A stretch of DNA of 64,000 bases from contig JANWUR010000003.1 of NCBI GenBank assembly GCA_024958655.1, forward strand, positions 62,001 to 126,000, read 5' to 3'. Position numbers and translations under genes: made by a program. The stretch's first letter is position 1; every line of letters starts with the position of its first letter. Positions 1-64,000 of the stretch are shown piece after piece. The stretch comes from Cyanobium sp. FGCU6. GTDB taxonomy: Bacteria > Cyanobacteriota > Cyanobacteriia > PCC-6307 > Cyanobiaceae. The notes beneath the pieces were generated by a model that saw only the letters and a program-made list of their open reading frames with translations, was not told where the DNA came from and ran no database searches.

Positions 1-674
1 CGCAGACCCAGGGCCGCCAACCGCAGCAGGCCCGCCGTAACGTCAGGGGGATACTGGTCCCGGAGGGCGGCCAGCCGCTCCCCCGCCAGGTCGGCCGCCG
101 GGGCGGTGAGAGCGTCCGCCACCCGCGGCTCTGGCGGGAACAGGGCAGAAACCAGCGCCGCCAGGGTGGGCTCGTCGCAGGCGGCGGCCAGCCGCTCGAG
201 GGCGGTGGGGCTGGAGTGGAACTCGCTTACGAGGGCCCACCAGGAGTCCGGAGCCAGCTCCAGCAGCCGTCGGATGCCGGTGCCGATGAGCGTGCGATCC
301 CGCCGCTCCGCCCACCAGGGCAGGCTGCCGCTGAGGGCGAACACACGCAGCAGCTCCAGCAGCGGACGGGCCGGCGGATCCGGGTGCCGGCCCTGCAGCT
401 CACGGGCCAGCACCTGCCGCAGGCTGGTCTCCAGCCGGTCGAGGAACGCGTCATCGAAGCCCGTGACCGGCAGATCGCCCAGATCCACCTCCACCGCCTC
501 GAGGCGATCGCAGCGATCCGGGGGGCTGAGTTCCGCGAACACCCGCTGCAGCAGATCCTCCAGGCGCGGATCCCTGAGGCTGGACACCCGCTCCATCAGC
601 CGGCGGGCCTGCTGCTCTTCGGGGAGGCGGAGTTCGATCGTCAGCGAGCCGATGCGATGGCAGGAGGCCGTCAT
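1..674 (-). CDS. CIS tape-measure protein (N-terminal part, cut by window edge)
   Basis: The frame opens with ATG at 674 and stays open to base 1, giving about 224 residues of a longer protein. Its first 50 residues run HRIGSLTIEL, then an ERVSSL...LLQRVFAELSPP segment, then a LEAVEVDLGDL segment. That is the usual opening of the contractile injection system tape-measure family (Afp14-like). The known role is to set the length of the inner tube during assembly. The ATG overlaps the stop of the baseplate gene by 4 bases (ATGA), so the two are probably translationally coupled. The remainder lies left of the window. The family call rests on remembered sequence similarity and operon position. Confidence 0.75.
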   Translation of the reverse strand, partial: MTASCHRIGSLTIELRLPEEQQARRLMERVSSLRDPRLEDLLQRVFAELSPPDRCDRLEAVEVDLGDLPVTGFDDAFLDRLETSLRQVLARELQGRHPDPPARPLLELLRVFALSGSLPWWAERRDRTLIGTGIRRLLELAPDSWWALVSEFHSSPTALERLAAACDEPTLAALVSALFPPEPRVADALTAPAADLAGERLAALRDQYPPDVTAGLLRLAALGL

Positions 675-3600
675 CGCCGCTCCTCCACCCGGACCGTCAC
701 CGGCAGGCGCCGTTCATCCCCGGCCGGCGAGCGGATCACCAGCGTGAAGGCGGTGGTGCTGCTGAGGGGATCGGTAGCGAAGGTCAGTTCGCTGCCGTCG
801 CCGGCCTGGGATGCACCCATAGGAGTGCGATCAAGCTCCAGGCCATAGGTGTCGCCCGCACGCCCCAGCAGCACGATCCTGGCCTGGGAGCCCTCCGGCA
901 CGACCGCCGGCTCAAAGCGCACCAGCAGCGGCGGCTCGCTCATGTCGGACTGCAGCCCGGTCATGGCCCTGCGGGCCCGCACCTTCACGGGCTCGGTCAG
1001 GGCATCCGCAGCGAGAGCCAGCTCCAGCAGGGGCGGCGGCAGCCCCTTGGTGCGGGGAGCGGAGGGCAGCGGATCGGCGGCGATCGCCAGATCCACCTCG
1101 ACCCGCAGCCGTTCGAGCCCCCTGGCGACAGCCGGATCCAGCGCATCGGCCTGATGCACGTAAGCCTCCGCCCCCAGGGGGCTGCCGTCGCGGGAGACGA
1201 GGTAGACCACCCCGGGCTCGCCACCTTGAAGCTGCCACAGTCCGGACGTGGCGTCCTGCTGCCAGCGCACCAGGGTGAGCCGAACGCCGGGATCCGGTCG
1301 CACCAGCAGCACCCCGGCCTGCGCGAGCTGAACGGTGCTCGTGCCGAAGCTGGGGGTGAGGCCGTCGAGGGGATCGAGCCGGTGGGTCTTGCTGGCCAGC
1401 GCCAGCCAGGTGGTGTCGCCGCTCGAGGGGCCCAGGTCGAAGCTGAGCACGTTGGCGTTCCCCAGCTGGGGAGGCGTCAGGGGGGTGAATCCCAGCGTGG
1501 TGAGCGCCTCCGGATCCGCCGTGGGCGGGGGTGGGGCCACGCGCACCGTGCGGCCATCGGCGTTCACCTCCAGGCGGGGCTGGGGGGCTGACGGTGGCGG
1601 CTGGAACGGATCGGTGATGAACTCCTCATCGGCGATGCGCCGGCTCCAGAGTTGGTAGGTCACCGCCTGCTGGGCCTTGGTCAGGGCGTTGCCCACCTGC
1701 AGGGTCGCGGATTCGCCGGGGTTCAGGACCGGGGCCACCACGGCGAGCGGCACGGCGCGATCGGCACGGACGCGCAACGGCAGGATCGTGCTGAGCAGGG
1801 CGACCTGGATCCCCGAGCCGGTGGGCACCGTGCGCCTGGCGCGCACCTGCAGGTCGCGATCCTCCGCCGCGAAGGGATAGGAGAGCGTGATCGTGCCCCC
1901 GTTGCCGCTCACACCGGCGGAGCGGCTCTGCTGCTGATCCACCCCGGCGGCCAGATCCACCCGATCCACCAGGTCGTAGGTGATGCCGTTCTGGCTGGAG
2001 GGGATGTCGACCTGCACGGTCACCCCGTGATCGCAGAGGCAGGCCGTGAACGCGGCCGGGGCCGCGGGGGCCACACGTGGAAGATCGCGGAACGCCGGCA
2101 CCAGGCTGGTGTTGATGCCTTCGATCACCCGGATCTCGCCCCTCAGCCAGGTGGCCCGCTCACCCACCGGCGGAACGGCGTTCGCCTTCACGGCCCGCAC
2201 GCGGAAGGTGCGGTCGGAGAGGATCGGGGGCGTGGCGAGCTCCAGGGGTTTGCCGGTGCCGTCGGCCGTCACGGGTGGCTGGAGCGGGGCCTCCGTGTCC
2301 CTGTCCCAGAGCTGGTAACGCACCCCGATCTGGCTGAATCCGAGGGTGACGGCAGCGGAGCGCCCCTGGGTCACCACCAGTTCGGCGGGCAGGGGAATGT
2401 CGCGCAGGGGCCAGGGAAGACCCAGCTGAAGAAGCTCGATCACCCGATCCCGGGCGTCACGGCAGGCCAGCTGCAGTGCCGGACCGATCCCCTGAGGAGA
2501 ATCCAGGGCCTTGCGGTAGTCCGCCAGCAGGTCGCGGAACGTCCTCCAGGCCGCGAGAGTCGTGGTCCAGAGCTCCGGCTCCTGCTGCGGGCCGCCTCCG
2601 TTGCCGAACCAGAGGAGCCGCGGCTGAAGGTGCGCCGGCAGCTCCGAGCACAGGGCCTGGGCCACCCTGCGCTCGAAGGTGTCGGCGGCGTCACTCCCCG
2701 AGGGCATCAGGTCGTGGTTCATCACCAGGCTCACCTGCAGCGACCAGGGATCGGGGGCCGCCACCGACGCCAGGAACGGAATCGGCCCGTCGCCGTCGTC
2801 CCTCAGCTGGTCACGGTCCTCGGGGAGAGGGCGCAGAAGCAGGTGTTCGATCAGCAGGAAGGGGGGATCCTTGCTGCCCGCTGGGAAGAAGCGGGGGAGA
2901 GCCAGCCGCCGCCGCAGCCGCTCCTCGAAGCCTCCGGGGCCGGCGGCAGGCTCGAGCAGATCGGCGCCGGATCCCCGGGCTCCGCCCATGCGGGCGATGT
3001 CGGCGAGAAACTCGCGCCGCAGGGCCAGCAGGTCGGCGCCGGGAGGAGTGAGTTCCTCGCCGAAGCGGGCCAGCAGGTGGGCCAGGAATCCCTGGCGACG
3101 CTCCCGCGGGTCGCCGGCCTCCACCGCCTCCTGCAGCCAGGCCGCATAGCCACCGGCCGGTGGATCGATCAGGTGGTCGGTGCGAAGGGGCGGGTCGTCG
3201 ACGGGGCGGGAGCCATAGCTGCGCTCCGCTCCACCCGGGGAGGCCACGGGAGAGAGCAGTTCGGGAGCGAGGGCCAGCTGGGCGAGGGCGTTGCTCAGCA
3301 GTTGATCAAAGATCAGGAGGTAGGCCTCGAGTTGCCGGGCGATGGCCCTGCGCTCCGGCGAGGCGGCGGAGCCGAGCCCATCCGGACCCACCCCGTAGGC
3401 GGCCGGCAGCTGGCGACGCAGGGAGGCAAAGCGGCTGAGATCGCGGCGACGGCCGCCTGGCACCTCAGGCGTTGAGGGGGAAGCCTGGAGGGCAGCCGGC
3501 TGCGGGGGCGAGCGTCTGGCCACGGCGCTTTGATCAACGGGCAACGGCAACCCGTCGCGGAACAGACGGATCGGCGAGGTGGGGTCGATCACGGCGGTGC

Positions 3601-4435
3601 TGTCCGCTGGAACGGGCAGCAGCCACGGCTCAAGGTTCTCGGGCGCCGAAGGAGAAGCAAGGCCGATGGAGCGCACCGCCCGCACCTGGGGAAGATCCAG
3701 GAGGGCATGGAGAAGATCGGAACTGCGAATTCCCTCGGCGGGAGGCGCTTCCGGCTCCGGGGTGATGGCGGCCTGCAGGATCCGGAGGATCTCGGCCAGC
3801 AGGCCCGCCGGATCATCCACCGCGCCCACCTCCAGGTCGGCATGCACCGCCACGAAGAAGGGGGTCAGGTCTTCCACCAGCACGTCTTCCGCCAGCAGCC
3901 GGCTGCGGTGCAGCCGGCCCGTCACCGCGGGGATGAGGGCAGCCGGCTGCAGGCGCACCTGCCGCAGACCCCTCAGGCGAATGGGTTGCCCCAGGGGATC
4001 CCACGGAGGGGGCTCACCCAGGAGATCTCCCCTTCCCGAACTGCCGTCCCGTTCGTGGAAGTAGAGGGGGAGGGCTGTGGTTTCCCGGGGGATGATCCGC
4101 AGGGCCGTGGCCCCCATCGTCTGGAGAAGAGCCCGCAGGTCCTCCTGGGTCACCGGGTCGCCGCTCAGGAGCTGTGCCGCCGGCGGCGGCCAGGCCTCCA
4201 TCCCGCCGATGGCGGTCAGATCGGCGATCGGGAAATCGGTGCGGTAGGCGAGATCGGTGATCGCAAAGCACAGTTGCTCCAGGATCGTGATGCCAGGGTC
4301 GTGGATGTTGTGATCGGTCCACTGACTGCCGCTGAGCCGGCCGAGCAGCGCCACGGCCTCGCTGCGCAGGGCGGCGTAGTCCATCGCCGGGTGGGGCGGT
4401 GGACCGGTGGGAATGACAGGAGGCGAGGTGGCCAT
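671..4435 (-). CDS. Large CIS baseplate protein (Afp12-like) with C-terminal repeats
   Basis: The product has 1254 residues. Residues 39-70 (WTDHNIHDPGIT, then an FAITDLAYRTDFPI segment) form a signature shared by the second large baseplate protein of extracellular CIS clusters, which works with the J-like wedge to build the baseplate. The central region (about 330-680) is helical and charged. From about residue 690 to the end there are five repeats, each with a G/A-x-x-Y-x-L/V core (near 707, 820, 927, 1078, 1197) followed some tens of residues later by a short strand such as FRVRAV, LQVRARR or VKVRARR. These look like Ig/fibronectin-type beta sandwiches. The ATG follows the fibre gene by 27 bases. 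The role is inferred from gene order and the N-terminal motif. Confidence 0.75.
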   Translation of the reverse strand: MATSPPVIPTGPPPHPAMDYAALRSEAVALLGRLSGSQWTDHNIHDPGITILEQLCFAITDLAYRTDFPIADLTAIGGMEAWPPPAAQLLSGDPVTQEDLRALLQTMGATALRIIPRETTALPLYFHERDGSSGRGDLLGEPPPWDPLGQPIRLRGLRQVRLQPAALIPAVTGRLHRSRLLAEDVLVEDLTPFFVAVHADLEVGAVDDPAGLLAEILRILQAAITPEPEAPPAEGIRSSDLLHALLDLPQVRAVRSIGLASPSAPENLEPWLLPVPADSTAVIDPTSPIRLFRDGLPLPVDQSAVARRSPPQPAALQASPSTPEVPGGRRRDLSRFASLRRQLPAAYGVGPDGLGSAASPERRAIARQLEAYLLIFDQLLSNALAQLALAPELLSPVASPGGAERSYGSRPVDDPPLRTDHLIDPPAGGYAAWLQEAVEAGDPRERRQGFLAHLLARFGEELTPPGADLLALRREFLADIARMGGARGSGADLLEPAAGPGGFEERLRRRLALPRFFPAGSKDPPFLLIEHLLLRPLPEDRDQLRDDGDGPIPFLASVAAPDPWSLQVSLVMNHDLMPSGSDAADTFERRVAQALCSELPAHLQPRLLWFGNGGGPQQEPELWTTTLAAWRTFRDLLADYRKALDSPQGIGPALQLACRDARDRVIELLQLGLPWPLRDIPLPAELVVTQGRSAAVTLGFSQIGVRYQLWDRDTEAPLQPPVTADGTGKPLELATPPILSDRTFRVRAVKANAVPPVGERATWLRGEIRVIEGINTSLVPAFRDLPRVAPAAPAAFTACLCDHGVTVQVDIPSSQNGITYDLVDRVDLAAGVDQQQSRSAGVSGNGGTITLSYPFAAEDRDLQVRARRTVPTGSGIQVALLSTILPLRVRADRAVPLAVVAPVLNPGESATLQVGNALTKAQQAVTYQLWSRRIADEEFITDPFQPPPSAPQPRLEVNADGRTVRVAPPPPTADPEALTTLGFTPLTPPQLGNANVLSFDLGPSSGDTTWLALASKTHRLDPLDGLTPSFGTSTVQLAQAGVLLVRPDPGVRLTLVRWQQDATSGLWQLQGGEPGVVYLVSRDGSPLGAEAYVHQADALDPAVARGLERLRVEVDLAIAADPLPSAPRTKGLPPPLLELALAADALTEPVKVRARRAMTGLQSDMSEPPLLVRFEPAVVPEGSQARIVLLGRAGDTYGLELDRTPMGASQAGDGSELTFATDPLSSTTAFTLVIRSPAGDERRLPVTVRVEERR

Positions 4436-4462
4436 GGCTCAGGTGCCTGGGATGGGGATGAC

Positions 4463-5446
4463 CTAAGGGAGGCTGAGTCGGCCAAATGGACCGGCGGCTG
4501 GCCCGTTGGCATCGAATCGGGCCACGATCTTGTCGGTAGTGCCGACGCCACCACCCAAGCCAGTGATCCGGGGAGGTGCATGAACAATTTCGAGAATATT
4601 GCCGTTGGTTCGCAACAGCCAGTCTCCGATCCTGACCGTTCCAGCGCCAGGCGGGTTCGGCCGGCCAACTAGAAGAAGGGGCGATGTCGTGGTTCCAACG
4701 CGCAGAGAACCGTCGAAATCCCCATTACCTGTCGTGCGAAACTCCCCGTTAACCTCCAGCCGATCCCACAGCTTCACGATGCGACCGCTGGTCGTCTGCC
4801 TGCCCAGGATCATCAGGGCGTCGTAATTCTGAGCATTCTGGATCGCGGCGAAACCCGGTGTATTGCCAATGCCGGTAGCCAGATGGTCGGTCTTGGTGAA
4901 GTACACGTCCGAGTTGGCGGCTCGAACAGGCCCCCTCATCACCACATTCGTCGAGCCGTCGTCCCTGCCCAGGCTCACCGGCCCACTGGCCGTGATCGCG
5001 CCTGTGAAGGTTGTGGTGCCAGCCACCGTGAGATCGCCTTCGATCCGGGCCCCACCACCGGCCACGTGCAGCTTCGCCTGCGGATCGTTGGTGCCCACGC
5101 CCAGGTTGCCCGTGGCGTCGAGGTAAAGCCGGGTCGCCCCAGCGCCGTCGGCGATCCCGAAACCAGCACGATTGGTGGCCGCATCATTGGGATCCTGGCC
5201 AGGGTTGAGACTGATCAGCCAGTCGGGCTCCGTGGCGCCGCTTGGCGGAGTGCCGTAGAAGCGCAACACCCTCTTCTGGGCATCGTTGCCGGCCACGATG
5301 CTGAGAGGCTCGCCGGAATTGCGGAAGATGCCATCATCACTCTGATTGAGCGGGGCATCAATCAGATCCTTGAAGTCCTGCTCGGTGGGAATGGCATTCC
5401 GGACGAACTTGGCCTTGAGATCCTGGCGGGCTTTGGTGGGGGCCAT
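4463..5446 (-). CDS. Tail-fibre-like / putative receptor-binding protein
   Basis: The product has 327 residues, beta-rich and low in cysteine. Residues 1-40 (KFVRNAIPTEQDFKDLIDAPLNQ) resemble the short virion-attachment segment of fibre proteins. A GNLGVGTNDPQAKLHVAGG motif near residue 115 is typical of trimeric phage and bacterial fibre shafts, followed by Gly/Thr-rich strands (GDLTVAGTTTFTGAITASG). The C-terminal part shows no recognised enzyme motif. It sits between the J-like and Afp12-like baseplate genes, where a baseplate-anchored fibre would make sense (Afp13-like role). Binding target unknown. Start ATG at 5446 lies 45 bases after the previous stop. Confidence 0.7.
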   Translation of the reverse strand: MAPTKARQDLKAKFVRNAIPTEQDFKDLIDAPLNQSDDGIFRNSGEPLSIVAGNDAQKRVLRFYGTPPSGATEPDWLISLNPGQDPNDAATNRAGFGIADGAGATRLYLDATGNLGVGTNDPQAKLHVAGGGARIEGDLTVAGTTTFTGAITASGPVSLGRDDGSTNVVMRGPVRAANSDVYFTKTDHLATGIGNTPGFAAIQNAQNYDALMILGRQTTSGRIVKLWDRLEVNGEFRTTGNGDFDGSLRVGTTTSPLLLVGRPNPPGAGTVRIGDWLLRTNGNILEIVHAPPRITGLGGGVGTTDKIVARFDANGPAAGPFGRLSLP

Positions 5447-5491
5447 GGCGATAAGACAGAGAAAGGAAACAAAGAAGCAGAAGGATGAAGC

Positions 5492-8400
5492 TCAGGAAGG
5501 TTGTTGAGCAATGATGAAATCAAACTCGATCTGCATGTAGCCGATGCCGCTGAAGGATTGCGCGTCGTAGCCGATCTCGCTGATCAGATCGATCCGATGC
5601 TGCCGCGATGACACCAGCACGGTGTCGGGCCCTGGGGCCTGGATCGATGCCGCGATTCCCTCCTTTTCCTGGGTGGGGTTGCCGTTGAGATCCAGCAGAA
5701 ACAGCTTGATCTGGGCCACGTAATCCACGTAGTCGAGCCGGTCAGCGAAGTCGACGATGCTGGTGGCGTAGAGGGTGTTGCCGATCCTGATCTCGGCACC
5801 CTCGTCATAGGCCCAGGGGGAGAGGAAACGCACCAGATCGCCCTCCAGTCGCTGCCTGCTGAAGCGTTCCTCCTGCCCTTCACGGAAGCGCACACCGAGG
5901 CGGATCCGCACCGGCAGGAAGACGGCGTTATGCACCTTCACCGTGGCGGCCTCGGGGGCGCGGGCCTGGAGGAACCGGCGGATCGCCTCCAGCAGGTTCG
6001 CCGGGGCCTTGGGGGCGAGGGCATCCGCCGGTAACGCTCCACGCAGATCGGGGATCACGATCACCTTCACCAGCCCATCGCCCGGACCGGCGATGGCCTT
6101 CACCTTGTGGATCCGGCTGCCGAATTCCTCGAGCACCAGGCGTTCGTAATCCCAGGCGGCCAGGGCGCGTCCCCTGTGGCGCAACCCTTCGCTCACCCGG
6201 CGATCGAGCTGAACCACCGACTCCCCCGGCCGCCCTTCGAAGGAGGAATAGGGCTGCTCGATCGCGGCGATGCGGGCATCCGGAGTCATCAGGGCCTTGA
6301 TGCTTCCCGGCGGCAGGGGAGCGCTCTCCTGATGCGGGTCGATGCCCTCGTCGTGCCGGGTGGCCATCAGCGCCTGGGCATGGAGGTCGACGCAGTCGCA
6401 GACGCTGGTGGGATCGCGGTCGATGCTGACCCTCAGCCACTGCAATCCCCCCCCGGGAAGCCAGCGGCTGGGGGCGGCCGCGGGCAGATCGAGCACCACG
6501 ATTCCTGAATGCAGGAAGCCGACAGTGCCGTCACTCCGGACGGTGAGATCGGTCCATTGCTCACCATCGAGGATCTGCCAGCGCAGGCTGCCCGGTTCAA
6601 GATCAGGGTTCGAGGTTCCCTCCGCCAGCTGCACCAGCAGGCTCAGCCGCTGAGGCAGCTCGGCCTCGGCCAGACCGATGTACAGCTCTCCGGCCGCGGT
6701 GTAGGCCGGCATCAGGCTGGGCGACTGCGCGGCTGTCCCCCTGGCAGGGACCCTGGACACTCCGAAGGGATGCACGTAGAGCAGCTCCGATCCCGGCGGC
6801 AAGGCCTGGGGCAGGAGTTCCACCGACGCGGTGTAGTCGACGCTCAGCCCCTTCAGGCACGGCGTGTAGGGCGGGTCGACCTGATAGATGAGTGCATTCG
6901 GACTCGGGGAGGTGGGAGTTCGAGTGGCGAGGGCGATGGCCAGCTCCTGCGCCTTGGCCGCCGCCAGGGCCGGGTAGAGGGAATGGCCGAAATCGATCGG
7001 GGTCAGGGTCCAGCACCACACCCGCCGGTCCTGGCGCAGATCCTTACCTGGTTGCAGGCCGGGCAGAGCGGCATGGTCGTCGCCTTGGGGGACGAGGGTG
7101 ATGGTCTTGCTGCTGGAGGCGGCTGAAGAAGTGGTGGCGGGGGTGGTGCCAGAGGCGGGGACGGTGACCGTCGTATCGGCAGCGAACAGGCTGTCGTCCA
7201 CTCCTGCCGATGGAGCAGGCAATTCGGCGGCCTGGGACTCGGGCTTCAGGGAGAGCAGCAGACGTCGCTGCTGATCGATCAGGTCGATGTGAACCTTGAA
7301 GTCCGTGGCCGTGGGGGCCCTCCCCGCCTTCAAGGTGTAGTTCCTGTACTGATCCCCCAGGCCTTTCCCCAGACCGGTCCATTGCAGCTGGAAGGAGAGG
7401 GAATCGAGGCGGTTGGCGATCAACTCGGGGTGGCTCACGTAGAAGCGGGAGCCCACCGGGGGCTGGGAGCCGAAAGGTTCGAAGGGCTTGCGGGCATCCA
7501 GCCGACGGTCCTCCTGCTGCAGGGCGAGATCGGTGAGGCCCTTCACCATCACCCGCAGGTGCGCCGCCTCCAGCCGCAGGGGCTCGAAGGCTCCCGTTGT
7601 GATCCACTCGCCGGCGGCGCTCTCCCACATCGGCCTGAGCAGCACCTGAAGGATCGGCGAGGCCTCGCCTTCAGCAGGTGCGAAGGCATCAACGGAACTC
7701 TCCACCTCCAGGGTGAGCTTCAGGGCCGGCCTCACCGAGGGAGCCAGGGGAGACGCCGGGGGCCTGGCCATCCCCGTGAAGGTCCAGTAGTCGCTGGCGG
7801 CATCGGAAAGGTCGGCCCGGCTGATGCGCAAGGGGATCCAGCCCTGGCTGCCGCTCACCCGCACGATCAGGTTGGCGTTGCAGAGTTCCGTGAGGGAGGG
7901 GGCTGGGCCGGTGCTGGTGAAGCCAAGACGCTTGAGCACGGTGTCCCGATCGAAACCCTCCGTCGCGAACCCCAGCGTGAGCGCAAGGGTGCGTTCGCCC
8001 TGGCTGAGGTTAAGGAGAGGGGACAGGAGGGCGAAACCCAGAGCGGGCTCCGGCGGCTGCTCCTTGATCTGGGCAGATCGGCGCCCGAAGGTGGGCCAGC
8101 GACCGGATCCCAGTCGCTGGGCACGGGGATCGAGGGCCAGCTCGAGCGTGCGCCACTCCACCGTGCGGGGCTCGGGATCCGCCACCCCGGCGATGCGGCG
8201 CTGGGCGGACTCCAGCACCACCAGCACCTCGGGCCAGTCGAACCGCCTGGGCACGACACCGGGTTCCTGGAGCTGCTGGCGAAAACCATCGAGCACCGTG
8301 AGTTCACCGGTGGTAAGGGAGGGGAGCAGTTCTGCGCGGGCCCCGTCCCATCCCCAGTCCGTGGCCGGGGAGGGGGGCAGCAGGGCAAGGTCCGTGAGGA

Positions 8401-10027
8401 TGCGGCTCACCAGGGCGTCGAACACGTTCGCCCCCTCCAGACCGGCTGCCTGCAGCTGCAGGCGCAGCTGCTCGAGCCGCTCCCGGCCACGCGCCTGGAA
8501 CCGTTCCCGGTGGGCATCAGCCAGGAGCGCCAGCAGCCGCTCCCGTGATGGAGCGGCCAGCTCCGCGCCCGAGCGGATGGCCTCAGCGGCACCCGCCAGC
8601 ACCTGAATCCGCTCCACCGGCATGGAGAGATGCTTCTCCAGCTGCCGCAGCTCCAGGTCGTAGGCCTCCAGCGCCACCACACCCTCCTGGCCGGCGGGCC
8701 AGTTTCCGGGTGGAAGGCTGAGGGCGGCCTCGAGCATCGCCTGGAAATCCGCCGGATTCGCAACCTTCAGCCGCCAGCTGGGATCGGCGGGCCGGGCCTT
8801 GCGACCGGCCTTCTCGAGAAGCCGACGGATCTGCCGCCAGTCGGCGTCGATGCGCAGCTTGATGGCCATCAGAGCCGCGAACCTGGCAGCGGCACGGGGT
8901 GGCGTATCGGCGAGTTCGGCCAACTCGGTTTCGATGTAGCTGCGAACCGGTGGCTCGTCGCGATAGCGATAGAGATCCTCGACAGCGTTCACCTGGGAAA
9001 GACCATCGCGATCGAAATCCAGGGGCCCCACCCTGGCCTGGAGGTTCGCCAGGAAGTCGCGGGGGTCCGCCGGAGCCGTTGTGAAGCCCATCAGCCGGTT
9101 GATGGCCTCCCACTCCACCTCGGAGCCCGGATCGGTGCGGCGCCGATACAGGCGCATCAGCTCCCGGAACTCCTGATGAAGCAACTGCAGACGGGCCGTG
9201 CAATCGTTGAGCCTGTTGGTCCAGCCCGCCAGAAAGTCCACGTTCACCGCGGCGGGCCGCACACCCGCCGGGCCTTCGGGATGGGGCCAGGGGGGCACGG
9301 CATCGCCGGGTTCCGGAGCCCCCAGGGCAAGCCGCAGCGCCTGCTCGAACCAGGCTCTCTTACTGCCGGGCGTGACGGTGACACGCCCCAGACTCTCCAG
9401 GCTCGTGATCCGCCGGTCCACGAACACCGTGCGCAGCTCACTCACCCGCGTGCGGCGGATCAGCAGATCATCGTCGCTGCGGTAGTCGCGCGGGCGATTG
9501 CGGCTGTCCTTGCCGGCGTTCAGGCGGGTGCCGGCCGGCAGCAGCACCTCCTGCACCCCCCGGGCCGGCCGGAACAGCACCGCCACCCGGTCCGGCCGGG
9601 CCGGCAGCGGCGTCATCCCCAGCTGGTCCCTGTAGAAATGATCGAGATGGCGACGCACGAGGCCGTTCTGCTGATCGCGCAGATGGCGCAGCAACGCCAC
9701 GCAGGTGAGCAGCAGGGCGAAATGGGGACGCGCCAGCCAACGGGCCGCCTCACCGGAGAAGCGCTCGGGATCGTCGATGTAGGCCGCCATATCGGCCGGC
9801 GACAGGGCCAGCCCGCTGGACGCCGATGGGGTGGCCAGAGCATCCCAGTGCGACTCCCCGGGGGTGAAGATCAGATGCCGGGTGAGCTTCTGCACGAAGG
9901 CGATCAGGTCGGCATCGCTGCGCCCGTCGATGGGCACGGCCTGCGGATCGAGAGCCGCCAGCGTGCGGTCCTGCTGGCTGGTGCCATCCAGAAGAAAGAG
10001 CAGGTCGGTGGTTTCCCGGCGTGTCAC
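5492..10027 (-). CDS. Baseplate J/gp47-like protein (Afp11-like)
   Basis: The product has 1511 residues. The C-terminal third contains a YERLVLEEFGSRIHKVKAI segment, then DGLVKVIVIPDL, VHNAVFLPVRIRLGVRFREG, and a final IVDFADRLDYVDYVAQIKLF segment. This is the baseplate-J/gp6-type wedge fold. The N-terminal two thirds match the very long Afp11-type proteins of injection systems, with a charged helical middle (about 350-560). Wedge proteins ring the spike and trigger sheath contraction. The start is GTG at 10027, one base after the PAAR-like gene. Its size is far above that of phage J proteins (about 300-650 aa), which favours a CIS over an ordinary prophage tail. Confidence 0.85.
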   Translation of the reverse strand: MTRRETTDLLFLLDGTSQQDRTLAALDPQAVPIDGRSDADLIAFVQKLTRHLIFTPGESHWDALATPSASSGLALSPADMAAYIDDPERFSGEAARWLARPHFALLLTCVALLRHLRDQQNGLVRRHLDHFYRDQLGMTPLPARPDRVAVLFRPARGVQEVLLPAGTRLNAGKDSRNRPRDYRSDDDLLIRRTRVSELRTVFVDRRITSLESLGRVTVTPGSKRAWFEQALRLALGAPEPGDAVPPWPHPEGPAGVRPAAVNVDFLAGWTNRLNDCTARLQLLHQEFRELMRLYRRRTDPGSEVEWEAINRLMGFTTAPADPRDFLANLQARVGPLDFDRDGLSQVNAVEDLYRYRDEPPVRSYIETELAELADTPPRAAARFAALMAIKLRIDADWRQIRRLLEKAGRKARPADPSWRLKVANPADFQAMLEAALSLPPGNWPAGQEGVVALEAYDLELRQLEKHLSMPVERIQVLAGAAEAIRSGAELAAPSRERLLALLADAHRERFQARGRERLEQLRLQLQAAGLEGANVFDALVSRILTDLALLPPSPATDWGWDGARAELLPSLTTGELTVLDGFRQQLQEPGVVPRRFDWPEVLVVLESAQRRIAGVADPEPRTVEWRTLELALDPRAQRLGSGRWPTFGRRSAQIKEQPPEPALGFALLSPLLNLSQGERTLALTLGFATEGFDRDTVLKRLGFTSTGPAPSLTELCNANLIVRVSGSQGWIPLRISRADLSDAASDYWTFTGMARPPASPLAPSVRPALKLTLEVESSVDAFAPAEGEASPILQVLLRPMWESAAGEWITTGAFEPLRLEAAHLRVMVKGLTDLALQQEDRRLDARKPFEPFGSQPPVGSRFYVSHPELIANRLDSLSFQLQWTGLGKGLGDQYRNYTLKAGRAPTATDFKVHIDLIDQQRRLLLSLKPESQAAELPAPSAGVDDSLFAADTTVTVPASGTTPATTSSAASSSKTITLVPQGDDHAALPGLQPGKDLRQDRRVWCWTLTPIDFGHSLYPALAAAKAQELAIALATRTPTSPSPNALIYQVDPPYTPCLKGLSVDYTASVELLPQALPPGSELLYVHPFGVSRVPARGTAAQSPSLMPAYTAAGELYIGLAEAELPQRLSLLVQLAEGTSNPDLEPGSLRWQILDGEQWTDLTVRSDGTVGFLHSGIVVLDLPAAAPSRWLPGGGLQWLRVSIDRDPTSVCDCVDLHAQALMATRHDEGIDPHQESAPLPPGSIKALMTPDARIAAIEQPYSSFEGRPGESVVQLDRRVSEGLRHRGRALAAWDYERLVLEEFGSRIHKVKAIAGPGDGLVKVIVIPDLRGALPADALAPKAPANLLEAIRRFLQARAPEAATVKVHNAVFLPVRIRLGVRFREGQEERFSRQRLEGDLVRFLSPWAYDEGAEIRIGNTLYATSIVDFADRLDYVDYVAQIKLFLLDLNGNPTQEKEGIAASIQAPGPDTVLVSSRQHRIDLISEIGYDAQSFSGIGYMQIEFDFIIAQQPS

Positions 10028-10028
10028 G

Positions 10029-10457
10029 TCAGTGAGCCCTCAGGATCCGGTTGGTGGTGAGGAAGCGCCCCTGCCCGGAGTATTCGGTCATCGGATCGGG
10101 AATCGGCGCCCCTGCGGCGGTGGGTTGCTGGGCCGGGGATTCCACCCGGAAGCGGGCCGTGAAGCTTCCGCCCACCAGCAGCAGCTGCTGCCCCCCGGTC
10201 TGGATGGTGCGCGTGCGCTGATCGCTGCCGAGGGAGGCCACCTCGAGGCTGCCCACGCCAGGGATGGGGTAGGCGCCGCTGCTGTAGAGACAGCCCTTCA
10301 CGCTGGCCGAGGCCTCATCGCCCGCCACGCACAGGCGCTTGCCGTTCAGGCTGGCAGGCCCGCTGCCCCGCAGCGTGCCGGGCCGAACCACCACCATCGC
10401 GGCGCCGAACGCCGGCTCGAAGAGGGCCTGATCCGCATCGATGAGCACGTAGTCCAT
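10029..10457 (-). CDS. PAAR-like spike-tip protein (Afp10-like)
   Basis: The product has 142 residues. It opens MDYVLIDADQALFEPAFGAA and continues with short Gly/Ser/Val-rich beta repeats (GTLRGSG, a KRLCVAGDEAS segment, GVGSLEVASL), then a proline-rich PIPDPMTEYSGQGRFLTTN tail. This matches the small PAAR-like proteins coded between gp25 and the J-like protein in CIS operons. They are thought to cap the VgrG spike with a sharp tip and can carry effectors. The ATG shares one base with the stop of the gp25 gene, and the stop is almost touching the GTG of the next gene. Confidence 0.75.
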   Translation of the reverse strand: MDYVLIDADQALFEPAFGAAMVVVRPGTLRGSGPASLNGKRLCVAGDEASASVKGCLYSSGAYPIPGVGSLEVASLGSDQRTRTIQTGGQQLLLVGGSFTARFRVESPAQQPTAAGAPIPDPMTEYSGQGRFLTTNRILRAH

Positions 10458-10879
10458 CAGAGTGCCCCCGTAGACGCTTCATTGCGGTAGAAGGGCAGCA
10501 CCAGGTTGTAGCGGGAGTTGGTGGCGGCCACCCTGTAATCGAGGCGGATCAGCAGCACGCCGGCATTCTGCGGATCCGGGCTCACATCCACATCCAGCAG
10601 ACGCACCCGTGGCTCATGGAGCAGAACAGCATCGTGAATGGCACTGGTGAGCTGACTCACGAGGCCATGATCGATCTCGCTGAACAGCCAGTCATCGAGG
10701 CTGCAGCCATAGAGCTCCTGCATGGCCCGCTCACCTGGACGGGTGGCGAACAGGATCATCAGCGACTGATGGATGTCGTCCTCGTTCGACACCATGGCCA
10801 CCGAGCCACCCGCGTCGCCGAAGCGGGGGGGAAACGCCCAGCCGGTTCCCAGAAAATCGAGGGTGTTGAGGTCGGTCAT
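10457..10879 (-). CDS. gp25-like baseplate wedge protein (Afp9-like)
   Basis: The product has 140 residues. It has the gp25/lysozyme-like core: SLMILFATRPGERAMQELYG near residues 39-58, and a HEPRV segment near 88 that corresponds to the conserved EPR motif of gp25 and TssE. The fold is non-enzymatic and links the wedge to the sheath. It opens FLGTGWAFPPRF, usual for CIS members. The ATG overlaps the preceding small gene (ATGA). Length and order (spike, gp25, PAAR, J) match known extracellular CIS clusters. Confidence 0.88.
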   Translation of the reverse strand: MTDLNTLDFLGTGWAFPPRFGDAGGSVAMVSNEDDIHQSLMILFATRPGERAMQELYGCSLDDWLFSEIDHGLVSQLTSAIHDAVLLHEPRVRLLDVDVSPDPQNAGVLLIRLDYRVAATNSRYNLVLPFYRNEASTGAL

Positions 10880-11091
10880 GCGGGAACCTCCTCCACCGCA
10901 GCAACGACGGGATCGGCATGGCCATGACCGACAACGGGGTCGATGTCCGCCTCCTGGATCTGGGCGCGCGCGGCGCCCTGAATGCGGCCGATCAGCTGGA
11001 ACACCCGGCGGAAGGGCAGTTCTCCAAGGCCCTCGAGGATGAGGTTCACCTCGTCGAGGGAGAGATCCAGGTGGATGGTGTCGTTGCTCAT
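10876..11091 (-). CDS. Small conserved-looking protein in CIS operon (71 aa)
   Basis: The product has 71 residues and starts at ATG 11091. A larger upstream frame covers this stretch but is antisense-like noise over the spike gene. The first half, IHLDLSLDEVNLILEGLGELPF then VFQLIGRIQGAA, is a clean amphipathic helical segment of a kind I recognise in small tail-associated phage proteins. The last 20 residues are His/Asp/Glu-rich (DPVVGHGHADP). Its stop overlaps the gp25 ATG. No function can be assigned. A structural adaptor or assembly factor is possible. Confidence 0.65.
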   Translation of the reverse strand: MSNDTIHLDLSLDEVNLILEGLGELPFRRVFQLIGRIQGAARAQIQEADIDPVVGHGHADPVVAAVEEVPA

Positions 11092-11143
11092 GATCGGATG
11101 GAATTGAGAAAGCGCAGGTAGAGCGGAGTGGAGGAAGACATGG

Positions 11144-12802
11144 CTACTGGATGTCGACCGTTGCCCCCTTGATGACCACCTTGCCTTTGGCCTCCACCTT
11201 GAAATCCTTGGCACTGGAGAGGGTGATGCCCTCCTTGTCGAGGAGGAGGGAATTGCCGTGCTGGTCTTCGATGGTGATCGTGCCGGCAGACTGGTCGATG
11301 GCGATCCGGTTCGCGTAGGTGCCGCTGGCCTTGCCGTCGCCGGTGGTTTCAAGGGTGAGGGAGGGCGTTGCATCGTCGAAGACGATGCGGGTGCCGGCCC
11401 GGCTGACGATGGCCCGCAGATCGTTGTCCTCATCGGGACTGTCGACAGGGGCGGGTGGTGGATGGCGGGCGCTGTGCAGGGCGCCGAGCACCACCGGCTG
11501 GCGCGGGTCGTCGCCGAGGAAACCGAGCACCACCTCGTCGCCCACCTCCGGGCGGAACACGAAGCCCCGCCCGTCACCCGCATCGGGACTGGCGAGCCGG
11601 GCCCAGAGCGCGCCCTGATCACCGCCGAGCGCCGGCAGGCGCACCTGCACCCGGAACTGGTTCTGGTCGTCGGTGTCCAGCGATCCCACCGTGGCGATCT
11701 GCAATCCGCGCAGGGGGGGAAGCAGGCCAGCGGCCGGCAGGTCGGCCAGGTCGGGACGGCTGGCGAAGAGTTCCGTGGACAGACCAACCCGCAGTTCGCT
11801 CTGCCAGCCGTTCTCGTTGACGGTGTGGGTGACGGCGGAGACCAGGGCCTTGCCGTTGAAGCGATCGCCGACGCCGAGGATCTCCACGGTGTCGAGCGGT
11901 TCGAGGCTGGCATCGCCGGCCACCAGGGCCCGCCCGCGCAGCAGGGCGAAGCGGCTGCGCAGCAGCCGGGCGCTGGCCCAGTCGGCCAGTTCACCGGGCT
12001 CGAACACCGCCGGATGGAGAAGAATCTCCTCGCTGCCGCCCAGGGCGTTGGCCACAGCCTCGACATCGAGGTTGCCGACAGGAACCTCCGGCGGCGTGGC
12101 GGCCTCCGGTGACGTGGCCTGTCCATTCGTGAGATCCCAGCCGATCCCGTTGATGGCGGCCCACGGTTGGCTGCCGTCGAGTTCCAGCGAGATCTCGGCC
12201 ACATCGTCGACTCCATGGTCGAGCCGGCGGCGCGGGCCACTCAGGGCGAGGCGGCGGACACTGACCGCGCCACGATGCACGCTCACCCCCAGACCCAGAA
12301 CTTCGGCCCGGGAGAGCATGAAGTCCCAGTCGGTGGCCTGGTACTGAACCAGCTCATGGTGACGGATTGTGGTGGAATCGATCACACCCGTCTTGAGGCC
12401 AGCATCAGCGATCAGCGACGCCATCACGTCACTGTCCGTGACGTCGCGGAACACCGCGCTGTGACGGGAGCGGGTGAGCACGAAGGCCGCATCCTTCAGT
12501 TCAACCCGGAGGTTGGATCCCTCCGCGTTGCGCTCCACCGAATGGCGCACCACCAGCCCCTCGAAGACCGTGACGTCCGTGGGGTCTTCTTCATAGCGAA
12601 GAGCGATGGCGATCGATGCCCCCGGAAGGAAGAACGCCAGATTGCTGACGCTGAAGCGACGCTCGGCCACACTGCCATCGAGCAGCACCAGGGTGGCTTC
12701 CGGGATCCGGTTCAGCTCCCGGTGGATCTCTAGCGACAGCAGCTCGATCGTGGGATCGAGCGTGGAGCCCTGGCTGGTGATCGTGGCGACGGGGACACCC
12801 AT
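11144..12802 (-). CDS. VgrG/gp5-gp27-like spike protein (Afp8-like)
   Basis: The product has 552 residues from ATG 12802; a TTG three codons upstream (12811) overlaps the LysM gene and is an alternative. Residues 1-330 form the gp27-like hub (VFEGLVVRHSVERN, a TDWDFMLSRAEVLGLGVSV segment). Residues around 345-430 form the gp5 OB-fold: FRVQVRLPALGGDQGALWAR then RPEVGDEVVLGFLGDDPRQP. The C-terminus is a beta-helix with short repeats (KDFKVEAKGKVVIKGATVDI). It forms the central puncturing spike below the tube. No effector domain is fused at the C-terminus. Confidence 0.92.
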   Translation of the reverse strand: MGVPVATITSQGSTLDPTIELLSLEIHRELNRIPEATLVLLDGSVAERRFSVSNLAFFLPGASIAIALRYEEDPTDVTVFEGLVVRHSVERNAEGSNLRVELKDAAFVLTRSRHSAVFRDVTDSDVMASLIADAGLKTGVIDSTTIRHHELVQYQATDWDFMLSRAEVLGLGVSVHRGAVSVRRLALSGPRRRLDHGVDDVAEISLELDGSQPWAAINGIGWDLTNGQATSPEAATPPEVPVGNLDVEAVANALGGSEEILLHPAVFEPGELADWASARLLRSRFALLRGRALVAGDASLEPLDTVEILGVGDRFNGKALVSAVTHTVNENGWQSELRVGLSTELFASRPDLADLPAAGLLPPLRGLQIATVGSLDTDDQNQFRVQVRLPALGGDQGALWARLASPDAGDGRGFVFRPEVGDEVVLGFLGDDPRQPVVLGALHSARHPPPAPVDSPDEDNDLRAIVSRAGTRIVFDDATPSLTLETTGDGKASGTYANRIAIDQSAGTITIEDQHGNSLLLDKEGITLSSAKDFKVEAKGKVVIKGATVDIQ

Positions 12803-12807
12803 GCCCT

Positions 12808-13539
12808 TCAACCTCCCGCCTTGGCGTAAGGCGGGAACAGGAGTTCCTGCCCGGGGGTGAGCACACGGAAGTCGTCGAGCCCGTTCACCGCCGCCACCCG
12901 CAGGTAGTGCTCAGGCGTTCCATAAACATCCCGGCAGAGTCCGGTCAGGGTGTCTCCTGCCTTGACCAGTCGCCTGTGGGTGAGGTCAGGGGAATGAAGA
13001 TTGTCCTTGGCTGCCTTCTTCTTGGGATCGAGGTCTTCGATGAACTGTGCTGCCAGCTCGGCATGCAGAGGCGAGCCATCGGTATCGAAAGTGGAGTAGT
13101 TGACGTCGACAGATTTCAACCGGCAGTCAAAGTTCGGCCCCAAGATGCCCTTCTGCCAGATCAGCCGCAGATAGGAAGGCTCATGCGAATCGCTGTTGAT
13201 CTGATGACAGAGCCTGTAGAAGAGCTCAACACTCTGCTCCACAGTAAGTGCTTTGGGCCCAAGGAGTTGAGCCATCCCATAGGCACCGAAGTCAATCGAA
13301 TCGAAGATCAGGGTCAGCTGGACAACACGGGATCGGCCCTGTGCAAACCTTGCTTGCGCTGAACTGCTTGGACTCGCCTGGGACGTCTGGAAGGCATTCT
13401 CACATTTGAACAAAACGGTTTCGGGGTTGTAGCGCACCGAAAGACTGCTGGGATCCTCCACGGGCCTGGAGCGCGCGGAATCGAGAAAGGCGGCGATCGT
13501 GAAGTCGGACGGTTTGCCGATCAGGTCGAGAAGTCCCAT
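12808..13539 (-). CDS. LysM-domain CIS hub protein (Afp7-like)
   Basis: The product has 243 residues. The N-terminal 170 residues carry the CIS-type hub region (LSVRYNPETVLFKCENAF near 33-50, LTLIFDSIDFGAYG near 75-88). A LysM domain follows at about 190-237: VKAGDTLTGLCRDVYG, then VNGLDDFRVLTPGQELLFPP. Proteins of this type join the tube to the spike, and in phages the equivalent LysM gene lies just before the spike gene, as here. The ATG is 13539, with 17 bases to the previous stop. Confidence 0.88.
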   Translation of the reverse strand: MGLLDLIGKPSDFTIAAFLDSARSRPVEDPSSLSVRYNPETVLFKCENAFQTSQASPSSSAQARFAQGRSRVVQLTLIFDSIDFGAYGMAQLLGPKALTVEQSVELFYRLCHQINSDSHEPSYLRLIWQKGILGPNFDCRLKSVDVNYSTFDTDGSPLHAELAAQFIEDLDPKKKAAKDNLHSPDLTHRRLVKAGDTLTGLCRDVYGTPEHYLRVAAVNGLDDFRVLTPGQELLFPPYAKAGG

Positions 13540-13556
13540 GGTGGTGGCCTCGATCG

Positions 13557-13772
13557 CTAACGATCCCGGCTGCGCTCAAGGCGGCGCAGCACGGTTCGGA
13601 CGCAGGTGGCCACGAGGCCATCGAGGATGGCTTCCCTGGACACCGAATCAAGGGCAGCCTGCGGGGCAGAGGGGGAGCGTCGAGAGGCAGCATCGGTCTG
13701 TGAGGTGGATCGGGGAGCCTGAGCCGGTTGCACCACGGCCCGAATCACCAGTTGGCGGATTTCGATGGTCAT
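13557..13772 (-). CDS. DUF5908 family protein
   Basis: The product has 71 residues beginning MTIEIRQLVIRAVV, the hallmark of the DUF5908 family, found almost only inside CIS operons between the last tube gene and the LysM gene. The middle is Ser/Ala/Pro-rich and probably disordered. The end is a basic helix (VRTVLRRLERSRDR). The ATG overlaps the previous stop by one base. The function of the family is not established; an assembly or adaptor role is inferred. Confidence 0.75.
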   Translation of the reverse strand: MTIEIRQLVIRAVVQPAQAPRSTSQTDAASRRSPSAPQAALDSVSREAILDGLVATCVRTVLRRLERSRDR

Positions 13773-14254
13773 CAGAGGCGCACCGTCAGCATGCGGGAGT
13801 AACAGAGCTCGAGGGTGTCGATGAGGATCCGGTCGTCCTGGGCATTGAGATCTGCCGTGGCCCAGCGCACGGGGAATGCCTCCTTGAACATCCAGGCGGA
13901 GATGGGAACAGCTGCTTCACTGAACAGGGTGACCAGAACATCGGAGCGAAAGAACTTGAATTCATTCATCACGTCATTGAGCTGGATATTCAAGGGTGAG
14001 CCCACAATGAATCCACGCTCCAGGACAAGATTCTCGTAGGTCAGACGCTTGGGCAGTTGCTTCGTTATCAGGTTCTTCCCCCCCTGTTTCATGGGTTCCG
14101 TCTCCACACGTGTGGACAGACCAGACACCCGCTGAAAACGGATATCCAGAGGGTTGGGGATCACCCCTGCCACAAAGAAGAACACGGCAAAGCGATGGGC
14201 CAGGGGCATCCCCAGAGGCGAGTCAACGGAAAGCGTGGGCAGGGGAAACGCCAT
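13772..14254 (-). CDS. CIS tail-tube protein 3 (Afp5-like)
   Basis: The product has 160 residues and a gp19-type tube fold: HRFAVFFFVAGVIPNPLDIR, then FQRVSGLSTRVE, LTYENLVLERGF and a WMFKEAFPVRWATADLNAQ segment. The pattern RVSGLS followed by LVLERG is typical of inner-tube subunits. It is the most divergent of the three tube genes here and the last, which fits an Afp5-like subunit that begins the tube on the hub. The base composition is clearly lower in GC than the baseplate genes (13981-14040 has 31 G/C of 60). Confidence 0.85.
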   Translation of the reverse strand: MAFPLPTLSVDSPLGMPLAHRFAVFFFVAGVIPNPLDIRFQRVSGLSTRVETEPMKQGGKNLITKQLPKRLTYENLVLERGFIVGSPLNIQLNDVMNEFKFFRSDVLVTLFSEAAVPISAWMFKEAFPVRWATADLNAQDDRILIDTLELCYSRMLTVRL

Positions 14255-14259
14255 GACCT

Positions 14260-14706
14260 TCAGGACAAGGGAACGATGGAAACACCTGATGCCTTGATCT
14301 CCATCACATCGATCGCCGCCTCATTGGTTCTGGCGTCGAACGTGGGTGCCGTGATCTTGATCGGGATGGTGCGGGCCATGCGCCAGGCCAGCACGGGAAT
14401 CCCCTTGTTGTTGCACAACTGCACCTCCATGGGTTGGGGATCGGTCTCCTCCAGCCAGGCATGCAGGCTTCCCTCGCCCTCCACCACGCCCTGTTCCAGG
14501 GTGACCGATACATACTGATCAAGGTGATAGCAGGCCAGCAATTCCCCATCGAGGAAGGAGAGTCCGTCGCGATAGGTGATCGCCTTGTGCTCCCGCTGCA
14601 GCCCGGAGACCTTGGCGAAGCGCAGGGACTGCCCCGCCCTGGTGACGCGGAAGTTGTAGGCAGGCAGCGGATAACTTCGAGCCTGCTGCTCGATACTCAC
14701 GCCCAT
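14260..14706 (-). CDS. CIS tail-tube protein 2
   Basis: The product has 148 residues: YPLPAYNFRVTRAGQSLRF, AKVSGLQREHKAITYRDG, VTLEQGVVEGEGSLHAWLEE, then VLAWRMARTIPIKITAPTFD and an IDVMEIKASG ending. The alignment of these motifs with the neighbouring 156-aa gene is obvious (PLPxYNxRV, APTFDA+xN), so the two arose by duplication. It belongs to the gp19/Hcp-like tube family that stacks inside the sheath. Start ATG 14706 lies two bases after the previous stop. Confidence 0.9.
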   Translation of the reverse strand: MGVSIEQQARSYPLPAYNFRVTRAGQSLRFAKVSGLQREHKAITYRDGLSFLDGELLACYHLDQYVSVTLEQGVVEGEGSLHAWLEETDPQPMEVQLCNNKGIPVLAWRMARTIPIKITAPTFDARTNEAAIDVMEIKASGVSIVPLS

Positions 14707-14708
14707 GA

Positions 14709-15179
14709 TCAGCCCTCGTCCATGCTGATGAGATCCGCCTTCAGCTCCAGGGTCTCGATGGCCACATCATTCGACTTGGCATCGAAGGTGGGAGCCGTGA
14801 GCTTGGTGGGGAAGGCATTCACCACCTTCCAGGAGATCACAGGAGCTCCTTTCTCATCGCAAAGCCGAACAAAGATATTGCGCTTCTCGATCAGGTTGGT
14901 CTCGATGGTCTGGATCCAGCGGTACAGAGCCTTGAGGCTCTTGGTGCGCACCAGTCCCTTCTTCAAGGTGATCGTGGGTGGGGTGCTCTGGGCCGGCATG
15001 TGCATCGTACGGGGGCCGGCCGCACCTGCCGTAGGGCTCTCCTTGTAAGTGGTGACTTCGTAGCCGATGCTGAGGCCGGACACTTCGGAGAAGGCGACAG
15101 TCTCGCCTTCGATTTCCACACGGTAGTTATAGACGGGAAGAGGGTAGTCGGTACGGATGGTCTGAGGAGAGACAGCCAT
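14709..15179 (-). CDS. CIS tail-tube protein 1 (Afp1-like)
   Basis: The product has 156 residues: YPLPVYNYRVEIEGETVAFS, EVSGLSIGYEVTTYKES, TITLKKGLVRTKSLKALYRW, VISWKVVNAFPTKLTAPTFD, then an IETLELKADL end. This is the classic major tube subunit of CIS (gp19 family). Tube genes follow the sheath gene directly, as in Afp, PVC and cyanobacterial CIS clusters. The ATG at 15179 is 45 bases from the sheath stop. Confidence 0.92.
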   Translation of the reverse strand: MAVSPQTIRTDYPLPVYNYRVEIEGETVAFSEVSGLSIGYEVTTYKESPTAGAAGPRTMHMPAQSTPPTITLKKGLVRTKSLKALYRWIQTIETNLIEKRNIFVRLCDEKGAPVISWKVVNAFPTKLTAPTFDAKSNDVAIETLELKADLISMDEG

Positions 15180-15224
15180 GGTTCAGAGTGGCGACGTTGG
15201 AGTGTGCGGAAACGGAGCGGGAGA

Positions 15225-16673
15225 TCACGCCTGGGCCAGGCGATGGGAGAACCTGAGGATGATGAACTCAGCAGGGCGGACGGCAGCGATACCGATCTCA
15301 ACCTTGAGCAATCCGTTGAGGATGTCCTGGGCCGTCATCGTTCTACCAAGGCCAACGTTCACGAAGTACGCGCTCTCAGGCTTGCTTCCCTGCAGGGCAC
15401 CCTGTTCCCAGAGGGTGTAGAGATAGCTTTCAATCATGCCTTTCACCTTGAGCCAGGTGGAGGCGTCGTTGGGCTCGAACACGGCGAAGTTGGTGGCCTT
15501 CTTCACCGATTCCTCAATGGTGATGAACAGGCGTCGAACGGGTACATAGCGCCATTCGTTGTCATTCCCCGCCAGGGTGCGCGCGCCCCACACCACGGTT
15601 CCCCGCCCGGTGAACGAGCGAATTGCATTGATGGATTTGCCCGTGGTGGCATCGATATTGAAGCTTCCCTGCTGCTCGTCCGTCATCAGATCCACGGGGC
15701 TGATCACAGCCTGCAAGCCCACGTTGGCGGGCGCTTTCCAGACCCCACGATCCCGGTCCACGCTCACATAGGCTCCAGCAATCGCTGGGCTGGGAGGGAG
15801 GGTGACCCGAAGGTCGGCCAGGAGACGGCGGATCTTGTTGTAGAGGTCGGTGTCGGTGTTTTTGAGCGCATCGAGCTTGACCGAGGCCGCGGCAGCTTGC
15901 CCTGGAATCGTGGGATCGACGGTGATGGAGGTGTCATCAACCAGAGTGGAGATCGCTGTATTGAGAAAGGGATAGTAAGCAGCGCCGTAGTTCAGGCTCA
16001 GTGCACCGTATCTCTGTCGGGCCGCATCCAGGTCGGTCTTGCTTTTGAGCGGAGCAGCATTCGCCAGTTCTCTCACATCCAGGATGGCAAAGCGATCCTT
16101 CAACTTGCCGCAATGGCTCAGGGAAGCCTGGGCCACATCGGCGAAATCATTTGGCTGGAGCAGCGTGGCCTCGGGAATGACGATCAGGGTGGGTTCATCC
16201 TGCTTCTCGAGCGCTGTCAGGCCCCCGATCAGGGCGTCCTTGCTGATGGTGGCAGCGTCTGCCGCCTTGCCGACGGCCACCACATAACAACGGCCACCAC
16301 CGTTGCGGAAATAGAAATCCAGGCTGTACCACAGCAACCAGGATGGACGACTGCTCACGGGAGCCAGGACATCCGCTGCCGGAGGGGGGGCACCACCACC
16401 CGCAGGCGGCGGTGCTGCGGCAGGGGCCGTCCCCAGATAAAGCTGGGGGCTACCGGCAGCATCCAGCTTCACCTTGTAGGGCGTTGCCGGTGCCCTGCCG
16501 AAGAGATTCTCATAATCACGTGGAGATGCAATCTCCGCCACGATCGGAACACTTCCTTCAAAGATTTCCGTGTAGCCGATGAAGGCGGGAATGGCGGTGG
16601 CCACTTCGGCCACCGAGGGCGGCAGCAGTGCCAGCTCCTCGACATAGACACCGGGGGAGAGATACGTAGCCAT
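15225..16673 (-). CDS. CIS contractile sheath protein
   Basis: The product has 482 residues. It starts MATYLSPGVYVEEL, followed by a PAFIGYTEI segment, the universal opening of contractile sheath proteins. The C-terminal region has FVNVGLGRTMTAQDILNGLL then KVEIGIAAVRPAEFIILRFS, the handshake and core domain seen in phage and CIS sheaths. A Pro/Ala/Gly-rich loop near residues 80-100 (PAAAPPPAGGGAPPPA) probably lies on the outer surface. Only one sheath gene is present, against three in Afp. It contracts to drive the tube and spike through a target membrane. Confidence 0.95.
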   Translation of the reverse strand: MATYLSPGVYVEELALLPPSVAEVATAIPAFIGYTEIFEGSVPIVAEIASPRDYENLFGRAPATPYKVKLDAAGSPQLYLGTAPAAAPPPAGGGAPPPAADVLAPVSSRPSWLLWYSLDFYFRNGGGRCYVVAVGKAADAATISKDALIGGLTALEKQDEPTLIVIPEATLLQPNDFADVAQASLSHCGKLKDRFAILDVRELANAAPLKSKTDLDAARQRYGALSLNYGAAYYPFLNTAISTLVDDTSITVDPTIPGQAAAASVKLDALKNTDTDLYNKIRRLLADLRVTLPPSPAIAGAYVSVDRDRGVWKAPANVGLQAVISPVDLMTDEQQGSFNIDATTGKSINAIRSFTGRGTVVWGARTLAGNDNEWRYVPVRRLFITIEESVKKATNFAVFEPNDASTWLKVKGMIESYLYTLWEQGALQGSKPESAYFVNVGLGRTMTAQDILNGLLKVEIGIAAVRPAEFIILRFSHRLAQA

Positions 16674-16697
16674 GGGGCGGATGCGAAGGAAGGGAAT

Positions 16698-17531
16698 TCA
16701 GAGCCGGATGACGCGATAGAGGGCGTCCAGGGGGGTGCCGTTCTGCACGGGAAGATTCATCACCTGATCGGAGGGTGGCGGCGGCAGATCGGAGATGTAG
16801 CGCTGACCATCCAGCAGCAGCCGCAGCCCCACCTGGGCCTTGCCATCCAACGGAGGGGAACGCTTGGAACTGAGGCGGTACACCCTGCCCTCCGGACTGC
16901 CCGCCACCAGAACCTGGGCAACGCGATCCTGGGCCAGTTCCGTGGAGGCGGAGGCCAGAGAGGTGACCTCGAACTCCAGGGCTCTGGCCGGAACGGAATC
17001 GGTGATGCTGGGGATCCTGTCCGTGCGTTGGGTGACGATGTAGTACACCCAGCGAACCTGGCGCGGTTGAAGCGAAAGCACAAAGCGCGGCGGGGCCTGG
17101 ATCCAGGCCGAGGTGATCAAGCTGATCTCCACCCAGGCCACACGATCCGCTGAAGGTGAAGACGGGGGACCGGGGGCGCGCTCTGCCAGTTGCAGATCGA
17201 CGGCGGCAGGAACATTCCTGAAGGTGGGATGGCGCAGAGAGAGCAGGGGAGCCAGGTCGAAGGCGGACCCCAGCAGGGGATCCGTTCGAATCAGGTCGAA
17301 CCGGAGGGTGAGATCGGCCAACGGAAGAAATAGCGTTCCGTCGTCCGCAAGCCCCGTGAGCACCACCAGGCCATCGGGTTGCGGGCGCACCAACAGACGA
17401 TGCCGCTGCAGCGCGCGCACGCCGGCGGCATCGGTGGCGGTGGAGTGCAGAGCGAGCGTGTCGCCGCCGATCGGAGTGGGCGTGCTGCCCCCCCGACGCA
17501 GAGCGATCTGAAACAGAGGGGTGAACTTCAT
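16698..17531 (-). CDS. Unrecognised CIS-operon protein (277 aa)
   Basis: The product has 277 residues, beta-rich, with no signal peptide or membrane helix. The first half has short strands (HRLLVRPQPDGLVVLTGLAD, TLFLPLADLTLRFDLIRTDP). The second half contains WIQAPPRFVLSLQPRQVRWV then YYIVTQRTD, and ends DQVMNLPVQNGTPLDALYRV. I do not recognise a named family. It lies between the DUF4255 gene (ATGA overlap) and the sheath gene, so it is almost certainly co-translated with structural parts. A cap, collar or membrane-anchoring role is possible, but nothing in the sequence proves it. Confidence 0.8.
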   Translation of the reverse strand: MKFTPLFQIALRRGGSTPTPIGGDTLALHSTATDAAGVRALQRHRLLVRPQPDGLVVLTGLADDGTLFLPLADLTLRFDLIRTDPLLGSAFDLAPLLSLRHPTFRNVPAAVDLQLAERAPGPPSSPSADRVAWVEISLITSAWIQAPPRFVLSLQPRQVRWVYYIVTQRTDRIPSITDSVPARALEFEVTSLASASTELAQDRVAQVLVAGSPEGRVYRLSSKRSPPLDGKAQVGLRLLLDGQRYISDLPPPPSDQVMNLPVQNGTPLDALYRVIRL

Positions 17532-18127
17532 GCTCCGTTGCCGATGTGCACGAAAGCGGGGCTCAACTCGCTGATGGGAATCGAGGGGCTAGCGGGGGTG
17601 TCCCGCAGGCTGAGAAGCCGCACCCGGTAGAGCACGGAGGGATGGTGGGTGGTGCGCAGGGCATTCCAGACGTCGTTGAGCTCCGTGAAGGACTGGCTCA
17701 CCAGTTCGAAGGCGAGGCGCTCGACACCCGGCGGCAGAGCGGGAGCCGTCTCCCTGTCGAGAACCGGCACGGCCTGGAGTTGGTTGAGCAGGGCCGAGAG
17801 ATGGTTCCATCCCTGGGCATAGTCCGTGAAGCGGGCGACAAAAAGGAGATAAAGAACGAGCCGGATATCGGGCTGAACGGCATCAGCCCTTCCTTCAGAA
17901 TTGAGCCTGCGATAAGGATCGGCATCGCGAAAGATGCGTTCTTCCTCAATATTGGCCAGGAGCATCGTGACCGCTCCGGAGGTGAAGGAAATCGAATCCG
18001 CTGGTGATTGATTGCCAGGAGGAAACACCAGCTTTCCCGGGGTGCCATCATCGAGGCTGCCTCCCATGAGCAACCTGAGGCCACCATCGAGATAGGTTCT
18101 GATGAACTCCAGCGTGGTGCCGATCAT
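17528..18127 (-). CDS. DUF4255 (Pvc16-type) tail-terminator protein
   Basis: The product has 199 residues. Motifs fit the DUF4255/Pvc16 N-terminal family: a TMLLANIEEERIFRDADPYR segment near 52-74, PDIRLVLYLLFVARFTDYAQ near 84-103, HLSALLNQLQAVPVLDRE near 107-125, and LVSQSFTELNDVWNALRTTH near 140-159. Members cap the end of the tube and sheath away from the baseplate. It is the first gene of the leftward operon, with 372 bases of non-coding sequence before it, so the main CIS promoter should lie upstream of 18127. Confidence 0.88.
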   Translation of the reverse strand: MIGTTLEFIRTYLDGGLRLLMGGSLDDGTPGKLVFPPGNQSPADSISFTSGAVTMLLANIEEERIFRDADPYRRLNSEGRADAVQPDIRLVLYLLFVARFTDYAQGWNHLSALLNQLQAVPVLDRETAPALPPGVERLAFELVSQSFTELNDVWNALRTTHHPSVLYRVRLLSLRDTPASPSIPISELSPAFVHIGNGA

Positions 18128-18499
18128 GGAGAGCCAGGCATCATGGTCAACCAGCGACTCGGATGGGAGAGCTAGCGCTCGAATGAGATACGGCTAAAGA
18201 ACTACCCTATGAGTCCCGTTCCACCGATACCCTGGGCTCCGGAGGATCGGGATACGTTCGTACGATCTGTCGTGATCTCTGCGTGATAGGTGGCTGAGGC
18301 GAGGGTCGCTGTGCAGGCCCCTCGGGGAACCAAGCCATCGGTTGGGCTCGGCCGTGACCACATGCTCGGCAGTTCCGAAGCGTTTTGAAGCAAACTTCAC
18401 AGAAATCAAGACGGGTGCAGCGGGAGCCTTCCGGCCACGCCCACAAAGGGGCCTGGCCGAAAAGCGATCTGCAGCCGACTGGACGCGATCGCCCCCGCC
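18128..18499. other. Intergenic region upstream of the CIS operon
   Basis: This 372-base gap separates the CIS operon from the malic enzyme remnant. No tRNA, CRISPR or coding frame is convincing. It must hold the CIS promoter on the minus strand; an AT-richer patch at about 18180-18215 is the best place to look, but no clear -35/-10 pair can be defended. A HIP1 octamer (GCGATCGC) lies at 18485-18492, just past the stop of the malic enzyme remnant. Confidence 0.5.
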
Positions 18500-19299
18500 C
18501 TATGCGTAGGTGGGCGTGTAGAGGTGGCTGCGGACCAGGCCTTCGATGTCGTCGGGCCGGGGCACCTGGGCCAGGTTGCTGTCGAACACCAGCTTGGCCA
18601 CCCGGGTGGCGGTGTGGACCGCCACCTCCAGCACCTCGGACTGGGGCGGGAACAGCATGCCCAGCTTCAGCTGTTCATCGGTGACCTGGTCGGCCACGGC
18701 ATGGGCCGCCTCGATGAACATCTCATCAGTCACCACCTTGGCGTTGGTGGCCAGGATGGCCAGACCCACGGCCGGGAAGATGTAGAGGTTATTGGCCTGC
18801 GATGGGATGTAGGTGTGGCCGTTGAGATGCACGTTGGGCAGCTGCACGCCGCCAGCGAACACCACCGTTCCCTTGGTCCACTGGTAGGCCTCGTCGGCCA
18901 GACATTCCATCTTCTCCGTGGGATTGGAGAGGGGGAAGATGATCGGCTGGGCGTTGTGGCGGGCCATCGCTTCCACCACGGCCTGATTGAACAGGTTGCC
19001 CACGGTGCTCACCCCGATCAGGATCGTGGGCTTGAAATCGTCGATGGCCTCAACGATGCGGGGGCACTCGCTCGCCAGGCTGGTGTGATCGAAGGGCTGG
19101 CTGGGCGGCAGATCCTTGGCGTAGGGCTTCTTATGGTCGGGCAGGCCGGGCCGGCCCGTGACCACCAGGCCCTGGGTGTCGAACATGCGGATCTGCTGGC
19201 GCGCCACTTCGGCGGCAATACCCTGCTGGCCAAGGGCCGACGCCATCAGATTGGCCAGGCCGATGGCGGCCGAACCCGCACCGAGGAAGAGCAGGCGGT
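18500..19299 (-). pseudogene. NAD(P)-malic enzyme, C-terminal half only
   Basis: The frame encodes about 265 residues matching the C-terminal NAD-binding domain of malic enzyme: LLFLGAGSAAIGLANLM (dinucleotide-binding loop), ILIGVSTVGNLFNQAVVEAM, IIFPLSNPTEKMECLADEAY, then a GGVQLPNVHLNGHTYIPSQA segment and an NNLYIFPAVGLAI segment. The N-terminal malate-binding half, with the catalytic Tyr and Lys, is absent. At about 19300 the sequence switches abruptly to a porin gene on the other strand. No start codon is found near the junction, and the frame runs on only as antisense to the porin. The coding sequence that remains is undamaged, so the loss is recent or an assembly join. Confidence 0.8.
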
Positions 19300-19308
19300 G
19301 AGTTTCAT

Positions 19309-20301
19309 GTGGGTTTTTCCACAAACTTCGGCAGCCAGCTGTCTCAGGATGTCGTCGGAAACACCTTCCCGATCCAGTCGTCCGACGTGGCACCGCCCGG
19401 TCCGCGGCTGACCACCCTGAGCTACACCCAATCGCTGTTCCAGGACAGTCTGAACCTGCGCATCGGCCGCCTGTCGATCGACAGCCTGTATGGCGAGGAG
19501 TTCGCGGCTTCGCGCTATTTCCGCCAGTTCACCTCGGTGGCCTTCAACGCGATTCCCTTCGCCATCTTCTACAACGCACCCGGTGCGCTCGGCTATCCCG
19601 CCACCACCTGGGGCGCCCGGGCCCGCTACGCGCCATCCGCTGACTTCTACGTGATGGCCGGCATCTACAACGCCGATCCGGATGTGGGTCTCGCCAGCCG
19701 CCACGGCCTGGATTTCACCCTCAACGGTCCGGCGTTCGCCATCGGTGAGGTGGGCTGGAAACGCAACCTAGGGCCCAACGCCACGGCCCTTCCCGGCAAC
19801 GTCAAGCTGGGTGCCTTCGTGCTCGGCGGCGAGGTGCCGGCCTTCGACTCCAGCGCCACCGCCGGGGGCCGCCATGGCTTCTACGTGCTGGCCGATCAGG
19901 CGATCGCACGGCTGGGGGCGAAGGAGGAAGGCCGTCAGGTGGGGATCTTCGGCAGCCTGGTCACAGCGCCCGACACGAGCGTCAGCCCGATGCCGCTGTT
20001 CTTCAGCACGGGGCTGGTGGCCTACGGGCCCTTCCCGAACCGGCCCAGGGATTTTCTGGCCCTTGGCATGGCCTACGGCAGCTACAGCTCGGCGTTGCGA
20101 AGGGAGCAGCAGGCCCTGAAGTGGCTGAATCCCTCCACCCTGCCCCAGGTGAGCGAACTCACCCTCGAGCTCTCCTATGCCCTTCAGCTGCTGCCGGGCC
20201 TGATGCTGCAGCCGGGAGCCCAACTGCTGATCAACCCCGGCGGAAGCCCCGCCACACCCACGGCACTGGCGCTGGGCGTGAATGCGGTGGTGAGCTTCTA
20301 A
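19309..20301 (+). pseudogene. OprB-type carbohydrate porin, 5'-truncated
   Basis: The frame encodes about 330 residues: SLNLRIGRLSIDSLYGEEFA, ALGYPATTWGARARYAPSAD, FYVMAGIYNADPD, a GWKRNLG strand, a FLALGMAYGSYSS strand and a final VALGVNAVVSF-like strand ending in Phe, as expected of an outer-membrane barrel. This is the C-terminal two thirds of a carbohydrate-selective porin (OprB family). The signal peptide and first strands are missing, and a GTG at 19309 is the only nearby start. The 5' end abuts the truncated malic enzyme. The TAA overlaps the convergent helicase stop. Export is impossible without a signal peptide, so it is called a remnant. Confidence 0.75.
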
Positions 20302-23120
20302 AACCCCGGAGCCGGATCGGGGCTGGCCTCCGGAGCCGGTTCCGGCGGCGCGCCGGCCAGCAGATCCTCCACCTCGCACACAGGGAAGCGGTTGATCGCA
20401 CGCAGGGCGCGGCGGGCGTTGGTGCGCAGCTTCTCGCTCACGGCTTCGCAGTAGGGCACCTGGGCGAGCAGATCCACGGTGCGGCGCAGGATGCGTACCA
20501 CATCGCCCTCATCGAGGGAGGTGGCGGCGATCACGTCGCCCCAGGGGGTGCCCTTCGCCCAGGCGTGCACCAGACCGGTGAGTGCCGGTTCCCACCACAC
20601 CGGCACCACCACCTGAAGGCTCTCCTGCTGGCGCTGCAGTTCGCGGCGCAGGCCGCGCAGGTCGTGGAGGGCCTCCTCCACCGCCGGCGGCGGCGGGAAG
20701 GCCGACCAGAGATCGGGCCGGTTCACCTCGGTGGAGATGGCCTCGAGCACCCCCGCCAGTTCGGCGGGATCGAGGTCATCGAGGTGGCCGCTCATCAGCG
20801 CCAGACCCAGCCACAGCTCATTGTCGCCGCGCAGGGCGGCGACGGTGCGGCCCACCTCGGTGGGCTCGAGGCCCCCCTCACCGTCGAGGCCACCGAAGAA
20901 ACGGAGGATGTCGATCAGCGCCAGGAAGGTGTCCCAGTGCCGGTTGGAGCGGTGGTGGAGCACCCGCCGGCGCTCCTCGATCTCGACCTCCAGCTCCTCC
21001 ATGCGGCGGCGGTGCTTCTTGAGCTGCTTGCGGTCGCCCCAGCGGTGGGCGGGATGGAGCTCCAGCGACTCCTCCAGTTCGCGCACCCGCTCGGCCTGGG
21101 TCTGGACCTCGCCGGCCAGGTCGTAGCGGGGCGTGTGCATGTCGTGGCGGCGGGCCATCGAGGCCACAGCCAGGGCCATGCCGGCAGTGGTGTCGTTGCC
21201 GTGGCGCAGTTCGCCCAGGTGGTGGAGCTCGGGCGGATCGAGCTGGCTCACATGGAGGCAGGAGAGCTCGGCGTGCAGGCTCACCACGGCGTTGCAGGGC
21301 AGCAGGATCCAGACGTTCTCGTCGGTGAGGCAGAGCAGCAGGGGGAACTGGCCGGAGCCGGGGCGCTTGGCCACGATCACGGCGGGCGTGATGCGGCCGC
21401 GCAGCTGGGGCGCCTTGACGCTCACCAGGGTGCCCTCGCTCGAGAACTGGAGCGCCAGGGTGAGTTCGTGGGCGAGGGTCTCCTCGGCCTGCTGCTGCAG
21501 GATGCGCAGCAGGCGCCGCTCCTCGCGAAGGGCGCCGCGCTGCTTCTCGTAGTCCTCGAAGTCGTCCCAGGGCACTTCGCCGCCCTGGTTCTCGAGGGCA
21601 TCGAGCTGGGCCTGGAGTTCGGCGATGCGGGCCTCGTCGTCGGCGAGATCGAGGGTGGCCAGGTAGCGGCCGAAGCTGCGCTCCACCAGTTCCTTCGCCT
21701 TGGCGAGGTTGTAGCGCTGCAGCAGGTTGAGCACCATGCCGTAGCTGGGGGTGAACTGGCTCACCAGCGGATCGGCGGGGCTGGTGGCCAGGGCACCGGC
21801 TTCACGCACCCCCTCGAAGCGGCTCTGCACCGTGACCACATACCCCTGCGAATCGAGCCCGCGGCGGCCGGCCCGGCCGGCCATCTGCAGGAACTCACTG
21901 CCCATCAGCGGGCGGTGGCCCCGCTCGGTGCGCTTGGAGAGGGCCGAGATCACGGTGGTGCGGGCGGGCATGTTGATGCCGGCCGCCAGGGTTTCGGTGG
22001 CGAACACCACCTTGATCAGGCCCTGCTGGAACAGCTCCTCGATCAGCTCCTTCCAGGCGGGCAGCACACCGGCATGGTGGGCGGCGATGCCGCGCGTGAG
22101 GGCCTCGGCGTGACCGCCCTCGCGCACCGCCTCCGGCGTGGCCGCCACGAAGGCATCGAGCCGCGCACAGATCCGCTCCTGCTCATGGGGCTGCACCAGG
22201 CAGACCTTGCCGAGATCGCGCACCCCTTTATCGCAGCCGCGGCGGCTGAAGATGAAGTAAATGGCGGGCAGCATGTCGCGCTCAGCCATCTGGGCCACCA
22301 CGAACGGCAGCGGCGCCGCCTCGGGCTGGGGCGGCCTGGGCGTCTTCGGACCCTTGCGGCGGGTGGTCTTGGGGGGGCGCCAGACCTTGCAGTTCGGGTG
22401 CAGGCCGGTGCCCTCGTCGTTGAGCAGCGGGTGCAGACCCTTGGCGCTGCAGAAGCTGAAGGCGAGCGGCACCGGCCGGAAATCGCTGTGCACCAGGCGG
22501 GTGGGGCCATGCACCCGCTCAATCCAGTCGGTGAGCTGACCGGCATTCGCCACGGTGGCCGAGAGGGCCACCAGCTGGATCTGGGAGGGGCAGTGGATGA
22601 TCGACTCCTCCCAGACGGTGCCGCGCTGGGAGTCATTCATGTAGTGGCACTCGTCGAGCACCACCGCCTCCACATCGTGGAGGGGATCGTTATCGGGGTG
22701 ATCGATCTCCGCGTAGAGCATGTTGCGGAAGATCTCCGTGGTCATCACCACGATCCGCGCCTCGCGGTTCACGCTCAGATCACCGGTGAGCAGGCCCACG
22801 TTGGTGGCGCCGAACTGGTGGCGGAAATCGCGCAGCTTCTGGTTCGAGAGAGCCTTGAGCGGCGTGGTGTAGAAAACCTTGCGGCCGTGGGCGAGGGCGC
22901 GGTGGATGGCGTACTCGCCCACCAGCGTCTTGCCGGAGCCGGTGGGGGCGCTCACCACCACCGAGTGGCCCTGGTTGAGGGCATCGATCGCGTCGAGCTG
23001 GAAGGGATCGAGGGGGAAGGGGAACAGCTGATCCAGCGACGGCACGCCACCGGGATTCGGCGTTTCGGCAGTCCCATCCGTGGCGGAGGCGTCGGAGCCG
23101 ACGGTGGGGCTTGCGGGCAT
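20298..23120 (-). CDS. Ski2/Mtr4-like DEAD-box RNA helicase
   Basis: The product has 940 residues. Walker A is SAPTGSGKT (about 57-65), followed by TTPLKALSNQKLRDF (motif Ia), LDECHYMND (motif II), an ALSATVANAG segment (motif III) and QMAGRAGRRGLD (motif VI). The C-terminal 180 residues (HAWAKGTPWGDVIAATSLDE, then GDVVRILRRTVDLL) form the DSHCT domain of the Ski2 group. Cyanobacteria and plastids have such a helicase for RNA turnover; the exact substrate here is unknown. The last bases before the TAG form a short GC stem followed by TTTT, which could double as a weak terminator. Confidence 0.9.
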   Translation of the reverse strand: MPASPTVGSDASATDGTAETPNPGGVPSLDQLFPFPLDPFQLDAIDALNQGHSVVVSAPTGSGKTLVGEYAIHRALAHGRKVFYTTPLKALSNQKLRDFRHQFGATNVGLLTGDLSVNREARIVVMTTEIFRNMLYAEIDHPDNDPLHDVEAVVLDECHYMNDSQRGTVWEESIIHCPSQIQLVALSATVANAGQLTDWIERVHGPTRLVHSDFRPVPLAFSFCSAKGLHPLLNDEGTGLHPNCKVWRPPKTTRRKGPKTPRPPQPEAAPLPFVVAQMAERDMLPAIYFIFSRRGCDKGVRDLGKVCLVQPHEQERICARLDAFVAATPEAVREGGHAEALTRGIAAHHAGVLPAWKELIEELFQQGLIKVVFATETLAAGINMPARTTVISALSKRTERGHRPLMGSEFLQMAGRAGRRGLDSQGYVVTVQSRFEGVREAGALATSPADPLVSQFTPSYGMVLNLLQRYNLAKAKELVERSFGRYLATLDLADDEARIAELQAQLDALENQGGEVPWDDFEDYEKQRGALREERRLLRILQQQAEETLAHELTLALQFSSEGTLVSVKAPQLRGRITPAVIVAKRPGSGQFPLLLCLTDENVWILLPCNAVVSLHAELSCLHVSQLDPPELHHLGELRHGNDTTAGMALAVASMARRHDMHTPRYDLAGEVQTQAERVRELEESLELHPAHRWGDRKQLKKHRRRMEELEVEIEERRRVLHHRSNRHWDTFLALIDILRFFGGLDGEGGLEPTEVGRTVAALRGDNELWLGLALMSGHLDDLDPAELAGVLEAISTEVNRPDLWSAFPPPPAVEEALHDLRGLRRELQRQQESLQVVVPVWWEPALTGLVHAWAKGTPWGDVIAATSLDEGDVVRILRRTVDLLAQVPYCEAVSEKLRTNARRALRAINRFPVCEVEDLLAGAPPEPAPEASPDPAPGF

Positions 23121-23297
23121 GGTGGGATCCTATGGCGCGGCCGCCCCGGCGGCGGCGGGGTCAGACCGACGCCCACAAGGGTGGACCATTCGAGCTTCTG
23201 GCCACAGAGCGGATCCCAGGTCTGCGCCGGGCCTCAGGCAGGAATTTGTCGTCGGCGGAAGGTGTGTAGGCAGCGATGAACTCGCCGTGGTGGTGAC

Positions 23298-24035
23298 CTA
23301 TGGCAAGAACGGGGCGTCGCCGAACACCTGCCGCATGGCGCCGGCGAACTCATTGAGCATCGGGCCGCTGGCACCGCTGTGGGAGGAGCCGTGCATCACC
23401 GCCAGGGTCTGCGGCTGAAGGGCAGCCAATCCGTCGAGCAGGCCGTCGGTCTGCGGGGTGTAGGGCAGATAGCCGGCCAGGGGGCCCTGCTGCATCTGCT
23501 CCAGGGCCGCCAGCGAAGGGCCGATCAGGTCGCTTGTGACCAGCGGTGGCGGATCGCCAAAGTGGTGGAAGAGATCGGAGCAGAACAGGGTGCGGCGCGT
23601 CTCCTCGAACAGCAGGCCGGCATCCCAGCCATGGGGCAGGTGGGGCGTGGCGAGAAAACGGAAGCGATAGGTGCCGGTGGAGAGAACATCCGCGGGCGTG
23701 AGGCCCCGGGCGGGGCGGAGGGCGACGTCATCAATGCTGACGACCTTGCCAACGAGGGTGCAGACGGGTTCGGCCTCCGGCGCGAGTTCAAGCCAGTGGT
23801 TGAGACCGCCGATCTCATCGGCTTCGAAGTGGCTCCAGGCCACGTAGCGAAGCTGGGCCGGATCGATCAGGCTGGCCACAGCCTCCCGGAGCTGGGGGAA
23901 CATGCCTTTGAGGCCGGCGTGAAACAACAGCGGCTGTTGATCACGAACCAGGAAATGGTTGAACTGCAGATCAAGTTCCGGCACATGGATCGAGAGCCGG
24001 AACAGATCGGGCGCGATTTCGGCAATGGTGGTCAT
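23298..24035 (-). CDS. ODP-type metallo-beta-lactamase-fold diiron protein
   Basis: The product has 245 residues. The motif SHFEADEIGG (about 88-97) gives the H-x-E-x-D ligands of the flavodiiron group. Further ligands are visible as His in LPHGWDAG, Asp in FCSDLFHHFGD and His in AVMHGSSHSG. The domain therefore has a complete diiron site but stands alone, without the flavodoxin or flavin-reductase domains of cyanobacterial flavodiiron proteins. Such ODP proteins have been linked to O2 or NO reduction or sensing. The true substrate is not evident. The gene is monocistronic, 177 bases from the helicase. Confidence 0.8.
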   Translation of the reverse strand: MTTIAEIAPDLFRLSIHVPELDLQFNHFLVRDQQPLLFHAGLKGMFPQLREAVASLIDPAQLRYVAWSHFEADEIGGLNHWLELAPEAEPVCTLVGKVVSIDDVALRPARGLTPADVLSTGTYRFRFLATPHLPHGWDAGLLFEETRRTLFCSDLFHHFGDPPPLVTSDLIGPSLAALEQMQQGPLAGYLPYTPQTDGLLDGLAALQPQTLAVMHGSSHSGASGPMLNEFAGAMRQVFGDAPFLP

Positions 24036-24471
24036 GACGGTCTGCGCTGTGGGTTGCCGAGTCGAAAGACGGCGCTGCGTCCGTTCATGGCGTCCAGCGG
24101 AACCTGCCTGATGTCAGGGGAAGCTGCTGCTTCGATCGAGCGCATCTTGATGAGCCTGCGCCTGGTAGCCGTGCCTTTGAGGGCTGGATGGCGATGAACC
24201 AGGTTGGCGCCAGGGAAAAACCCAGGTCTACATGAGAATGGTGCGGCACGATGTAGTCATAAGTCTCGGGCATGTTCTTTTCACCGGATCCAAAGGTCAC
24301 GCTTCGCTCACCCTCGCGCAGTCCGTCGGTGACGTCGGGGGCAGTCCGCTGATCAGAGCGTTCAGGGCCCGGCAGACGGGGCTCCCCGCCCCAGCTGCTG
24401 ATCGGGATATCGATCAGTCGGGATTAACCACCCAAAGCCTCCGCATCCCAGGATGCAGCCAGGAACATGCT
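24036..24471. other. Gene-poor stretch
   Basis: This 436-base stretch shows no convincing gene. One 71-codon frame on the minus strand (24085-24300) has a mixed composition and no recognisable motif, and is not called. No tRNA-like cloverleaf or long inverted repeat was seen. Confidence 0.4.
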
Positions 24472-24699
24472 TCACGCGCTGATCTCTCGCTTGAGATGGA
24501 AGTAGAGGTGAGCTGGGTCTCTGTAACGGCGTGGCAGGCAGCGATGCAGTGTCTCCAGCCGGTTCCAGCAGACACTCCGCTTGATCTGCTGGATGGTTTT
24601 CTCTTCTCTGATCAGGATACGCAGAGCCTTGCAGTAGAGCGGATAACTGGCTTCCAGTTCGCCGATGGTGAGGGCGGTGGTGAAAGTTGCCTGGCTCAT
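24472..24699 (-). CDS. Small hypothetical protein (75 aa)
   Basis: The product has 75 residues from ATG 24699; an upstream in-frame ATG at 24726 is less likely. The sequence TIGELEASYPLYCKALRILI, IREEKTIQQIKRSVCWNRLE, then TLHRCLPRRYRDPAHLYFHL has the pattern of a small helical protein that I recall from other Synechococcus-type genomes, with two cysteines and a WNRLExLHRCLP core. The function is unknown. It stands alone in a gene-poor stretch. Confidence 0.6.
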   Translation of the reverse strand: MSQATFTTALTIGELEASYPLYCKALRILIREEKTIQQIKRSVCWNRLETLHRCLPRRYRDPAHLYFHLKREISA

Positions 24700-24753
24700 G
24701 GCAGCAACGGCTTGGACAGGTCGCATGCTCGGTCAGCCGCTCAGCCGGGCCAA

Positions 24754-24773
24754 GTCCCCGATTGGGGGCAATT
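24754..24773. repeat. GTCCCC-N4-GGGG hairpin repeat, copy 1
   Basis: The sequence is GTCCCC, GATT, GGGGG, CAATT. It is the first of three similar short hairpins in the gene-poor region (others at 26474-26503 and 27004-27023). The stem is CCCC/GGGG, with conserved flanks GT and CAAT. Confidence 0.5.
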
Positions 24774-24878
24774 GATTCCCTTGGGTGCCGGATCGCCCTG
24801 GGGGCTTGGGGTAGCCGGAGTCAGAGATCGTCGCCCAGCCGGTGAGCCCGCAGTGTGCTCCAGGGAATGTAGAAGCGA

Positions 24879-25574
24879 TCAGATCTGAATCATGCCGCAG
24901 CGCATTCCCTTCAACACTGCCTGCAGACGATTATGAACGTTGAGAGTCTGCAGCAAGCGCTTGGTGTAAGTATGGGCCGTTTCATCACTCACAACCAGAC
25001 GCTTGGCGATCTCCCGGTCGCTGAGGCCGCTGGCAAGCAGGTCGAGAACCTCGTATTCGCGGGGGGTGAGCCTGGGGCAACTGAGGTAGGGAAGGATGCC
25101 CGTACGCAGAGATGGACTGCGGTAAGAGTGGCCTCCAAGCACGGCCATCACGGCGGCCTGCAAGGGCTGTTGGTCGTCGACGAAGTCAGCCTCCGCCACA
25201 ACTGCCTCCAGCCATGGTGCCTCCATGCACTCGGCAGGGATGGCATCCCCCAGCGCCAGGATCACAGCATGGAGTTTCGGATGCAGCTGGCGAGCCTCCC
25301 GCACGAGATCAAAACCATTGCCGCTTTCCAGATAATCGGTGCAGACCAGTAGCTCGTAGGGATCTGCGGCTTCTTCAGCCAGATAGTTGAGGCAGGTCTC
25401 CTGATCGGTGACGGCACAGGTGATACGGGAGTAGCCACCGAAACTGCGGCACAGGGCGCGCAGCAAAAAACGTCCCTTGGCCGCTATGGCGACGCGGCCT
25501 GGAATCTGGATGGATTCCAGGCCTTCCTCATGGGTCCCCTTGTCGGCGGTGGCCAGGAAGGGTGTGAGGTCCAT
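24879..25574 (-). CDS. LuxR/NarL-family response regulator-like protein
   Basis: The product has 231 residues. Residues 25-150 form a receiver-like domain, with the likely phospho-acceptor Asp80 in LLVCTDYLESGNGF. The Lys normally found after beta-5 is not obvious, so phosphorylation is uncertain. Residues 165-225 form a LuxR helix-turn-helix: LTPREYEVLDLLASGLSDRE, IAKRLVVSDETAHTYTKRLL, then QTLNVHNRLQAV. No sensor kinase is adjacent. It would act as a cytoplasmic DNA-binding regulator; the targets are not visible. Start ATG 25574. Confidence 0.85.
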   Translation of the reverse strand: MDLTPFLATADKGTHEEGLESIQIPGRVAIAAKGRFLLRALCRSFGGYSRITCAVTDQETCLNYLAEEAADPYELLVCTDYLESGNGFDLVREARQLHPKLHAVILALGDAIPAECMEAPWLEAVVAEADFVDDQQPLQAAVMAVLGGHSYRSPSLRTGILPYLSCPRLTPREYEVLDLLASGLSDREIAKRLVVSDETAHTYTKRLLQTLNVHNRLQAVLKGMRCGMIQI

Positions 25575-25661
25575 GTGCAGGCGGTAGACCGTGGTCGGGT
25601 CGCGAAGAGAACCGCGGACAACCCTAGGGCTGGAAAGACCTGACAGTGAATCGACCGCAGT

Positions 25662-25880
25662 TCAGTCGTCGTAGACGCGGCAGTTGATGTCGGAGGGGTT
25701 GAGGTCGCAGAACACTTCAAAGGGCGATGGCGCCTCAGCCTCCTCAGGATGGCGCTGCTGGAACTCCTCAAGTTCTCTGATCTGCTGGTCGATCTTGCGC
25801 GCGATCGCCTGATCACCCTTGGCCTGGGCCTCGGCGAGGGCGGAACGATAGGTCTGGAGCTGGTCTCTGATGGTGACCAT
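25662..25880 (-). CDS. CP12-like protein
   Basis: The product has 72 residues from ATG 25880. The first 45 residues form a charged helix (VTIRDQLQTYRSALAEAQA, then IDQQIRELEEFQQRHPEE). The C-terminus SPFEVFCDLNPSDINCRVYDD has two cysteines 8 residues apart and the CRVYDD ending typical of CP12, the redox linker that binds GAPDH and phosphoribulokinase to shut the Calvin cycle in the dark. The N-terminal cysteine pair of plant CP12 is absent, as in picocyanobacterial CP12. The gene sits downstream of nothing else and upstream of the LuxR-type gene, 87 bases away. The assignment rests on the C-terminal motif. Confidence 0.75.
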   Translation of the reverse strand: MVTIRDQLQTYRSALAEAQAKGDQAIARKIDQQIRELEEFQQRHPEEAEAPSPFEVFCDLNPSDINCRVYDD

Positions 25881-26075
25881 GGCACACAGCCCCCACAGGG
25901 GTGCGAATTGGCCCGGAGAATGTAGCCCTGCCAGATCCCTGCGCGGGGCAACCGGCCCGGCGAACGATGGCGAATCACTGCGTGATTTCAGGTACTTGTA
26001 CTCATCTTGCAAGGCAGGATCGTAGCGGGAGCCTGGATTCGCCAGGGTGGTGGGGCCCCCAACAGGATTGCTTTC

Positions 26076-26465
26076 ATGGCTGAAGCTCCCTATCTCGTGG
26101 CGCTGGCCCTGGTGGAGATCAGCGGTCAACGGGCGCTACCGCTGACCGGCAAATCCCAGTCAGCCGATGCTGCCGATGCCAGCGATCCCGGTGATGACGG
26201 ACGAACCCTGGCGCTGGAGCTGCTGCTGCGACTGTGGCAGCGCAGCGATGACGGTCCGATGCGGCGGGCCGCCAGGGAGGCCAGCCTGCTCCTGGTGGAA
26301 CTCCCGATGGAAGTCATGAGCGAACAGCTTCCACTGCTGAAGGCGAACTGGATAGCCGGCGGTGAGACGGCAACGTTACTGAGCAGCCTGCAGGACCTGA
26401 CAAACAGGGCCTGGCGGATCATGATTGCGAAATATGAGCCGGTCCGCTTCATCGCCTGGCCTTGA
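26076..26465 (+). CDS. Hypothetical protein (129 aa)
   Basis: The product has 129 residues from ATG 26076. It is helical and leucine-rich: MAEAPYLVALALVEISGQRA, RTLALELLLRLWQRSDDGPM, EASLLLVELPMEVMSEQLPL, then LTNRAWRIMIAKYEPVRFIA. There is no signal peptide or known motif. The codon usage looks like real coding sequence, and a strong hairpin follows the TGA by 8 bases. It is divergent from the CP12-like gene, with 195 bases between them for promoters. Function unknown. Confidence 0.55.
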   Translation: MAEAPYLVALALVEISGQRALPLTGKSQSADAADASDPGDDGRTLALELLLRLWQRSDDGPMRRAAREASLLLVELPMEVMSEQLPLLKANWIAGGETATLLSSLQDLTNRAWRIMIAKYEPVRFIAWP

Positions 26466-26473
26466 TCACCCAT

Positions 26474-26503
26474 GCCAATTGTCCCCGGATGGGGACAATT
26501 GGC
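26474..26503. repeat. Perfect inverted repeat (hairpin copy 2)
   Basis: The arms are GCCAATTGTCCCC (26474-26486) and its exact complement GGGGACAATTGGC (26491-26503), separated by GGAT. The 13-bp perfect stem starts 8 bases past the stop of the 129-aa gene. It has no T-tract, so it is not a standard intrinsic terminator. The core GTCCCC-N4-GGGG-CAAT is shared with 24754 and 27004. Confidence 0.7.
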
Positions 26504-26755
26504 AGAACATCTCGGTTCGTTACATTTCACCGGAGCGATTGGGCCTCAAAGCGCACAGACCCGACGGGGCCCACTGATCACGAGGACCTGAACCAGGCTC
26601 AGCTGTATTTTTAAATTCCAGGAACGTCTTGCCTGGTCACCATAGACGCAGCACACTTCCCGCCCCGACAAGCGCAACAGTTCAACCCCGGACAATTGAT
26701 CGCCCAGTTTCCCTGCGCTCTGCGAGGTCGTTCCGGAACCGGCCCAGAAAGGCTT

Positions 26756-26947
26756 TCAACTGGTCGAGGGACAGGGTTCGCGATCCAGGGTGTCCCGTCG
26801 GAGGGCGGCCACGTCATGATCCACCTGGGCCAGGCGCTCCATCACCAGGTCGAGGTCCAGAGCCGTGAGTTCGCCGTCCACGCCCCACTTCAGACAGGTG
26901 CGGCCCAGACAGCTGCTGGCGTGGATCGTGACGTTGGGGGCCGCCAT
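26756..26947 (-). CDS. Possible small protein (63 aa), weak
   Basis: The frame has 63 codons from ATG 26947. The middle, LKWGVDGELTALDLDLVMER then LAQVDHDVAALRRD, would make one amphipathic helix, and two Cys lie near the N-terminus (SSCLGRTCL). There is no family match and no neighbour to support it. It is listed because it is the most protein-like frame in a long gap. Confidence 0.25.
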   Translation of the reverse strand: MAAPNVTIHASSCLGRTCLKWGVDGELTALDLDLVMERLAQVDHDVAALRRDTLDREPCPSTS

Positions 26948-27003
26948 GGCGAGCGTCTTGACTTCGGTGGATCCACTCTGGGCCCTGCGGGTCCAGCAGT
27001 GAG

Positions 27004-27023
27004 GTCCCCAGCTGGGGGCAATC
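27004..27023. repeat. GTCCCC-N4-GGGG hairpin repeat, copy 3
   Basis: The sequence is GTCCCC, AGCT, GGGGG, CAATC. The stem, spacing and right flank match copies 1 and 2. The central AGCT makes the inner part fully palindromic (CCCCAGCTGGGG). Confidence 0.5.
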
Positions 27024-27276
27024 CCCGATGAAAGTGCGTGGCTGGCCTGGCTGAGTCAGCTGGAAAAACCTGGTTGGTCGCCCATTCCCGCTTCAGAAGC
27101 ACTGCGCGCCAATGTGGAGTTGAGTGATCAGGCTGAAGCTCGATCCAGATCGCTCTGAAAGCCCGTGACCAGCTGGCGGATCGCCTGGGAACGGCCCGGG
27201 TTTTTCCTGCTGATGCCTCTGACGGTTGAGGGAGGGACCCCATGTTGGAGCCCTGTGCAGAACCCCTCTGTCCGCA

Positions 27277-27298
27277 GCCGGACAGCGGCCGGACAGCG
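27277..27298 (+). repeat. 11-base tandem duplication
   Basis: GCCGGACAGCG occurs twice in direct succession, about 55 bases before the first possible bioF start. It may be chance or a small slippage product. Confidence 0.5.
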
Positions 27299-27351
27299 GC
27301 TGACCCCTGAGAGCATCGCCGGGGATCCCGTCTTCACAAAGCATCATCAAG

Positions 27352-28746
27352 TTGCCCTGGGATGCACTGGCTGCAACGGCAGACACGCCACCCGTCTATC
27401 TGAGCGCCGATGGCCACTGTCCATCGGCCCAGGCTGGATCGTCCCGACAGCCCCCATCCCAGACTGCCCCCAGTTCCAGCAATCGGGACACCCTGATCCC
27501 CCCCCCTCGGCCCACGGACCCCGCCCCAACGGCGACCGCCCCGTCTCCCTGGCGCCAGCAGCTGAAGGAGGCCCTCGCGGCGTTGCCCAACGAGCGCCGG
27601 CGCCGGCTTCGCAGCCTGGCGCCCGCCCCCGCCGCCCACCTCCGGCCCCCGACCGCCGAAGACGGCGATCCCTCCGCCCCCCTCCTGGATCTCGCCAGCA
27701 ACGACTATCTGGGCCTCAGCCGCCACCCCGCCGTGCTCGAGGCCGCGGCCGCCGAGCTTGCCGCCAGCGGCCTCGGTGCCGGCGCCTCCCGCCTGGTCAC
27801 CGGCACCCGGCCCGTGCATCAGCAGTTGGAGGCCGCCCTGGCCACCTGGCTCGGCCGCCAGCGGGTGCTGCTGTTCCCCAGCGGCTTTCAGGCCAACCTC
27901 GCCGCCGTGACAGCCCTGGCCGATCGCCACACCCTGGTGCTGGCCGACCGGCTGATCCACCACTCCCTGCTTATGGGTGTGCGCGCCTGCGGCGCCCGCC
28001 TGCGGCGCTTCGCCCACAACGATCCGGCGGATCTGGAGCGTCTGCTGCTCGCCGCCCGGCGCGAACGGCCCGGCGGTCGGCTGCTGGTGCTGTGCGAAAG
28101 CCTCTACAGCATGGAGGGCACCAGCGCACCCGTGGCAGCACTGGCGGCCCTCTGCGAGCGCCAGGGCGCTCCCCTGCTGGTGGATGAGGCTCATGCCCTC
28201 GGCGTGCTCGGCCCCGATGGGCGCGGCCTTGCCCACGGCATCGGCTCCGTGGCACTCGTGAGCGGCACCTTCGGCAAGGCCTTCGGCAGCGGCGGCGCCT
28301 TCCTCGCCGCCGACGCCCTGGTGGCCGACTGGCTGCTCCAGAGCAGCGGCGCCTTCCGCTACACCACCGCCCTTGCCCCGCCCCTCGCCGCCGGCGCGCT
28401 CGCGGCCCTGCACCAGTTGCAGGCCGAGCCCCGTGCCGGAGCAGCCCTCGGCCGCCGGGCCGCCCGCTGGCGCGATGCCCTGGCGGCCGAGGGCTGGCCC
28501 CGGCCGCCAGGCAGCGGGCCGATCCTGCCGCTGCTCCTGGGCCCTGATGCCATTGCCCTGGCGGCCCAGCAGCGGCTGGAGGCGGCCGGCCTGCTCACGG
28601 TGGCGATCCGCCCACCAACCGTGCCGGAAGGCACCGCCAGGCTGCGGCTCGTGCTGCGCCAGGATCTCCCCACCGGCTCCCTCCAGCGGCTGCTGGCCGC
28701 GCTCGGGCCCGGTCCCCTCGCCGCCCGCCATGCCCCCGCCCCCTGA
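27352..28746 (+). CDS. bioF: 8-amino-7-oxononanoate synthase BioF
   Basis: The enzyme condenses pimeloyl-ACP and L-alanine to 8-amino-7-oxononanoate with PLP. Visible marks are LDLASNDYLGLSRHPAVLEA, GAGASRLVTGTRPVHQQLEA, LLVDEAHALGVLGPDGRGLA (PLP aspartate) and SGTFGKAFGSGGAF, whose lysine is the Schiff-base residue. The conserved part is about 380 residues. In front of it are about 65 Pro/Ser/Thr-rich residues without homology. No ATG or GTG occurs between 27352 (TTG) and the conserved domain, so the true start is uncertain; a TTG or a rarer codon must be used. It leads the bioF-bioK-like-bioC-bioD run and overlaps the next gene by 17 bases. Confidence 0.92.
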   Translation: MPWDALAATADTPPVYLSADGHCPSAQAGSSRQPPSQTAPSSSNRDTLIPPPRPTDPAPTATAPSPWRQQLKEALAALPNERRRRLRSLAPAPAAHLRPPTAEDGDPSAPLLDLASNDYLGLSRHPAVLEAAAAELAASGLGAGASRLVTGTRPVHQQLEAALATWLGRQRVLLFPSGFQANLAAVTALADRHTLVLADRLIHHSLLMGVRACGARLRRFAHNDPADLERLLLAARRERPGGRLLVLCESLYSMEGTSAPVAALAALCERQGAPLLVDEAHALGVLGPDGRGLAHGIGSVALVSGTFGKAFGSGGAFLAADALVADWLLQSSGAFRYTTALAPPLAAGALAALHQLQAEPRAGAALGRRAARWRDALAAEGWPRPPGSGPILPLLLGPDAIALAAQQRLEAAGLLTVAIRPPTVPEGTARLRLVLRQDLPTGSLQRLLAALGPGPLAARHAPAP

Positions 28747-29476
28747 AGCCGCGCCGGCATCGTCGCTGCAGGTGATCGCCATGCACGGCTGGGCCGGCGA
28801 CGGCCTGGGCTGGGATGTGCTGCGCCGCGACCTCACCGCGCCGGGCTGGCACTGGAGCTGCGGCGAACGGGGCTACGGCGGGCGCACCCCCGGGCTGCCC
28901 GCCTGGGCCCCCAGCGGCCGGCGGCTGCTGATCGGCCATTCGATGGGGCCCCACCTGCTGCCGCCGTCGCTGCTGGCACAGGCCGAGGCTGTGGTGCTGC
29001 TGGCCAGCTTCGCCCGCTTCGTGCCGCCCGGCCGGGAGGGCCGCCGGCTGCAGAAGGCCCTGGCGGGCATGGCGGCCCAGCTCGAGGAAGGTCCGGAGGA
29101 ACACGAATCGGCCCAGCGGGCCCAGCAGCTGCTGCAGACCTTTCTGCAGCAGGCGGCAGCGCCGGATCCGCCCGAGCTGCTGCCCCGCGGTCCCGCCAGC
29201 CGGCCGGTGGGGCCCGAAGGGCGTCGTCGCCTGAGGCAAGACCTGGATCGTCTGGCCGCCAGCGAGGATCTGCCGCCGGGCTTTCCGGGAGCGGTGCCGG
29301 TCCTGATCGTGGAGGGCGGTGCCGATCGGATCGTGGGGCCCGAGGCGCGCGCCCTGCTGCGCGATCGTCTGCCCCAGGCCGAGGTGCTCAGCTTCGAGGG
29401 AGCCGGGCACTGCCTGCTTCAGGCGCCGCTGGCGTCGGAGCTGCGCCGCTGGATCGGTCGCACCCTCGGCGGATGA
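28730..29476 (+). CDS. Alpha/beta hydrolase, probable pimeloyl-ACP methyl ester esterase (BioK-like)
   Basis: The product has 248 residues. HGWAGDGLGWDVLRRDL forms the oxyanion-side loop. The nucleophile elbow is LIGHSMGPH (Ser). The acid is Asp in VEGGADRIVGPE, and the base is His in EGAGHCLLQAP. It lies between bioF and bioC, where an esterase that removes the methyl group from pimeloyl-ACP is needed. In picocyanobacteria this role is filled by BioK, a replacement for BioH; the position and size fit. The ATG lies inside the end of bioF, and the stop overlaps the bioC start (ATGA). Confidence 0.8.
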   Translation: MPPPPEAAPASSLQVIAMHGWAGDGLGWDVLRRDLTAPGWHWSCGERGYGGRTPGLPAWAPSGRRLLIGHSMGPHLLPPSLLAQAEAVVLLASFARFVPPGREGRRLQKALAGMAAQLEEGPEEHESAQRAQQLLQTFLQQAAAPDPPELLPRGPASRPVGPEGRRRLRQDLDRLAASEDLPPGFPGAVPVLIVEGGADRIVGPEARALLRDRLPQAEVLSFEGAGHCLLQAPLASELRRWIGRTLGG

Positions 29477-30246
29477 CAGCCTTCCCGCTGCAGGTGCGCG
29501 GGGCCTTCGCCCGCCATGCCGCCGACTACGAGGGCCAGGCCGCTCTGCAGCGCGGCATCGCCTGGCGCCTCGCCCGCCTCTGCCGCAACCTGCCGCCGCC
29601 ACCGCCTGATGCCCCCCGGGCCGACCTGGGCGCAGGCAGCGGCCTGCTCAGCCGTGCCCTGCTGCACCACTGCCCGGCTCTGGGCGAACGTCCCCTGCAA
29701 CAGCTCGATCTCTGCCCCGAACTGCTCGCCCGCAATCCCCTCACCACCTCAGGGACAGCGCCGCTGGTGTGGGATCTCAACAGCGGCCTGCCCGCCGCTC
29801 TCGAGCAGGCGGGGCTGCTGGTGTCGAGCTTCGCGCTGCAGTGGCTGGAGGCGCCGGCCCGGGAGCTGGAGCGCTGGGGGCGGGCCCTTGCCCCCAGCGG
29901 CTGGCTTGCGGTGGCGGTGCCCGTGCGCGGCAGCTTTCCCCAGTGGCACCAGGCCGCCGCCGCGGCCGGCGTGCCCTGCACCGCCCTGGAGCTGCCCGAC
30001 GCCGACGACCTGATCCAGGCGCTGCACAGCGCCGGCCTGCCGCCCGCCCTGCACCAACGGCTGCGCTTCAGCCGCCCGGCCCGCAGCGGCCTCGCCACCC
30101 TGCGGCGCCTGCGCGACCTGGGGGCGGGCAGCAGCCGCAAGGCGCCGCTCAGCCCCTCCCAGCTACGGCGCCTGCTGCGCCACTGGCCACCCGGTGCGCC
30201 ACTCTCGTGGGACGTGCTGCTGCTGGTGGGCGGGAGGATCGGGTGA
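29473..30246 (+). CDS. bioC: Malonyl-ACP O-methyltransferase BioC
   Basis: The product has 257 residues. VRGAFARHAADYEGQAALQR is the typical BioC opening, and ADLGAGSGLLSRALL is the SAM-binding motif I. LLVSSFALQWLEAPARELER (motif post II) and WLAVAVPVRGSFPQWHQAA follow. BioC methylates malonyl-ACP so that fatty acid synthesis can extend it to pimeloyl-ACP methyl ester. It is translationally coupled on both sides: ATGA with the esterase, and GTGA with bioD. Confidence 0.88.
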   Translation: MTAFPLQVRGAFARHAADYEGQAALQRGIAWRLARLCRNLPPPPPDAPRADLGAGSGLLSRALLHHCPALGERPLQQLDLCPELLARNPLTTSGTAPLVWDLNSGLPAALEQAGLLVSSFALQWLEAPARELERWGRALAPSGWLAVAVPVRGSFPQWHQAAAAAGVPCTALELPDADDLIQALHSAGLPPALHQRLRFSRPARSGLATLRRLRDLGAGSSRKAPLSPSQLRRLLRHWPPGAPLSWDVLLLVGGRIG

Positions 30247-30866
30247 GGCTGGTGATCTGCGGCACCGACACCGACGTGGGTAAGACCGTCGTCAGCGCCC
30301 TGGTGGTACAGGGACTCGGCGCCCGCTACTGGAAACCGGTGCAGAGCGGCACGGAAGCTGGCGGCGACAGCGGTCGGGTGCGGCAGCTGCTCGATCTGCC
30401 CCCCGCGCGGTTGCTGCGCGAGGCCTATCGGCTGCAGGCGCCCGTCTCGCCCCACTGGTCGGCGGAGCGCGACGGCGTGCGGATCGATCCCGAGCGCCTC
30501 GCCCTGCCCCCCGGCGACGATCCCCTGGTGGTGGAGACCGCCGGCGGCCTGCTGGTGCCCCTGCGGCGCGACTGGCTGCAGATCCAGCAGCTGGAGCGCT
30601 GGCGGCTGCCGGTGCTGCTGGTGGCCCGCAGCGGCCTGGGAACCCTCAACCACACCCTGCTGTCGCTGGAGGCGCTGCGCCGGCGCGGCCTGGCGGTGCT
30701 GGGGCTGGTGCTCAACGGCCCGCTCCACGCCGACAACCCCCGCACTCTCGAAGAGCTCGGCGCGGTACCGGTGCTGCTGGAACTCCCCCCCCTGGATCCC
30801 CTCAATGCCACTGCGCTGGCGGCCTGCTGGCAAGGCAGCAGGCTGGCCCGTAGCCTGCGCCCATGA
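30243..30866 (+). CDS. bioD: Dethiobiotin synthetase BioD
   Basis: The product has 207 residues from GTG 30243, which overlaps the bioC stop. VICGTDTDVGKTVVSALV is the BioD P-loop, YWKPVQSG the substrate loop, and VVETAGGLLVPL and LVLNGPLHADN the Mg/ATP-side motifs. It closes the ureido ring of dethiobiotin with ATP and CO2. The protein is slightly short for the family, but all motifs are present. The stop overlaps the ATG of the small membrane-protein gene. Confidence 0.9.
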   Translation: MRLVICGTDTDVGKTVVSALVVQGLGARYWKPVQSGTEAGGDSGRVRQLLDLPPARLLREAYRLQAPVSPHWSAERDGVRIDPERLALPPGDDPLVVETAGGLLVPLRRDWLQIQQLERWRLPVLLVARSGLGTLNHTLLSLEALRRRGLAVLGLVLNGPLHADNPRTLEELGAVPVLLELPPLDPLNATALAACWQGSRLARSLRP

Positions 30867-31018
30867 GAACGCGAAACCTGCTGGTGAGCGGAGCCGTCGG
30901 CATCATCTGCCTGGGCATCCTGGTGCTGTTCACCGAGATCGAGGACGATCTGGTGCGGTGGGTGAACTGCGGACCTCTGGCCGCCGGCCGCGAGCGCAGC
31001 ACGGACATCTGCCGCTGA
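30863..31018 (+). CDS. Small single-span membrane protein (51 aa)
   Basis: The product has 51 residues: a basic start (MRTRN), one hydrophobic helix (LLVSGAVGIICLGILVLF), an acidic stretch (TEIEDD) and a hydrophilic tail with two cysteines. The ATG overlaps the bioD stop (ATGA), so it is co-translated with the biotin genes. Its function is unknown; similar tiny genes sit at operon ends in picocyanobacteria. Confidence 0.6.
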   Translation: MRTRNLLVSGAVGIICLGILVLFTEIEDDLVRWVNCGPLAAGRERSTDICR

Positions 31019-31022
31019 GCCT

Positions 31023-31301
31023 TCAGCCGTCGCGTCGCGAGCCGAGCGGGCAGCGGCCCGTGAGCATCGCCACGTTGCGCTTGGCCGCCGCCAGCGGCCA
31101 GCCCTGTCTCAGCTGGTCGTAGAGCATCTCGATCTGGCGGCCGTGCCAGCCCTGGCGCTCCAACACGGCCCGGATCCCCTGCCACTGTCCCTCGGCGAAA
31201 AGGTCGCGTGGACCCATGGTGCGGCCGACCCGCCCGCGGGTGCGGTCACACTCCCTGGGGGTGAGAAAACGGTTCGATTTCGGCTGATCACCATCGTCCA
31301 T
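31023..31301 (-). CDS. Hypothetical protein (92 aa) between bioD and bioA
   Basis: The product has 92 residues from ATG 31301. It contains RFLTPRECDRTRGRVGRTMG, AEGQWQGIRAVLERQGWHGR, then IEMLYDQLRQGWPLAAAKRN. It is basic and helical, without cofactor motifs. It faces the opposite way to the biotin genes on both sides, with only 4 bases to the small membrane-protein stop and 30 to the bioA start. The protein pattern looks conserved rather than random. Function unknown. Confidence 0.6.
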   Translation of the reverse strand: MDDGDQPKSNRFLTPRECDRTRGRVGRTMGPRDLFAEGQWQGIRAVLERQGWHGRQIEMLYDQLRQGWPLAAAKRNVAMLTGRCPLGSRRDG

Positions 31302-31331
31302 GGGCTTCGCCAGGGATGGATCGGCTTCATC

Positions 31332-32639
31332 ATGCCAGGGCCTCCCCCTTCGCCGCCCACCTTCATGGGGCCTTCCTGGCATCCAAACCTCTGGCACCCC
31401 TTCACCCAGGTGGCCGTGGCCGATCCGCCGCTGCGGGCCGTGCGCGGCGAAGGGGCGGAGCTGGAGCTCGACGATGGCCGGCGGCTGATCGACGCCATCA
31501 GCAGCTGGTGGGTGACCCTGCACGGCCATGGCGAGCCCACCATCGCCGCGGCCCTGGCCCGGCAGGCCGCCACCCTGGAGCAGGTGGGCTTCTCCGATTT
31601 CCGCCATCCCCCCGCCGAGGCCCTGGCCGAACGGCTCTGCACCGCCAGCGGCCTCGATCGCCTCTTCTTCTCCGACAACGGCTCCACCGCCGTGGAGGTG
31701 GCCCTCAAGATCGCCTGGCAGTGGTGGCGCAACCGCGGCGAGGAGCGCCGCCAGCTGATCGCCTTCGACGGCGCTTATCACGGCGACACCTTCGGGGCGA
31801 TGGCGGTGGGGGCCCGCTCCCTGTTCTCGGCCCCTTTCGAGCCGCTGCTGTTCGCCGTGGCCCGCGCCCCCTGGCCCGCCACCTGGTGGGACGACGCCGC
31901 GATCGAGGCGAAGGAAGCCACCGCTCTGGCGGCCCTGGACGCCCTGCTGGAGGTGCCTACCGCAGCGGTGATCCTCGAACCGTTGATGCAGGGCGCCGGC
32001 GGCATGGCCCTGGTGCGGCCGGCGTTCCTCCAGGCGGTGGAGCAACGGGTGCGGGCCGCCGGCACCCTGCTGATCGCCGACGAGGTGATGACCGGCTTCG
32101 GCCGCAGCGGCAGCCTGTTCGCCTGCCAGCGGGCCGGCATCCAGCCCGATCTGATGGCCCTCTCCAAGGGGCTCACCGGCGGCTTCCTGCCCATGGGCGC
32201 CACCCTCGCGCGGGAGGCGATCTTCGCGGGCTTCATCGGCAGCGACCCGGCGCTCACCCTCTTCCACGGCCACAGCTACACCGCCAACCCCCTGGGCTGC
32301 GCCGCCGCCCTGGCCAGCCTCGACCTGCTGGAGGCCGCTCCGGAGCGCTACCGCGAACTGGAGGCCCGTCACCGCCCCCGGCTCGAGGCCCTCGCCCGCG
32401 AGCCCCGGGTGCGCCAACCCCGACTGCTGGGCTCGATCGCCGCCTTCGATCTGGCGGTGGACGATCCCCCCGGCTACCTCAATCCCGTGGGCCGGCGCCT
32501 GCAGCGACTGGCGCTGGCGCAGGGCGTTTTCCTGCGCCCCCTGGGCCAGGTGGTGTATCTGCTGCCCCCCCTCTGCATCACCGACAGCCAGCTGGCCCAC
32601 TGCTACGACGCCATCCGACGGGCCCTGCCTGAGCTCTAG
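31332..32639 (+). CDS. bioA: Adenosylmethionine-8-amino-7-oxononanoate aminotransferase BioA
   Basis: The product has 435 residues from ATG 31332; a second ATG at 31365 begins closer to the conserved WHPFTQ motif. Marks of BioA are NLWHPFTQVAVADPPL, IDAISSWWVTLHGHGEP, LFFSDNGSTAVEVALKIAWQ, IADEVMTGFGRSG and the PLP lysine in ALSKGLTGGFLPMG. It transfers the amino group of S-adenosylmethionine to make 7,8-diaminononanoate. It completes bioF/K/C/D/A here; bioB is not in the window. The stop overlaps the convergent DUF3143 gene. Confidence 0.93.
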   Translation: MPGPPPSPPTFMGPSWHPNLWHPFTQVAVADPPLRAVRGEGAELELDDGRRLIDAISSWWVTLHGHGEPTIAAALARQAATLEQVGFSDFRHPPAEALAERLCTASGLDRLFFSDNGSTAVEVALKIAWQWWRNRGEERRQLIAFDGAYHGDTFGAMAVGARSLFSAPFEPLLFAVARAPWPATWWDDAAIEAKEATALAALDALLEVPTAAVILEPLMQGAGGMALVRPAFLQAVEQRVRAAGTLLIADEVMTGFGRSGSLFACQRAGIQPDLMALSKGLTGGFLPMGATLAREAIFAGFIGSDPALTLFHGHSYTANPLGCAAALASLDLLEAAPERYRELEARHRPRLEALAREPRVRQPRLLGSIAAFDLAVDDPPGYLNPVGRRLQRLALAQGVFLRPLGQVVYLLPPLCITDSQLAHCYDAIRRALPEL

Positions 32640-32902
32640 GGACCTGCCAGGATCGCCGCCTCCACATCGGCGCGGGAGAGGCCGTAGGGGAAGTGACGCA
32701 CGCTCGTGTGCCCCTCACGATGCCAGCTCACCTGCAGATCCTCCACCTCCAGCTGGATCCGGGCACTCCACTGGGGATGGTGCAGGTCCCAGACAGTCCC
32801 GTGGGTGCCCTGCTGGCGGGCACCGAGGCTGCGCAGCCAGGCCTCCAGGGCAGGAAGCGGATGGCTGTAGAGCGGGGTGGAGGCTTCGGGCAGGCTCGCC
32901 AT
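32636..32902 (-). CDS. DUF3143 family protein
   Basis: The product has 88 residues from ATG 32902. The block HPLPALEAWLRSLGARQ, then WSARIQLEVEDLQVSWH and FPYGLSRADVEAAILAGP is the cyanobacterial/plastid DUF3143 pattern. Function unknown. It is 10 bases downstream of the J-domain gene, so the two form a unit, as in other cyanobacteria where a DnaJ-like gene precedes it. Confidence 0.85.
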   Translation of the reverse strand: MASLPEASTPLYSHPLPALEAWLRSLGARQQGTHGTVWDLHHPQWSARIQLEVEDLQVSWHREGHTSVRHFPYGLSRADVEAAILAGP

Positions 32903-32912
32903 CAGGGGGGAT

Positions 32913-33512
32913 TCAGGGCTGGGGTACGGAGGAGGGAAGGGAGCTTGGGATGGGGCCTGTGGCGCGTGCGGTGGCGGGGCTGGCGGGCTCCAGCGATTCG
33001 GCTTCAGGCGCCTGGAATTCTTGCCGAAGCTCGCCCCACCAGCTGGGCTGGCGCACCAGCTCGGCACCCCGGGCCCAGGCCACCCCCAGCCCCAGCACCA
33101 AGCTCAGCACCAGCGCCACGGCCAGCAGCACGAGCGCGAACCACTCCCCGCCGGAGAGGGCCCGCCGCACGGGCTCCGGTCTGCTGGAAACCAGCGTCAC
33201 CGGTCGCCCCGAGACCGGCCGGCCCCCCCCCACCCATGGCGACGCCGCCACCGCCCGCCGATGGGCGTCGAAGGCGCGGCGCCGTTCCGGGTCGCTGAGC
33301 AGCGCGTAGGCCTGGCGCAGCTGGCGGAAAGCTTCCTGGGCCTCCGCCGCCGGCAGGGTGGTGGTGTCGGGGTGGACCTCCTTACTCAGGCGGCGGAAGG
33401 CCGTGCGCAGGTCGTCGGTGCTGGCGGTGGCCGGCAGCTGCAGAACCAGGTAGGGATCGGATCCCGCTCCGTCGGCGAAGGCGTCGTGGCCGGACGCTGG
33501 AGGTGAACTCAT
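32913..33512 (-). CDS. J-domain membrane protein
   Basis: The product has 199 residues. The J domain spans about 20-85: DPYLVLQLPATASTDDLRTA, FRRLSKEVHPDT (HPD motif intact), then QAYALLSDPERRRAFDAH. After a linker there is one membrane span (WFALVLLAVALVLSLVLGLG). The C-terminal tail is Pro/Ser/Ala-rich. J-domain proteins stimulate DnaK; this one would recruit it to a membrane. Start ATG 33512. Confidence 0.88.
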   Translation of the reverse strand: MSSPPASGHDAFADGAGSDPYLVLQLPATASTDDLRTAFRRLSKEVHPDTTTLPAAEAQEAFRQLRQAYALLSDPERRRAFDAHRRAVAASPWVGGGRPVSGRPVTLVSSRPEPVRRALSGGEWFALVLLAVALVLSLVLGLGVAWARGAELVRQPSWWGELRQEFQAPEAESLEPASPATARATGPIPSSLPSSVPQP

Positions 33513-33596
33513 GGCCGCGGGCCGGAGGGGGGGAGGAGGGCCGCCGGGGCCCGGGCAGGTTGTGCGGGATCCTAGGAATCCTTCCTGTGCAAGCGG

Positions 33597-34400
33597 ATGG
33601 ACGTCCCGCCCTCGCCCATGGCCGCCGACCCCGCCGCCGGGGAAGCCTCCGGGAGCAGGCCGCTGGACGCGTTCTGGGATGAGCTGGGCTGGCGGCCCGA
33701 CCCTGACCAGCTGGGCAAGCTGGTGGCCCTGCAGCAGGAGCTGCGCAGCTGGAACGGCCGGGTGAACCTCACCCGGCTGGTGGAGGACGACGACTACTGG
33801 GTCGCCCAGGTGTTCGACAGCCTCTGGCCCCATCGCGCCCTGCTGGCCGGCGACGCAGGCGCTGGGGCTGGCGCTGGCGGCGAATCACCCCTGGAGCTGA
33901 TCGATGTGGGCACCGGCGGCGGCTTCCCTGGTCTGGCGTTGGCGATCGCCCTGCCCACGGCCCGTCTCACCCTGGTCGACTCGGTGGGCCGCAAGATCGA
34001 GGCGGTGCGCCAGATGGCCCAAGCCCTGGGGCTCCAGCAGAGGGTGAGCGTGCGCTGCGAGCGGATCGAGCGCAGCGGCCACGACCGCAGCTGCCGCGGC
34101 CGCTTCCAGCTGGCGATGGCCCGCGCGGTGGCCGCCGCGCCGGTGGTGGCCGAATACCTGGTGCCGCTGCTGGCGCCCGGGGGGCGGGCGGTGCTCTACC
34201 GCGGCCAGTGGAACGACGACGATGCCGCCGCCCTGGAGCGGGCACTCAAGCCCCTGCGGGCCAGGCTGGAACGGCTGGAACGCTGCGAACTTCCGGGCGG
34301 CCGCGGGGTGCGCCATGCCCTGGTCCTGGCCCCCACGGCACCCTGCCCCCGCGCCTATCCTCGCGCGGTGGGCGTTCCCTCCCGCCTGCCTCTGGGCTGA
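33597..34400 (+). CDS. rsmG: 16S rRNA (guanine527-N7)-methyltransferase RsmG
   Basis: The product has 267 residues. [20 protein letters not shown] is the RsmG start signature, [19 protein letters not shown] the SAM-binding motif, [20 protein letters not shown] the adjacent acidic loop, and [20 protein letters not shown] a later conserved block. It methylates G527 of 16S rRNA. An in-frame ATG at codon 8 (33618) is an alternative start. The gene is divergent from the J-domain gene, with an 84-base gap. Confidence 0.92.
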
Positions 34401-34431
34401 GGCAGAGCGGCCGCAGCGCGGCGAGACCCCT

Positions 34432-35631
34432 TCAGGACGCCTGGAGCCGCCGGCGCGTTTCGCCGCCCACCCGCTGCCGCAGCTCCCGCAGCAGCGACGG
34501 GATCCGCTCGACCCAGGGACTGCCTGCCAACACCCGCTTCAGCTCCGCCTCGCTCACGGAGGCGTCGAGCGCATCGGCATTGGCCCCCGGGAACCAGTGA
34601 TCACCCTGGCCCAGCAGGCCGTAGCGGGCGCGGCAAAACCCCTCAAGATCCCAGGCCGCGAGCAGGTTGTGCAGCCACAGCAGCACCGGCAGGTTGATCC
34701 CGCCCGGGGTGTCATCCCAGGCCGGCAGCCCCCGGTCCCAGCTGACCAGCCACTCCTCCCCCAGCGCCTCGCGCCGGGCGGCCTCCAGCCGTTCCAGCAC
34801 CGGCTCCAGCAGCTCGGCCGCCCGCGGCAGCAGCGCCACCGCCTCCAGGTGCAGATCCAGGTCCTCCGGGCGGGCCGCCCCCACACTGATCGTGTGGATG
34901 CCCGGGGACGAGAGGCAGAACAGATCGTTGAACACGATCGGATGGAGCGGCTCGCACAGGCTCTGCAGCCGCGCCGAGGGGCTGTGCAGGTGGCCGCCCT
35001 TATCGGTGGGGCTGATCACGAACACGCCCATGTCGTGGGCCAGGGCGGCTTCGATCGCTGGCCGGTTGTCCTGGCGGATGTAATACCAGTGCAGATTGAT
35101 GTAGTCGAAGCCGTCGCTGGCGATCGCCTCCTCGATCAGCGGCAGCGGCGCATGGGTGGAGAAGCCGATGTGGCCCACCCGCCCGTCCGCCTGCCAGCGG
35201 CGGGCCACCTCCAGGCAGCCGCCCGGCCGCAGGGTGTGGTCGAGCAACTCGGCCGTGTTCACGCCATGGATGCCGAGCAGATCGATGCGCTCCACAGCCA
35301 GCCGCTCGAAGCTGGTGGCGAGCTCCGACTCGAAGGCATCCGGATGGCTCTGGGGCGCTACCTTCGTCTGCAGAATCCGATCGGGGTCCTGGACCTTGGC
35401 CAACAGCCAGCCCAGCTGGCGCTCGGAGGTGCCGTAGCCACGCGCCGTCTCGATGTGGTGGAAGCCTTCCGCCACCGCCCGCTCCAGCACCGCCTGCAAC
35501 GTCGCCTGGCTTTCCTCGGTGATCTGGTCGGCCGGCAGGTCGCTCCAGCTCTGCTGGAAGCGCATCCCACCGAGCGACAGCACCGGCATCGCCAGTTCGG
35601 TGCGACCGAAGCGCCGGCAGGGAACGCTCAC
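34432..35631 (-). CDS. Aldo/keto reductase
   Basis: The product has 399 residues from GTG 35631, which overlaps the ferredoxin stop (GTGA). CRRFGRTELAMPVLSLGGMR is the AKR opening, and IETARGYGTSERQLGWLL holds the catalytic Asp/Glu and Tyr region. VDLLGIHGVN, a YINLHWYYIRQDN segment and GVFVISPTDKGGHLHSPS (barrel strands 4, 6 and 7) follow. About 100 helical residues follow the barrel. It would reduce a carbonyl using NADPH; the substrate is unknown. The coupling to a ferredoxin gene is typical of this cyanobacterial subgroup. Confidence 0.85.
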   Translation of the reverse strand: MSVPCRRFGRTELAMPVLSLGGMRFQQSWSDLPADQITEESQATLQAVLERAVAEGFHHIETARGYGTSERQLGWLLAKVQDPDRILQTKVAPQSHPDAFESELATSFERLAVERIDLLGIHGVNTAELLDHTLRPGGCLEVARRWQADGRVGHIGFSTHAPLPLIEEAIASDGFDYINLHWYYIRQDNRPAIEAALAHDMGVFVISPTDKGGHLHSPSARLQSLCEPLHPIVFNDLFCLSSPGIHTISVGAARPEDLDLHLEAVALLPRAAELLEPVLERLEAARREALGEEWLVSWDRGLPAWDDTPGGINLPVLLWLHNLLAAWDLEGFCRARYGLLGQGDHWFPGANADALDASVSEAELKRVLAGSPWVERIPSLLRELRQRVGGETRRRLQAS

Positions 35632-36062
35632 GGGGATGGGGCAGGGGCATGGCCGCCGGCACTGCGGGGCAGTGCGCGCTTCAGACGGGCAGGCGACGGC
35701 AGGCCCAGCGGCTGGATCTCCTGCTGCTGCAGGCGCTCCTCCAGCGCTGGTAGCTCCTCGTAGGCCACCCAGTGGATGCAGTCCACGGGGCAGGTGTCGA
35801 TCGCCTCCTGAATCCGCTCCGTGCTGTCGCCATCCTGACGAATCGCCCGCGAGCGGCCCCAGGTGGGCTCCACCACGAAGGTGTTGGTGGCCACGTGGGC
35901 GCAGTAGCGGCAGCCGATGCACACCGCCTCGTCCACCCACACCGCCTTCTGGCGCAGGGCGCCAGCCAGCAGGGGTTCCAGCCCGCTGGCCGCCGGATCC
36001 CTGCGGACGACAGCCTGCAGGGCAAGTCCCGGATCGATCCCGGTGACGGGCTCGGGCGTCAC
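35628..36062 (-). CDS. 4Fe-4S ferredoxin
   Basis: The product has 144 residues. The cluster motif is CIGCRYCAHVATNTF (C-x2-C-x2-C), with the fourth ligand region CPVDCIHWV. Only one complete 4Fe-4S set is evident. Flanking extensions at both ends are typical of the cyanobacterial/plastid ferredoxins located beside ycf35. It is an electron carrier in the cytoplasm; the partner is unknown, though the directly following reductase gene is an obvious candidate. Confidence 0.85.
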   Translation of the reverse strand: MTPEPVTGIDPGLALQAVVRRDPAASGLEPLLAGALRQKAVWVDEAVCIGCRYCAHVATNTFVVEPTWGRSRAIRQDGDSTERIQEAIDTCPVDCIHWVAYEELPALEERLQQQEIQPLGLPSPARLKRALPRSAGGHAPAPSP

Positions 36063-36066
36063 GGTC

Positions 36067-36459
36067 TCAGCCGTCCCAGCGAGTGACCACCAGTTCGATG
36101 GTGCCGTCGAGGTTCTCGCTCTGGGTGCTCACCTGGAAGCCCTCCTCGGCCGAGGCGGCCAGGATGGTGCGCAGGGCATAGCGCTGGGTGAGCTGGGCCA
36201 GGAAACGTTCCACGGGCACCGACTGGTTCCACAGATCCAGATCGGCCACCAGCTCGTAGGCCTCGCTGGCGGGGTTCCAGCGGAAGCCGATGTCGGTGGA
36301 GCCGGCCAGTGAGACCGCCAGGTCGGCCTGGACCGTCTGGCCGCGGAAGCCCCGCACTTCGCAGGCACCTTCAGCGGGGGAATGGCCCAAGTCGGAGAGA
36401 GCATCGACGAGGGCCTGCCGATCGCGGAGCTCGGTCTTGACGGTGCTGAAGTGCGACAT
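36067..36459 (-). CDS. ycf35: DUF1257 / Ycf35 protein
   Basis: The product has 130 residues: MSHFSTVKTELRDRQALVDA, LSDLGHSPAEG, a VRGFRGQTVQADLAV segment, then LVADLDLWNQSVPVERFLAQ and LTQRYALRTILAA. This is the DUF1257 family, called ycf35 in plastids. Its function is unknown. The ATG is 36459; the ferredoxin gene follows 4 bases after the stop. The trio DUF2997-ycf35-ferredoxin is conserved in cyanobacteria. Confidence 0.88.
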   Translation of the reverse strand: MSHFSTVKTELRDRQALVDALSDLGHSPAEGACEVRGFRGQTVQADLAVSLAGSTDIGFRWNPASEAYELVADLDLWNQSVPVERFLAQLTQRYALRTILAASAEEGFQVSTQSENLDGTIELVVTRWDG

Positions 36460-36475
36460 CGGATCGGTGAGCGGA

Positions 36476-36691
36476 TCAGAGGGTGTGCTGCTGGGCCAGG
36501 GTCTGCCGTTCGGCGGCCTGCTGTGGCTGGGCCTGGAAAGCCTCGGCGGTCGCCCGCCGCTGCTGCACGCTGCCGAGGCGGGATTCGATGCGCTCGGTGA
36601 GCTGCTCGCATCCCGCACCCTGCACTCCTTCCACCTGTTCCTCGACCCGGCCGTCGGGGCGAATCAGGAATCGGATGGTGCGCTGAGCCAT
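36476..36691 (-). CDS. DUF2997 family protein
   Basis: The product has 71 residues, opening MAQRTIRFLIRPDGRVEEQV then EGVQGAGCEQLTERIESRLG. This is the DUF2997 pattern, a small protein always found next to ycf35. The tail is Gln-rich. Function unknown. Start ATG 36691, 16 bases ahead of ycf35. Confidence 0.85.
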   Translation of the reverse strand: MAQRTIRFLIRPDGRVEEQVEGVQGAGCEQLTERIESRLGSVQQRRATAEAFQAQPQQAAERQTLAQQHTL

Positions 36692-36782
36692 CCCGGCGGA
36701 ACAAAGGGGTTGGGAGATGCTAGCCGCGTTCTCAAGAACGTGGTGAGCGCCCGGCTGCCGGCATCAGGCACAGGCTCCGCCG

Positions 36783-37583
36783 TCAGCCGATCAGCCCGTC
36801 GTCGACGAGCGTCTGCAGTCGCTCCAGCACATCCGGCTGCTCGAGCTGCTCCAGGGCGAGCCTGGCCTCATCCCGCACCGTGGAGTCGGCGTCATGGAGC
36901 ATGGTGTGCAGCAGCACCTCCACCAGCTCCCGCTGGCGGGGTTCCACCAGGTCGGGGTAAAGGCGGCCCAGCCCCCAGGCGCTGTTGCTGCGCACGGCTG
37001 ATTCGCTGTCGATCCGCAGGCTCAGCAGCAACTGGGCGGCGGCGGGATCAGCCTTCGCCGGTCCGGTGCCTCCGGCGTCGGCAAGGGAGCTGGCGGCCCA
37101 GAGCCGCACCGCCGCCACATCCATCTGCAGGCTGCGGATCAGGGGATTGAGCACCGGGGCTTCGGGGTAGTTGCCCAGGCTCCAGGCCACCGCCTTGCGC
37201 ACGTAGCCGTTGTCGTCGGCGGCCAGCAGCACCAACAGGGGCTCCACCGCCAGGGGATGGGGATTGCGTCCCAGGGCATACACGGCGCTCATCCGCACGA
37301 TCGGGCAGCTGGCCCGGAGCAGGGGCAGCAGCAGGGGGATGGCGCGGGGATCGCGGTGTTCGCAGAAAATGCGCAGGCCCTGCATGCGGGCTTCGGCTTC
37401 GCCGGCCAGCAACGCGAGGCCCCGATCGCACTCCGCCGCCACATCGAGGGCGGTGGGTTCGGACGTGTCGAGCTCGTCGAGGGGATCACCCAGGAGCTCC
37501 TCCGCCAGCTCACGCGCCAGCACCTCGGGGTCGAGGGCCAGCTCATGGGTACCGCGGGGGAAGGGGAGGGCGTCGTCCGGCAT
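36783..37583 (-). CDS. HEAT-repeat protein
   Basis: The product has 266 residues from ATG 37583 (a GTG at 37595 is possible). Repeats of the PBS-lyase/HEAT type are evident: HRDPRAIPLLLPLLRASCPI, VRMSAVYALGRNPHPLAVEP, DNGYVRKAVAWSLGNYPEAP, SESAVRSNSAWGLGRLYPDL, STVRDEARLALEQLEQP. Such proteins in cyanobacteria include bilin lyases and chaperones, but the repeat alone does not tell which. It leads the leftward run to DUF2997, ycf35 and ferredoxin. A terminator of the upstream small gene lies just before it. Confidence 0.85.
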   Translation of the reverse strand: MPDDALPFPRGTHELALDPEVLARELAEELLGDPLDELDTSEPTALDVAAECDRGLALLAGEAEARMQGLRIFCEHRDPRAIPLLLPLLRASCPIVRMSAVYALGRNPHPLAVEPLLVLLAADDNGYVRKAVAWSLGNYPEAPVLNPLIRSLQMDVAAVRLWAASSLADAGGTGPAKADPAAAQLLLSLRIDSESAVRSNSAWGLGRLYPDLVEPRQRELVEVLLHTMLHDADSTVRDEARLALEQLEQPDVLERLQTLVDDGLIG

Positions 37584-37608
37584 GGAGCGATCCACGTCGA
37601 GCGATCGT

Positions 37609-37633
37609 AAAAGCCTGAGGCCGCGGCCTCAGG
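37609..37633 (-). terminator. Intrinsic terminator of the 41-aa gene
   Basis: A perfect 20-base palindrome, CCTGAGGCCGCGGCCTCAGG (37614-37633), is followed on the minus strand by TTTT (37612-37609). The stem includes the TGA of the 41-aa gene. It would separate that gene from the HEAT-repeat gene starting at 37583. Confidence 0.6.
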
Positions 37634-37754
37634 AGAGCGGTGCGGGAGCCGCCATGTCGCCGGGCAGCCAGATGCGGGCACTCACGGCGAAAAGGGCAAG
37701 GCCGAACAACACCACGATCGCCGCGGGCAGGAGGGTGGAACGGAAGAACGACAT
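37629..37754 (-). CDS. Small single-span membrane protein (41 aa)
   Basis: The product has 41 residues from ATG 37754: MSFFRSTLLPAAIVVLFGLA, then LFAVSARIWLPGD and a short Ala/Pro end. There is one membrane helix with a basic residue before it. The size and pattern resemble tiny thylakoid or photosystem-associated proteins, but none is recognised. A terminator hairpin overlaps its stop, which supports it as a transcribed unit. Confidence 0.6.
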   Translation of the reverse strand: MSFFRSTLLPAAIVVLFGLALFAVSARIWLPGDMAAPAPLS

Positions 37755-37846
37755 GGTGGGAGCCCGGGCGTAGGCGCATTCTCGCCTCGTGGTGGTCCGC
37801 AGGTGAGCCACCTAGGGTTCGCCGGTCCAACAGCGCCCTGCGGCCC

Positions 37847-39142
37847 ATGGTCCCCTCCCCCAGCGCCGCTCCGCCCCCCGGCGGGGTGCCCGCCTGGCGG
37901 CGCTTGATGGCGGTGGCCAGCCAGGGGGTGGCCAGCGGCACGCCCTACATGGTGGGCACCAAGCTGCTTCAAGGCTGGCTCACCGCCAGCGGCGTCCCCC
38001 TGGGCCTGATCGGTCTGCTGGCCTACGCCGAGCTGCCCTACACCCTGAAGATGTTCTGGGCGCCGGCGATGGACCGCTGGCCGATCCGCTGGCCCGACCG
38101 CCGCCGCGGCGGCCTGCTGGTGCTCCAGCTGGTGCTGGTGGCCGTGATCGCAGCCGTCAGCTTCCTGCAGCCCGGCAAGGCCACGGCCCAGCTCACGGCG
38201 ATCGGCCTGATGGCGCTGATCCTGGCGGTGGTGAGCGCCAGCCAGGACATCCTGGTGGATGCGTACCGCACCGATCTGCTGCCGGAAAACGAGCGCGGGG
38301 CCGGCGCCGCCGCCGCCAACCTCGGCTATCGCGCCGCCATGCTGGCCGTGGGGGCGGGAGGCTTCATCCTGGCGGGCCGGTTCGGCTGGCCCCTGGCGTT
38401 CCTGGCCTCGGCCGTGCTGATGGTCGCGGTGCTGCCCTTCACCCTCACCGCCCCCGCCGTGGCGCCGGTGCAGCACCGGGTGGCCAGCCTGCGCCAGGCG
38501 GTCGCGGGCCCGGCGGTGGAATTCCTGCGCCGCACCGGCGGAGCTCGGGCCGTGATGCTGCTGGCCCTGGTTCTGCTCTACCGCTGGCCCGACGGTCTGC
38601 TGAACGTGATGGCGGTGCCGTTCCTGCTGCAGCAGGGCTTCTCCGAGGCGGCGGTGGGCTCGGTGCTGGCGGGCTGGGGCATCGCCGCCACCATCGCCGG
38701 CACGGTGCTCGGCGGCCTGCTGTTCAGCCGCCTGGGCATGAACCGCTCCCTCTGGGTGTTTGCGGTGGTGGGCGCCCTCGGCAACCTCTCCTACTGGGCC
38801 CTGGCGACCTTCGGCGGCGGCATGACGGGCCTGCTGGCCGCCGTGGGACTCGAAAACCTCAGCGGCGGCATGGTGGGCGCCGCCTTCGTGGCGCTGCTGA
38901 TGAGCCTCTGCAACCCCCGCTTCTCCGCCACCCAGTACGCCCTGCTCTCCGGGGTCTACGCCCTCAGCCGCTCCGTCCTCTCCGCCCAGGCCGGGTTCGT
39001 GGCCGAGGAGGTGGGCTGGGGAAGCTTCTTCCTGCTCACTGTGGCCTCCTCCCTGCCGGCCTTCGTGCTCATGGCCTTCCTCACTCCCTGGAACGGCCGG
39101 GGAGCGAAGGGGGCGTTCGATCCGCGGCGGGATCCCACCTGA
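37847..39142 (+). CDS. MFS permease, AmpG-like
   Basis: The product has 431 residues from ATG 37847. It is very hydrophobic, with about 12 spans. SASQDILVDAYRTDLLPENE (the loop after span 4) and the start GTPYMVGTKLLQGWLTASGV are close to AmpG-type muropeptide permeases and related PAT-family members. It would import a small solute with protons; anhydromuropeptides are the usual AmpG substrate, but this is inferred. It is divergent from the 41-aa gene, with a 92-base gap. Confidence 0.85.
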   Translation: MVPSPSAAPPPGGVPAWRRLMAVASQGVASGTPYMVGTKLLQGWLTASGVPLGLIGLLAYAELPYTLKMFWAPAMDRWPIRWPDRRRGGLLVLQLVLVAVIAAVSFLQPGKATAQLTAIGLMALILAVVSASQDILVDAYRTDLLPENERGAGAAAANLGYRAAMLAVGAGGFILAGRFGWPLAFLASAVLMVAVLPFTLTAPAVAPVQHRVASLRQAVAGPAVEFLRRTGGARAVMLLALVLLYRWPDGLLNVMAVPFLLQQGFSEAAVGSVLAGWGIAATIAGTVLGGLLFSRLGMNRSLWVFAVVGALGNLSYWALATFGGGMTGLLAAVGLENLSGGMVGAAFVALLMSLCNPRFSATQYALLSGVYALSRSVLSAQAGFVAEEVGWGSFFLLTVASSLPAFVLMAFLTPWNGRGAKGAFDPRRDPT

Positions 39143-39173
39143 ACCCACGCGCCGCGACGCCTGGGCGGCCGCC

Positions 39174-39614
39174 TCAGGTGATCAGCAGGCGGTAGGCAGC
39201 GTCGATCCGATGGAAGGTCTCCACCTCTCCGCCCACGTCGGGGTGGTGGCGCTTCACCAGGCGGCGGTGGGCGGCCTTCACCGCCTCCCGGCTGGCGCCG
39301 CGCTGCAGGCCCAGGACGGCCAGAGCCTTCTCGCGGCGGTCCAGAGGCGAATCGGCAGCGCGCTCCCTGTGGGCCTGACCATGGTCGCGGCGGTGGCCGA
39401 TGCCGAGAGCCGCCAGCAGCTCGTCCACCAGCCCCAGGGCCTGCCGGTCGAGAAGATCCGGCGCCCGCGGGCCATGGAGGGCGAACACCGCCCGTCCCGG
39501 CCAGTTTATGGCCCAGGCCCGGCGAACGCCGCTCCAGGGCCTGCTCCAGGGGCAGGGTGGGGTCGTGACCGGGAGCCTGGGGCGGGCTGAGGGCCCTGGA
39601 TCAGACCCCGCCAC
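39174..39614 (-). CDS. C-terminal J-domain protein
   Basis: The product has 146 residues from GTG 39614. Only the last 50 residues are recognisable: ALAVLGLQRGASREAVKAAH then RRLVKRHHPDVGGEVETFHR, a J domain with an intact HPD. The N-terminal 90 residues are Pro/Arg/Gly-rich with no motif, so the real start may be later. It is separate from the membrane J protein at 32913. Confidence 0.75.
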   Translation of the reverse strand: MAGSDPGPSARPRLPVTTPPCPWSRPWSGVRRAWAINWPGRAVFALHGPRAPDLLDRQALGLVDELLAALGIGHRRDHGQAHRERAADSPLDRREKALAVLGLQRGASREAVKAAHRRLVKRHHPDVGGEVETFHRIDAAYRLLIT

Positions 39615-39728
39615 GGGTGACTGCCATATCGACCCGCAAACCGTCCACGATTCCTCTCAACGGACAAAAAGCTCTATAAACAGAAAAGCCATAGGTGGAG
39701 ATGCAAAATCCCGCCCTCCAGCGGCCTT

Positions 39729-40582
39729 TCAAACAGCACCAACTTGATCCGGCTGGAAACGCGTGGCAAAAATGCTCAACTGCAAATCCATCGACTGATT
39801 TGCAGTGATCTCAAGGTAGGGATTGCGTGGAGCATATATGCGGTTTACGTAGTAGCGGAATCCCGCTCGCTCAAGAATGGATAGCAAAGTGTGCAATTGC
39901 TGAGGCTGATGAATAAACGAATGATACTCGATAAACATCTGCCTGTCCTGTCCCAGTTTATGTGATGAGCGGATCGCATCAAGCTCTGAGCCTTCAATAT
40001 CAGTCTTCTAAAAATCAACTTCTTCATCGCCGATGAGCTCGTCGAGAAGCACAGCAGGAACATTGATGATAGGAACTCCAGAACCATCGCCAGACTCTCT
40101 ATCCACATAGACTCGACTTGATCTGCACCAATGCACTGAAAGCGGACATCGCCAAGAGCGCCGGAAACAGCCCGATGAATCAGGGTCACATCCGATAGGC
40201 CATGGCGATTGACATTTCGCCTTAACATATCATAGATCCCTGGATCTGCCTCAACAGCAAGAATCCGGCAATCAGGATACATCCGCTTAAACCATAAGAC
40301 GCTCACCCCATAATTTGCCCCGCAATCAATAATGTAAGGCCGGGGATGGCAAGGCAAGAAGCGATATACCTCGTCAATATAGATCTCCTTATGCATCCAA
40401 TAGAATGAGAAGCCGTCAGCCACCTCAAACTCATGATCATCGAGCCGCAGCACAGCCGGTTGATATCGGGGCGCATCATGAAGAGATGCATATGGCCCAT
40501 CAATGCCAACCCTCACGGGAGGAGATGGAATTTGACCGTAAAATCCAACTTTCCAGAGCACCTTATCAAGAATTGACTTCAT
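39729..40582 (-). pseudogene. FkbM-family methyltransferase, frameshifted
   Basis: From ATG 40582, about 155 codons read as an FkbM-type methyltransferase: YIIDCGANYGVSVLWFKRMY (SAM site), ILAVEADPGIYDMLRRNVNR, LIHRAVSGALGDVRFQC. Near 40112-40122 homology moves to another frame (RVYVDRESGDG, NVPAVLLDELIGDEEVDF), consistent with a one-base loss. That frame then meets an in-frame TAG at 40008-40010 where FkbM proteins have Leu (DFxKTDIEGSE). The end MFIEYHSFIHQPQQLHTLLS follows. The two lesions make a functional protein unlikely. GC is about 45% in a sampled line (40201-40260: 27 of 60), far below the neighbours, suggesting horizontal origin, probably from a surface-polysaccharide locus. Confidence 0.85.
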
Positions 40583-40688
40583 GGAAGGAAACGGATGAGC
40601 GTCATATCGGAAAGGAAGAACAGCAGGAAGTAAGCCTGCTTACACTTGAGAGCTTCTGGCATTCTATGCATAAAGATGAAACCCAGCC

Positions 40689-46133
<5,445 letters not shown>

Positions 46134-46147
46134 TCAGTCGGCGGCGC

Positions 46148-48052
<1,905 letters not shown>

Positions 48053-48094
48053 GGAGGGGTTCAGGGCGCGCGGTGATCGGGAAGCGGATAGGGA

Positions 48095-51000
48095 TCAGTC
48101 GTCGTCGTAGTCCGCGACGCCGAGGGATTCGTAGGTGGGACGGCTGGGGGTGCTGCGGCGGGGGTTGACGTCCTGCATCAGGTCGACTTCCTCGCCGGCA
48201 TCGGTGTAGACGGCGATGTCGAGACCGAGAGACTGGAGCTCGCGCATCAGCACCTTGAACGACTCCGGTGTGCCGGGGCGGGGGATCGGCTTGCCCTTGA
48301 CGATGGCGTTGAGCGCCTCGTTACGGCCCTGCATGTCGTCCGACTTGACGGTGAGCAGTTCCTGGAGGGTGTAGGCGGCGCCATAGGCCTCGAGGGCCCA
48401 CACCTCCATCTCGCCGAGCCGCTGGCCGCCCTGCTGGGCCTTGCCGCCCAGGGGCTGCTGGGTGACCAGGGAGTAGGGGCCGGTGGAGCGGGCGTGGATC
48501 TTGTCGTCGACCAGGTGCACCAGCTTGAGGATGTGGGCGTAGCCCACGGTGACCGGCTGGTCGAAGGGTTCGCCGCTGCGGCCGTCGATCAGCTGGATCT
48601 TGCCGGGATGCTCCGGGTCGTAGACCCAGTTTTTGCCGGGCTGCCTGGCGGCCTCCTCGAGGTAGGCGGTGACGGTGTTCTTGGAGGTCTCGTCGCCGTG
48701 CATCTCATCGAACGGCACCACCTTGACGCGGGCGTTGAGATGGGAGGCAGCCCAGCCCATCAGGCACTCGAACACCTGACCCACGTTCATCCGGCTCGGC
48801 ACGCCGAGGGGATTGAGCACGATGTCGATCGGGGTGCCATCGGGCAGATAGGGCATATCCTCCCGGGGAAGGATGCGGCTGATGATGCCCTTGTTGCCGT
48901 GGCGGCCGGCCATCTTGTCACCGACCTGGATCTTGCGGCGCTGGGCCACATATACCCGCACCACCATGTTGGCGCCGGGGGGCAGTTCGTCGCCCTGCTC
49001 GCGGGTGTAGATGCGGACATCAACCACGCGGCCACGCTCGGTGCTGGGGACACGCAGCGAGTTGTCGCGCACATCGCGGGCCTTCTCACCGAAGATGGCG
49101 CGCAGCAGCTTCTCCTCGGGAGGCTGGTCGGATTCGCCCTTGGGCGTCACCTTGCCCACCAGGATATCGCCCGATTCCACATAGGCGCCGATGCGGATGA
49201 TGCCCATCTCATCGAGGTTGCCGAGGCTCTCCTCGGCCACGTTCGGGATCTCGCGGGTGATCTCCTCGGGGCCGAGCTTGGTCTGGCGGGCTTCGATCTC
49301 GTACTTCTCGATGTGCACCGAGGTGTAGAGATCGTCCTGGACGAGGCGCTCGCTCACCAGGATCGCGTCCTCGTAGTTGTAGCCCTCCCAGGGCATGTAG
49401 GCGATCAGCACGTTCTGACCCAGGGCGATCTCGCCGCCCTCGCAGGCGGAGCCGTTGGCCAGCACCTGGCCGGCGATCACCTGGTCGCCCTGCTTGACGA
49501 TCGGCCGCTGGTTGAGGCAGGTGTCCTGGTTGGAACGCTGGTACTTCTGCAGGAAGTGGGTGTGGTCGTTGCCCTGGTCGTCACGAATCACGATCGCGGT
49601 GGCATCCACGAAGGTGACGGTGCCGTTGACGCGGGTGATCGGCACCATGCCCGAGTCGCGGGCGACCTGGGTTTCCAGGCCGGTGCCCACCAGGGGCCGC
49701 TCGGGACGCAGCAGGGGCACGGCCTGGCGCTGCATGTTCGAGCCCATGAGGGCACGGTTGGCGTCGTCGTGCTCCAGGAAGGGGATCAGGGAGGTGGCCA
49801 CCGAGATCACCTGCACCGGCGACAGCTGGACGTAGTCCACCTGGGCCGGCGGTACGGTTTCGAAGTCCTGGCGGTAGCGCACGGGAACCAGGTCGGCGGT
49901 GATGCGGCCCTCGCTGTCGGTGGCCACGTCACCGGGGGCGACGCGGCATTCGTCCTCGAGGTCGGCGGAGAGGTAGATCGGATTGCCCTGCTTGTGCACG
50001 ATCCCGTTCTCCACCTTCCAGAACGGCGTTTCGATGAAGCCGTATTCGTTCACCCGGGCGTGGGTGGCCAGGGAGCCGATCAGACCGGCGTTCGGACCCT
50101 CCGGCGTTTCGATCGGGCAGATCCGGCCGTAGTGGGAGGGGTGGATGTCGCGCACGGCGAAGCCGGCCCGCTCCCGGGTGAGACCACCGGGGCCGAGGGC
50201 GCTGATCCGGCGCTTGTGGGTGAGCTCGGCCAGCGGGTTCGTCTGATCCATGAACTGGCTCAGCTGGCTGGAGCCGAAGAACTCCTTGATCGCCGCCACC
50301 AGGGGCTTGGGGTTCACCAGTTGGGCCGGGGTGAGCGATTCGGTCTCGCCCACGGTCATCCGTTCCTTGATGATCCGCTCGAGCCGGTTCAGACCCACGC
50401 GCACCTGGTTCTGCAGCAGTTCGCCCACCGAGCGCACGCGGCGGTTGCCGAGGTGGTCGATGTCGTCGAGGGTGGCGCCGCCCACATCGAGTTCCAGATT
50501 GATCAGGTAATCAATCGTGGAGAGCACGTCCTCGGGGGTGAGGGTGCGGGTGGCATCGGGAATCGTGAGCCGCAGCTTCTTGTTGATCTTGTAGCGGCCC
50601 ACCCGACCGAGGTCGTAGCGCTTGGGATCGAAGAAGCGGCTGTGCAGCAGCTGTTGGCCGCCACTCACCGACGGGGGCTCACCGGGCCGCAGCTTCTTGT
50701 AAAGCTCAAGCAGGGCCTGGTCTTCGGAAGCGATGCCCTCGTCGTTGGCGGCCTCGATCGACTTCTGGTAGTACTCGGGGTGACGCAGCTTGTCGAGCAC
50801 GTCGTTATCAGACAAGCCGATGGCGCGCATCAGCACGTGCGCGTTGATCTTGCGCGTCTTGTCGACCCGGACGTGCAGCAGATCGTTCTTGTCGGTTTCG
50901 AACTTCAGCCAGGCGCCGCGGTTGGGGATCAGGCTGGCGTTGAAGGTCTTGCGGCCGTTCTTGTCCTGCTCATCCTTGAAATAAACGCCGGGGGAGCGCA

Positions 51001-51385
51001 CGATCTGGTTCACGATCACGCGCTCGGCACCGTTGATGATGAAGGTGCCGCGCTCGGTCATCAGCGGCAGCTCGCCGATGAACACTTCCTGCTCCTTGAT
51101 CTCCCCCGTTTCCTTGTTGACCAGGCGGCAGGTGACATACATCTGCGACGCGAAGGTGGCATCACGACGTTTTGCCTCCTCCACGTCGTGGCGGGGGCGC
51201 TTCAGGCGATACTCATTGCCGATGAAGTGCAGCTCGAGCTTGCCGGTGTAGTCGGTGATCGGCGAGAAACTGTCGAGCTCCTCGATCAGACCCTTCTCCA
51301 GGAACCATTTGAAGCTCGCCCGCTGCACCTCCACCAGGTCGGGAAGGTACGTGACGGTCTTGGCGACCTGGATCGCGCTGCTCAT
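48095..51385 (-). CDS. rpoB: RNA polymerase beta subunit RpoB
   Basis: The product has 1096 residues from ATG 51385. Marks are [39 protein letters not shown] (the rifampicin region), [40 protein letters not shown] (nucleotide path), then [20 protein letters not shown] near the end. The upstream frame extension to 51490 is not homologous and is not used. The gene follows tatD after a 242-base leader. Confidence 0.98.
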
Positions 51386-51627
51386 GCGGTGAACCTGCAG
51401 GAACGGAAGGAACGGAAATGGCCGGAGCCGGGCCTGGGGGAGAGTGGGCACACGCCAAGAGGCGCAGCGACCGGACGCCGCCCCCTGCAAGCAGGGAGGC
51501 GAATCCGGCCACGCGCCTATCGGGCTCGCCGGCGGGCAGCCGGCTCACGCGGAGCCGGCGGGACGAGCAGTGCTGTCGGTGCCGAGGTGGACAAGGGGAG
51601 CGCTTCCGCTTCCAGGCCAATGAACCA
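51386..51627. other. tatD-rpoB intergenic leader
   Basis: This 242-base gap precedes rpoB on the minus strand. A hairpin with arms GCCGGCT/AGCCGGC (51539-51545 and 51553-51559) lies in it without a T-tract. An AT-rich TGTATGAT just past the tatD stop (about 51624-51637) could be a -10 element of an rpoB promoter, but no convincing -35 was found. The space is large enough for a dedicated rpoBC promoter. Confidence 0.35.
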
Positions 51628-52461
51628 TCATACATTGTGAAGGGTCAGCCGGAACAGGCTCGCCGCGTTCGCGGTGCTGGTACGGGCCACCTCCTCCAGG
51701 CTCTCACCCCTCAGTTCCGCCACCCGGGCCGCCACGGCCGCCACCCAGGCCGGTTCGTTGCGCTTGCCGCGCCGCGGCGCCGGGGCCAGGAAGGGGCAGT
51801 CGGTTTCCACCAGAAAGCGATCGGCCGGCACCCGACGGGCGCATTCGTGGGTGTCGGCGGCCTTGGGGAAGGTGACGGTGCCGCTGAAGCTGATGAACAG
51901 GCCGAGATCAAGGAAGCCCTCCATCTCCTCGGGCGTGCCGCCCCAGCAGTGCATCACCCCGCGGGGACAGGCCCCGCGCTCGCGACGCCCGCGCAGTTCG
52001 GCCAGCATCGGCTCGGCCGCATCGCGGCAGTGGATGATCACCGGCAGGTCGAGCTCCACCGCCAGGTCGAGCTGGGGGCGCAGCACCGCCAGCTGCTCCT
52101 CCAGGTTCTGAACCCGGAACAGATCCAGGCCCAGTTCGCCGATGGCCACCACCCGATCGTCAGCGCGGGCGGCCTCGCGCAGCACGGCCTCGGTGTCGGC
52201 GGCCCAGTGGCCCGTGTCGAGGGGATGGACCCCCACGGCATAGCGCAGCTCAGGAAAGCGATCGGCCAGGGCCCGGATGGCCGGGATCTCGGCGGGCTCC
52301 ACGCAGGCATGAACCAGGGCGACGAGACCGGCCTCACGCCAGCGCTGTGCCACCTCAGCCAGATCGTCGTCGAAGTTGCGGAAGACGATGTGGCAGTGGG
52401 AATCAACCAGGGGAATCGCCAGCCCGGTGGCAGCTTCGCCGGCGGTAGATGTGGCGCTCAT
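51628..52461 (-). CDS. TatD-family metal-dependent hydrolase
   Basis: The product has 277 residues from ATG 52461. LVDSHCHIVF gives the first metal ligands (H-x-H), a HACVEPAEIPAI segment and YAVGVHPLDTGHW follow, then AIGELGLDLF (Glu), VIIHCRDAAEPMLAELRG (His), a MHCWGGTPEEM segment (His) and LVETDCPFLAPAP (Asp). TatD proteins are 3'-5' DNases active in repair and DNA turnover. The gene lies between rpsT and rpoB, an order common in this cyanobacterial group. Confidence 0.92.
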   Translation of the reverse strand: MSATSTAGEAATGLAIPLVDSHCHIVFRNFDDDLAEVAQRWREAGLVALVHACVEPAEIPAIRALADRFPELRYAVGVHPLDTGHWAADTEAVLREAARADDRVVAIGELGLDLFRVQNLEEQLAVLRPQLDLAVELDLPVIIHCRDAAEPMLAELRGRRERGACPRGVMHCWGGTPEEMEGFLDLGLFISFSGTVTFPKAADTHECARRVPADRFLVETDCPFLAPAPRRGKRNEPAWVAAVAARVAELRGESLEEVARTSTANAASLFRLTLHNV

Positions 52462-52511
52462 GGCGGGAAGGCATACCGACCGGGGCAAGGCGCCATTGTG
52501 GCCTGGAGGAT

Positions 52512-52886
<375 letters not shown>

Positions 52887-52920
52887 CTAGCGTCGGTTCA
52901 CGCCTGTTCCCCTGCCTGCC

Positions 52921-54246
52921 TTGGTCGCCTCCCACCCGGCCCCCACGGCCCTGTCGATCACCTGCCTGGATGACCCAGCTGCCGCGGCGAGTCGGCTGGA
53001 GGCGATCGCCGACCGGACGGGCGACGGCCGGCTGCGGCAGGAGGAGGAGAAGGTGGCGGCGATCATCGAGCAGGTGCGCAGCGGCGGCGACCGGGCGCTG
53101 CTCGATCTGAGCGAGCGCTTCGATGGCGTGAGGCCCGACCCGCTGCGGCTGCCGGCGGAGCGGCTTCGCCAGGCCTGGGAGGACACCCCGGCCAGCCTGC
53201 GCGCGGCCCTGGAGCTGGCCCATCAACGCATCCTCGATTTCCACCGCCGCCAGCGGCCCCAGGATCTGAGCGTGGAGGGCCCCCATGGCGAGCGACTCGG
53301 ACGGCGCTGGCGCCCGGTGGAGCGGGCGGGTCTGTACGTGCCGGGAGGCCGGGCGGCCTACCCGAGCACGGTGCTGATGAACGCGGTGCCGGCGATCGTG
53401 GCCGGCGTGGAGCGGGTGGTGATCGTCACCCCGCCCGGGCCGGGCGGCGAGCCCAACACAACCGTGCTGGCGGCGGCCCATCTGGCCGGGGTGGAGGAGG
53501 TGTACCGGGTGGGGGGCGCCCAGGCCGTGGCGGCCCTGGCCTTCGGCACCGAAACGATCCCCCGCGTTGATGTGATCAGCGGTCCGGGCAACCTGTGGGT
53601 GACGCTGGCCAAGAAGGCGGTCTACGGCCGTGTGGGCATCGATGCGCTGGCGGGGCCCAGCGAGGTGCTGGTGATCGCCGACCACACGGCGCGAGCGGAT
53701 CAGGTGGCGGCCGACCTGATGGCCCAGGCCGAGCACGATCCGCTGGCGGCGGCGATCCTGATCACCACCAGCCGGGAACTGGCGGAGGCGGTGCCGGCGG
53801 CCATCGAGACCCAGCTCGCAGGCCATCCCCGCGCCGCGATCACCCGCCAGGCCCTCAACGACTGGGGCCTGGTCGTGGTGACGGACGACCTGGAGCAGGC
53901 AGCGGCCCTGAGCGACCGCTTCGCTCCCGAGCACCTGGAACTGCTGGTGGAGCAGCCCGGGCCCCTGGCCGAGCGGATCCGCCAGGCCGGCGCCATCTTC
54001 CTGGGGCCCTGGACGCCGGAGGCGGTGGGCGACTATCTGGCGGGCCCGAACCACACCCTGCCCACCAGCGGCACCGCCCGCTTCGCCGGCGCCCTGAGCG
54101 TGGAGACGTTCCTGCGCCACACCAGCCTGATCGCGTTCAACCAGCGGGCCCTGGCCGCCACAGGCGGCGCCGTGATCGAACTGGCCGAGAGCGAAGGGCT
54201 GCACAGCCATGCCGAATCGGTGCGACGACGGCTGGCGGAAGCATGA
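52921..54246 (+). CDS. hisD: Histidinol dehydrogenase HisD
   Basis: The product has 441 residues from TTG 52921. GLYVPGGRAAYPSTVLMNAV, VYRVGGAQAVAALAFGTETI, DVISGPGNLWVTLAKKAVYG, DALAGPSEVLVIADHTARAD, MAQAEHDPLAAAILIT (zinc ligands) and GPNHTLPTSGTARFAGALSV are all HisD signatures. It oxidises histidinol to histidine in two NAD-dependent steps. No ATG is available near the start. The stop overlaps the possible first ATG of the next gene. Confidence 0.95.
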   Translation: MVASHPAPTALSITCLDDPAAAASRLEAIADRTGDGRLRQEEEKVAAIIEQVRSGGDRALLDLSERFDGVRPDPLRLPAERLRQAWEDTPASLRAALELAHQRILDFHRRQRPQDLSVEGPHGERLGRRWRPVERAGLYVPGGRAAYPSTVLMNAVPAIVAGVERVVIVTPPGPGGEPNTTVLAAAHLAGVEEVYRVGGAQAVAALAFGTETIPRVDVISGPGNLWVTLAKKAVYGRVGIDALAGPSEVLVIADHTARADQVAADLMAQAEHDPLAAAILITTSRELAEAVPAAIETQLAGHPRAAITRQALNDWGLVVVTDDLEQAAALSDRFAPEHLELLVEQPGPLAERIRQAGAIFLGPWTPEAVGDYLAGPNHTLPTSGTARFAGALSVETFLRHTSLIAFNQRALAATGGAVIELAESEGLHSHAESVRRRLAEA

Positions 54247-54356
54247 CCCCGGGGGCCACCGGACAGGGAGAGAACGGCGTGTACGGCGGGCGAGGACGGC
54301 GCCGTCCCGGCCGGGGCCTGGCGGTGCGCTCCTGGTGGAAGGAGGAGAGGCGGGCG

Positions 54357-56747
54357 ATGCCTTCAGCCCGGGCGATGGCCCCCACGGCGATCGCGCTGGT
54401 GCTCTCGCTGGCAGCCCTGGTGGGACTGGACGCAGCGCGCCGGCTGGAAACGATCCGCGCCCGTCGCGAGGGCGAACGTCGGGAGACCCTGGCGGTCGTG
54501 GGAGTCCAGCTGTCCGCGATGGAGCGCATCGCCCTCGACTGGGCGAACTGGGATGAGATCTATGACTTCATGGGCGGTCTCCAGCCGGACTTCGTGGCGG
54601 AGAACCTCGACACGGCCGCCATGTTCAAGGGGGTGGCGGTGCTTGGCCTGCTGGAACCCGGTGGCCTTCCACGGCTGAGTTACGGGCTGCGGGGTCTTGA
54701 CGATCCCCGCTCGCGGCCGCTGATCGAATGCGCCCGCAGCAACCTCAACCGCCTCAGCGACAGCCGGCGCACCCTTCGCCTTGCCTGCCGCACCGGCGAT
54801 GGGACCCTGTACTTCGGCGTGCTCACCGGGATTCACGACGCTGCCCGGCGGCTCCAGCCACGGGGCAGCCTGGTCTACTTCGAGCGGCTGCAGCAGGAGG
54901 CCTTCGGCCCGGCGATCAACCGCCAGCTCCAGCGTCTGTCGCATCAGCTGGCCTGGCTTCCTGTCGAGGACCTCCGGTCGGCGCCTCTCGATCCCCTGGA
55001 GATCCAGCCGCCGATCCATGGCCCGCAGGGACAGGCGCTGGCCCTCCGGCGACCCACGCTGCTGCCTGAGCTGGTGCCCATGGTCCTCAAAGACCTGCTC
55101 TGGATCCTCGGCTTCGCCCTGCTGCTCTGGGCGGTGCGGATGCAGTTGCTGCTGGAGCGCCGCCGCCAGCTGCTGCGCCAGCGCCAGCTCGAGCGGCGCA
55201 GCAATCGACGCATCCGCCGCGCCAGCCACGAGCTCGACCAGCTGCTGGCCCAGCTGGGGATGGGCTTCCGCGAAACGGGCAACGACCGGGAGGTGATGGC
55301 ACGCCTGATCCGCCCCGAGGAATCGGGCGACAGTCCCCCGGCGGATGCCGAGATGGAGATCAAGCTGGAGCTTTTCGCGAACCGCTTCCAGCACTTCCTC
55401 GACCGGGCCCGCTCCCTGGCCCTGCTCGACACCCTCACCAAGCTGCCCAACCGGCGCTTCTTCATGGAGCGCCTCGAACTGGAGGCTGAGCGGCACCGCC
55501 ATTCGGGTCAGCCCTTCGGGATCCTGTTCGTGGACATCGACAAGTTCAAAGACATCAACGACACCTATGGCCACAGCGTGGGCGATGGGGCCCTGGTGCT
55601 CGTGGCCCAGCGCCTCGCCCAGCTGATCCGCCCCTGCGACTTCCTCGCCCGCTACGGCGGCGACGAGTTCGCGGTGCTGATGGATCTGTCCGAGGGTGCC
55701 GACCAGAGCCGTGAGGCTCTGCTGGGGGCCTGCGAGAGCCTGGCGCTGCGGATCAGCAACGGCTTCGGCGATGCGGTGACGGCGGAGGTGGAAGGGCACC
55801 GTCTGGAGATCGGCCTGAGCATCGGAGCCGCGCTGGTCGACCCCGACGACGACAGCGTGGAGAGCGCGATGCGCCGCTCGGATCTGGCCATGTACCGCGC
55901 CAAACAGGCCCGCCATGGCCGGGTGGCCATCATCGACACGGCCGAGGGGACGACCGATCTGGACACCTATGCGCTCTACGGCGAACTGATGCAGGCGGTA
56001 CGTGAAGGTGCCCTCGATGTGGTGTTCCAGCCGGTGGTGGATGGCACGGGCATGATTCACAGCGTGGAGGCGCTGGCCCGCTGGCACCATCCTGAGCGCG
56101 GACCGATCGATCCGGAAACGTTCCTTGGCCTGGCGGAACGGCACCGGCAGGCGATGGCGGTGGGAACGTCCCTGATCCGCCAGTCGCTGGCGGGCTTCGC
56201 GCCTCTGGCGCGGGCAGCGCCGAAGCTCGGCCTGGCCCTGAACCTGGCCCCCTCCACCCTCAGCGATCCCGCTCTCGGGGAGCAACTTGGGCCCTGGCTG
56301 GCGGAGGCCGGCATCACCGCGGAGCGGGTCACCATCGAGCTGACCGAGCGATCGGTGCTGGAGCCCACGGCCACCGTGCAGGCGAACCTGGATCGGATCC
56401 GCAGCCTGGGCATGAAGCTGGCCCTGGACGATTTCGGGACGGGCTATTCCTCGCTGAACCTGCTCAGCAGCCTCAAGCCCGACACGGTGAAGATCGACCA
56501 GTCGTTCGTACAGGCGATGGAGAACGACCCCTACGCCCATCAGATCGTGAGCCTGATCGCCGGCCTCAATCCGCGCATGAACCTCGACATCGTGGCCGAG
56601 GGCGTGGAGAACTTCAGCAGCGTGGAGCTGCTGCAGTCCCTGGGGATTCAGCGTTTCCAGGGCTACTACTTCTCCCGCCCGAAGACCGCTTCGCAGCTGC
56701 TGGAGGAGCTGGCGGTGCGGCCGAGCACAATGGGCACGCCCTCCTGA
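54357..56747 (+). CDS. CHASE4-GGDEF-EAL membrane protein
   Basis: The product has 796 residues from ATG 54357, which has an AGGAGG about 11 bases before it and directly precedes the first membrane helix; ATG 54243, overlapping the hisD stop, is an alternative (834 aa). Order: helix (APTAIALVLSLAALVGL), a periplasmic CHASE4-like sensor (LDWANWDEIYDFMGG), a second helix (WILGFALLLWAVRMQL), GGDEF (RYGGDEFAVLMD, intact, in a DIDKFKDINDTYGH context) and EAL (VEALARWHHPERG, ALDDFGTGYSSLN, VKIDQSFV, all intact). Both halves may therefore be active, making and breaking cyclic di-GMP. The ligand is unknown. Confidence 0.9.
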   Translation: MPSARAMAPTAIALVLSLAALVGLDAARRLETIRARREGERRETLAVVGVQLSAMERIALDWANWDEIYDFMGGLQPDFVAENLDTAAMFKGVAVLGLLEPGGLPRLSYGLRGLDDPRSRPLIECARSNLNRLSDSRRTLRLACRTGDGTLYFGVLTGIHDAARRLQPRGSLVYFERLQQEAFGPAINRQLQRLSHQLAWLPVEDLRSAPLDPLEIQPPIHGPQGQALALRRPTLLPELVPMVLKDLLWILGFALLLWAVRMQLLLERRRQLLRQRQLERRSNRRIRRASHELDQLLAQLGMGFRETGNDREVMARLIRPEESGDSPPADAEMEIKLELFANRFQHFLDRARSLALLDTLTKLPNRRFFMERLELEAERHRHSGQPFGILFVDIDKFKDINDTYGHSVGDGALVLVAQRLAQLIRPCDFLARYGGDEFAVLMDLSEGADQSREALLGACESLALRISNGFGDAVTAEVEGHRLEIGLSIGAALVDPDDDSVESAMRRSDLAMYRAKQARHGRVAIIDTAEGTTDLDTYALYGELMQAVREGALDVVFQPVVDGTGMIHSVEALARWHHPERGPIDPETFLGLAERHRQAMAVGTSLIRQSLAGFAPLARAAPKLGLALNLAPSTLSDPALGEQLGPWLAEAGITAERVTIELTERSVLEPTATVQANLDRIRSLGMKLALDDFGTGYSSLNLLSSLKPDTVKIDQSFVQAMENDPYAHQIVSLIAGLNPRMNLDIVAEGVENFSSVELLQSLGIQRFQGYYFSRPKTASQLLEELAVRPSTMGTPS

Positions 56748-56760
56748 ACGCTTCCCGCCC

Positions 56761-57243
56761 ATGGCCTCCCCCAGCGATCATCCGTTGGCCGACGACCTCG
56801 ATCTGCTGCGGATCCTGTGCTGCGTGGCCTGGGCCGACGGAGAGTTCTCGGCCGAGGAGAGGGGGCTGCTGGATCGCCTCGTGGAGCGCTATGTGATCGG
56901 CGCCGGGAAGGACGACGGCACGGCGGAGGTGGCGGCGGAGGTTCTGGCGGCCACACCCGAGCCGCTCGAGGCCCTCGATGCGCTGCTGCCCAGGCTCACC
57001 GGCCAGGACGATCGACAGCTGGTGGTCAAGCTGGCTTACATGATGATCCGGGTGGGCGGCCGCCGGGGCGAGGAATCCGGCATCGATGCCCGCGAGAGGG
57101 TGGCGTACCGGCGCTTGGTGGACGCGGTGGGACTGCCCGAGTCAGAGGTTGAGGAGGCGGAGTGGGCGGGCGAGGAGGAACTGGCGCGCCACGGCGGGCT
57201 GCTGGGGGTGCTGCGCAGCCGCTTCGCCTGGCTGCCGGGCTGA
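56761..57243 (+). CDS. TerB-like protein
   Basis: The product has 160 residues. DDLDLLRILCCVAWADGEFS, AEERGLLDRLVERYV, then LVVKLAYMMIRVGGRRGEES follow the TerB pattern, with acidic D-x-D/E positions as in the tellurite-resistance helix bundle. It is probably cytoplasmic. Its cellular role is unclear in cyanobacteria. It follows the c-di-GMP gene by 13 bases and is convergent with the phosphate-binding gene. Confidence 0.78.
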   Translation: MASPSDHPLADDLDLLRILCCVAWADGEFSAEERGLLDRLVERYVIGAGKDDGTAEVAAEVLAATPEPLEALDALLPRLTGQDDRQLVVKLAYMMIRVGGRRGEESGIDARERVAYRRLVDAVGLPESEVEEAEWAGEEELARHGGLLGVLRSRFAWLPG

Positions 57244-57266
57244 CCGGGGAGGACAGGGGCAGGGGA

Positions 57267-58310
57267 TCAGCGGAACTGCGGGCGGCGGGTCTGGTCGATG
57301 CTGCGGCGCAGGGCTTCACCCACCGGCAGGCCGACGGGCAGATCGCCGCCGAAGGCGGTGCCGAGAACGTGCCGGTAGAGCTTGGATTCGACGATGCGGT
57401 AGGTGCTCGCCGGCAGCGGGATGGAGCCCGCCTTGTCCACCAGTTGCAGGCCGTTCCTGACGGTATGGGTGATGAAGCCGCGCACATCGGCGCGCTGGCG
57501 GAGCTCCCGATCATTCACGTAGAGGAACAGCAGGCGCGACAGAGGCAGATACACCCCGTTCTGAACGTTCGCGGCGGAAGGAGCCGCCGGACCCTTCGGG
57601 CCCACGATCGTGAGCGGCCGCAGGCGGCTGGCATTGGCCCTGTAGTAGGCAAAGCCGAAGTAGCCGAGCGCCCCCGGATTGCCCATCACGCAGCGGGCAA
57701 TCACGGTGTCGTCTTCGCTGGCGGTGAAGTCGGTGCGCGAATTCGACGCACTGCCGTTGATGGCCTTGTTGAAGTACTCGAAGGTGCCCGAGTCGGCGCC
57801 GGGGCCGCAGAGCTTGATCGGCTGGTTCGGCCAGTCGATGTTCACTTCGTTCCAGCGATCGATGCGGCCCTGGGCCGGCTTGCCCCACAGCCTGGCGAGC
57901 TCCTTGACGGTGATCAGCTTCGCCCAGTCGTTGCTGCGATTCACCACAACCGTGAGCGCATCGAAGGCGATCGGCAGTTCGATGAAGGTGATCCCCTTGC
58001 GGGCGCAGGCCTTGAGCTCACTGCTGCTGATCGGACGCGAGGCATTGGCGATCGCCAGGTTCCCCTGGCAGAACTGCCGGAAGCCGTCGGTGGTGCCGCT
58101 TTCCGTGAGCTGGATGCCGGGCTGCCTGCCGCCACTCCGGTAGCTGCGGATCGCCTCCTGAAGAATCGGGAAGACGGTGCTGGAGCCCCCGATGCGGAAC
58201 CCCTGCGGCTGCCCCTGGCTGCTGGCCCTGGGAGGGAAGGCGGGCATCGTCACCAGCGACGCCAGCAGGCTGGCGCCGGCGCAGCGAACCAGCAGGGCCT
58301 GGAAGGTCAT
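57267..58310 (-). CDS. PstS-family phosphate-binding protein
   Basis: The product has 347 residues. A signal peptide is likely (hydrophobic LLVRCAGASLLASLVTMPAF). IGGSSTVFPILQEAIRSY, ITFIELPIAFDALTVVVNRS, LWGKPAQGRIDRWNEVNIDW, LCGPGADSGTFEYFNKAING and NPGALGYFGFAYYRANASRL are PstS/SphX-type motifs. It would bind phosphate in the periplasm. No pstCAB genes are next to it. A Pho-box-like half site lies about 50 bases upstream of the ATG. Confidence 0.9.
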   Translation of the reverse strand: MTFQALLVRCAGASLLASLVTMPAFPPRASSQGQPQGFRIGGSSTVFPILQEAIRSYRSGGRQPGIQLTESGTTDGFRQFCQGNLAIANASRPISSSELKACARKGITFIELPIAFDALTVVVNRSNDWAKLITVKELARLWGKPAQGRIDRWNEVNIDWPNQPIKLCGPGADSGTFEYFNKAINGSASNSRTDFTASEDDTVIARCVMGNPGALGYFGFAYYRANASRLRPLTIVGPKGPAAPSAANVQNGVYLPLSRLLFLYVNDRELRQRADVRGFITHTVRNGLQLVDKAGSIPLPASTYRIVESKLYRHVLGTAFGGDLPVGLPVGEALRRSIDQTRRPQFR

Positions 58311-58358
58311 GGGGCAGGGAGACTCCGGTCTCCATCATTCCAATCAAATCTCATTCCT

Positions 58359-58366
58359 GGGTTAAG
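58359..58366 (-). promoter_or_regulatory. Pho-box-like half site upstream of pstS
   Basis: CTTAACCC on the minus strand, 49-56 bases before the PstS ATG, resembles one half of the cyanobacterial Pho box (CTTAACCT repeats). It overlaps the stop of the upstream pyruvate-kinase-like gene. A second half at the expected 11-base spacing is not clear. Confidence 0.3.
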
Positions 58367-60254
58367 GAACGAGGGACTCTTGCTGCTCGGCCCCGCAGTT
58401 GCTGCGGAAGGAAAGACAGGACAGCAGAGGATCCTGGGACTGGATCCCGCCGGGATGGCCGCTGCGCATCCGGCCCACGATCTCGCGCAGGGTGCGGACC
58501 GTGGCCGTGATGTTCGGCCCCTTGTTCAGCATCACCACCTCGGCCCGGGCTCCCATCGCCGCATCGGTGATCTCCGCCCGGGTGGGCATGCCGGTGCGGG
58601 CCATCGCCTCCAGCACCTGGGTGGCCCAGATGCAGGGCACGTGGGCCGCCGCGCAGATGCGCAGAATCTCTTCCTGGATCTCCGCCAGGTCTTCCCAGCC
58701 GCATTCGATCGCCAGGTCGCCCCGGGCGATCATCACCCCCACGGGCGCGGGCCGCCGCATCGCCGCCAGCAGCAGCCTCGGCAGATCCAGAAAGCCTCTC
58801 CGGGTCTCGATCTTCAGCACCACCGGCAGCTCCTCCCGGCCCGCACGCCGCAGGGCCAGCTGCAGGGCCTCGATGTCGGCCGCGCAGTGAACGAAGGAAT
58901 AGCTCAGCAGATCGGCATGCTCGGTGGCGAAGGCCAGGTCGCCCTGATCCTTGGCGGTGAGGGCCGGCAAGGCGAGTGGGCTGTCGGGGAAGTTGATGCC
59001 CTTGTCGTTGCGCAGCCGGCTGCCGCGCGGGCGGGCATGGGTGATCGTGAGGCCGAGTTCAGCCGGGGAAGCGCTGTGGATCACGGCGGCGATCCGGCCA
59101 TCGTCGAAGAGCACACGCTCCCCTTCGCTCAGGCTGGCGAACACCTCGGGCAGGCTGCAGGCCACGGCGTCGGGCGCCTCCATCGGGGCGGCCGTGAGCC
59201 GCAGCTCATCACCCGGTCGCAGCAGCAGTTCCCCGGGGGCGGCTGGCAGGTCGGCCACCTCCAGCCAGGCGCCTCCGCCCTCCTGCTGGAAGCGCAGACC
59301 GCGGATGAAGCGGCAGCGCTGGTTGCAGCTCATGCCGATCCCTTCAGCCGCCAGGTCGAGCACCAACAGTTCCCGCCAGCGCCCCGAGGCGTCGCGGCCC
59401 CGCAGCCGGTCGCCCCGCTGCAGCCCCTCGAGCCCTTCGCCCTCAACGGGCAGAACCACGACATCGGCCGGCAGGTTGTGCGCAGCGGCAGCTGCATCGG
59501 TGACCAGAAGGCGACAGGGACGGAGCAGGCGACCCAGCCGATCCCGCTGGGGGCGTCCGTCAACCACGCCTTCCAGGTCGGGCAGGCCGCAGGTGCGGAG
59601 CTTGGGCCCGGCCAGATCGATGGCGATGCGGCAGTGCCGGCCGGTGGCGGCACAGGCCTCACGCACCCCCGCCACCAGGGCGCGCCAGGTGTCGGGGTCG
59701 TCATGGGCGCAGTTGATGCGGGCGATGCCCATGCCGGCCTGCACCAGGTCGCGGATCAGCCCGGGCTGTTGGGCCGCCGCTGCTGGAAGCGTCACCATGA
59801 TCGCAGTGCCCCCCTGGCTGCCTGCGAGCCCGAACAGCAGATCACAATGGTCCTTGAGCAGGCGTTCTCCCTGCTGCCGATCGGGCCCGGCCGGGAACCC
59901 TGCGCTGGCGGGGCAGGGACTGAGCCAGCCCAGAACTGCACTCAGAGTGTGCAGGAGGTGGGGATCACAACCCGCCAGGGTGCTCAGGCCCCGCTGGCGG
60001 AGTGCCACTTCCAGCCCGGGATGCCGGTGGCGATGGAAGGCGATGAAATGGAGCAGGTTGCGGGCGCTGGCGCGGTAACGAGGGTCGACGGCATCCAGGG
60101 TGCCGCGCTCCTCCTGCTCGATGCGCAGCATCGCGGCCTGGATGTGCTCCAGCTGCTCCCGCAGGTCCGCCTCCGTGTCGATCGATCGGGCAGGCACCAC
60201 AGAGGGTCGGATGGCAATCGGCAAATCTGAACCTTTGGCGCGTACAGGGTCCAT
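58362..60254 (-). CDS. Pyruvate-kinase-like protein with N-terminal extension
   Basis: The product has 630 residues. The first 140 residues are helical (LREQLEHIQAAMLRIEQEER, LHFIAFHRHRHPGLEVAL) and are not found in ordinary pyruvate kinases. The catalytic barrel follows: GIARINCAHDD, IAIDLAGPKLRT, FPDSPLALPALTAKDQGDLA, VVLKIETRRGF (Lys, Glu), MIARGDLAIE (Asp) and IWATQVLEAMARTGMPTRAE (Thr). The B-domain insertion is present; the C-terminal allosteric domain is missing. The active-site residues look intact, so pyruvate kinase or a related phosphotransfer is plausible, probably without normal allosteric control. A start further downstream is possible. Confidence 0.8.
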   Translation of the reverse strand: MDPVRAKGSDLPIAIRPSVVPARSIDTEADLREQLEHIQAAMLRIEQEERGTLDAVDPRYRASARNLLHFIAFHRHRHPGLEVALRQRGLSTLAGCDPHLLHTLSAVLGWLSPCPASAGFPAGPDRQQGERLLKDHCDLLFGLAGSQGGTAIMVTLPAAAAQQPGLIRDLVQAGMGIARINCAHDDPDTWRALVAGVREACAATGRHCRIAIDLAGPKLRTCGLPDLEGVVDGRPQRDRLGRLLRPCRLLVTDAAAAAHNLPADVVVLPVEGEGLEGLQRGDRLRGRDASGRWRELLVLDLAAEGIGMSCNQRCRFIRGLRFQQEGGGAWLEVADLPAAPGELLLRPGDELRLTAAPMEAPDAVACSLPEVFASLSEGERVLFDDGRIAAVIHSASPAELGLTITHARPRGSRLRNDKGINFPDSPLALPALTAKDQGDLAFATEHADLLSYSFVHCAADIEALQLALRRAGREELPVVLKIETRRGFLDLPRLLLAAMRRPAPVGVMIARGDLAIECGWEDLAEIQEEILRICAAAHVPCIWATQVLEAMARTGMPTRAEITDAAMGARAEVVMLNKGPNITATVRTLREIVGRMRSGHPGGIQSQDPLLSCLSFRSNCGAEQQESLVP

Positions 60255-60260
60255 GCGAAC

Positions 60261-60279
60261 CGGTTAAGGAATCACTAAG
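60261..60279 (-). promoter_or_regulatory. Pho-box-like tandem sites
   Basis: On the minus strand, CTTAGTGA, then TTC, then CTTAACCG gives two related octamers with an 11-base period, the spacing of cyanobacterial Pho boxes. It ends only 7 bases before the called ATG of the pyruvate-kinase-like gene, so either the true start is downstream or the resemblance is chance. Confidence 0.3.
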
Positions 60280-60467
60280 ACCCGGGCGTGCTGCAGTCTG
60301 TGACATCCAGGACCCCAAACCCGGTCACATCCCTTGTCTTAACCCTCGCTGGCCAGCATCAGCAGGCACGCATCTCCACACTCGGGGCATGGCGGACGGT
60401 CTGTCGGTTCAGGGAGCCGGTGGCCATGGGCCCCAGCACCTGAACCTTCCCTTTGCCGATCCCCACC

Positions 60468-60881
60468 ATGGAACCCTCGAACATCGAACTGCAGACCTTT
60501 CGCAACCTTGCCCAGGGTCGTGCCCTGCGCCAGATGCAGGCCGGTGACGTGATCTTTCAACCCGGCGAGTCCGGCGATTGCCTGTACTGCGTTGTCGAGG
60601 GACGCGTGGGCATCGAGTGGGCCGACGGCCGGCTTTCGGAGACGATCGAGCCCGGCTGCAGCTTCGGTGTGGGTGCCCTGGTGGAACCACAGCATCGGCG
60701 CTTCGGTACTGCCACAGCCCTGACGGATGGCCAACTGCTGGAGATGAATCGCGAAGAGTTCCTGCTGGCCATTCAGGAGTTGCCGATGTTCGCGCTCGAA
60801 ATGCTGAATGATCTCGACGGGCGCCTCAGAGATCTCAAGATCCGGACGTCAGCGGAGGCGAGCGATGGAAACGCTGGGTGA
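60468..60881 (+). CDS. Cyclic-nucleotide-binding domain protein
   Basis: The product has 137 residues from ATG 60468 (TTG 60453 is a weaker start). LRQMQAGDVIFQPGESGDCL then YCVVEGRVGIEWADG is the cNMP barrel, with CSFGVGALVEPQHRRFGTAT in the place of the phosphate-binding cassette; the usual FGE glycine-acid pair is altered, but the Arg is present. There is no DNA-binding domain. It may sense cAMP/cGMP or act as a partner protein. It overlaps the next gene by 17 bases. Confidence 0.85.
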   Translation: MEPSNIELQTFRNLAQGRALRQMQAGDVIFQPGESGDCLYCVVEGRVGIEWADGRLSETIEPGCSFGVGALVEPQHRRFGTATALTDGQLLEMNREEFLLAIQELPMFALEMLNDLDGRLRDLKIRTSAEASDGNAG

Positions 60882-61134
60882 CGCTCAGTCCTCAGGGGCT
60901 TCTTCCCTGGGGCAGCCCAACGCTTTCGGTCGCCACTGGTTCGATGCCGCCGCCGTCGCCCTGCTGGGCCTGGGCTGTCTCACCGGCACGGTGGTGCTGC
61001 TGGTGCAGGGCAGCGTCAGGGGGCCGGGCGCCACTTCCGCCGAGTCGCTGCTACGGCAGCGGGTGCAGGAACTTGAACAGCGGTTGCTGGAGCAGGTGCC
61101 CCCCGCCATCGAGCAGAAGTACCGCGACTACTGA
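60865..61134 (+). CDS. Single-span membrane protein (89 aa)
   Basis: The product has 89 residues from ATG 60865. WFDAAAVALLGLGCLTGTVV then LLVQG is one membrane helix, followed by a heptad-like helix (LLRQRVQELEQRLLEQVPPA). It is unrecognised. It overlaps the cNMP-domain gene, suggesting that the two products act together at a membrane. Confidence 0.65.
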   Translation: METLGDAQSSGASSLGQPNAFGRHWFDAAAVALLGLGCLTGTVVLLVQGSVRGPGATSAESLLRQRVQELEQRLLEQVPPAIEQKYRDY

Positions 61135-61177
61135 CGACGGCGCGCCTGAACCGGGGAAACGTGACCGCTGGAGCCAG

Positions 61178-61209
61178 AAAAAAGCCCGGATGGTCACCAC
61201 CATCCAGGC
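61178..61209 (-). terminator. Intrinsic terminator of the ocp-crtW-frp operon
   Basis: On the minus strand, GGATGGT, loop GGTG, ACCATCC form a 7-bp stem, extended by GCC/GGC after one mismatch, and TTTTTT (61183-61178) follows immediately. It is about 160 bases past the frp stop and is the best terminator in the window. On the plus strand there is no T-tract. Confidence 0.85.
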
Positions 61210-61370
61210 CAAGGAACCCACGTTGACGTCGAGAAAAACGGCCGAGCAGGCACGGTCCGATCGGGTTGAAGCTAAGCGACGCTGCGGCTGCGCGATCGGC
61301 CCGGGAGATCAGGATGGCTGCTGGCTGTAATCAGCCCGGCTGATGGTATTGACAGCGAGGCGAGAGGCCC

Positions 61371-61697
61371 TCAGAAGCGCGCCATGGCCATGATCTTGGA
61401 TTGCTTCTCGTCGTCGAGGTCCTGCAGTTCGGCGGGTTCAAGCAGGCCCTCCTTCACCAGTCCGGCAAACACGAAGAGGATGCCTTCAAGGCGGAAGTCG
61501 AAGTTGCCCTCGATTCGATGGCGCTGGATGCTGAGAAAATCGTGGAGCTGCCAGAGCGCGTCCACCGAATCCAGTTGCTCAGACTGTCGCTGAACGGTGG
61601 CGATGAGAGCCTGTACGGCCCGGCCGTGGGCGCGCTCGAAGACCTCGCGGGCGACCGCCAGTTCGTGATCGGTCCAGACCGAAACCATGCTGTTCAT
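61371..61697 (-). CDS. frp: Fluorescence recovery protein FRP
   Basis: The product has 108 residues. ATVQRQSEQLDSVDALWQLH, DFLSIQRHRIEGNFDFRLE, then GILFVFAGLVKEGLLEPAEL closely follows the Synechocystis FRP sequence, including the W-x2-HD and R residues needed for OCP contact. FRP binds photoactivated OCP and returns it to the resting orange form, ending quenching at the phycobilisome. The ATG overlaps the crtW stop (ATGA). Its presence implies an OCP1-type OCP. Confidence 0.93.
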   Translation of the reverse strand: MNSMVSVWTDHELAVAREVFERAHGRAVQALIATVQRQSEQLDSVDALWQLHDFLSIQRHRIEGNFDFRLEGILFVFAGLVKEGLLEPAELQDLDDEKQSKIMAMARF

Positions 61698-62470
61698 GGT
61701 TGGGACGCTACCGCGTGAACGGTGGGCAGCGCGAGCGCCGCAGGGATCCGGCTGCGCCGGTACTCCTCAGGCAGCTGGTGCCAGGCCAGCTGGGGAGCCC
61801 GGTGATGCTCCCGGTGATAGCCGAAGTGGTAGCAGGCCAGCAGCGACAGCCCCTCAGGCAGAGCCAGGCTGATCGAGCGATGCCGATCCTCACCCTGACC
61901 CGCACAAGCGTCGAGCCCCTCGCCCAGGCCCCTGTGGGGCAGATAAGTGCCCACCAGGAACAGCTGCAGGGAACTGAGCAGCAGGGGCAGCACGCAGAAC
62001 AGAGCGACCGCCGCCACTGAACTGGCCAGGGCCAGGCCCCCCCAGACCGAAACCAGCAAGGTGAGGGGCAGGGGGCGAAGGTAGCCGCCCATGAAGCGGC
62101 CGTACCAGGCGAGCACGAAGCTGCGGCCGGGGGCATGGAAATCAGGATCCGTGGCCGTGCCGGGGCGGTGATGGTGCTGCTGATGGTTGTCCCGACAGCG
62201 GCCATAGGGCAGGGCGCCATAGAGCAGCAGCACCAGAGAGCCCAGATGGTCGTTCCAGCGCCGACTGCCTGGAAGCAGAACCCCATGCATGGCGTCGTGA
62301 CCGACGATGAACAGACCGGTCTGCAGAAAGGTCCTGGCCAGCACGGCCAGGACCAGCAGGGCGGGCGGGAGCTCCCCGGGGTTGAGGGGCAGCAGCAGCA
62401 CGAGGGAGGCCAGCCAACCCAGCAGGATGAGGGCCGCCAGCAGCAGCCCCCTGCGGGTGACGGGGCTCAA
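61694..62470 (-). CDS. crtW: Beta-carotene ketolase CrtW
   Basis: The product has 258 residues from TTG 62470, which overlaps the ocp stop (TTGA). It is a membrane di-iron enzyme with histidine clusters HDAMHG, NHQQHHHRPGTATDPDFHAP and HREHH, and 4 or more hydrophobic spans. It adds keto groups to beta-carotene to give echinenone or canthaxanthin; OCP needs a keto-carotenoid. The coupling between ocp and frp supplies pigment with protein. Confidence 0.92.
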   Translation of the reverse strand: MSPVTRRGLLLAALILLGWLASLVLLLPLNPGELPPALLVLAVLARTFLQTGLFIVGHDAMHGVLLPGSRRWNDHLGSLVLLLYGALPYGRCRDNHQQHHHRPGTATDPDFHAPGRSFVLAWYGRFMGGYLRPLPLTLLVSVWGGLALASSVAAVALFCVLPLLLSSLQLFLVGTYLPHRGLGEGLDACAGQGEDRHRSISLALPEGLSLLACYHFGYHREHHRAPQLAWHQLPEEYRRSRIPAALALPTVHAVASQP

Positions 62471-63420
62471 CGGGCGAACTTGAGGAGTTCGGCGGGCGAG
62501 GCCAGCAGATCGATCGCCACGAAGTAGATCTTGCCTTCCGCGTTCAGCAGGAAGCGCCAGGCCACGTTCATGCCGATGCCGGCGCCGAACCAGGGGGTCT
62601 GCACCTTGCCGGTCACCTTGATCTGGGTGAAGCCGCCCTCGGAGGGCTCGGCGTAGCCGCGCTCAGGCAGCAGACGCAGGTTCTGGCAGTCTTCGCGGAA
62701 GAAGCGCAGGATCGCATCGGTGCCGACGATCGGCTTCTGGAAGGGAGGCTGCAGAGCGCCGTCGGGAAGGAACAGCTGGATGAGGTTGTCGAAGTCGTTG
62801 GCGTTGAGCAGATCCATGTAGCTGGTGATCGTGGGGTTGATCACCCCCTCGATGAACACCTTCTTGCGCTGCTCTTCCGGGGTGGGGGCCACCACGGGTT
62901 CCATCACCCGCTGCCCTTCGCCCTTGGCAGGGTCGTAACCCATATCGACCACGAAATTGCGCAGCAGCGTGATCTGCTGGCCCTGCTCCACACCCTTCAC
63001 CGAGGCCAGCACCGCAGAAGCGTTGGCGGAGAGCTGGTAGCCCTCGGGGATCGGGGCGACGAGGCCGGCGGCCATCCACTGGCCGAGCTGGTACCAGAAG
63101 CCGAGCTTGATGTTGACCGACCAGCTGGCGTAGGTGCGGCCGATCGTGGTGTCGGTGCTGTTGGCCAGGTCACACATCACCTGGCTCTGCTCCGGGAAGC
63201 TCATCGCCTTGATCTGCTGCAGGACGGGCTCGGCGAACTGCATGCGGGCCGCGCCTGGGGCGGCGATGGTGATCGTGGTGCCCATCTCGAGGTAGGCATA
63301 CCAGATCAGGGCCAGCTGGTCCTCGGCGCTGAGCAGACGGAAGCGGGCGGTGATCGCCGGAACCGCATCGGCGGCAAGGGTTTCCGGGAAGATCTGGGAG
63401 GCTTTTTCGAGCGTGAACAT
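62467..63420 (-). CDS. ocp: Orange carotenoid protein OCP
   Basis: The product has 317 residues from ATG 63420, the typical OCP length (GTG 63429 would add 3). The N-terminal helical domain includes FPETLAADAVPAITARFRLL, DQLALIWYAYLEMG (the carotenoid-contact Tyr and Trp region) and TYASWSVNIKLGFWYQLGQW. The C-terminal NTF2-like domain includes SYMDLLNANDFDNLIQLFLP, FFREDCQNLRLLPERGYAEP, and TPWFGAGIGMNVAWRFLLN with both Trp residues and the Tyr that hydrogen-bond the keto oxygen. It is a blue-light sensor and quencher of phycobilisome energy. Confidence 0.97.
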   Translation of the reverse strand: MFTLEKASQIFPETLAADAVPAITARFRLLSAEDQLALIWYAYLEMGTTITIAAPGAARMQFAEPVLQQIKAMSFPEQSQVMCDLANSTDTTIGRTYASWSVNIKLGFWYQLGQWMAAGLVAPIPEGYQLSANASAVLASVKGVEQGQQITLLRNFVVDMGYDPAKGEGQRVMEPVVAPTPEEQRKKVFIEGVINPTITSYMDLLNANDFDNLIQLFLPDGALQPPFQKPIVGTDAILRFFREDCQNLRLLPERGYAEPSEGGFTQIKVTGKVQTPWFGAGIGMNVAWRFLLNAEGKIYFVAIDLLASPAELLKFAR

Positions 63421-63506
63421 CGGCGGCACTCGTTTTGTTAAGGAGTCCTACTGAGTCTAGGGGATCAGCCGCCCATGAGGGCATGAACTGATTTAATCGC
63501 CAGCCC

Positions 63507-64000
63507 TCACTCGTTTGCGGAACCGGCCTCGGCCGGCAGCAGGGCTTCCGGCTCAAGATCGAGCCGCCGCAGCAGGGCGAACACGGTTCCGGCATTGCCA
63601 CGGCAGAGGCGCAGCTCGTCGTCGAGCACCGTGATGTCGAGCCAGGCGGGGAAGCTCTGCTTCACCGACGCCAGCAGCTCCAGCCGCTGCCCCCCCAGCC
63701 GCGGACCGATCCAGCCGCCCCGGCGGAAGGTGACCGTCACCCGCTGCCGGCCGCTGACCACCAGCTCGGCGATCACCGAGATCGCGGCCACCGCGCCCAG
63801 GGGACCCTTCAGGCGCAGCAGGTTCATGCCGCGGCCACGCTCGGGATCGAGCACCTGCAGGTTCTCCAGCCAGGGCGCCTGCTTGAGCCAGGGCTGGGTC
63901 GCACTGCTCCAGCGCAGCTCCCATACCCCCCGCAGCTGCCCCGCCTGCACCTCCAGATCCGCGGGCTGCACCCGCTCCAGCTGCTCCACCAGCGCCGGGA
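63507..64000 (-). CDS. PAP/fibrillin-domain protein (5' end beyond window)
   Basis: About 164 residues are visible and the frame stays open to base 64000. GVWELRWSSATQPWLKQAPW, LENLQVLDPERGRGMNLLRL, FRRGGWIGPRLGGQRLELLA, then QSFPAWLDITVLDDELRLCR are characteristic of cyanobacterial plastid-lipid-associated (PAP/fibrillin) proteins. These associate with thylakoids and protect against light stress. A GTG at 63989 is an internal candidate, but upstream codons (PALVEQLERVQ) still fit the family, so the start is outside. It is 86 bases upstream of ocp on the same strand. Confidence 0.85.
   Translation of the reverse strand, partial: PALVEQLERVQPADLEVQAGQLRGVWELRWSSATQPWLKQAPWLENLQVLDPERGRGMNLLRLKGPLGAVAAISVIAELVVSGRQRVTVTFRRGGWIGPRLGGQRLELLASVKQSFPAWLDITVLDDELRLCRGNAGTVFALLRRLDLEPEALLPAEAGSANE

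Follow-up and report, generated by a model that had tools for sequence, protein, structure and literature searches.

The window, by which we mean the whole stretch of 64,000 nucleotides analysed here, is part of contig 47 in the 4.07 Mb, 69-contig genome of Cyanobium sp. FGCU6 and carries the gene cluster of a contractile injection system (CIS), the features of which are collected below. Between its cap and sheath genes lies a 277-aa open reading frame that starts with ATG and runs from 17531 to 16698 on the minus strand; over the same interval, frame 1 of the plus strand is not open and contains three stops. The four bases ATGA contain both its start codon and the stop codon of the neighbouring Pvc16_N (DUF4255) gene, and the sheath gene starts 24 bases past the end of the reading frame, just as the first-pass annotation had it when it described a 4-base overlap with the DUF4255 gene and a place ahead of the sheath.

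Features of the injection system cluster in the window (E-values are given after the matching family or structure)
Feature	Position	Strand	Evidence
Cap adaptor, Cis16B/Alg16B family (almost certain), 277 aa	16698..17531	-	Position, profiles, predicted fold
Cap protein Cis16A (Pvc16_N/DUF4255), 199 aa	17528..18127	-	Pfam PF14065 4.5e-24; best PDB match All3327, 7b5i, 1.4e-11
Contractile sheath Cis2, 482 aa	15225..16673	-	Pfam PF17482 1.3e-12; best PDB match All3325, 1.5e-118
Tube protein (gp19-like)	14709..15179	-	PF06841 7.9e-35
Tube protein (gp19-like)	14260..14706	-	PF06841 1.1e-16
Tube protein (gp19-like)	13772..14254	-	PF06841 3.4e-25
CIS_tube plus LysM-like protein	12808..13539	-	PF19266 1.4e-31; LysM match under its cut-off
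Spike/hub protein (Phage_base_V)	11144..12811	-	PF04717 1.7e-22; exact start codon uncertain
gp25-like baseplate protein	10457..10879	-	PF04965 1.5e-20
CIS spike tip protein	10029..10457	-	PF19267 2.4e-43
Baseplate protein Cis12-like, 1254 aa	671..4435	-	Best PDB match All3315 1.8e-39; Alg12 6.4e-36

The 277-aa reading frame is a genuine gene, beyond what chance would produce, and it is under selection. It is intact at the same position in two relatives, L078 (75% identity) and L033 (44%, both from alignment A5), and the comparison with L078 gives dN 0.16 and dS 0.61, with 54, 33 and 97 differences at codon positions 1, 2 and 3 of the 277 codons, while that with L033 gives dN 0.56 and dS 1.05 (NG86 in both cases). 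L033 is one and the same cluster as L079, and both L078 and L079 come from cyanobacterial MAGs. Elsewhere in the window, a 327-aa protein adjoining the baseplate genes (4463-5446) shows a weak match to bd2133 (8ond, 1.8e-4, about 45 residues) and no membrane segment by hydropathy. A 97-aa reading frame between the tube and CIS_tube genes (13400-13693), with no tblastn match at E 1e-4 in six related loci, may be no gene, and Rfam yields nothing in the window at gathering scores.

Searches by family name leave the 277-aa protein without a label. No Pfam family matches it (best 0.022, under the cut-off), nothing is found in NCBIfam or PHROGs, and no model from any of the three collections convincingly matches the seven members of its family that were scanned. 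Likewise, a phmmer search of the PDB with the protein alone (P0001, the query) gives no match at E 10 or below. A first scan of genome contigs with P0001 confirmed no relative, nor did three scans of viral contigs; a second scan of the genome contigs, with alignment A2, found L078 and L079. A2 also gave weak matches in the window's own genus (L073-L077, E 0.003 to 0.5). It was because no Pfam, NCBIfam or PHROG family matches that the first-pass annotation could not name the gene, and its statement that the protein resembles no CIS component is accurate for family-name searches and for the single-sequence PDB search. It gives way, however, under profile and structure comparison, as set out below.

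Position already points to a particular component. The gene stands beside a short single-domain Pvc16_N cap gene and ahead of the sheath gene, and the best PDB matches of the two flanking proteins are All3327 and All3325 of Anabaena; All3326, whose number falls between them, belongs with All3327 to one solved cap complex (7b5i). Can homology to this protein be traced in sequence as well? It can through intermediates, whereas the direct single-sequence search finds none. By tblastn, P0001 matches the gene at the same place in another cluster, L118 (2.9e-6), and at 1e-3 misses the same-place genes of L053, L054, L055, L065 and L067. A profile of the window type (A6: window, L078 and L079) compared with that of L118, L116 and L117 (A7) gives a probability of 97.9% and E 3.3e-13 over 229 columns; comparisons of two-member profiles are weak (15.7% and 4.8%). 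Among the open reading frames of ten sources, A6 retrieves its own three members and the same-place genes of L118 (1.5e-13) and L065 (4.3e-10), and nothing further at E up to 1; in a repeat with shuffled sequences the two genes scored 1.3e-13 and 3.6e-10, and the best of 2,000 shuffles 0.28. Conversely, the window gene is found in the same reading frames by A7 (1.2e-8) and by A8 (6.3e-6) and is not found by the Anabaena-type profile A9. Because A6 reaches neither the Anabaena-type genes of L055 and L083 nor L115, and A9 misses the window gene, family membership rests on the intermediates.

The clearest test leaves one whole type out. A profile built from 15 same-place genes of other cyanobacterial clusters, none of them of the window type, recovers all three window-type genes (window 8.1e-20, L078 1.4e-17, L033 1.2e-12), the best of 600 shuffles being 3.3. 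When the other types are left out in turn, the remaining genes recover every one of the 15 at 1.3e-12 or better, and across all five tests no shuffle scored better than 0.043. Against 177,635 PDB sequences, the top three matches of A7 are All3326 (2.1e-4), the AlgoCIS cap adaptor (4.1e-4) and SalCis16b (0.063). Profile A8 matches the AlgoCIS cap adaptor at 0.0014, ranked under S-layer protein matches at 0.0007, and for A8 as for A3 All3326 is not among the PDB matches listed. The far stronger matches of A1 to All3326 (3.9e-83) and SalCis16b (3.4e-6) come from a profile that holds three Anabaena-type genes; the former was therefore not counted for the window protein, and the types were tested apart.

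Fold comparison arrives at the same two proteins. The model predicted from three sequences is of middling confidence (mean pLDDT 65.9, pTM 0.56) and beta-rich, as the first reading had suggested. The two top matches of Foldseek among 350,542 PDB chains are All3326 (6.5e-7) and Alg16B (5.6e-6), each with probability 1.00 and the third match at 0.30, although their TM-scores are low (0.41 and 0.43, with rmsd of 11.9 and 8.6, respectively). VIA-align also places these solved cap adaptors at the top, All3326 with Z 8.6 (rmsd 5.7 over 220 residues) and Alg16B with Z 8.2 (rmsd 5.0 over 213 residues), values that barely exceed the range the tool calls middling; the next match has Z 5.1. SalCis16b is not among the matches listed by either program (best 50). 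Since the same two proteins are named by position, by profile and by fold, coincidence is very unlikely. The gene, its position, its family and its predicted fold are supported directly in the window and its relatives.

The gene almost certainly encodes the cap adaptor of the injection system, of the Cis16B/Alg16B family; as such it is an ordinary, already described part of the machine and a divergent new member of a known family. Calling it unrecognised was mistaken, because it belongs to a cap adaptor family with solved structures; both profiles and fold match Cis16B/Alg16B, i.e. a CIS component that has already been described, and a match of that kind is what the first-pass annotation had said would refute its reading. 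Its closest counterpart by fold is Cis16B (All3326) of the thylakoid-anchored CIS of Anabaena (PDB 7b5i), which likewise sits between cap and sheath, gives the best Foldseek match and the top VIA Z, and is joined to it by intermediate profiles. All3326, however, has 399 residues against 277, and the Anabaena-type genes have an additional stretch in the middle, absent from the window protein. Alg16B of AlgoCIS (PDB 7adz), the second best fold match, is closer in length (284 residues) and shares just 12-13% identity over the aligned residues. It comes from the marine bacterium Algoriphagus, so that co-occurrence with cyanobacterial CIS alone, which the first-pass annotation had proposed to check, does not hold. 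SalCis16b (PDB 9r9n), the third PDB match of A7, is weakly similar and a weaker relative than Alg16B; the word SalCIS did not occur among the literature matches listed. The Afp16/Pvc16 caps occupy the same end of the particle and consist of one protein, whereas the reports on AlgoCIS and Anabaena describe, in the passages concerned, two (PMC8894136, PMC8894135). An apparent unknown is thus removed from a cyanobacterial injection system, and, as no Pfam, NCBIfam or PHROGs model convincingly fits the seven members scanned, it is quite possible that others carry only a hypothetical-protein label.

What would such an adaptor do? For the ring, its contacts, locking and release the answer is drawn from Algoriphagus and Anabaena. 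According to the relevant passages on the Algoriphagus particle, a ring of six Alg16B subunits connects the last sheath layer with Alg16A, whose C-terminus is contacted by the N-terminus of Alg16B (PMC8894135). Of 223 particles formed without Alg16B, 49.8% were normal in overall shape and yet had no cap, adaptor or last sheath layer, the remainder being tube-baseplate or jammed forms (PMC8894135). A second account states, in the part pertinent here, that Alg16B is released on firing, and its authors propose that it stabilises and locks the pre-firing state (PMC13314943). The Anabaena cap is described in its report as a six-fold complex of two proteins, Cis16A terminating the tube and Cis16B the sheath (PMC8894136). 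By analogy, six copies of the window adaptor, presumably translated directly after the cap protein, would probably assemble into a ring at the particle's far end; the N-terminal part of the adaptor would contact the tail at the C-terminus of the cap protein (Cis16A), and its body would rest on the last sheath layer. Before firing, the ring would close off the sheath and hold it to the capped tube; once the sheath has contracted, there should be no space left for the adaptor, which should then detach.

The first-pass annotation had considered either a collar or an attachment of the particle to a membrane. The cap-end position stands, and family membership would give the protein a collar-like role as a ring between cap and sheath; anchoring finds no support. 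That the protein might fix the particle inside the cell is a reading encouraged by its place at the cap end, by its want of a family name and by the ability of cyanobacterial systems to be anchored, as noted in the Anabaena report (PMC8894136). It is nevertheless scarcely credible, given that profile and fold match a cap adaptor and that the same report, where it treats anchoring, traces it to tail fibre and baseplate extensions (PMC8894136). By hydropathy, moreover, there is no membrane-spanning segment, the highest 19-residue Kyte-Doolittle mean being 1.39 in P0001, 1.12 in L078 and 0.72 in L033, and for that reason the anchor was rejected. It is also very improbable, if a shade less so, that a diverged cap adaptor has taken on an additional role, such as binding some other factor of the cell at the particle's distal end. 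Strong divergence within a single genus (44% between window and L033) and the missing middle stretch would fit such a change, but the length is near that of Alg16B and no extra domain is seen.

How regularly does the adaptor accompany related systems? A family gene lies between cap and sheath in 18 of 22 clusters with a related sheath, comprising three window-type, three L118-like, five L065-like and six Anabaena-type clusters plus L115. The 22 are those in which cap and sheath genes could both be read, caps being found by tblastn or Pfam. Left out were L083 (cap off the contig, adaptor gene present) and the cut-off L098 and L120; smaller copies of refetched loci (L001, L002, L079-L082, L084-L097, L099-L104, L107 and L108); and clusters whose sheath or cap is of another type (L003-L032, L034-L052, L056-L064, L066, L068-L072, L105 and L106). 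The four without an adaptor gene in this place, L109-L112, all belong to the window's genus and form a single clade (100/98) in the sheath tree of the 22, sister to the three window-type clusters under midpoint rooting only; a single change therefore suffices. The gene was probably lost in them, the most economical explanation given that it is carried by every other type and by Algoriphagus. In the four whole genomes no match to profile A5 scored better than E 0.087, though two of these genomes are just 83-84% complete and in any of the four a very diverged copy could escape; two positive genomes, both contributing members to the model, gave about 1e-47.

The four clusters retain cap, sheath, three tubes, CIS_tube, hub, gp25 and a large 1511-aa-like protein, and three of them (L109, L111 and L112) a Cis12-like gene, which is absent from the fetched stretch of L110. 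Their caps have longer C-terminal tails than those of ten aligned adaptor-bearing relatives. It is conceivable, although rather doubtful, that this sister lineage dropped the adaptor altogether while keeping the other parts, and that the longer cap tail partly replaces it. If so, nature would have provided a parallel to the Algoriphagus deletion with its faulty particles. Comparing close relatives that have the adaptor with those that lack it would allow its necessity to be tested.

The spike ends of these clusters also vary. The CIS_spike_tip (PF19267) gene of the window has tblastn relatives in L033, L116 and L118 and no match in L109-L112. A PAAR-like gene is present in the four adaptor-less clusters, in all six of the Anabaena type and in four of the five L065-like ones; the PAAR match is confirmed by Pfam for L110 (L110:8929-9357) and L111 (L111:10357-10659), and in L109 the PAAR-like gene lies upstream of the cap gene. 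The related sheath itself is patchy in the window's genus, matching in 6 of 42 genomes at E < 1e-100 and in two more at 5e-38 and 2e-30.
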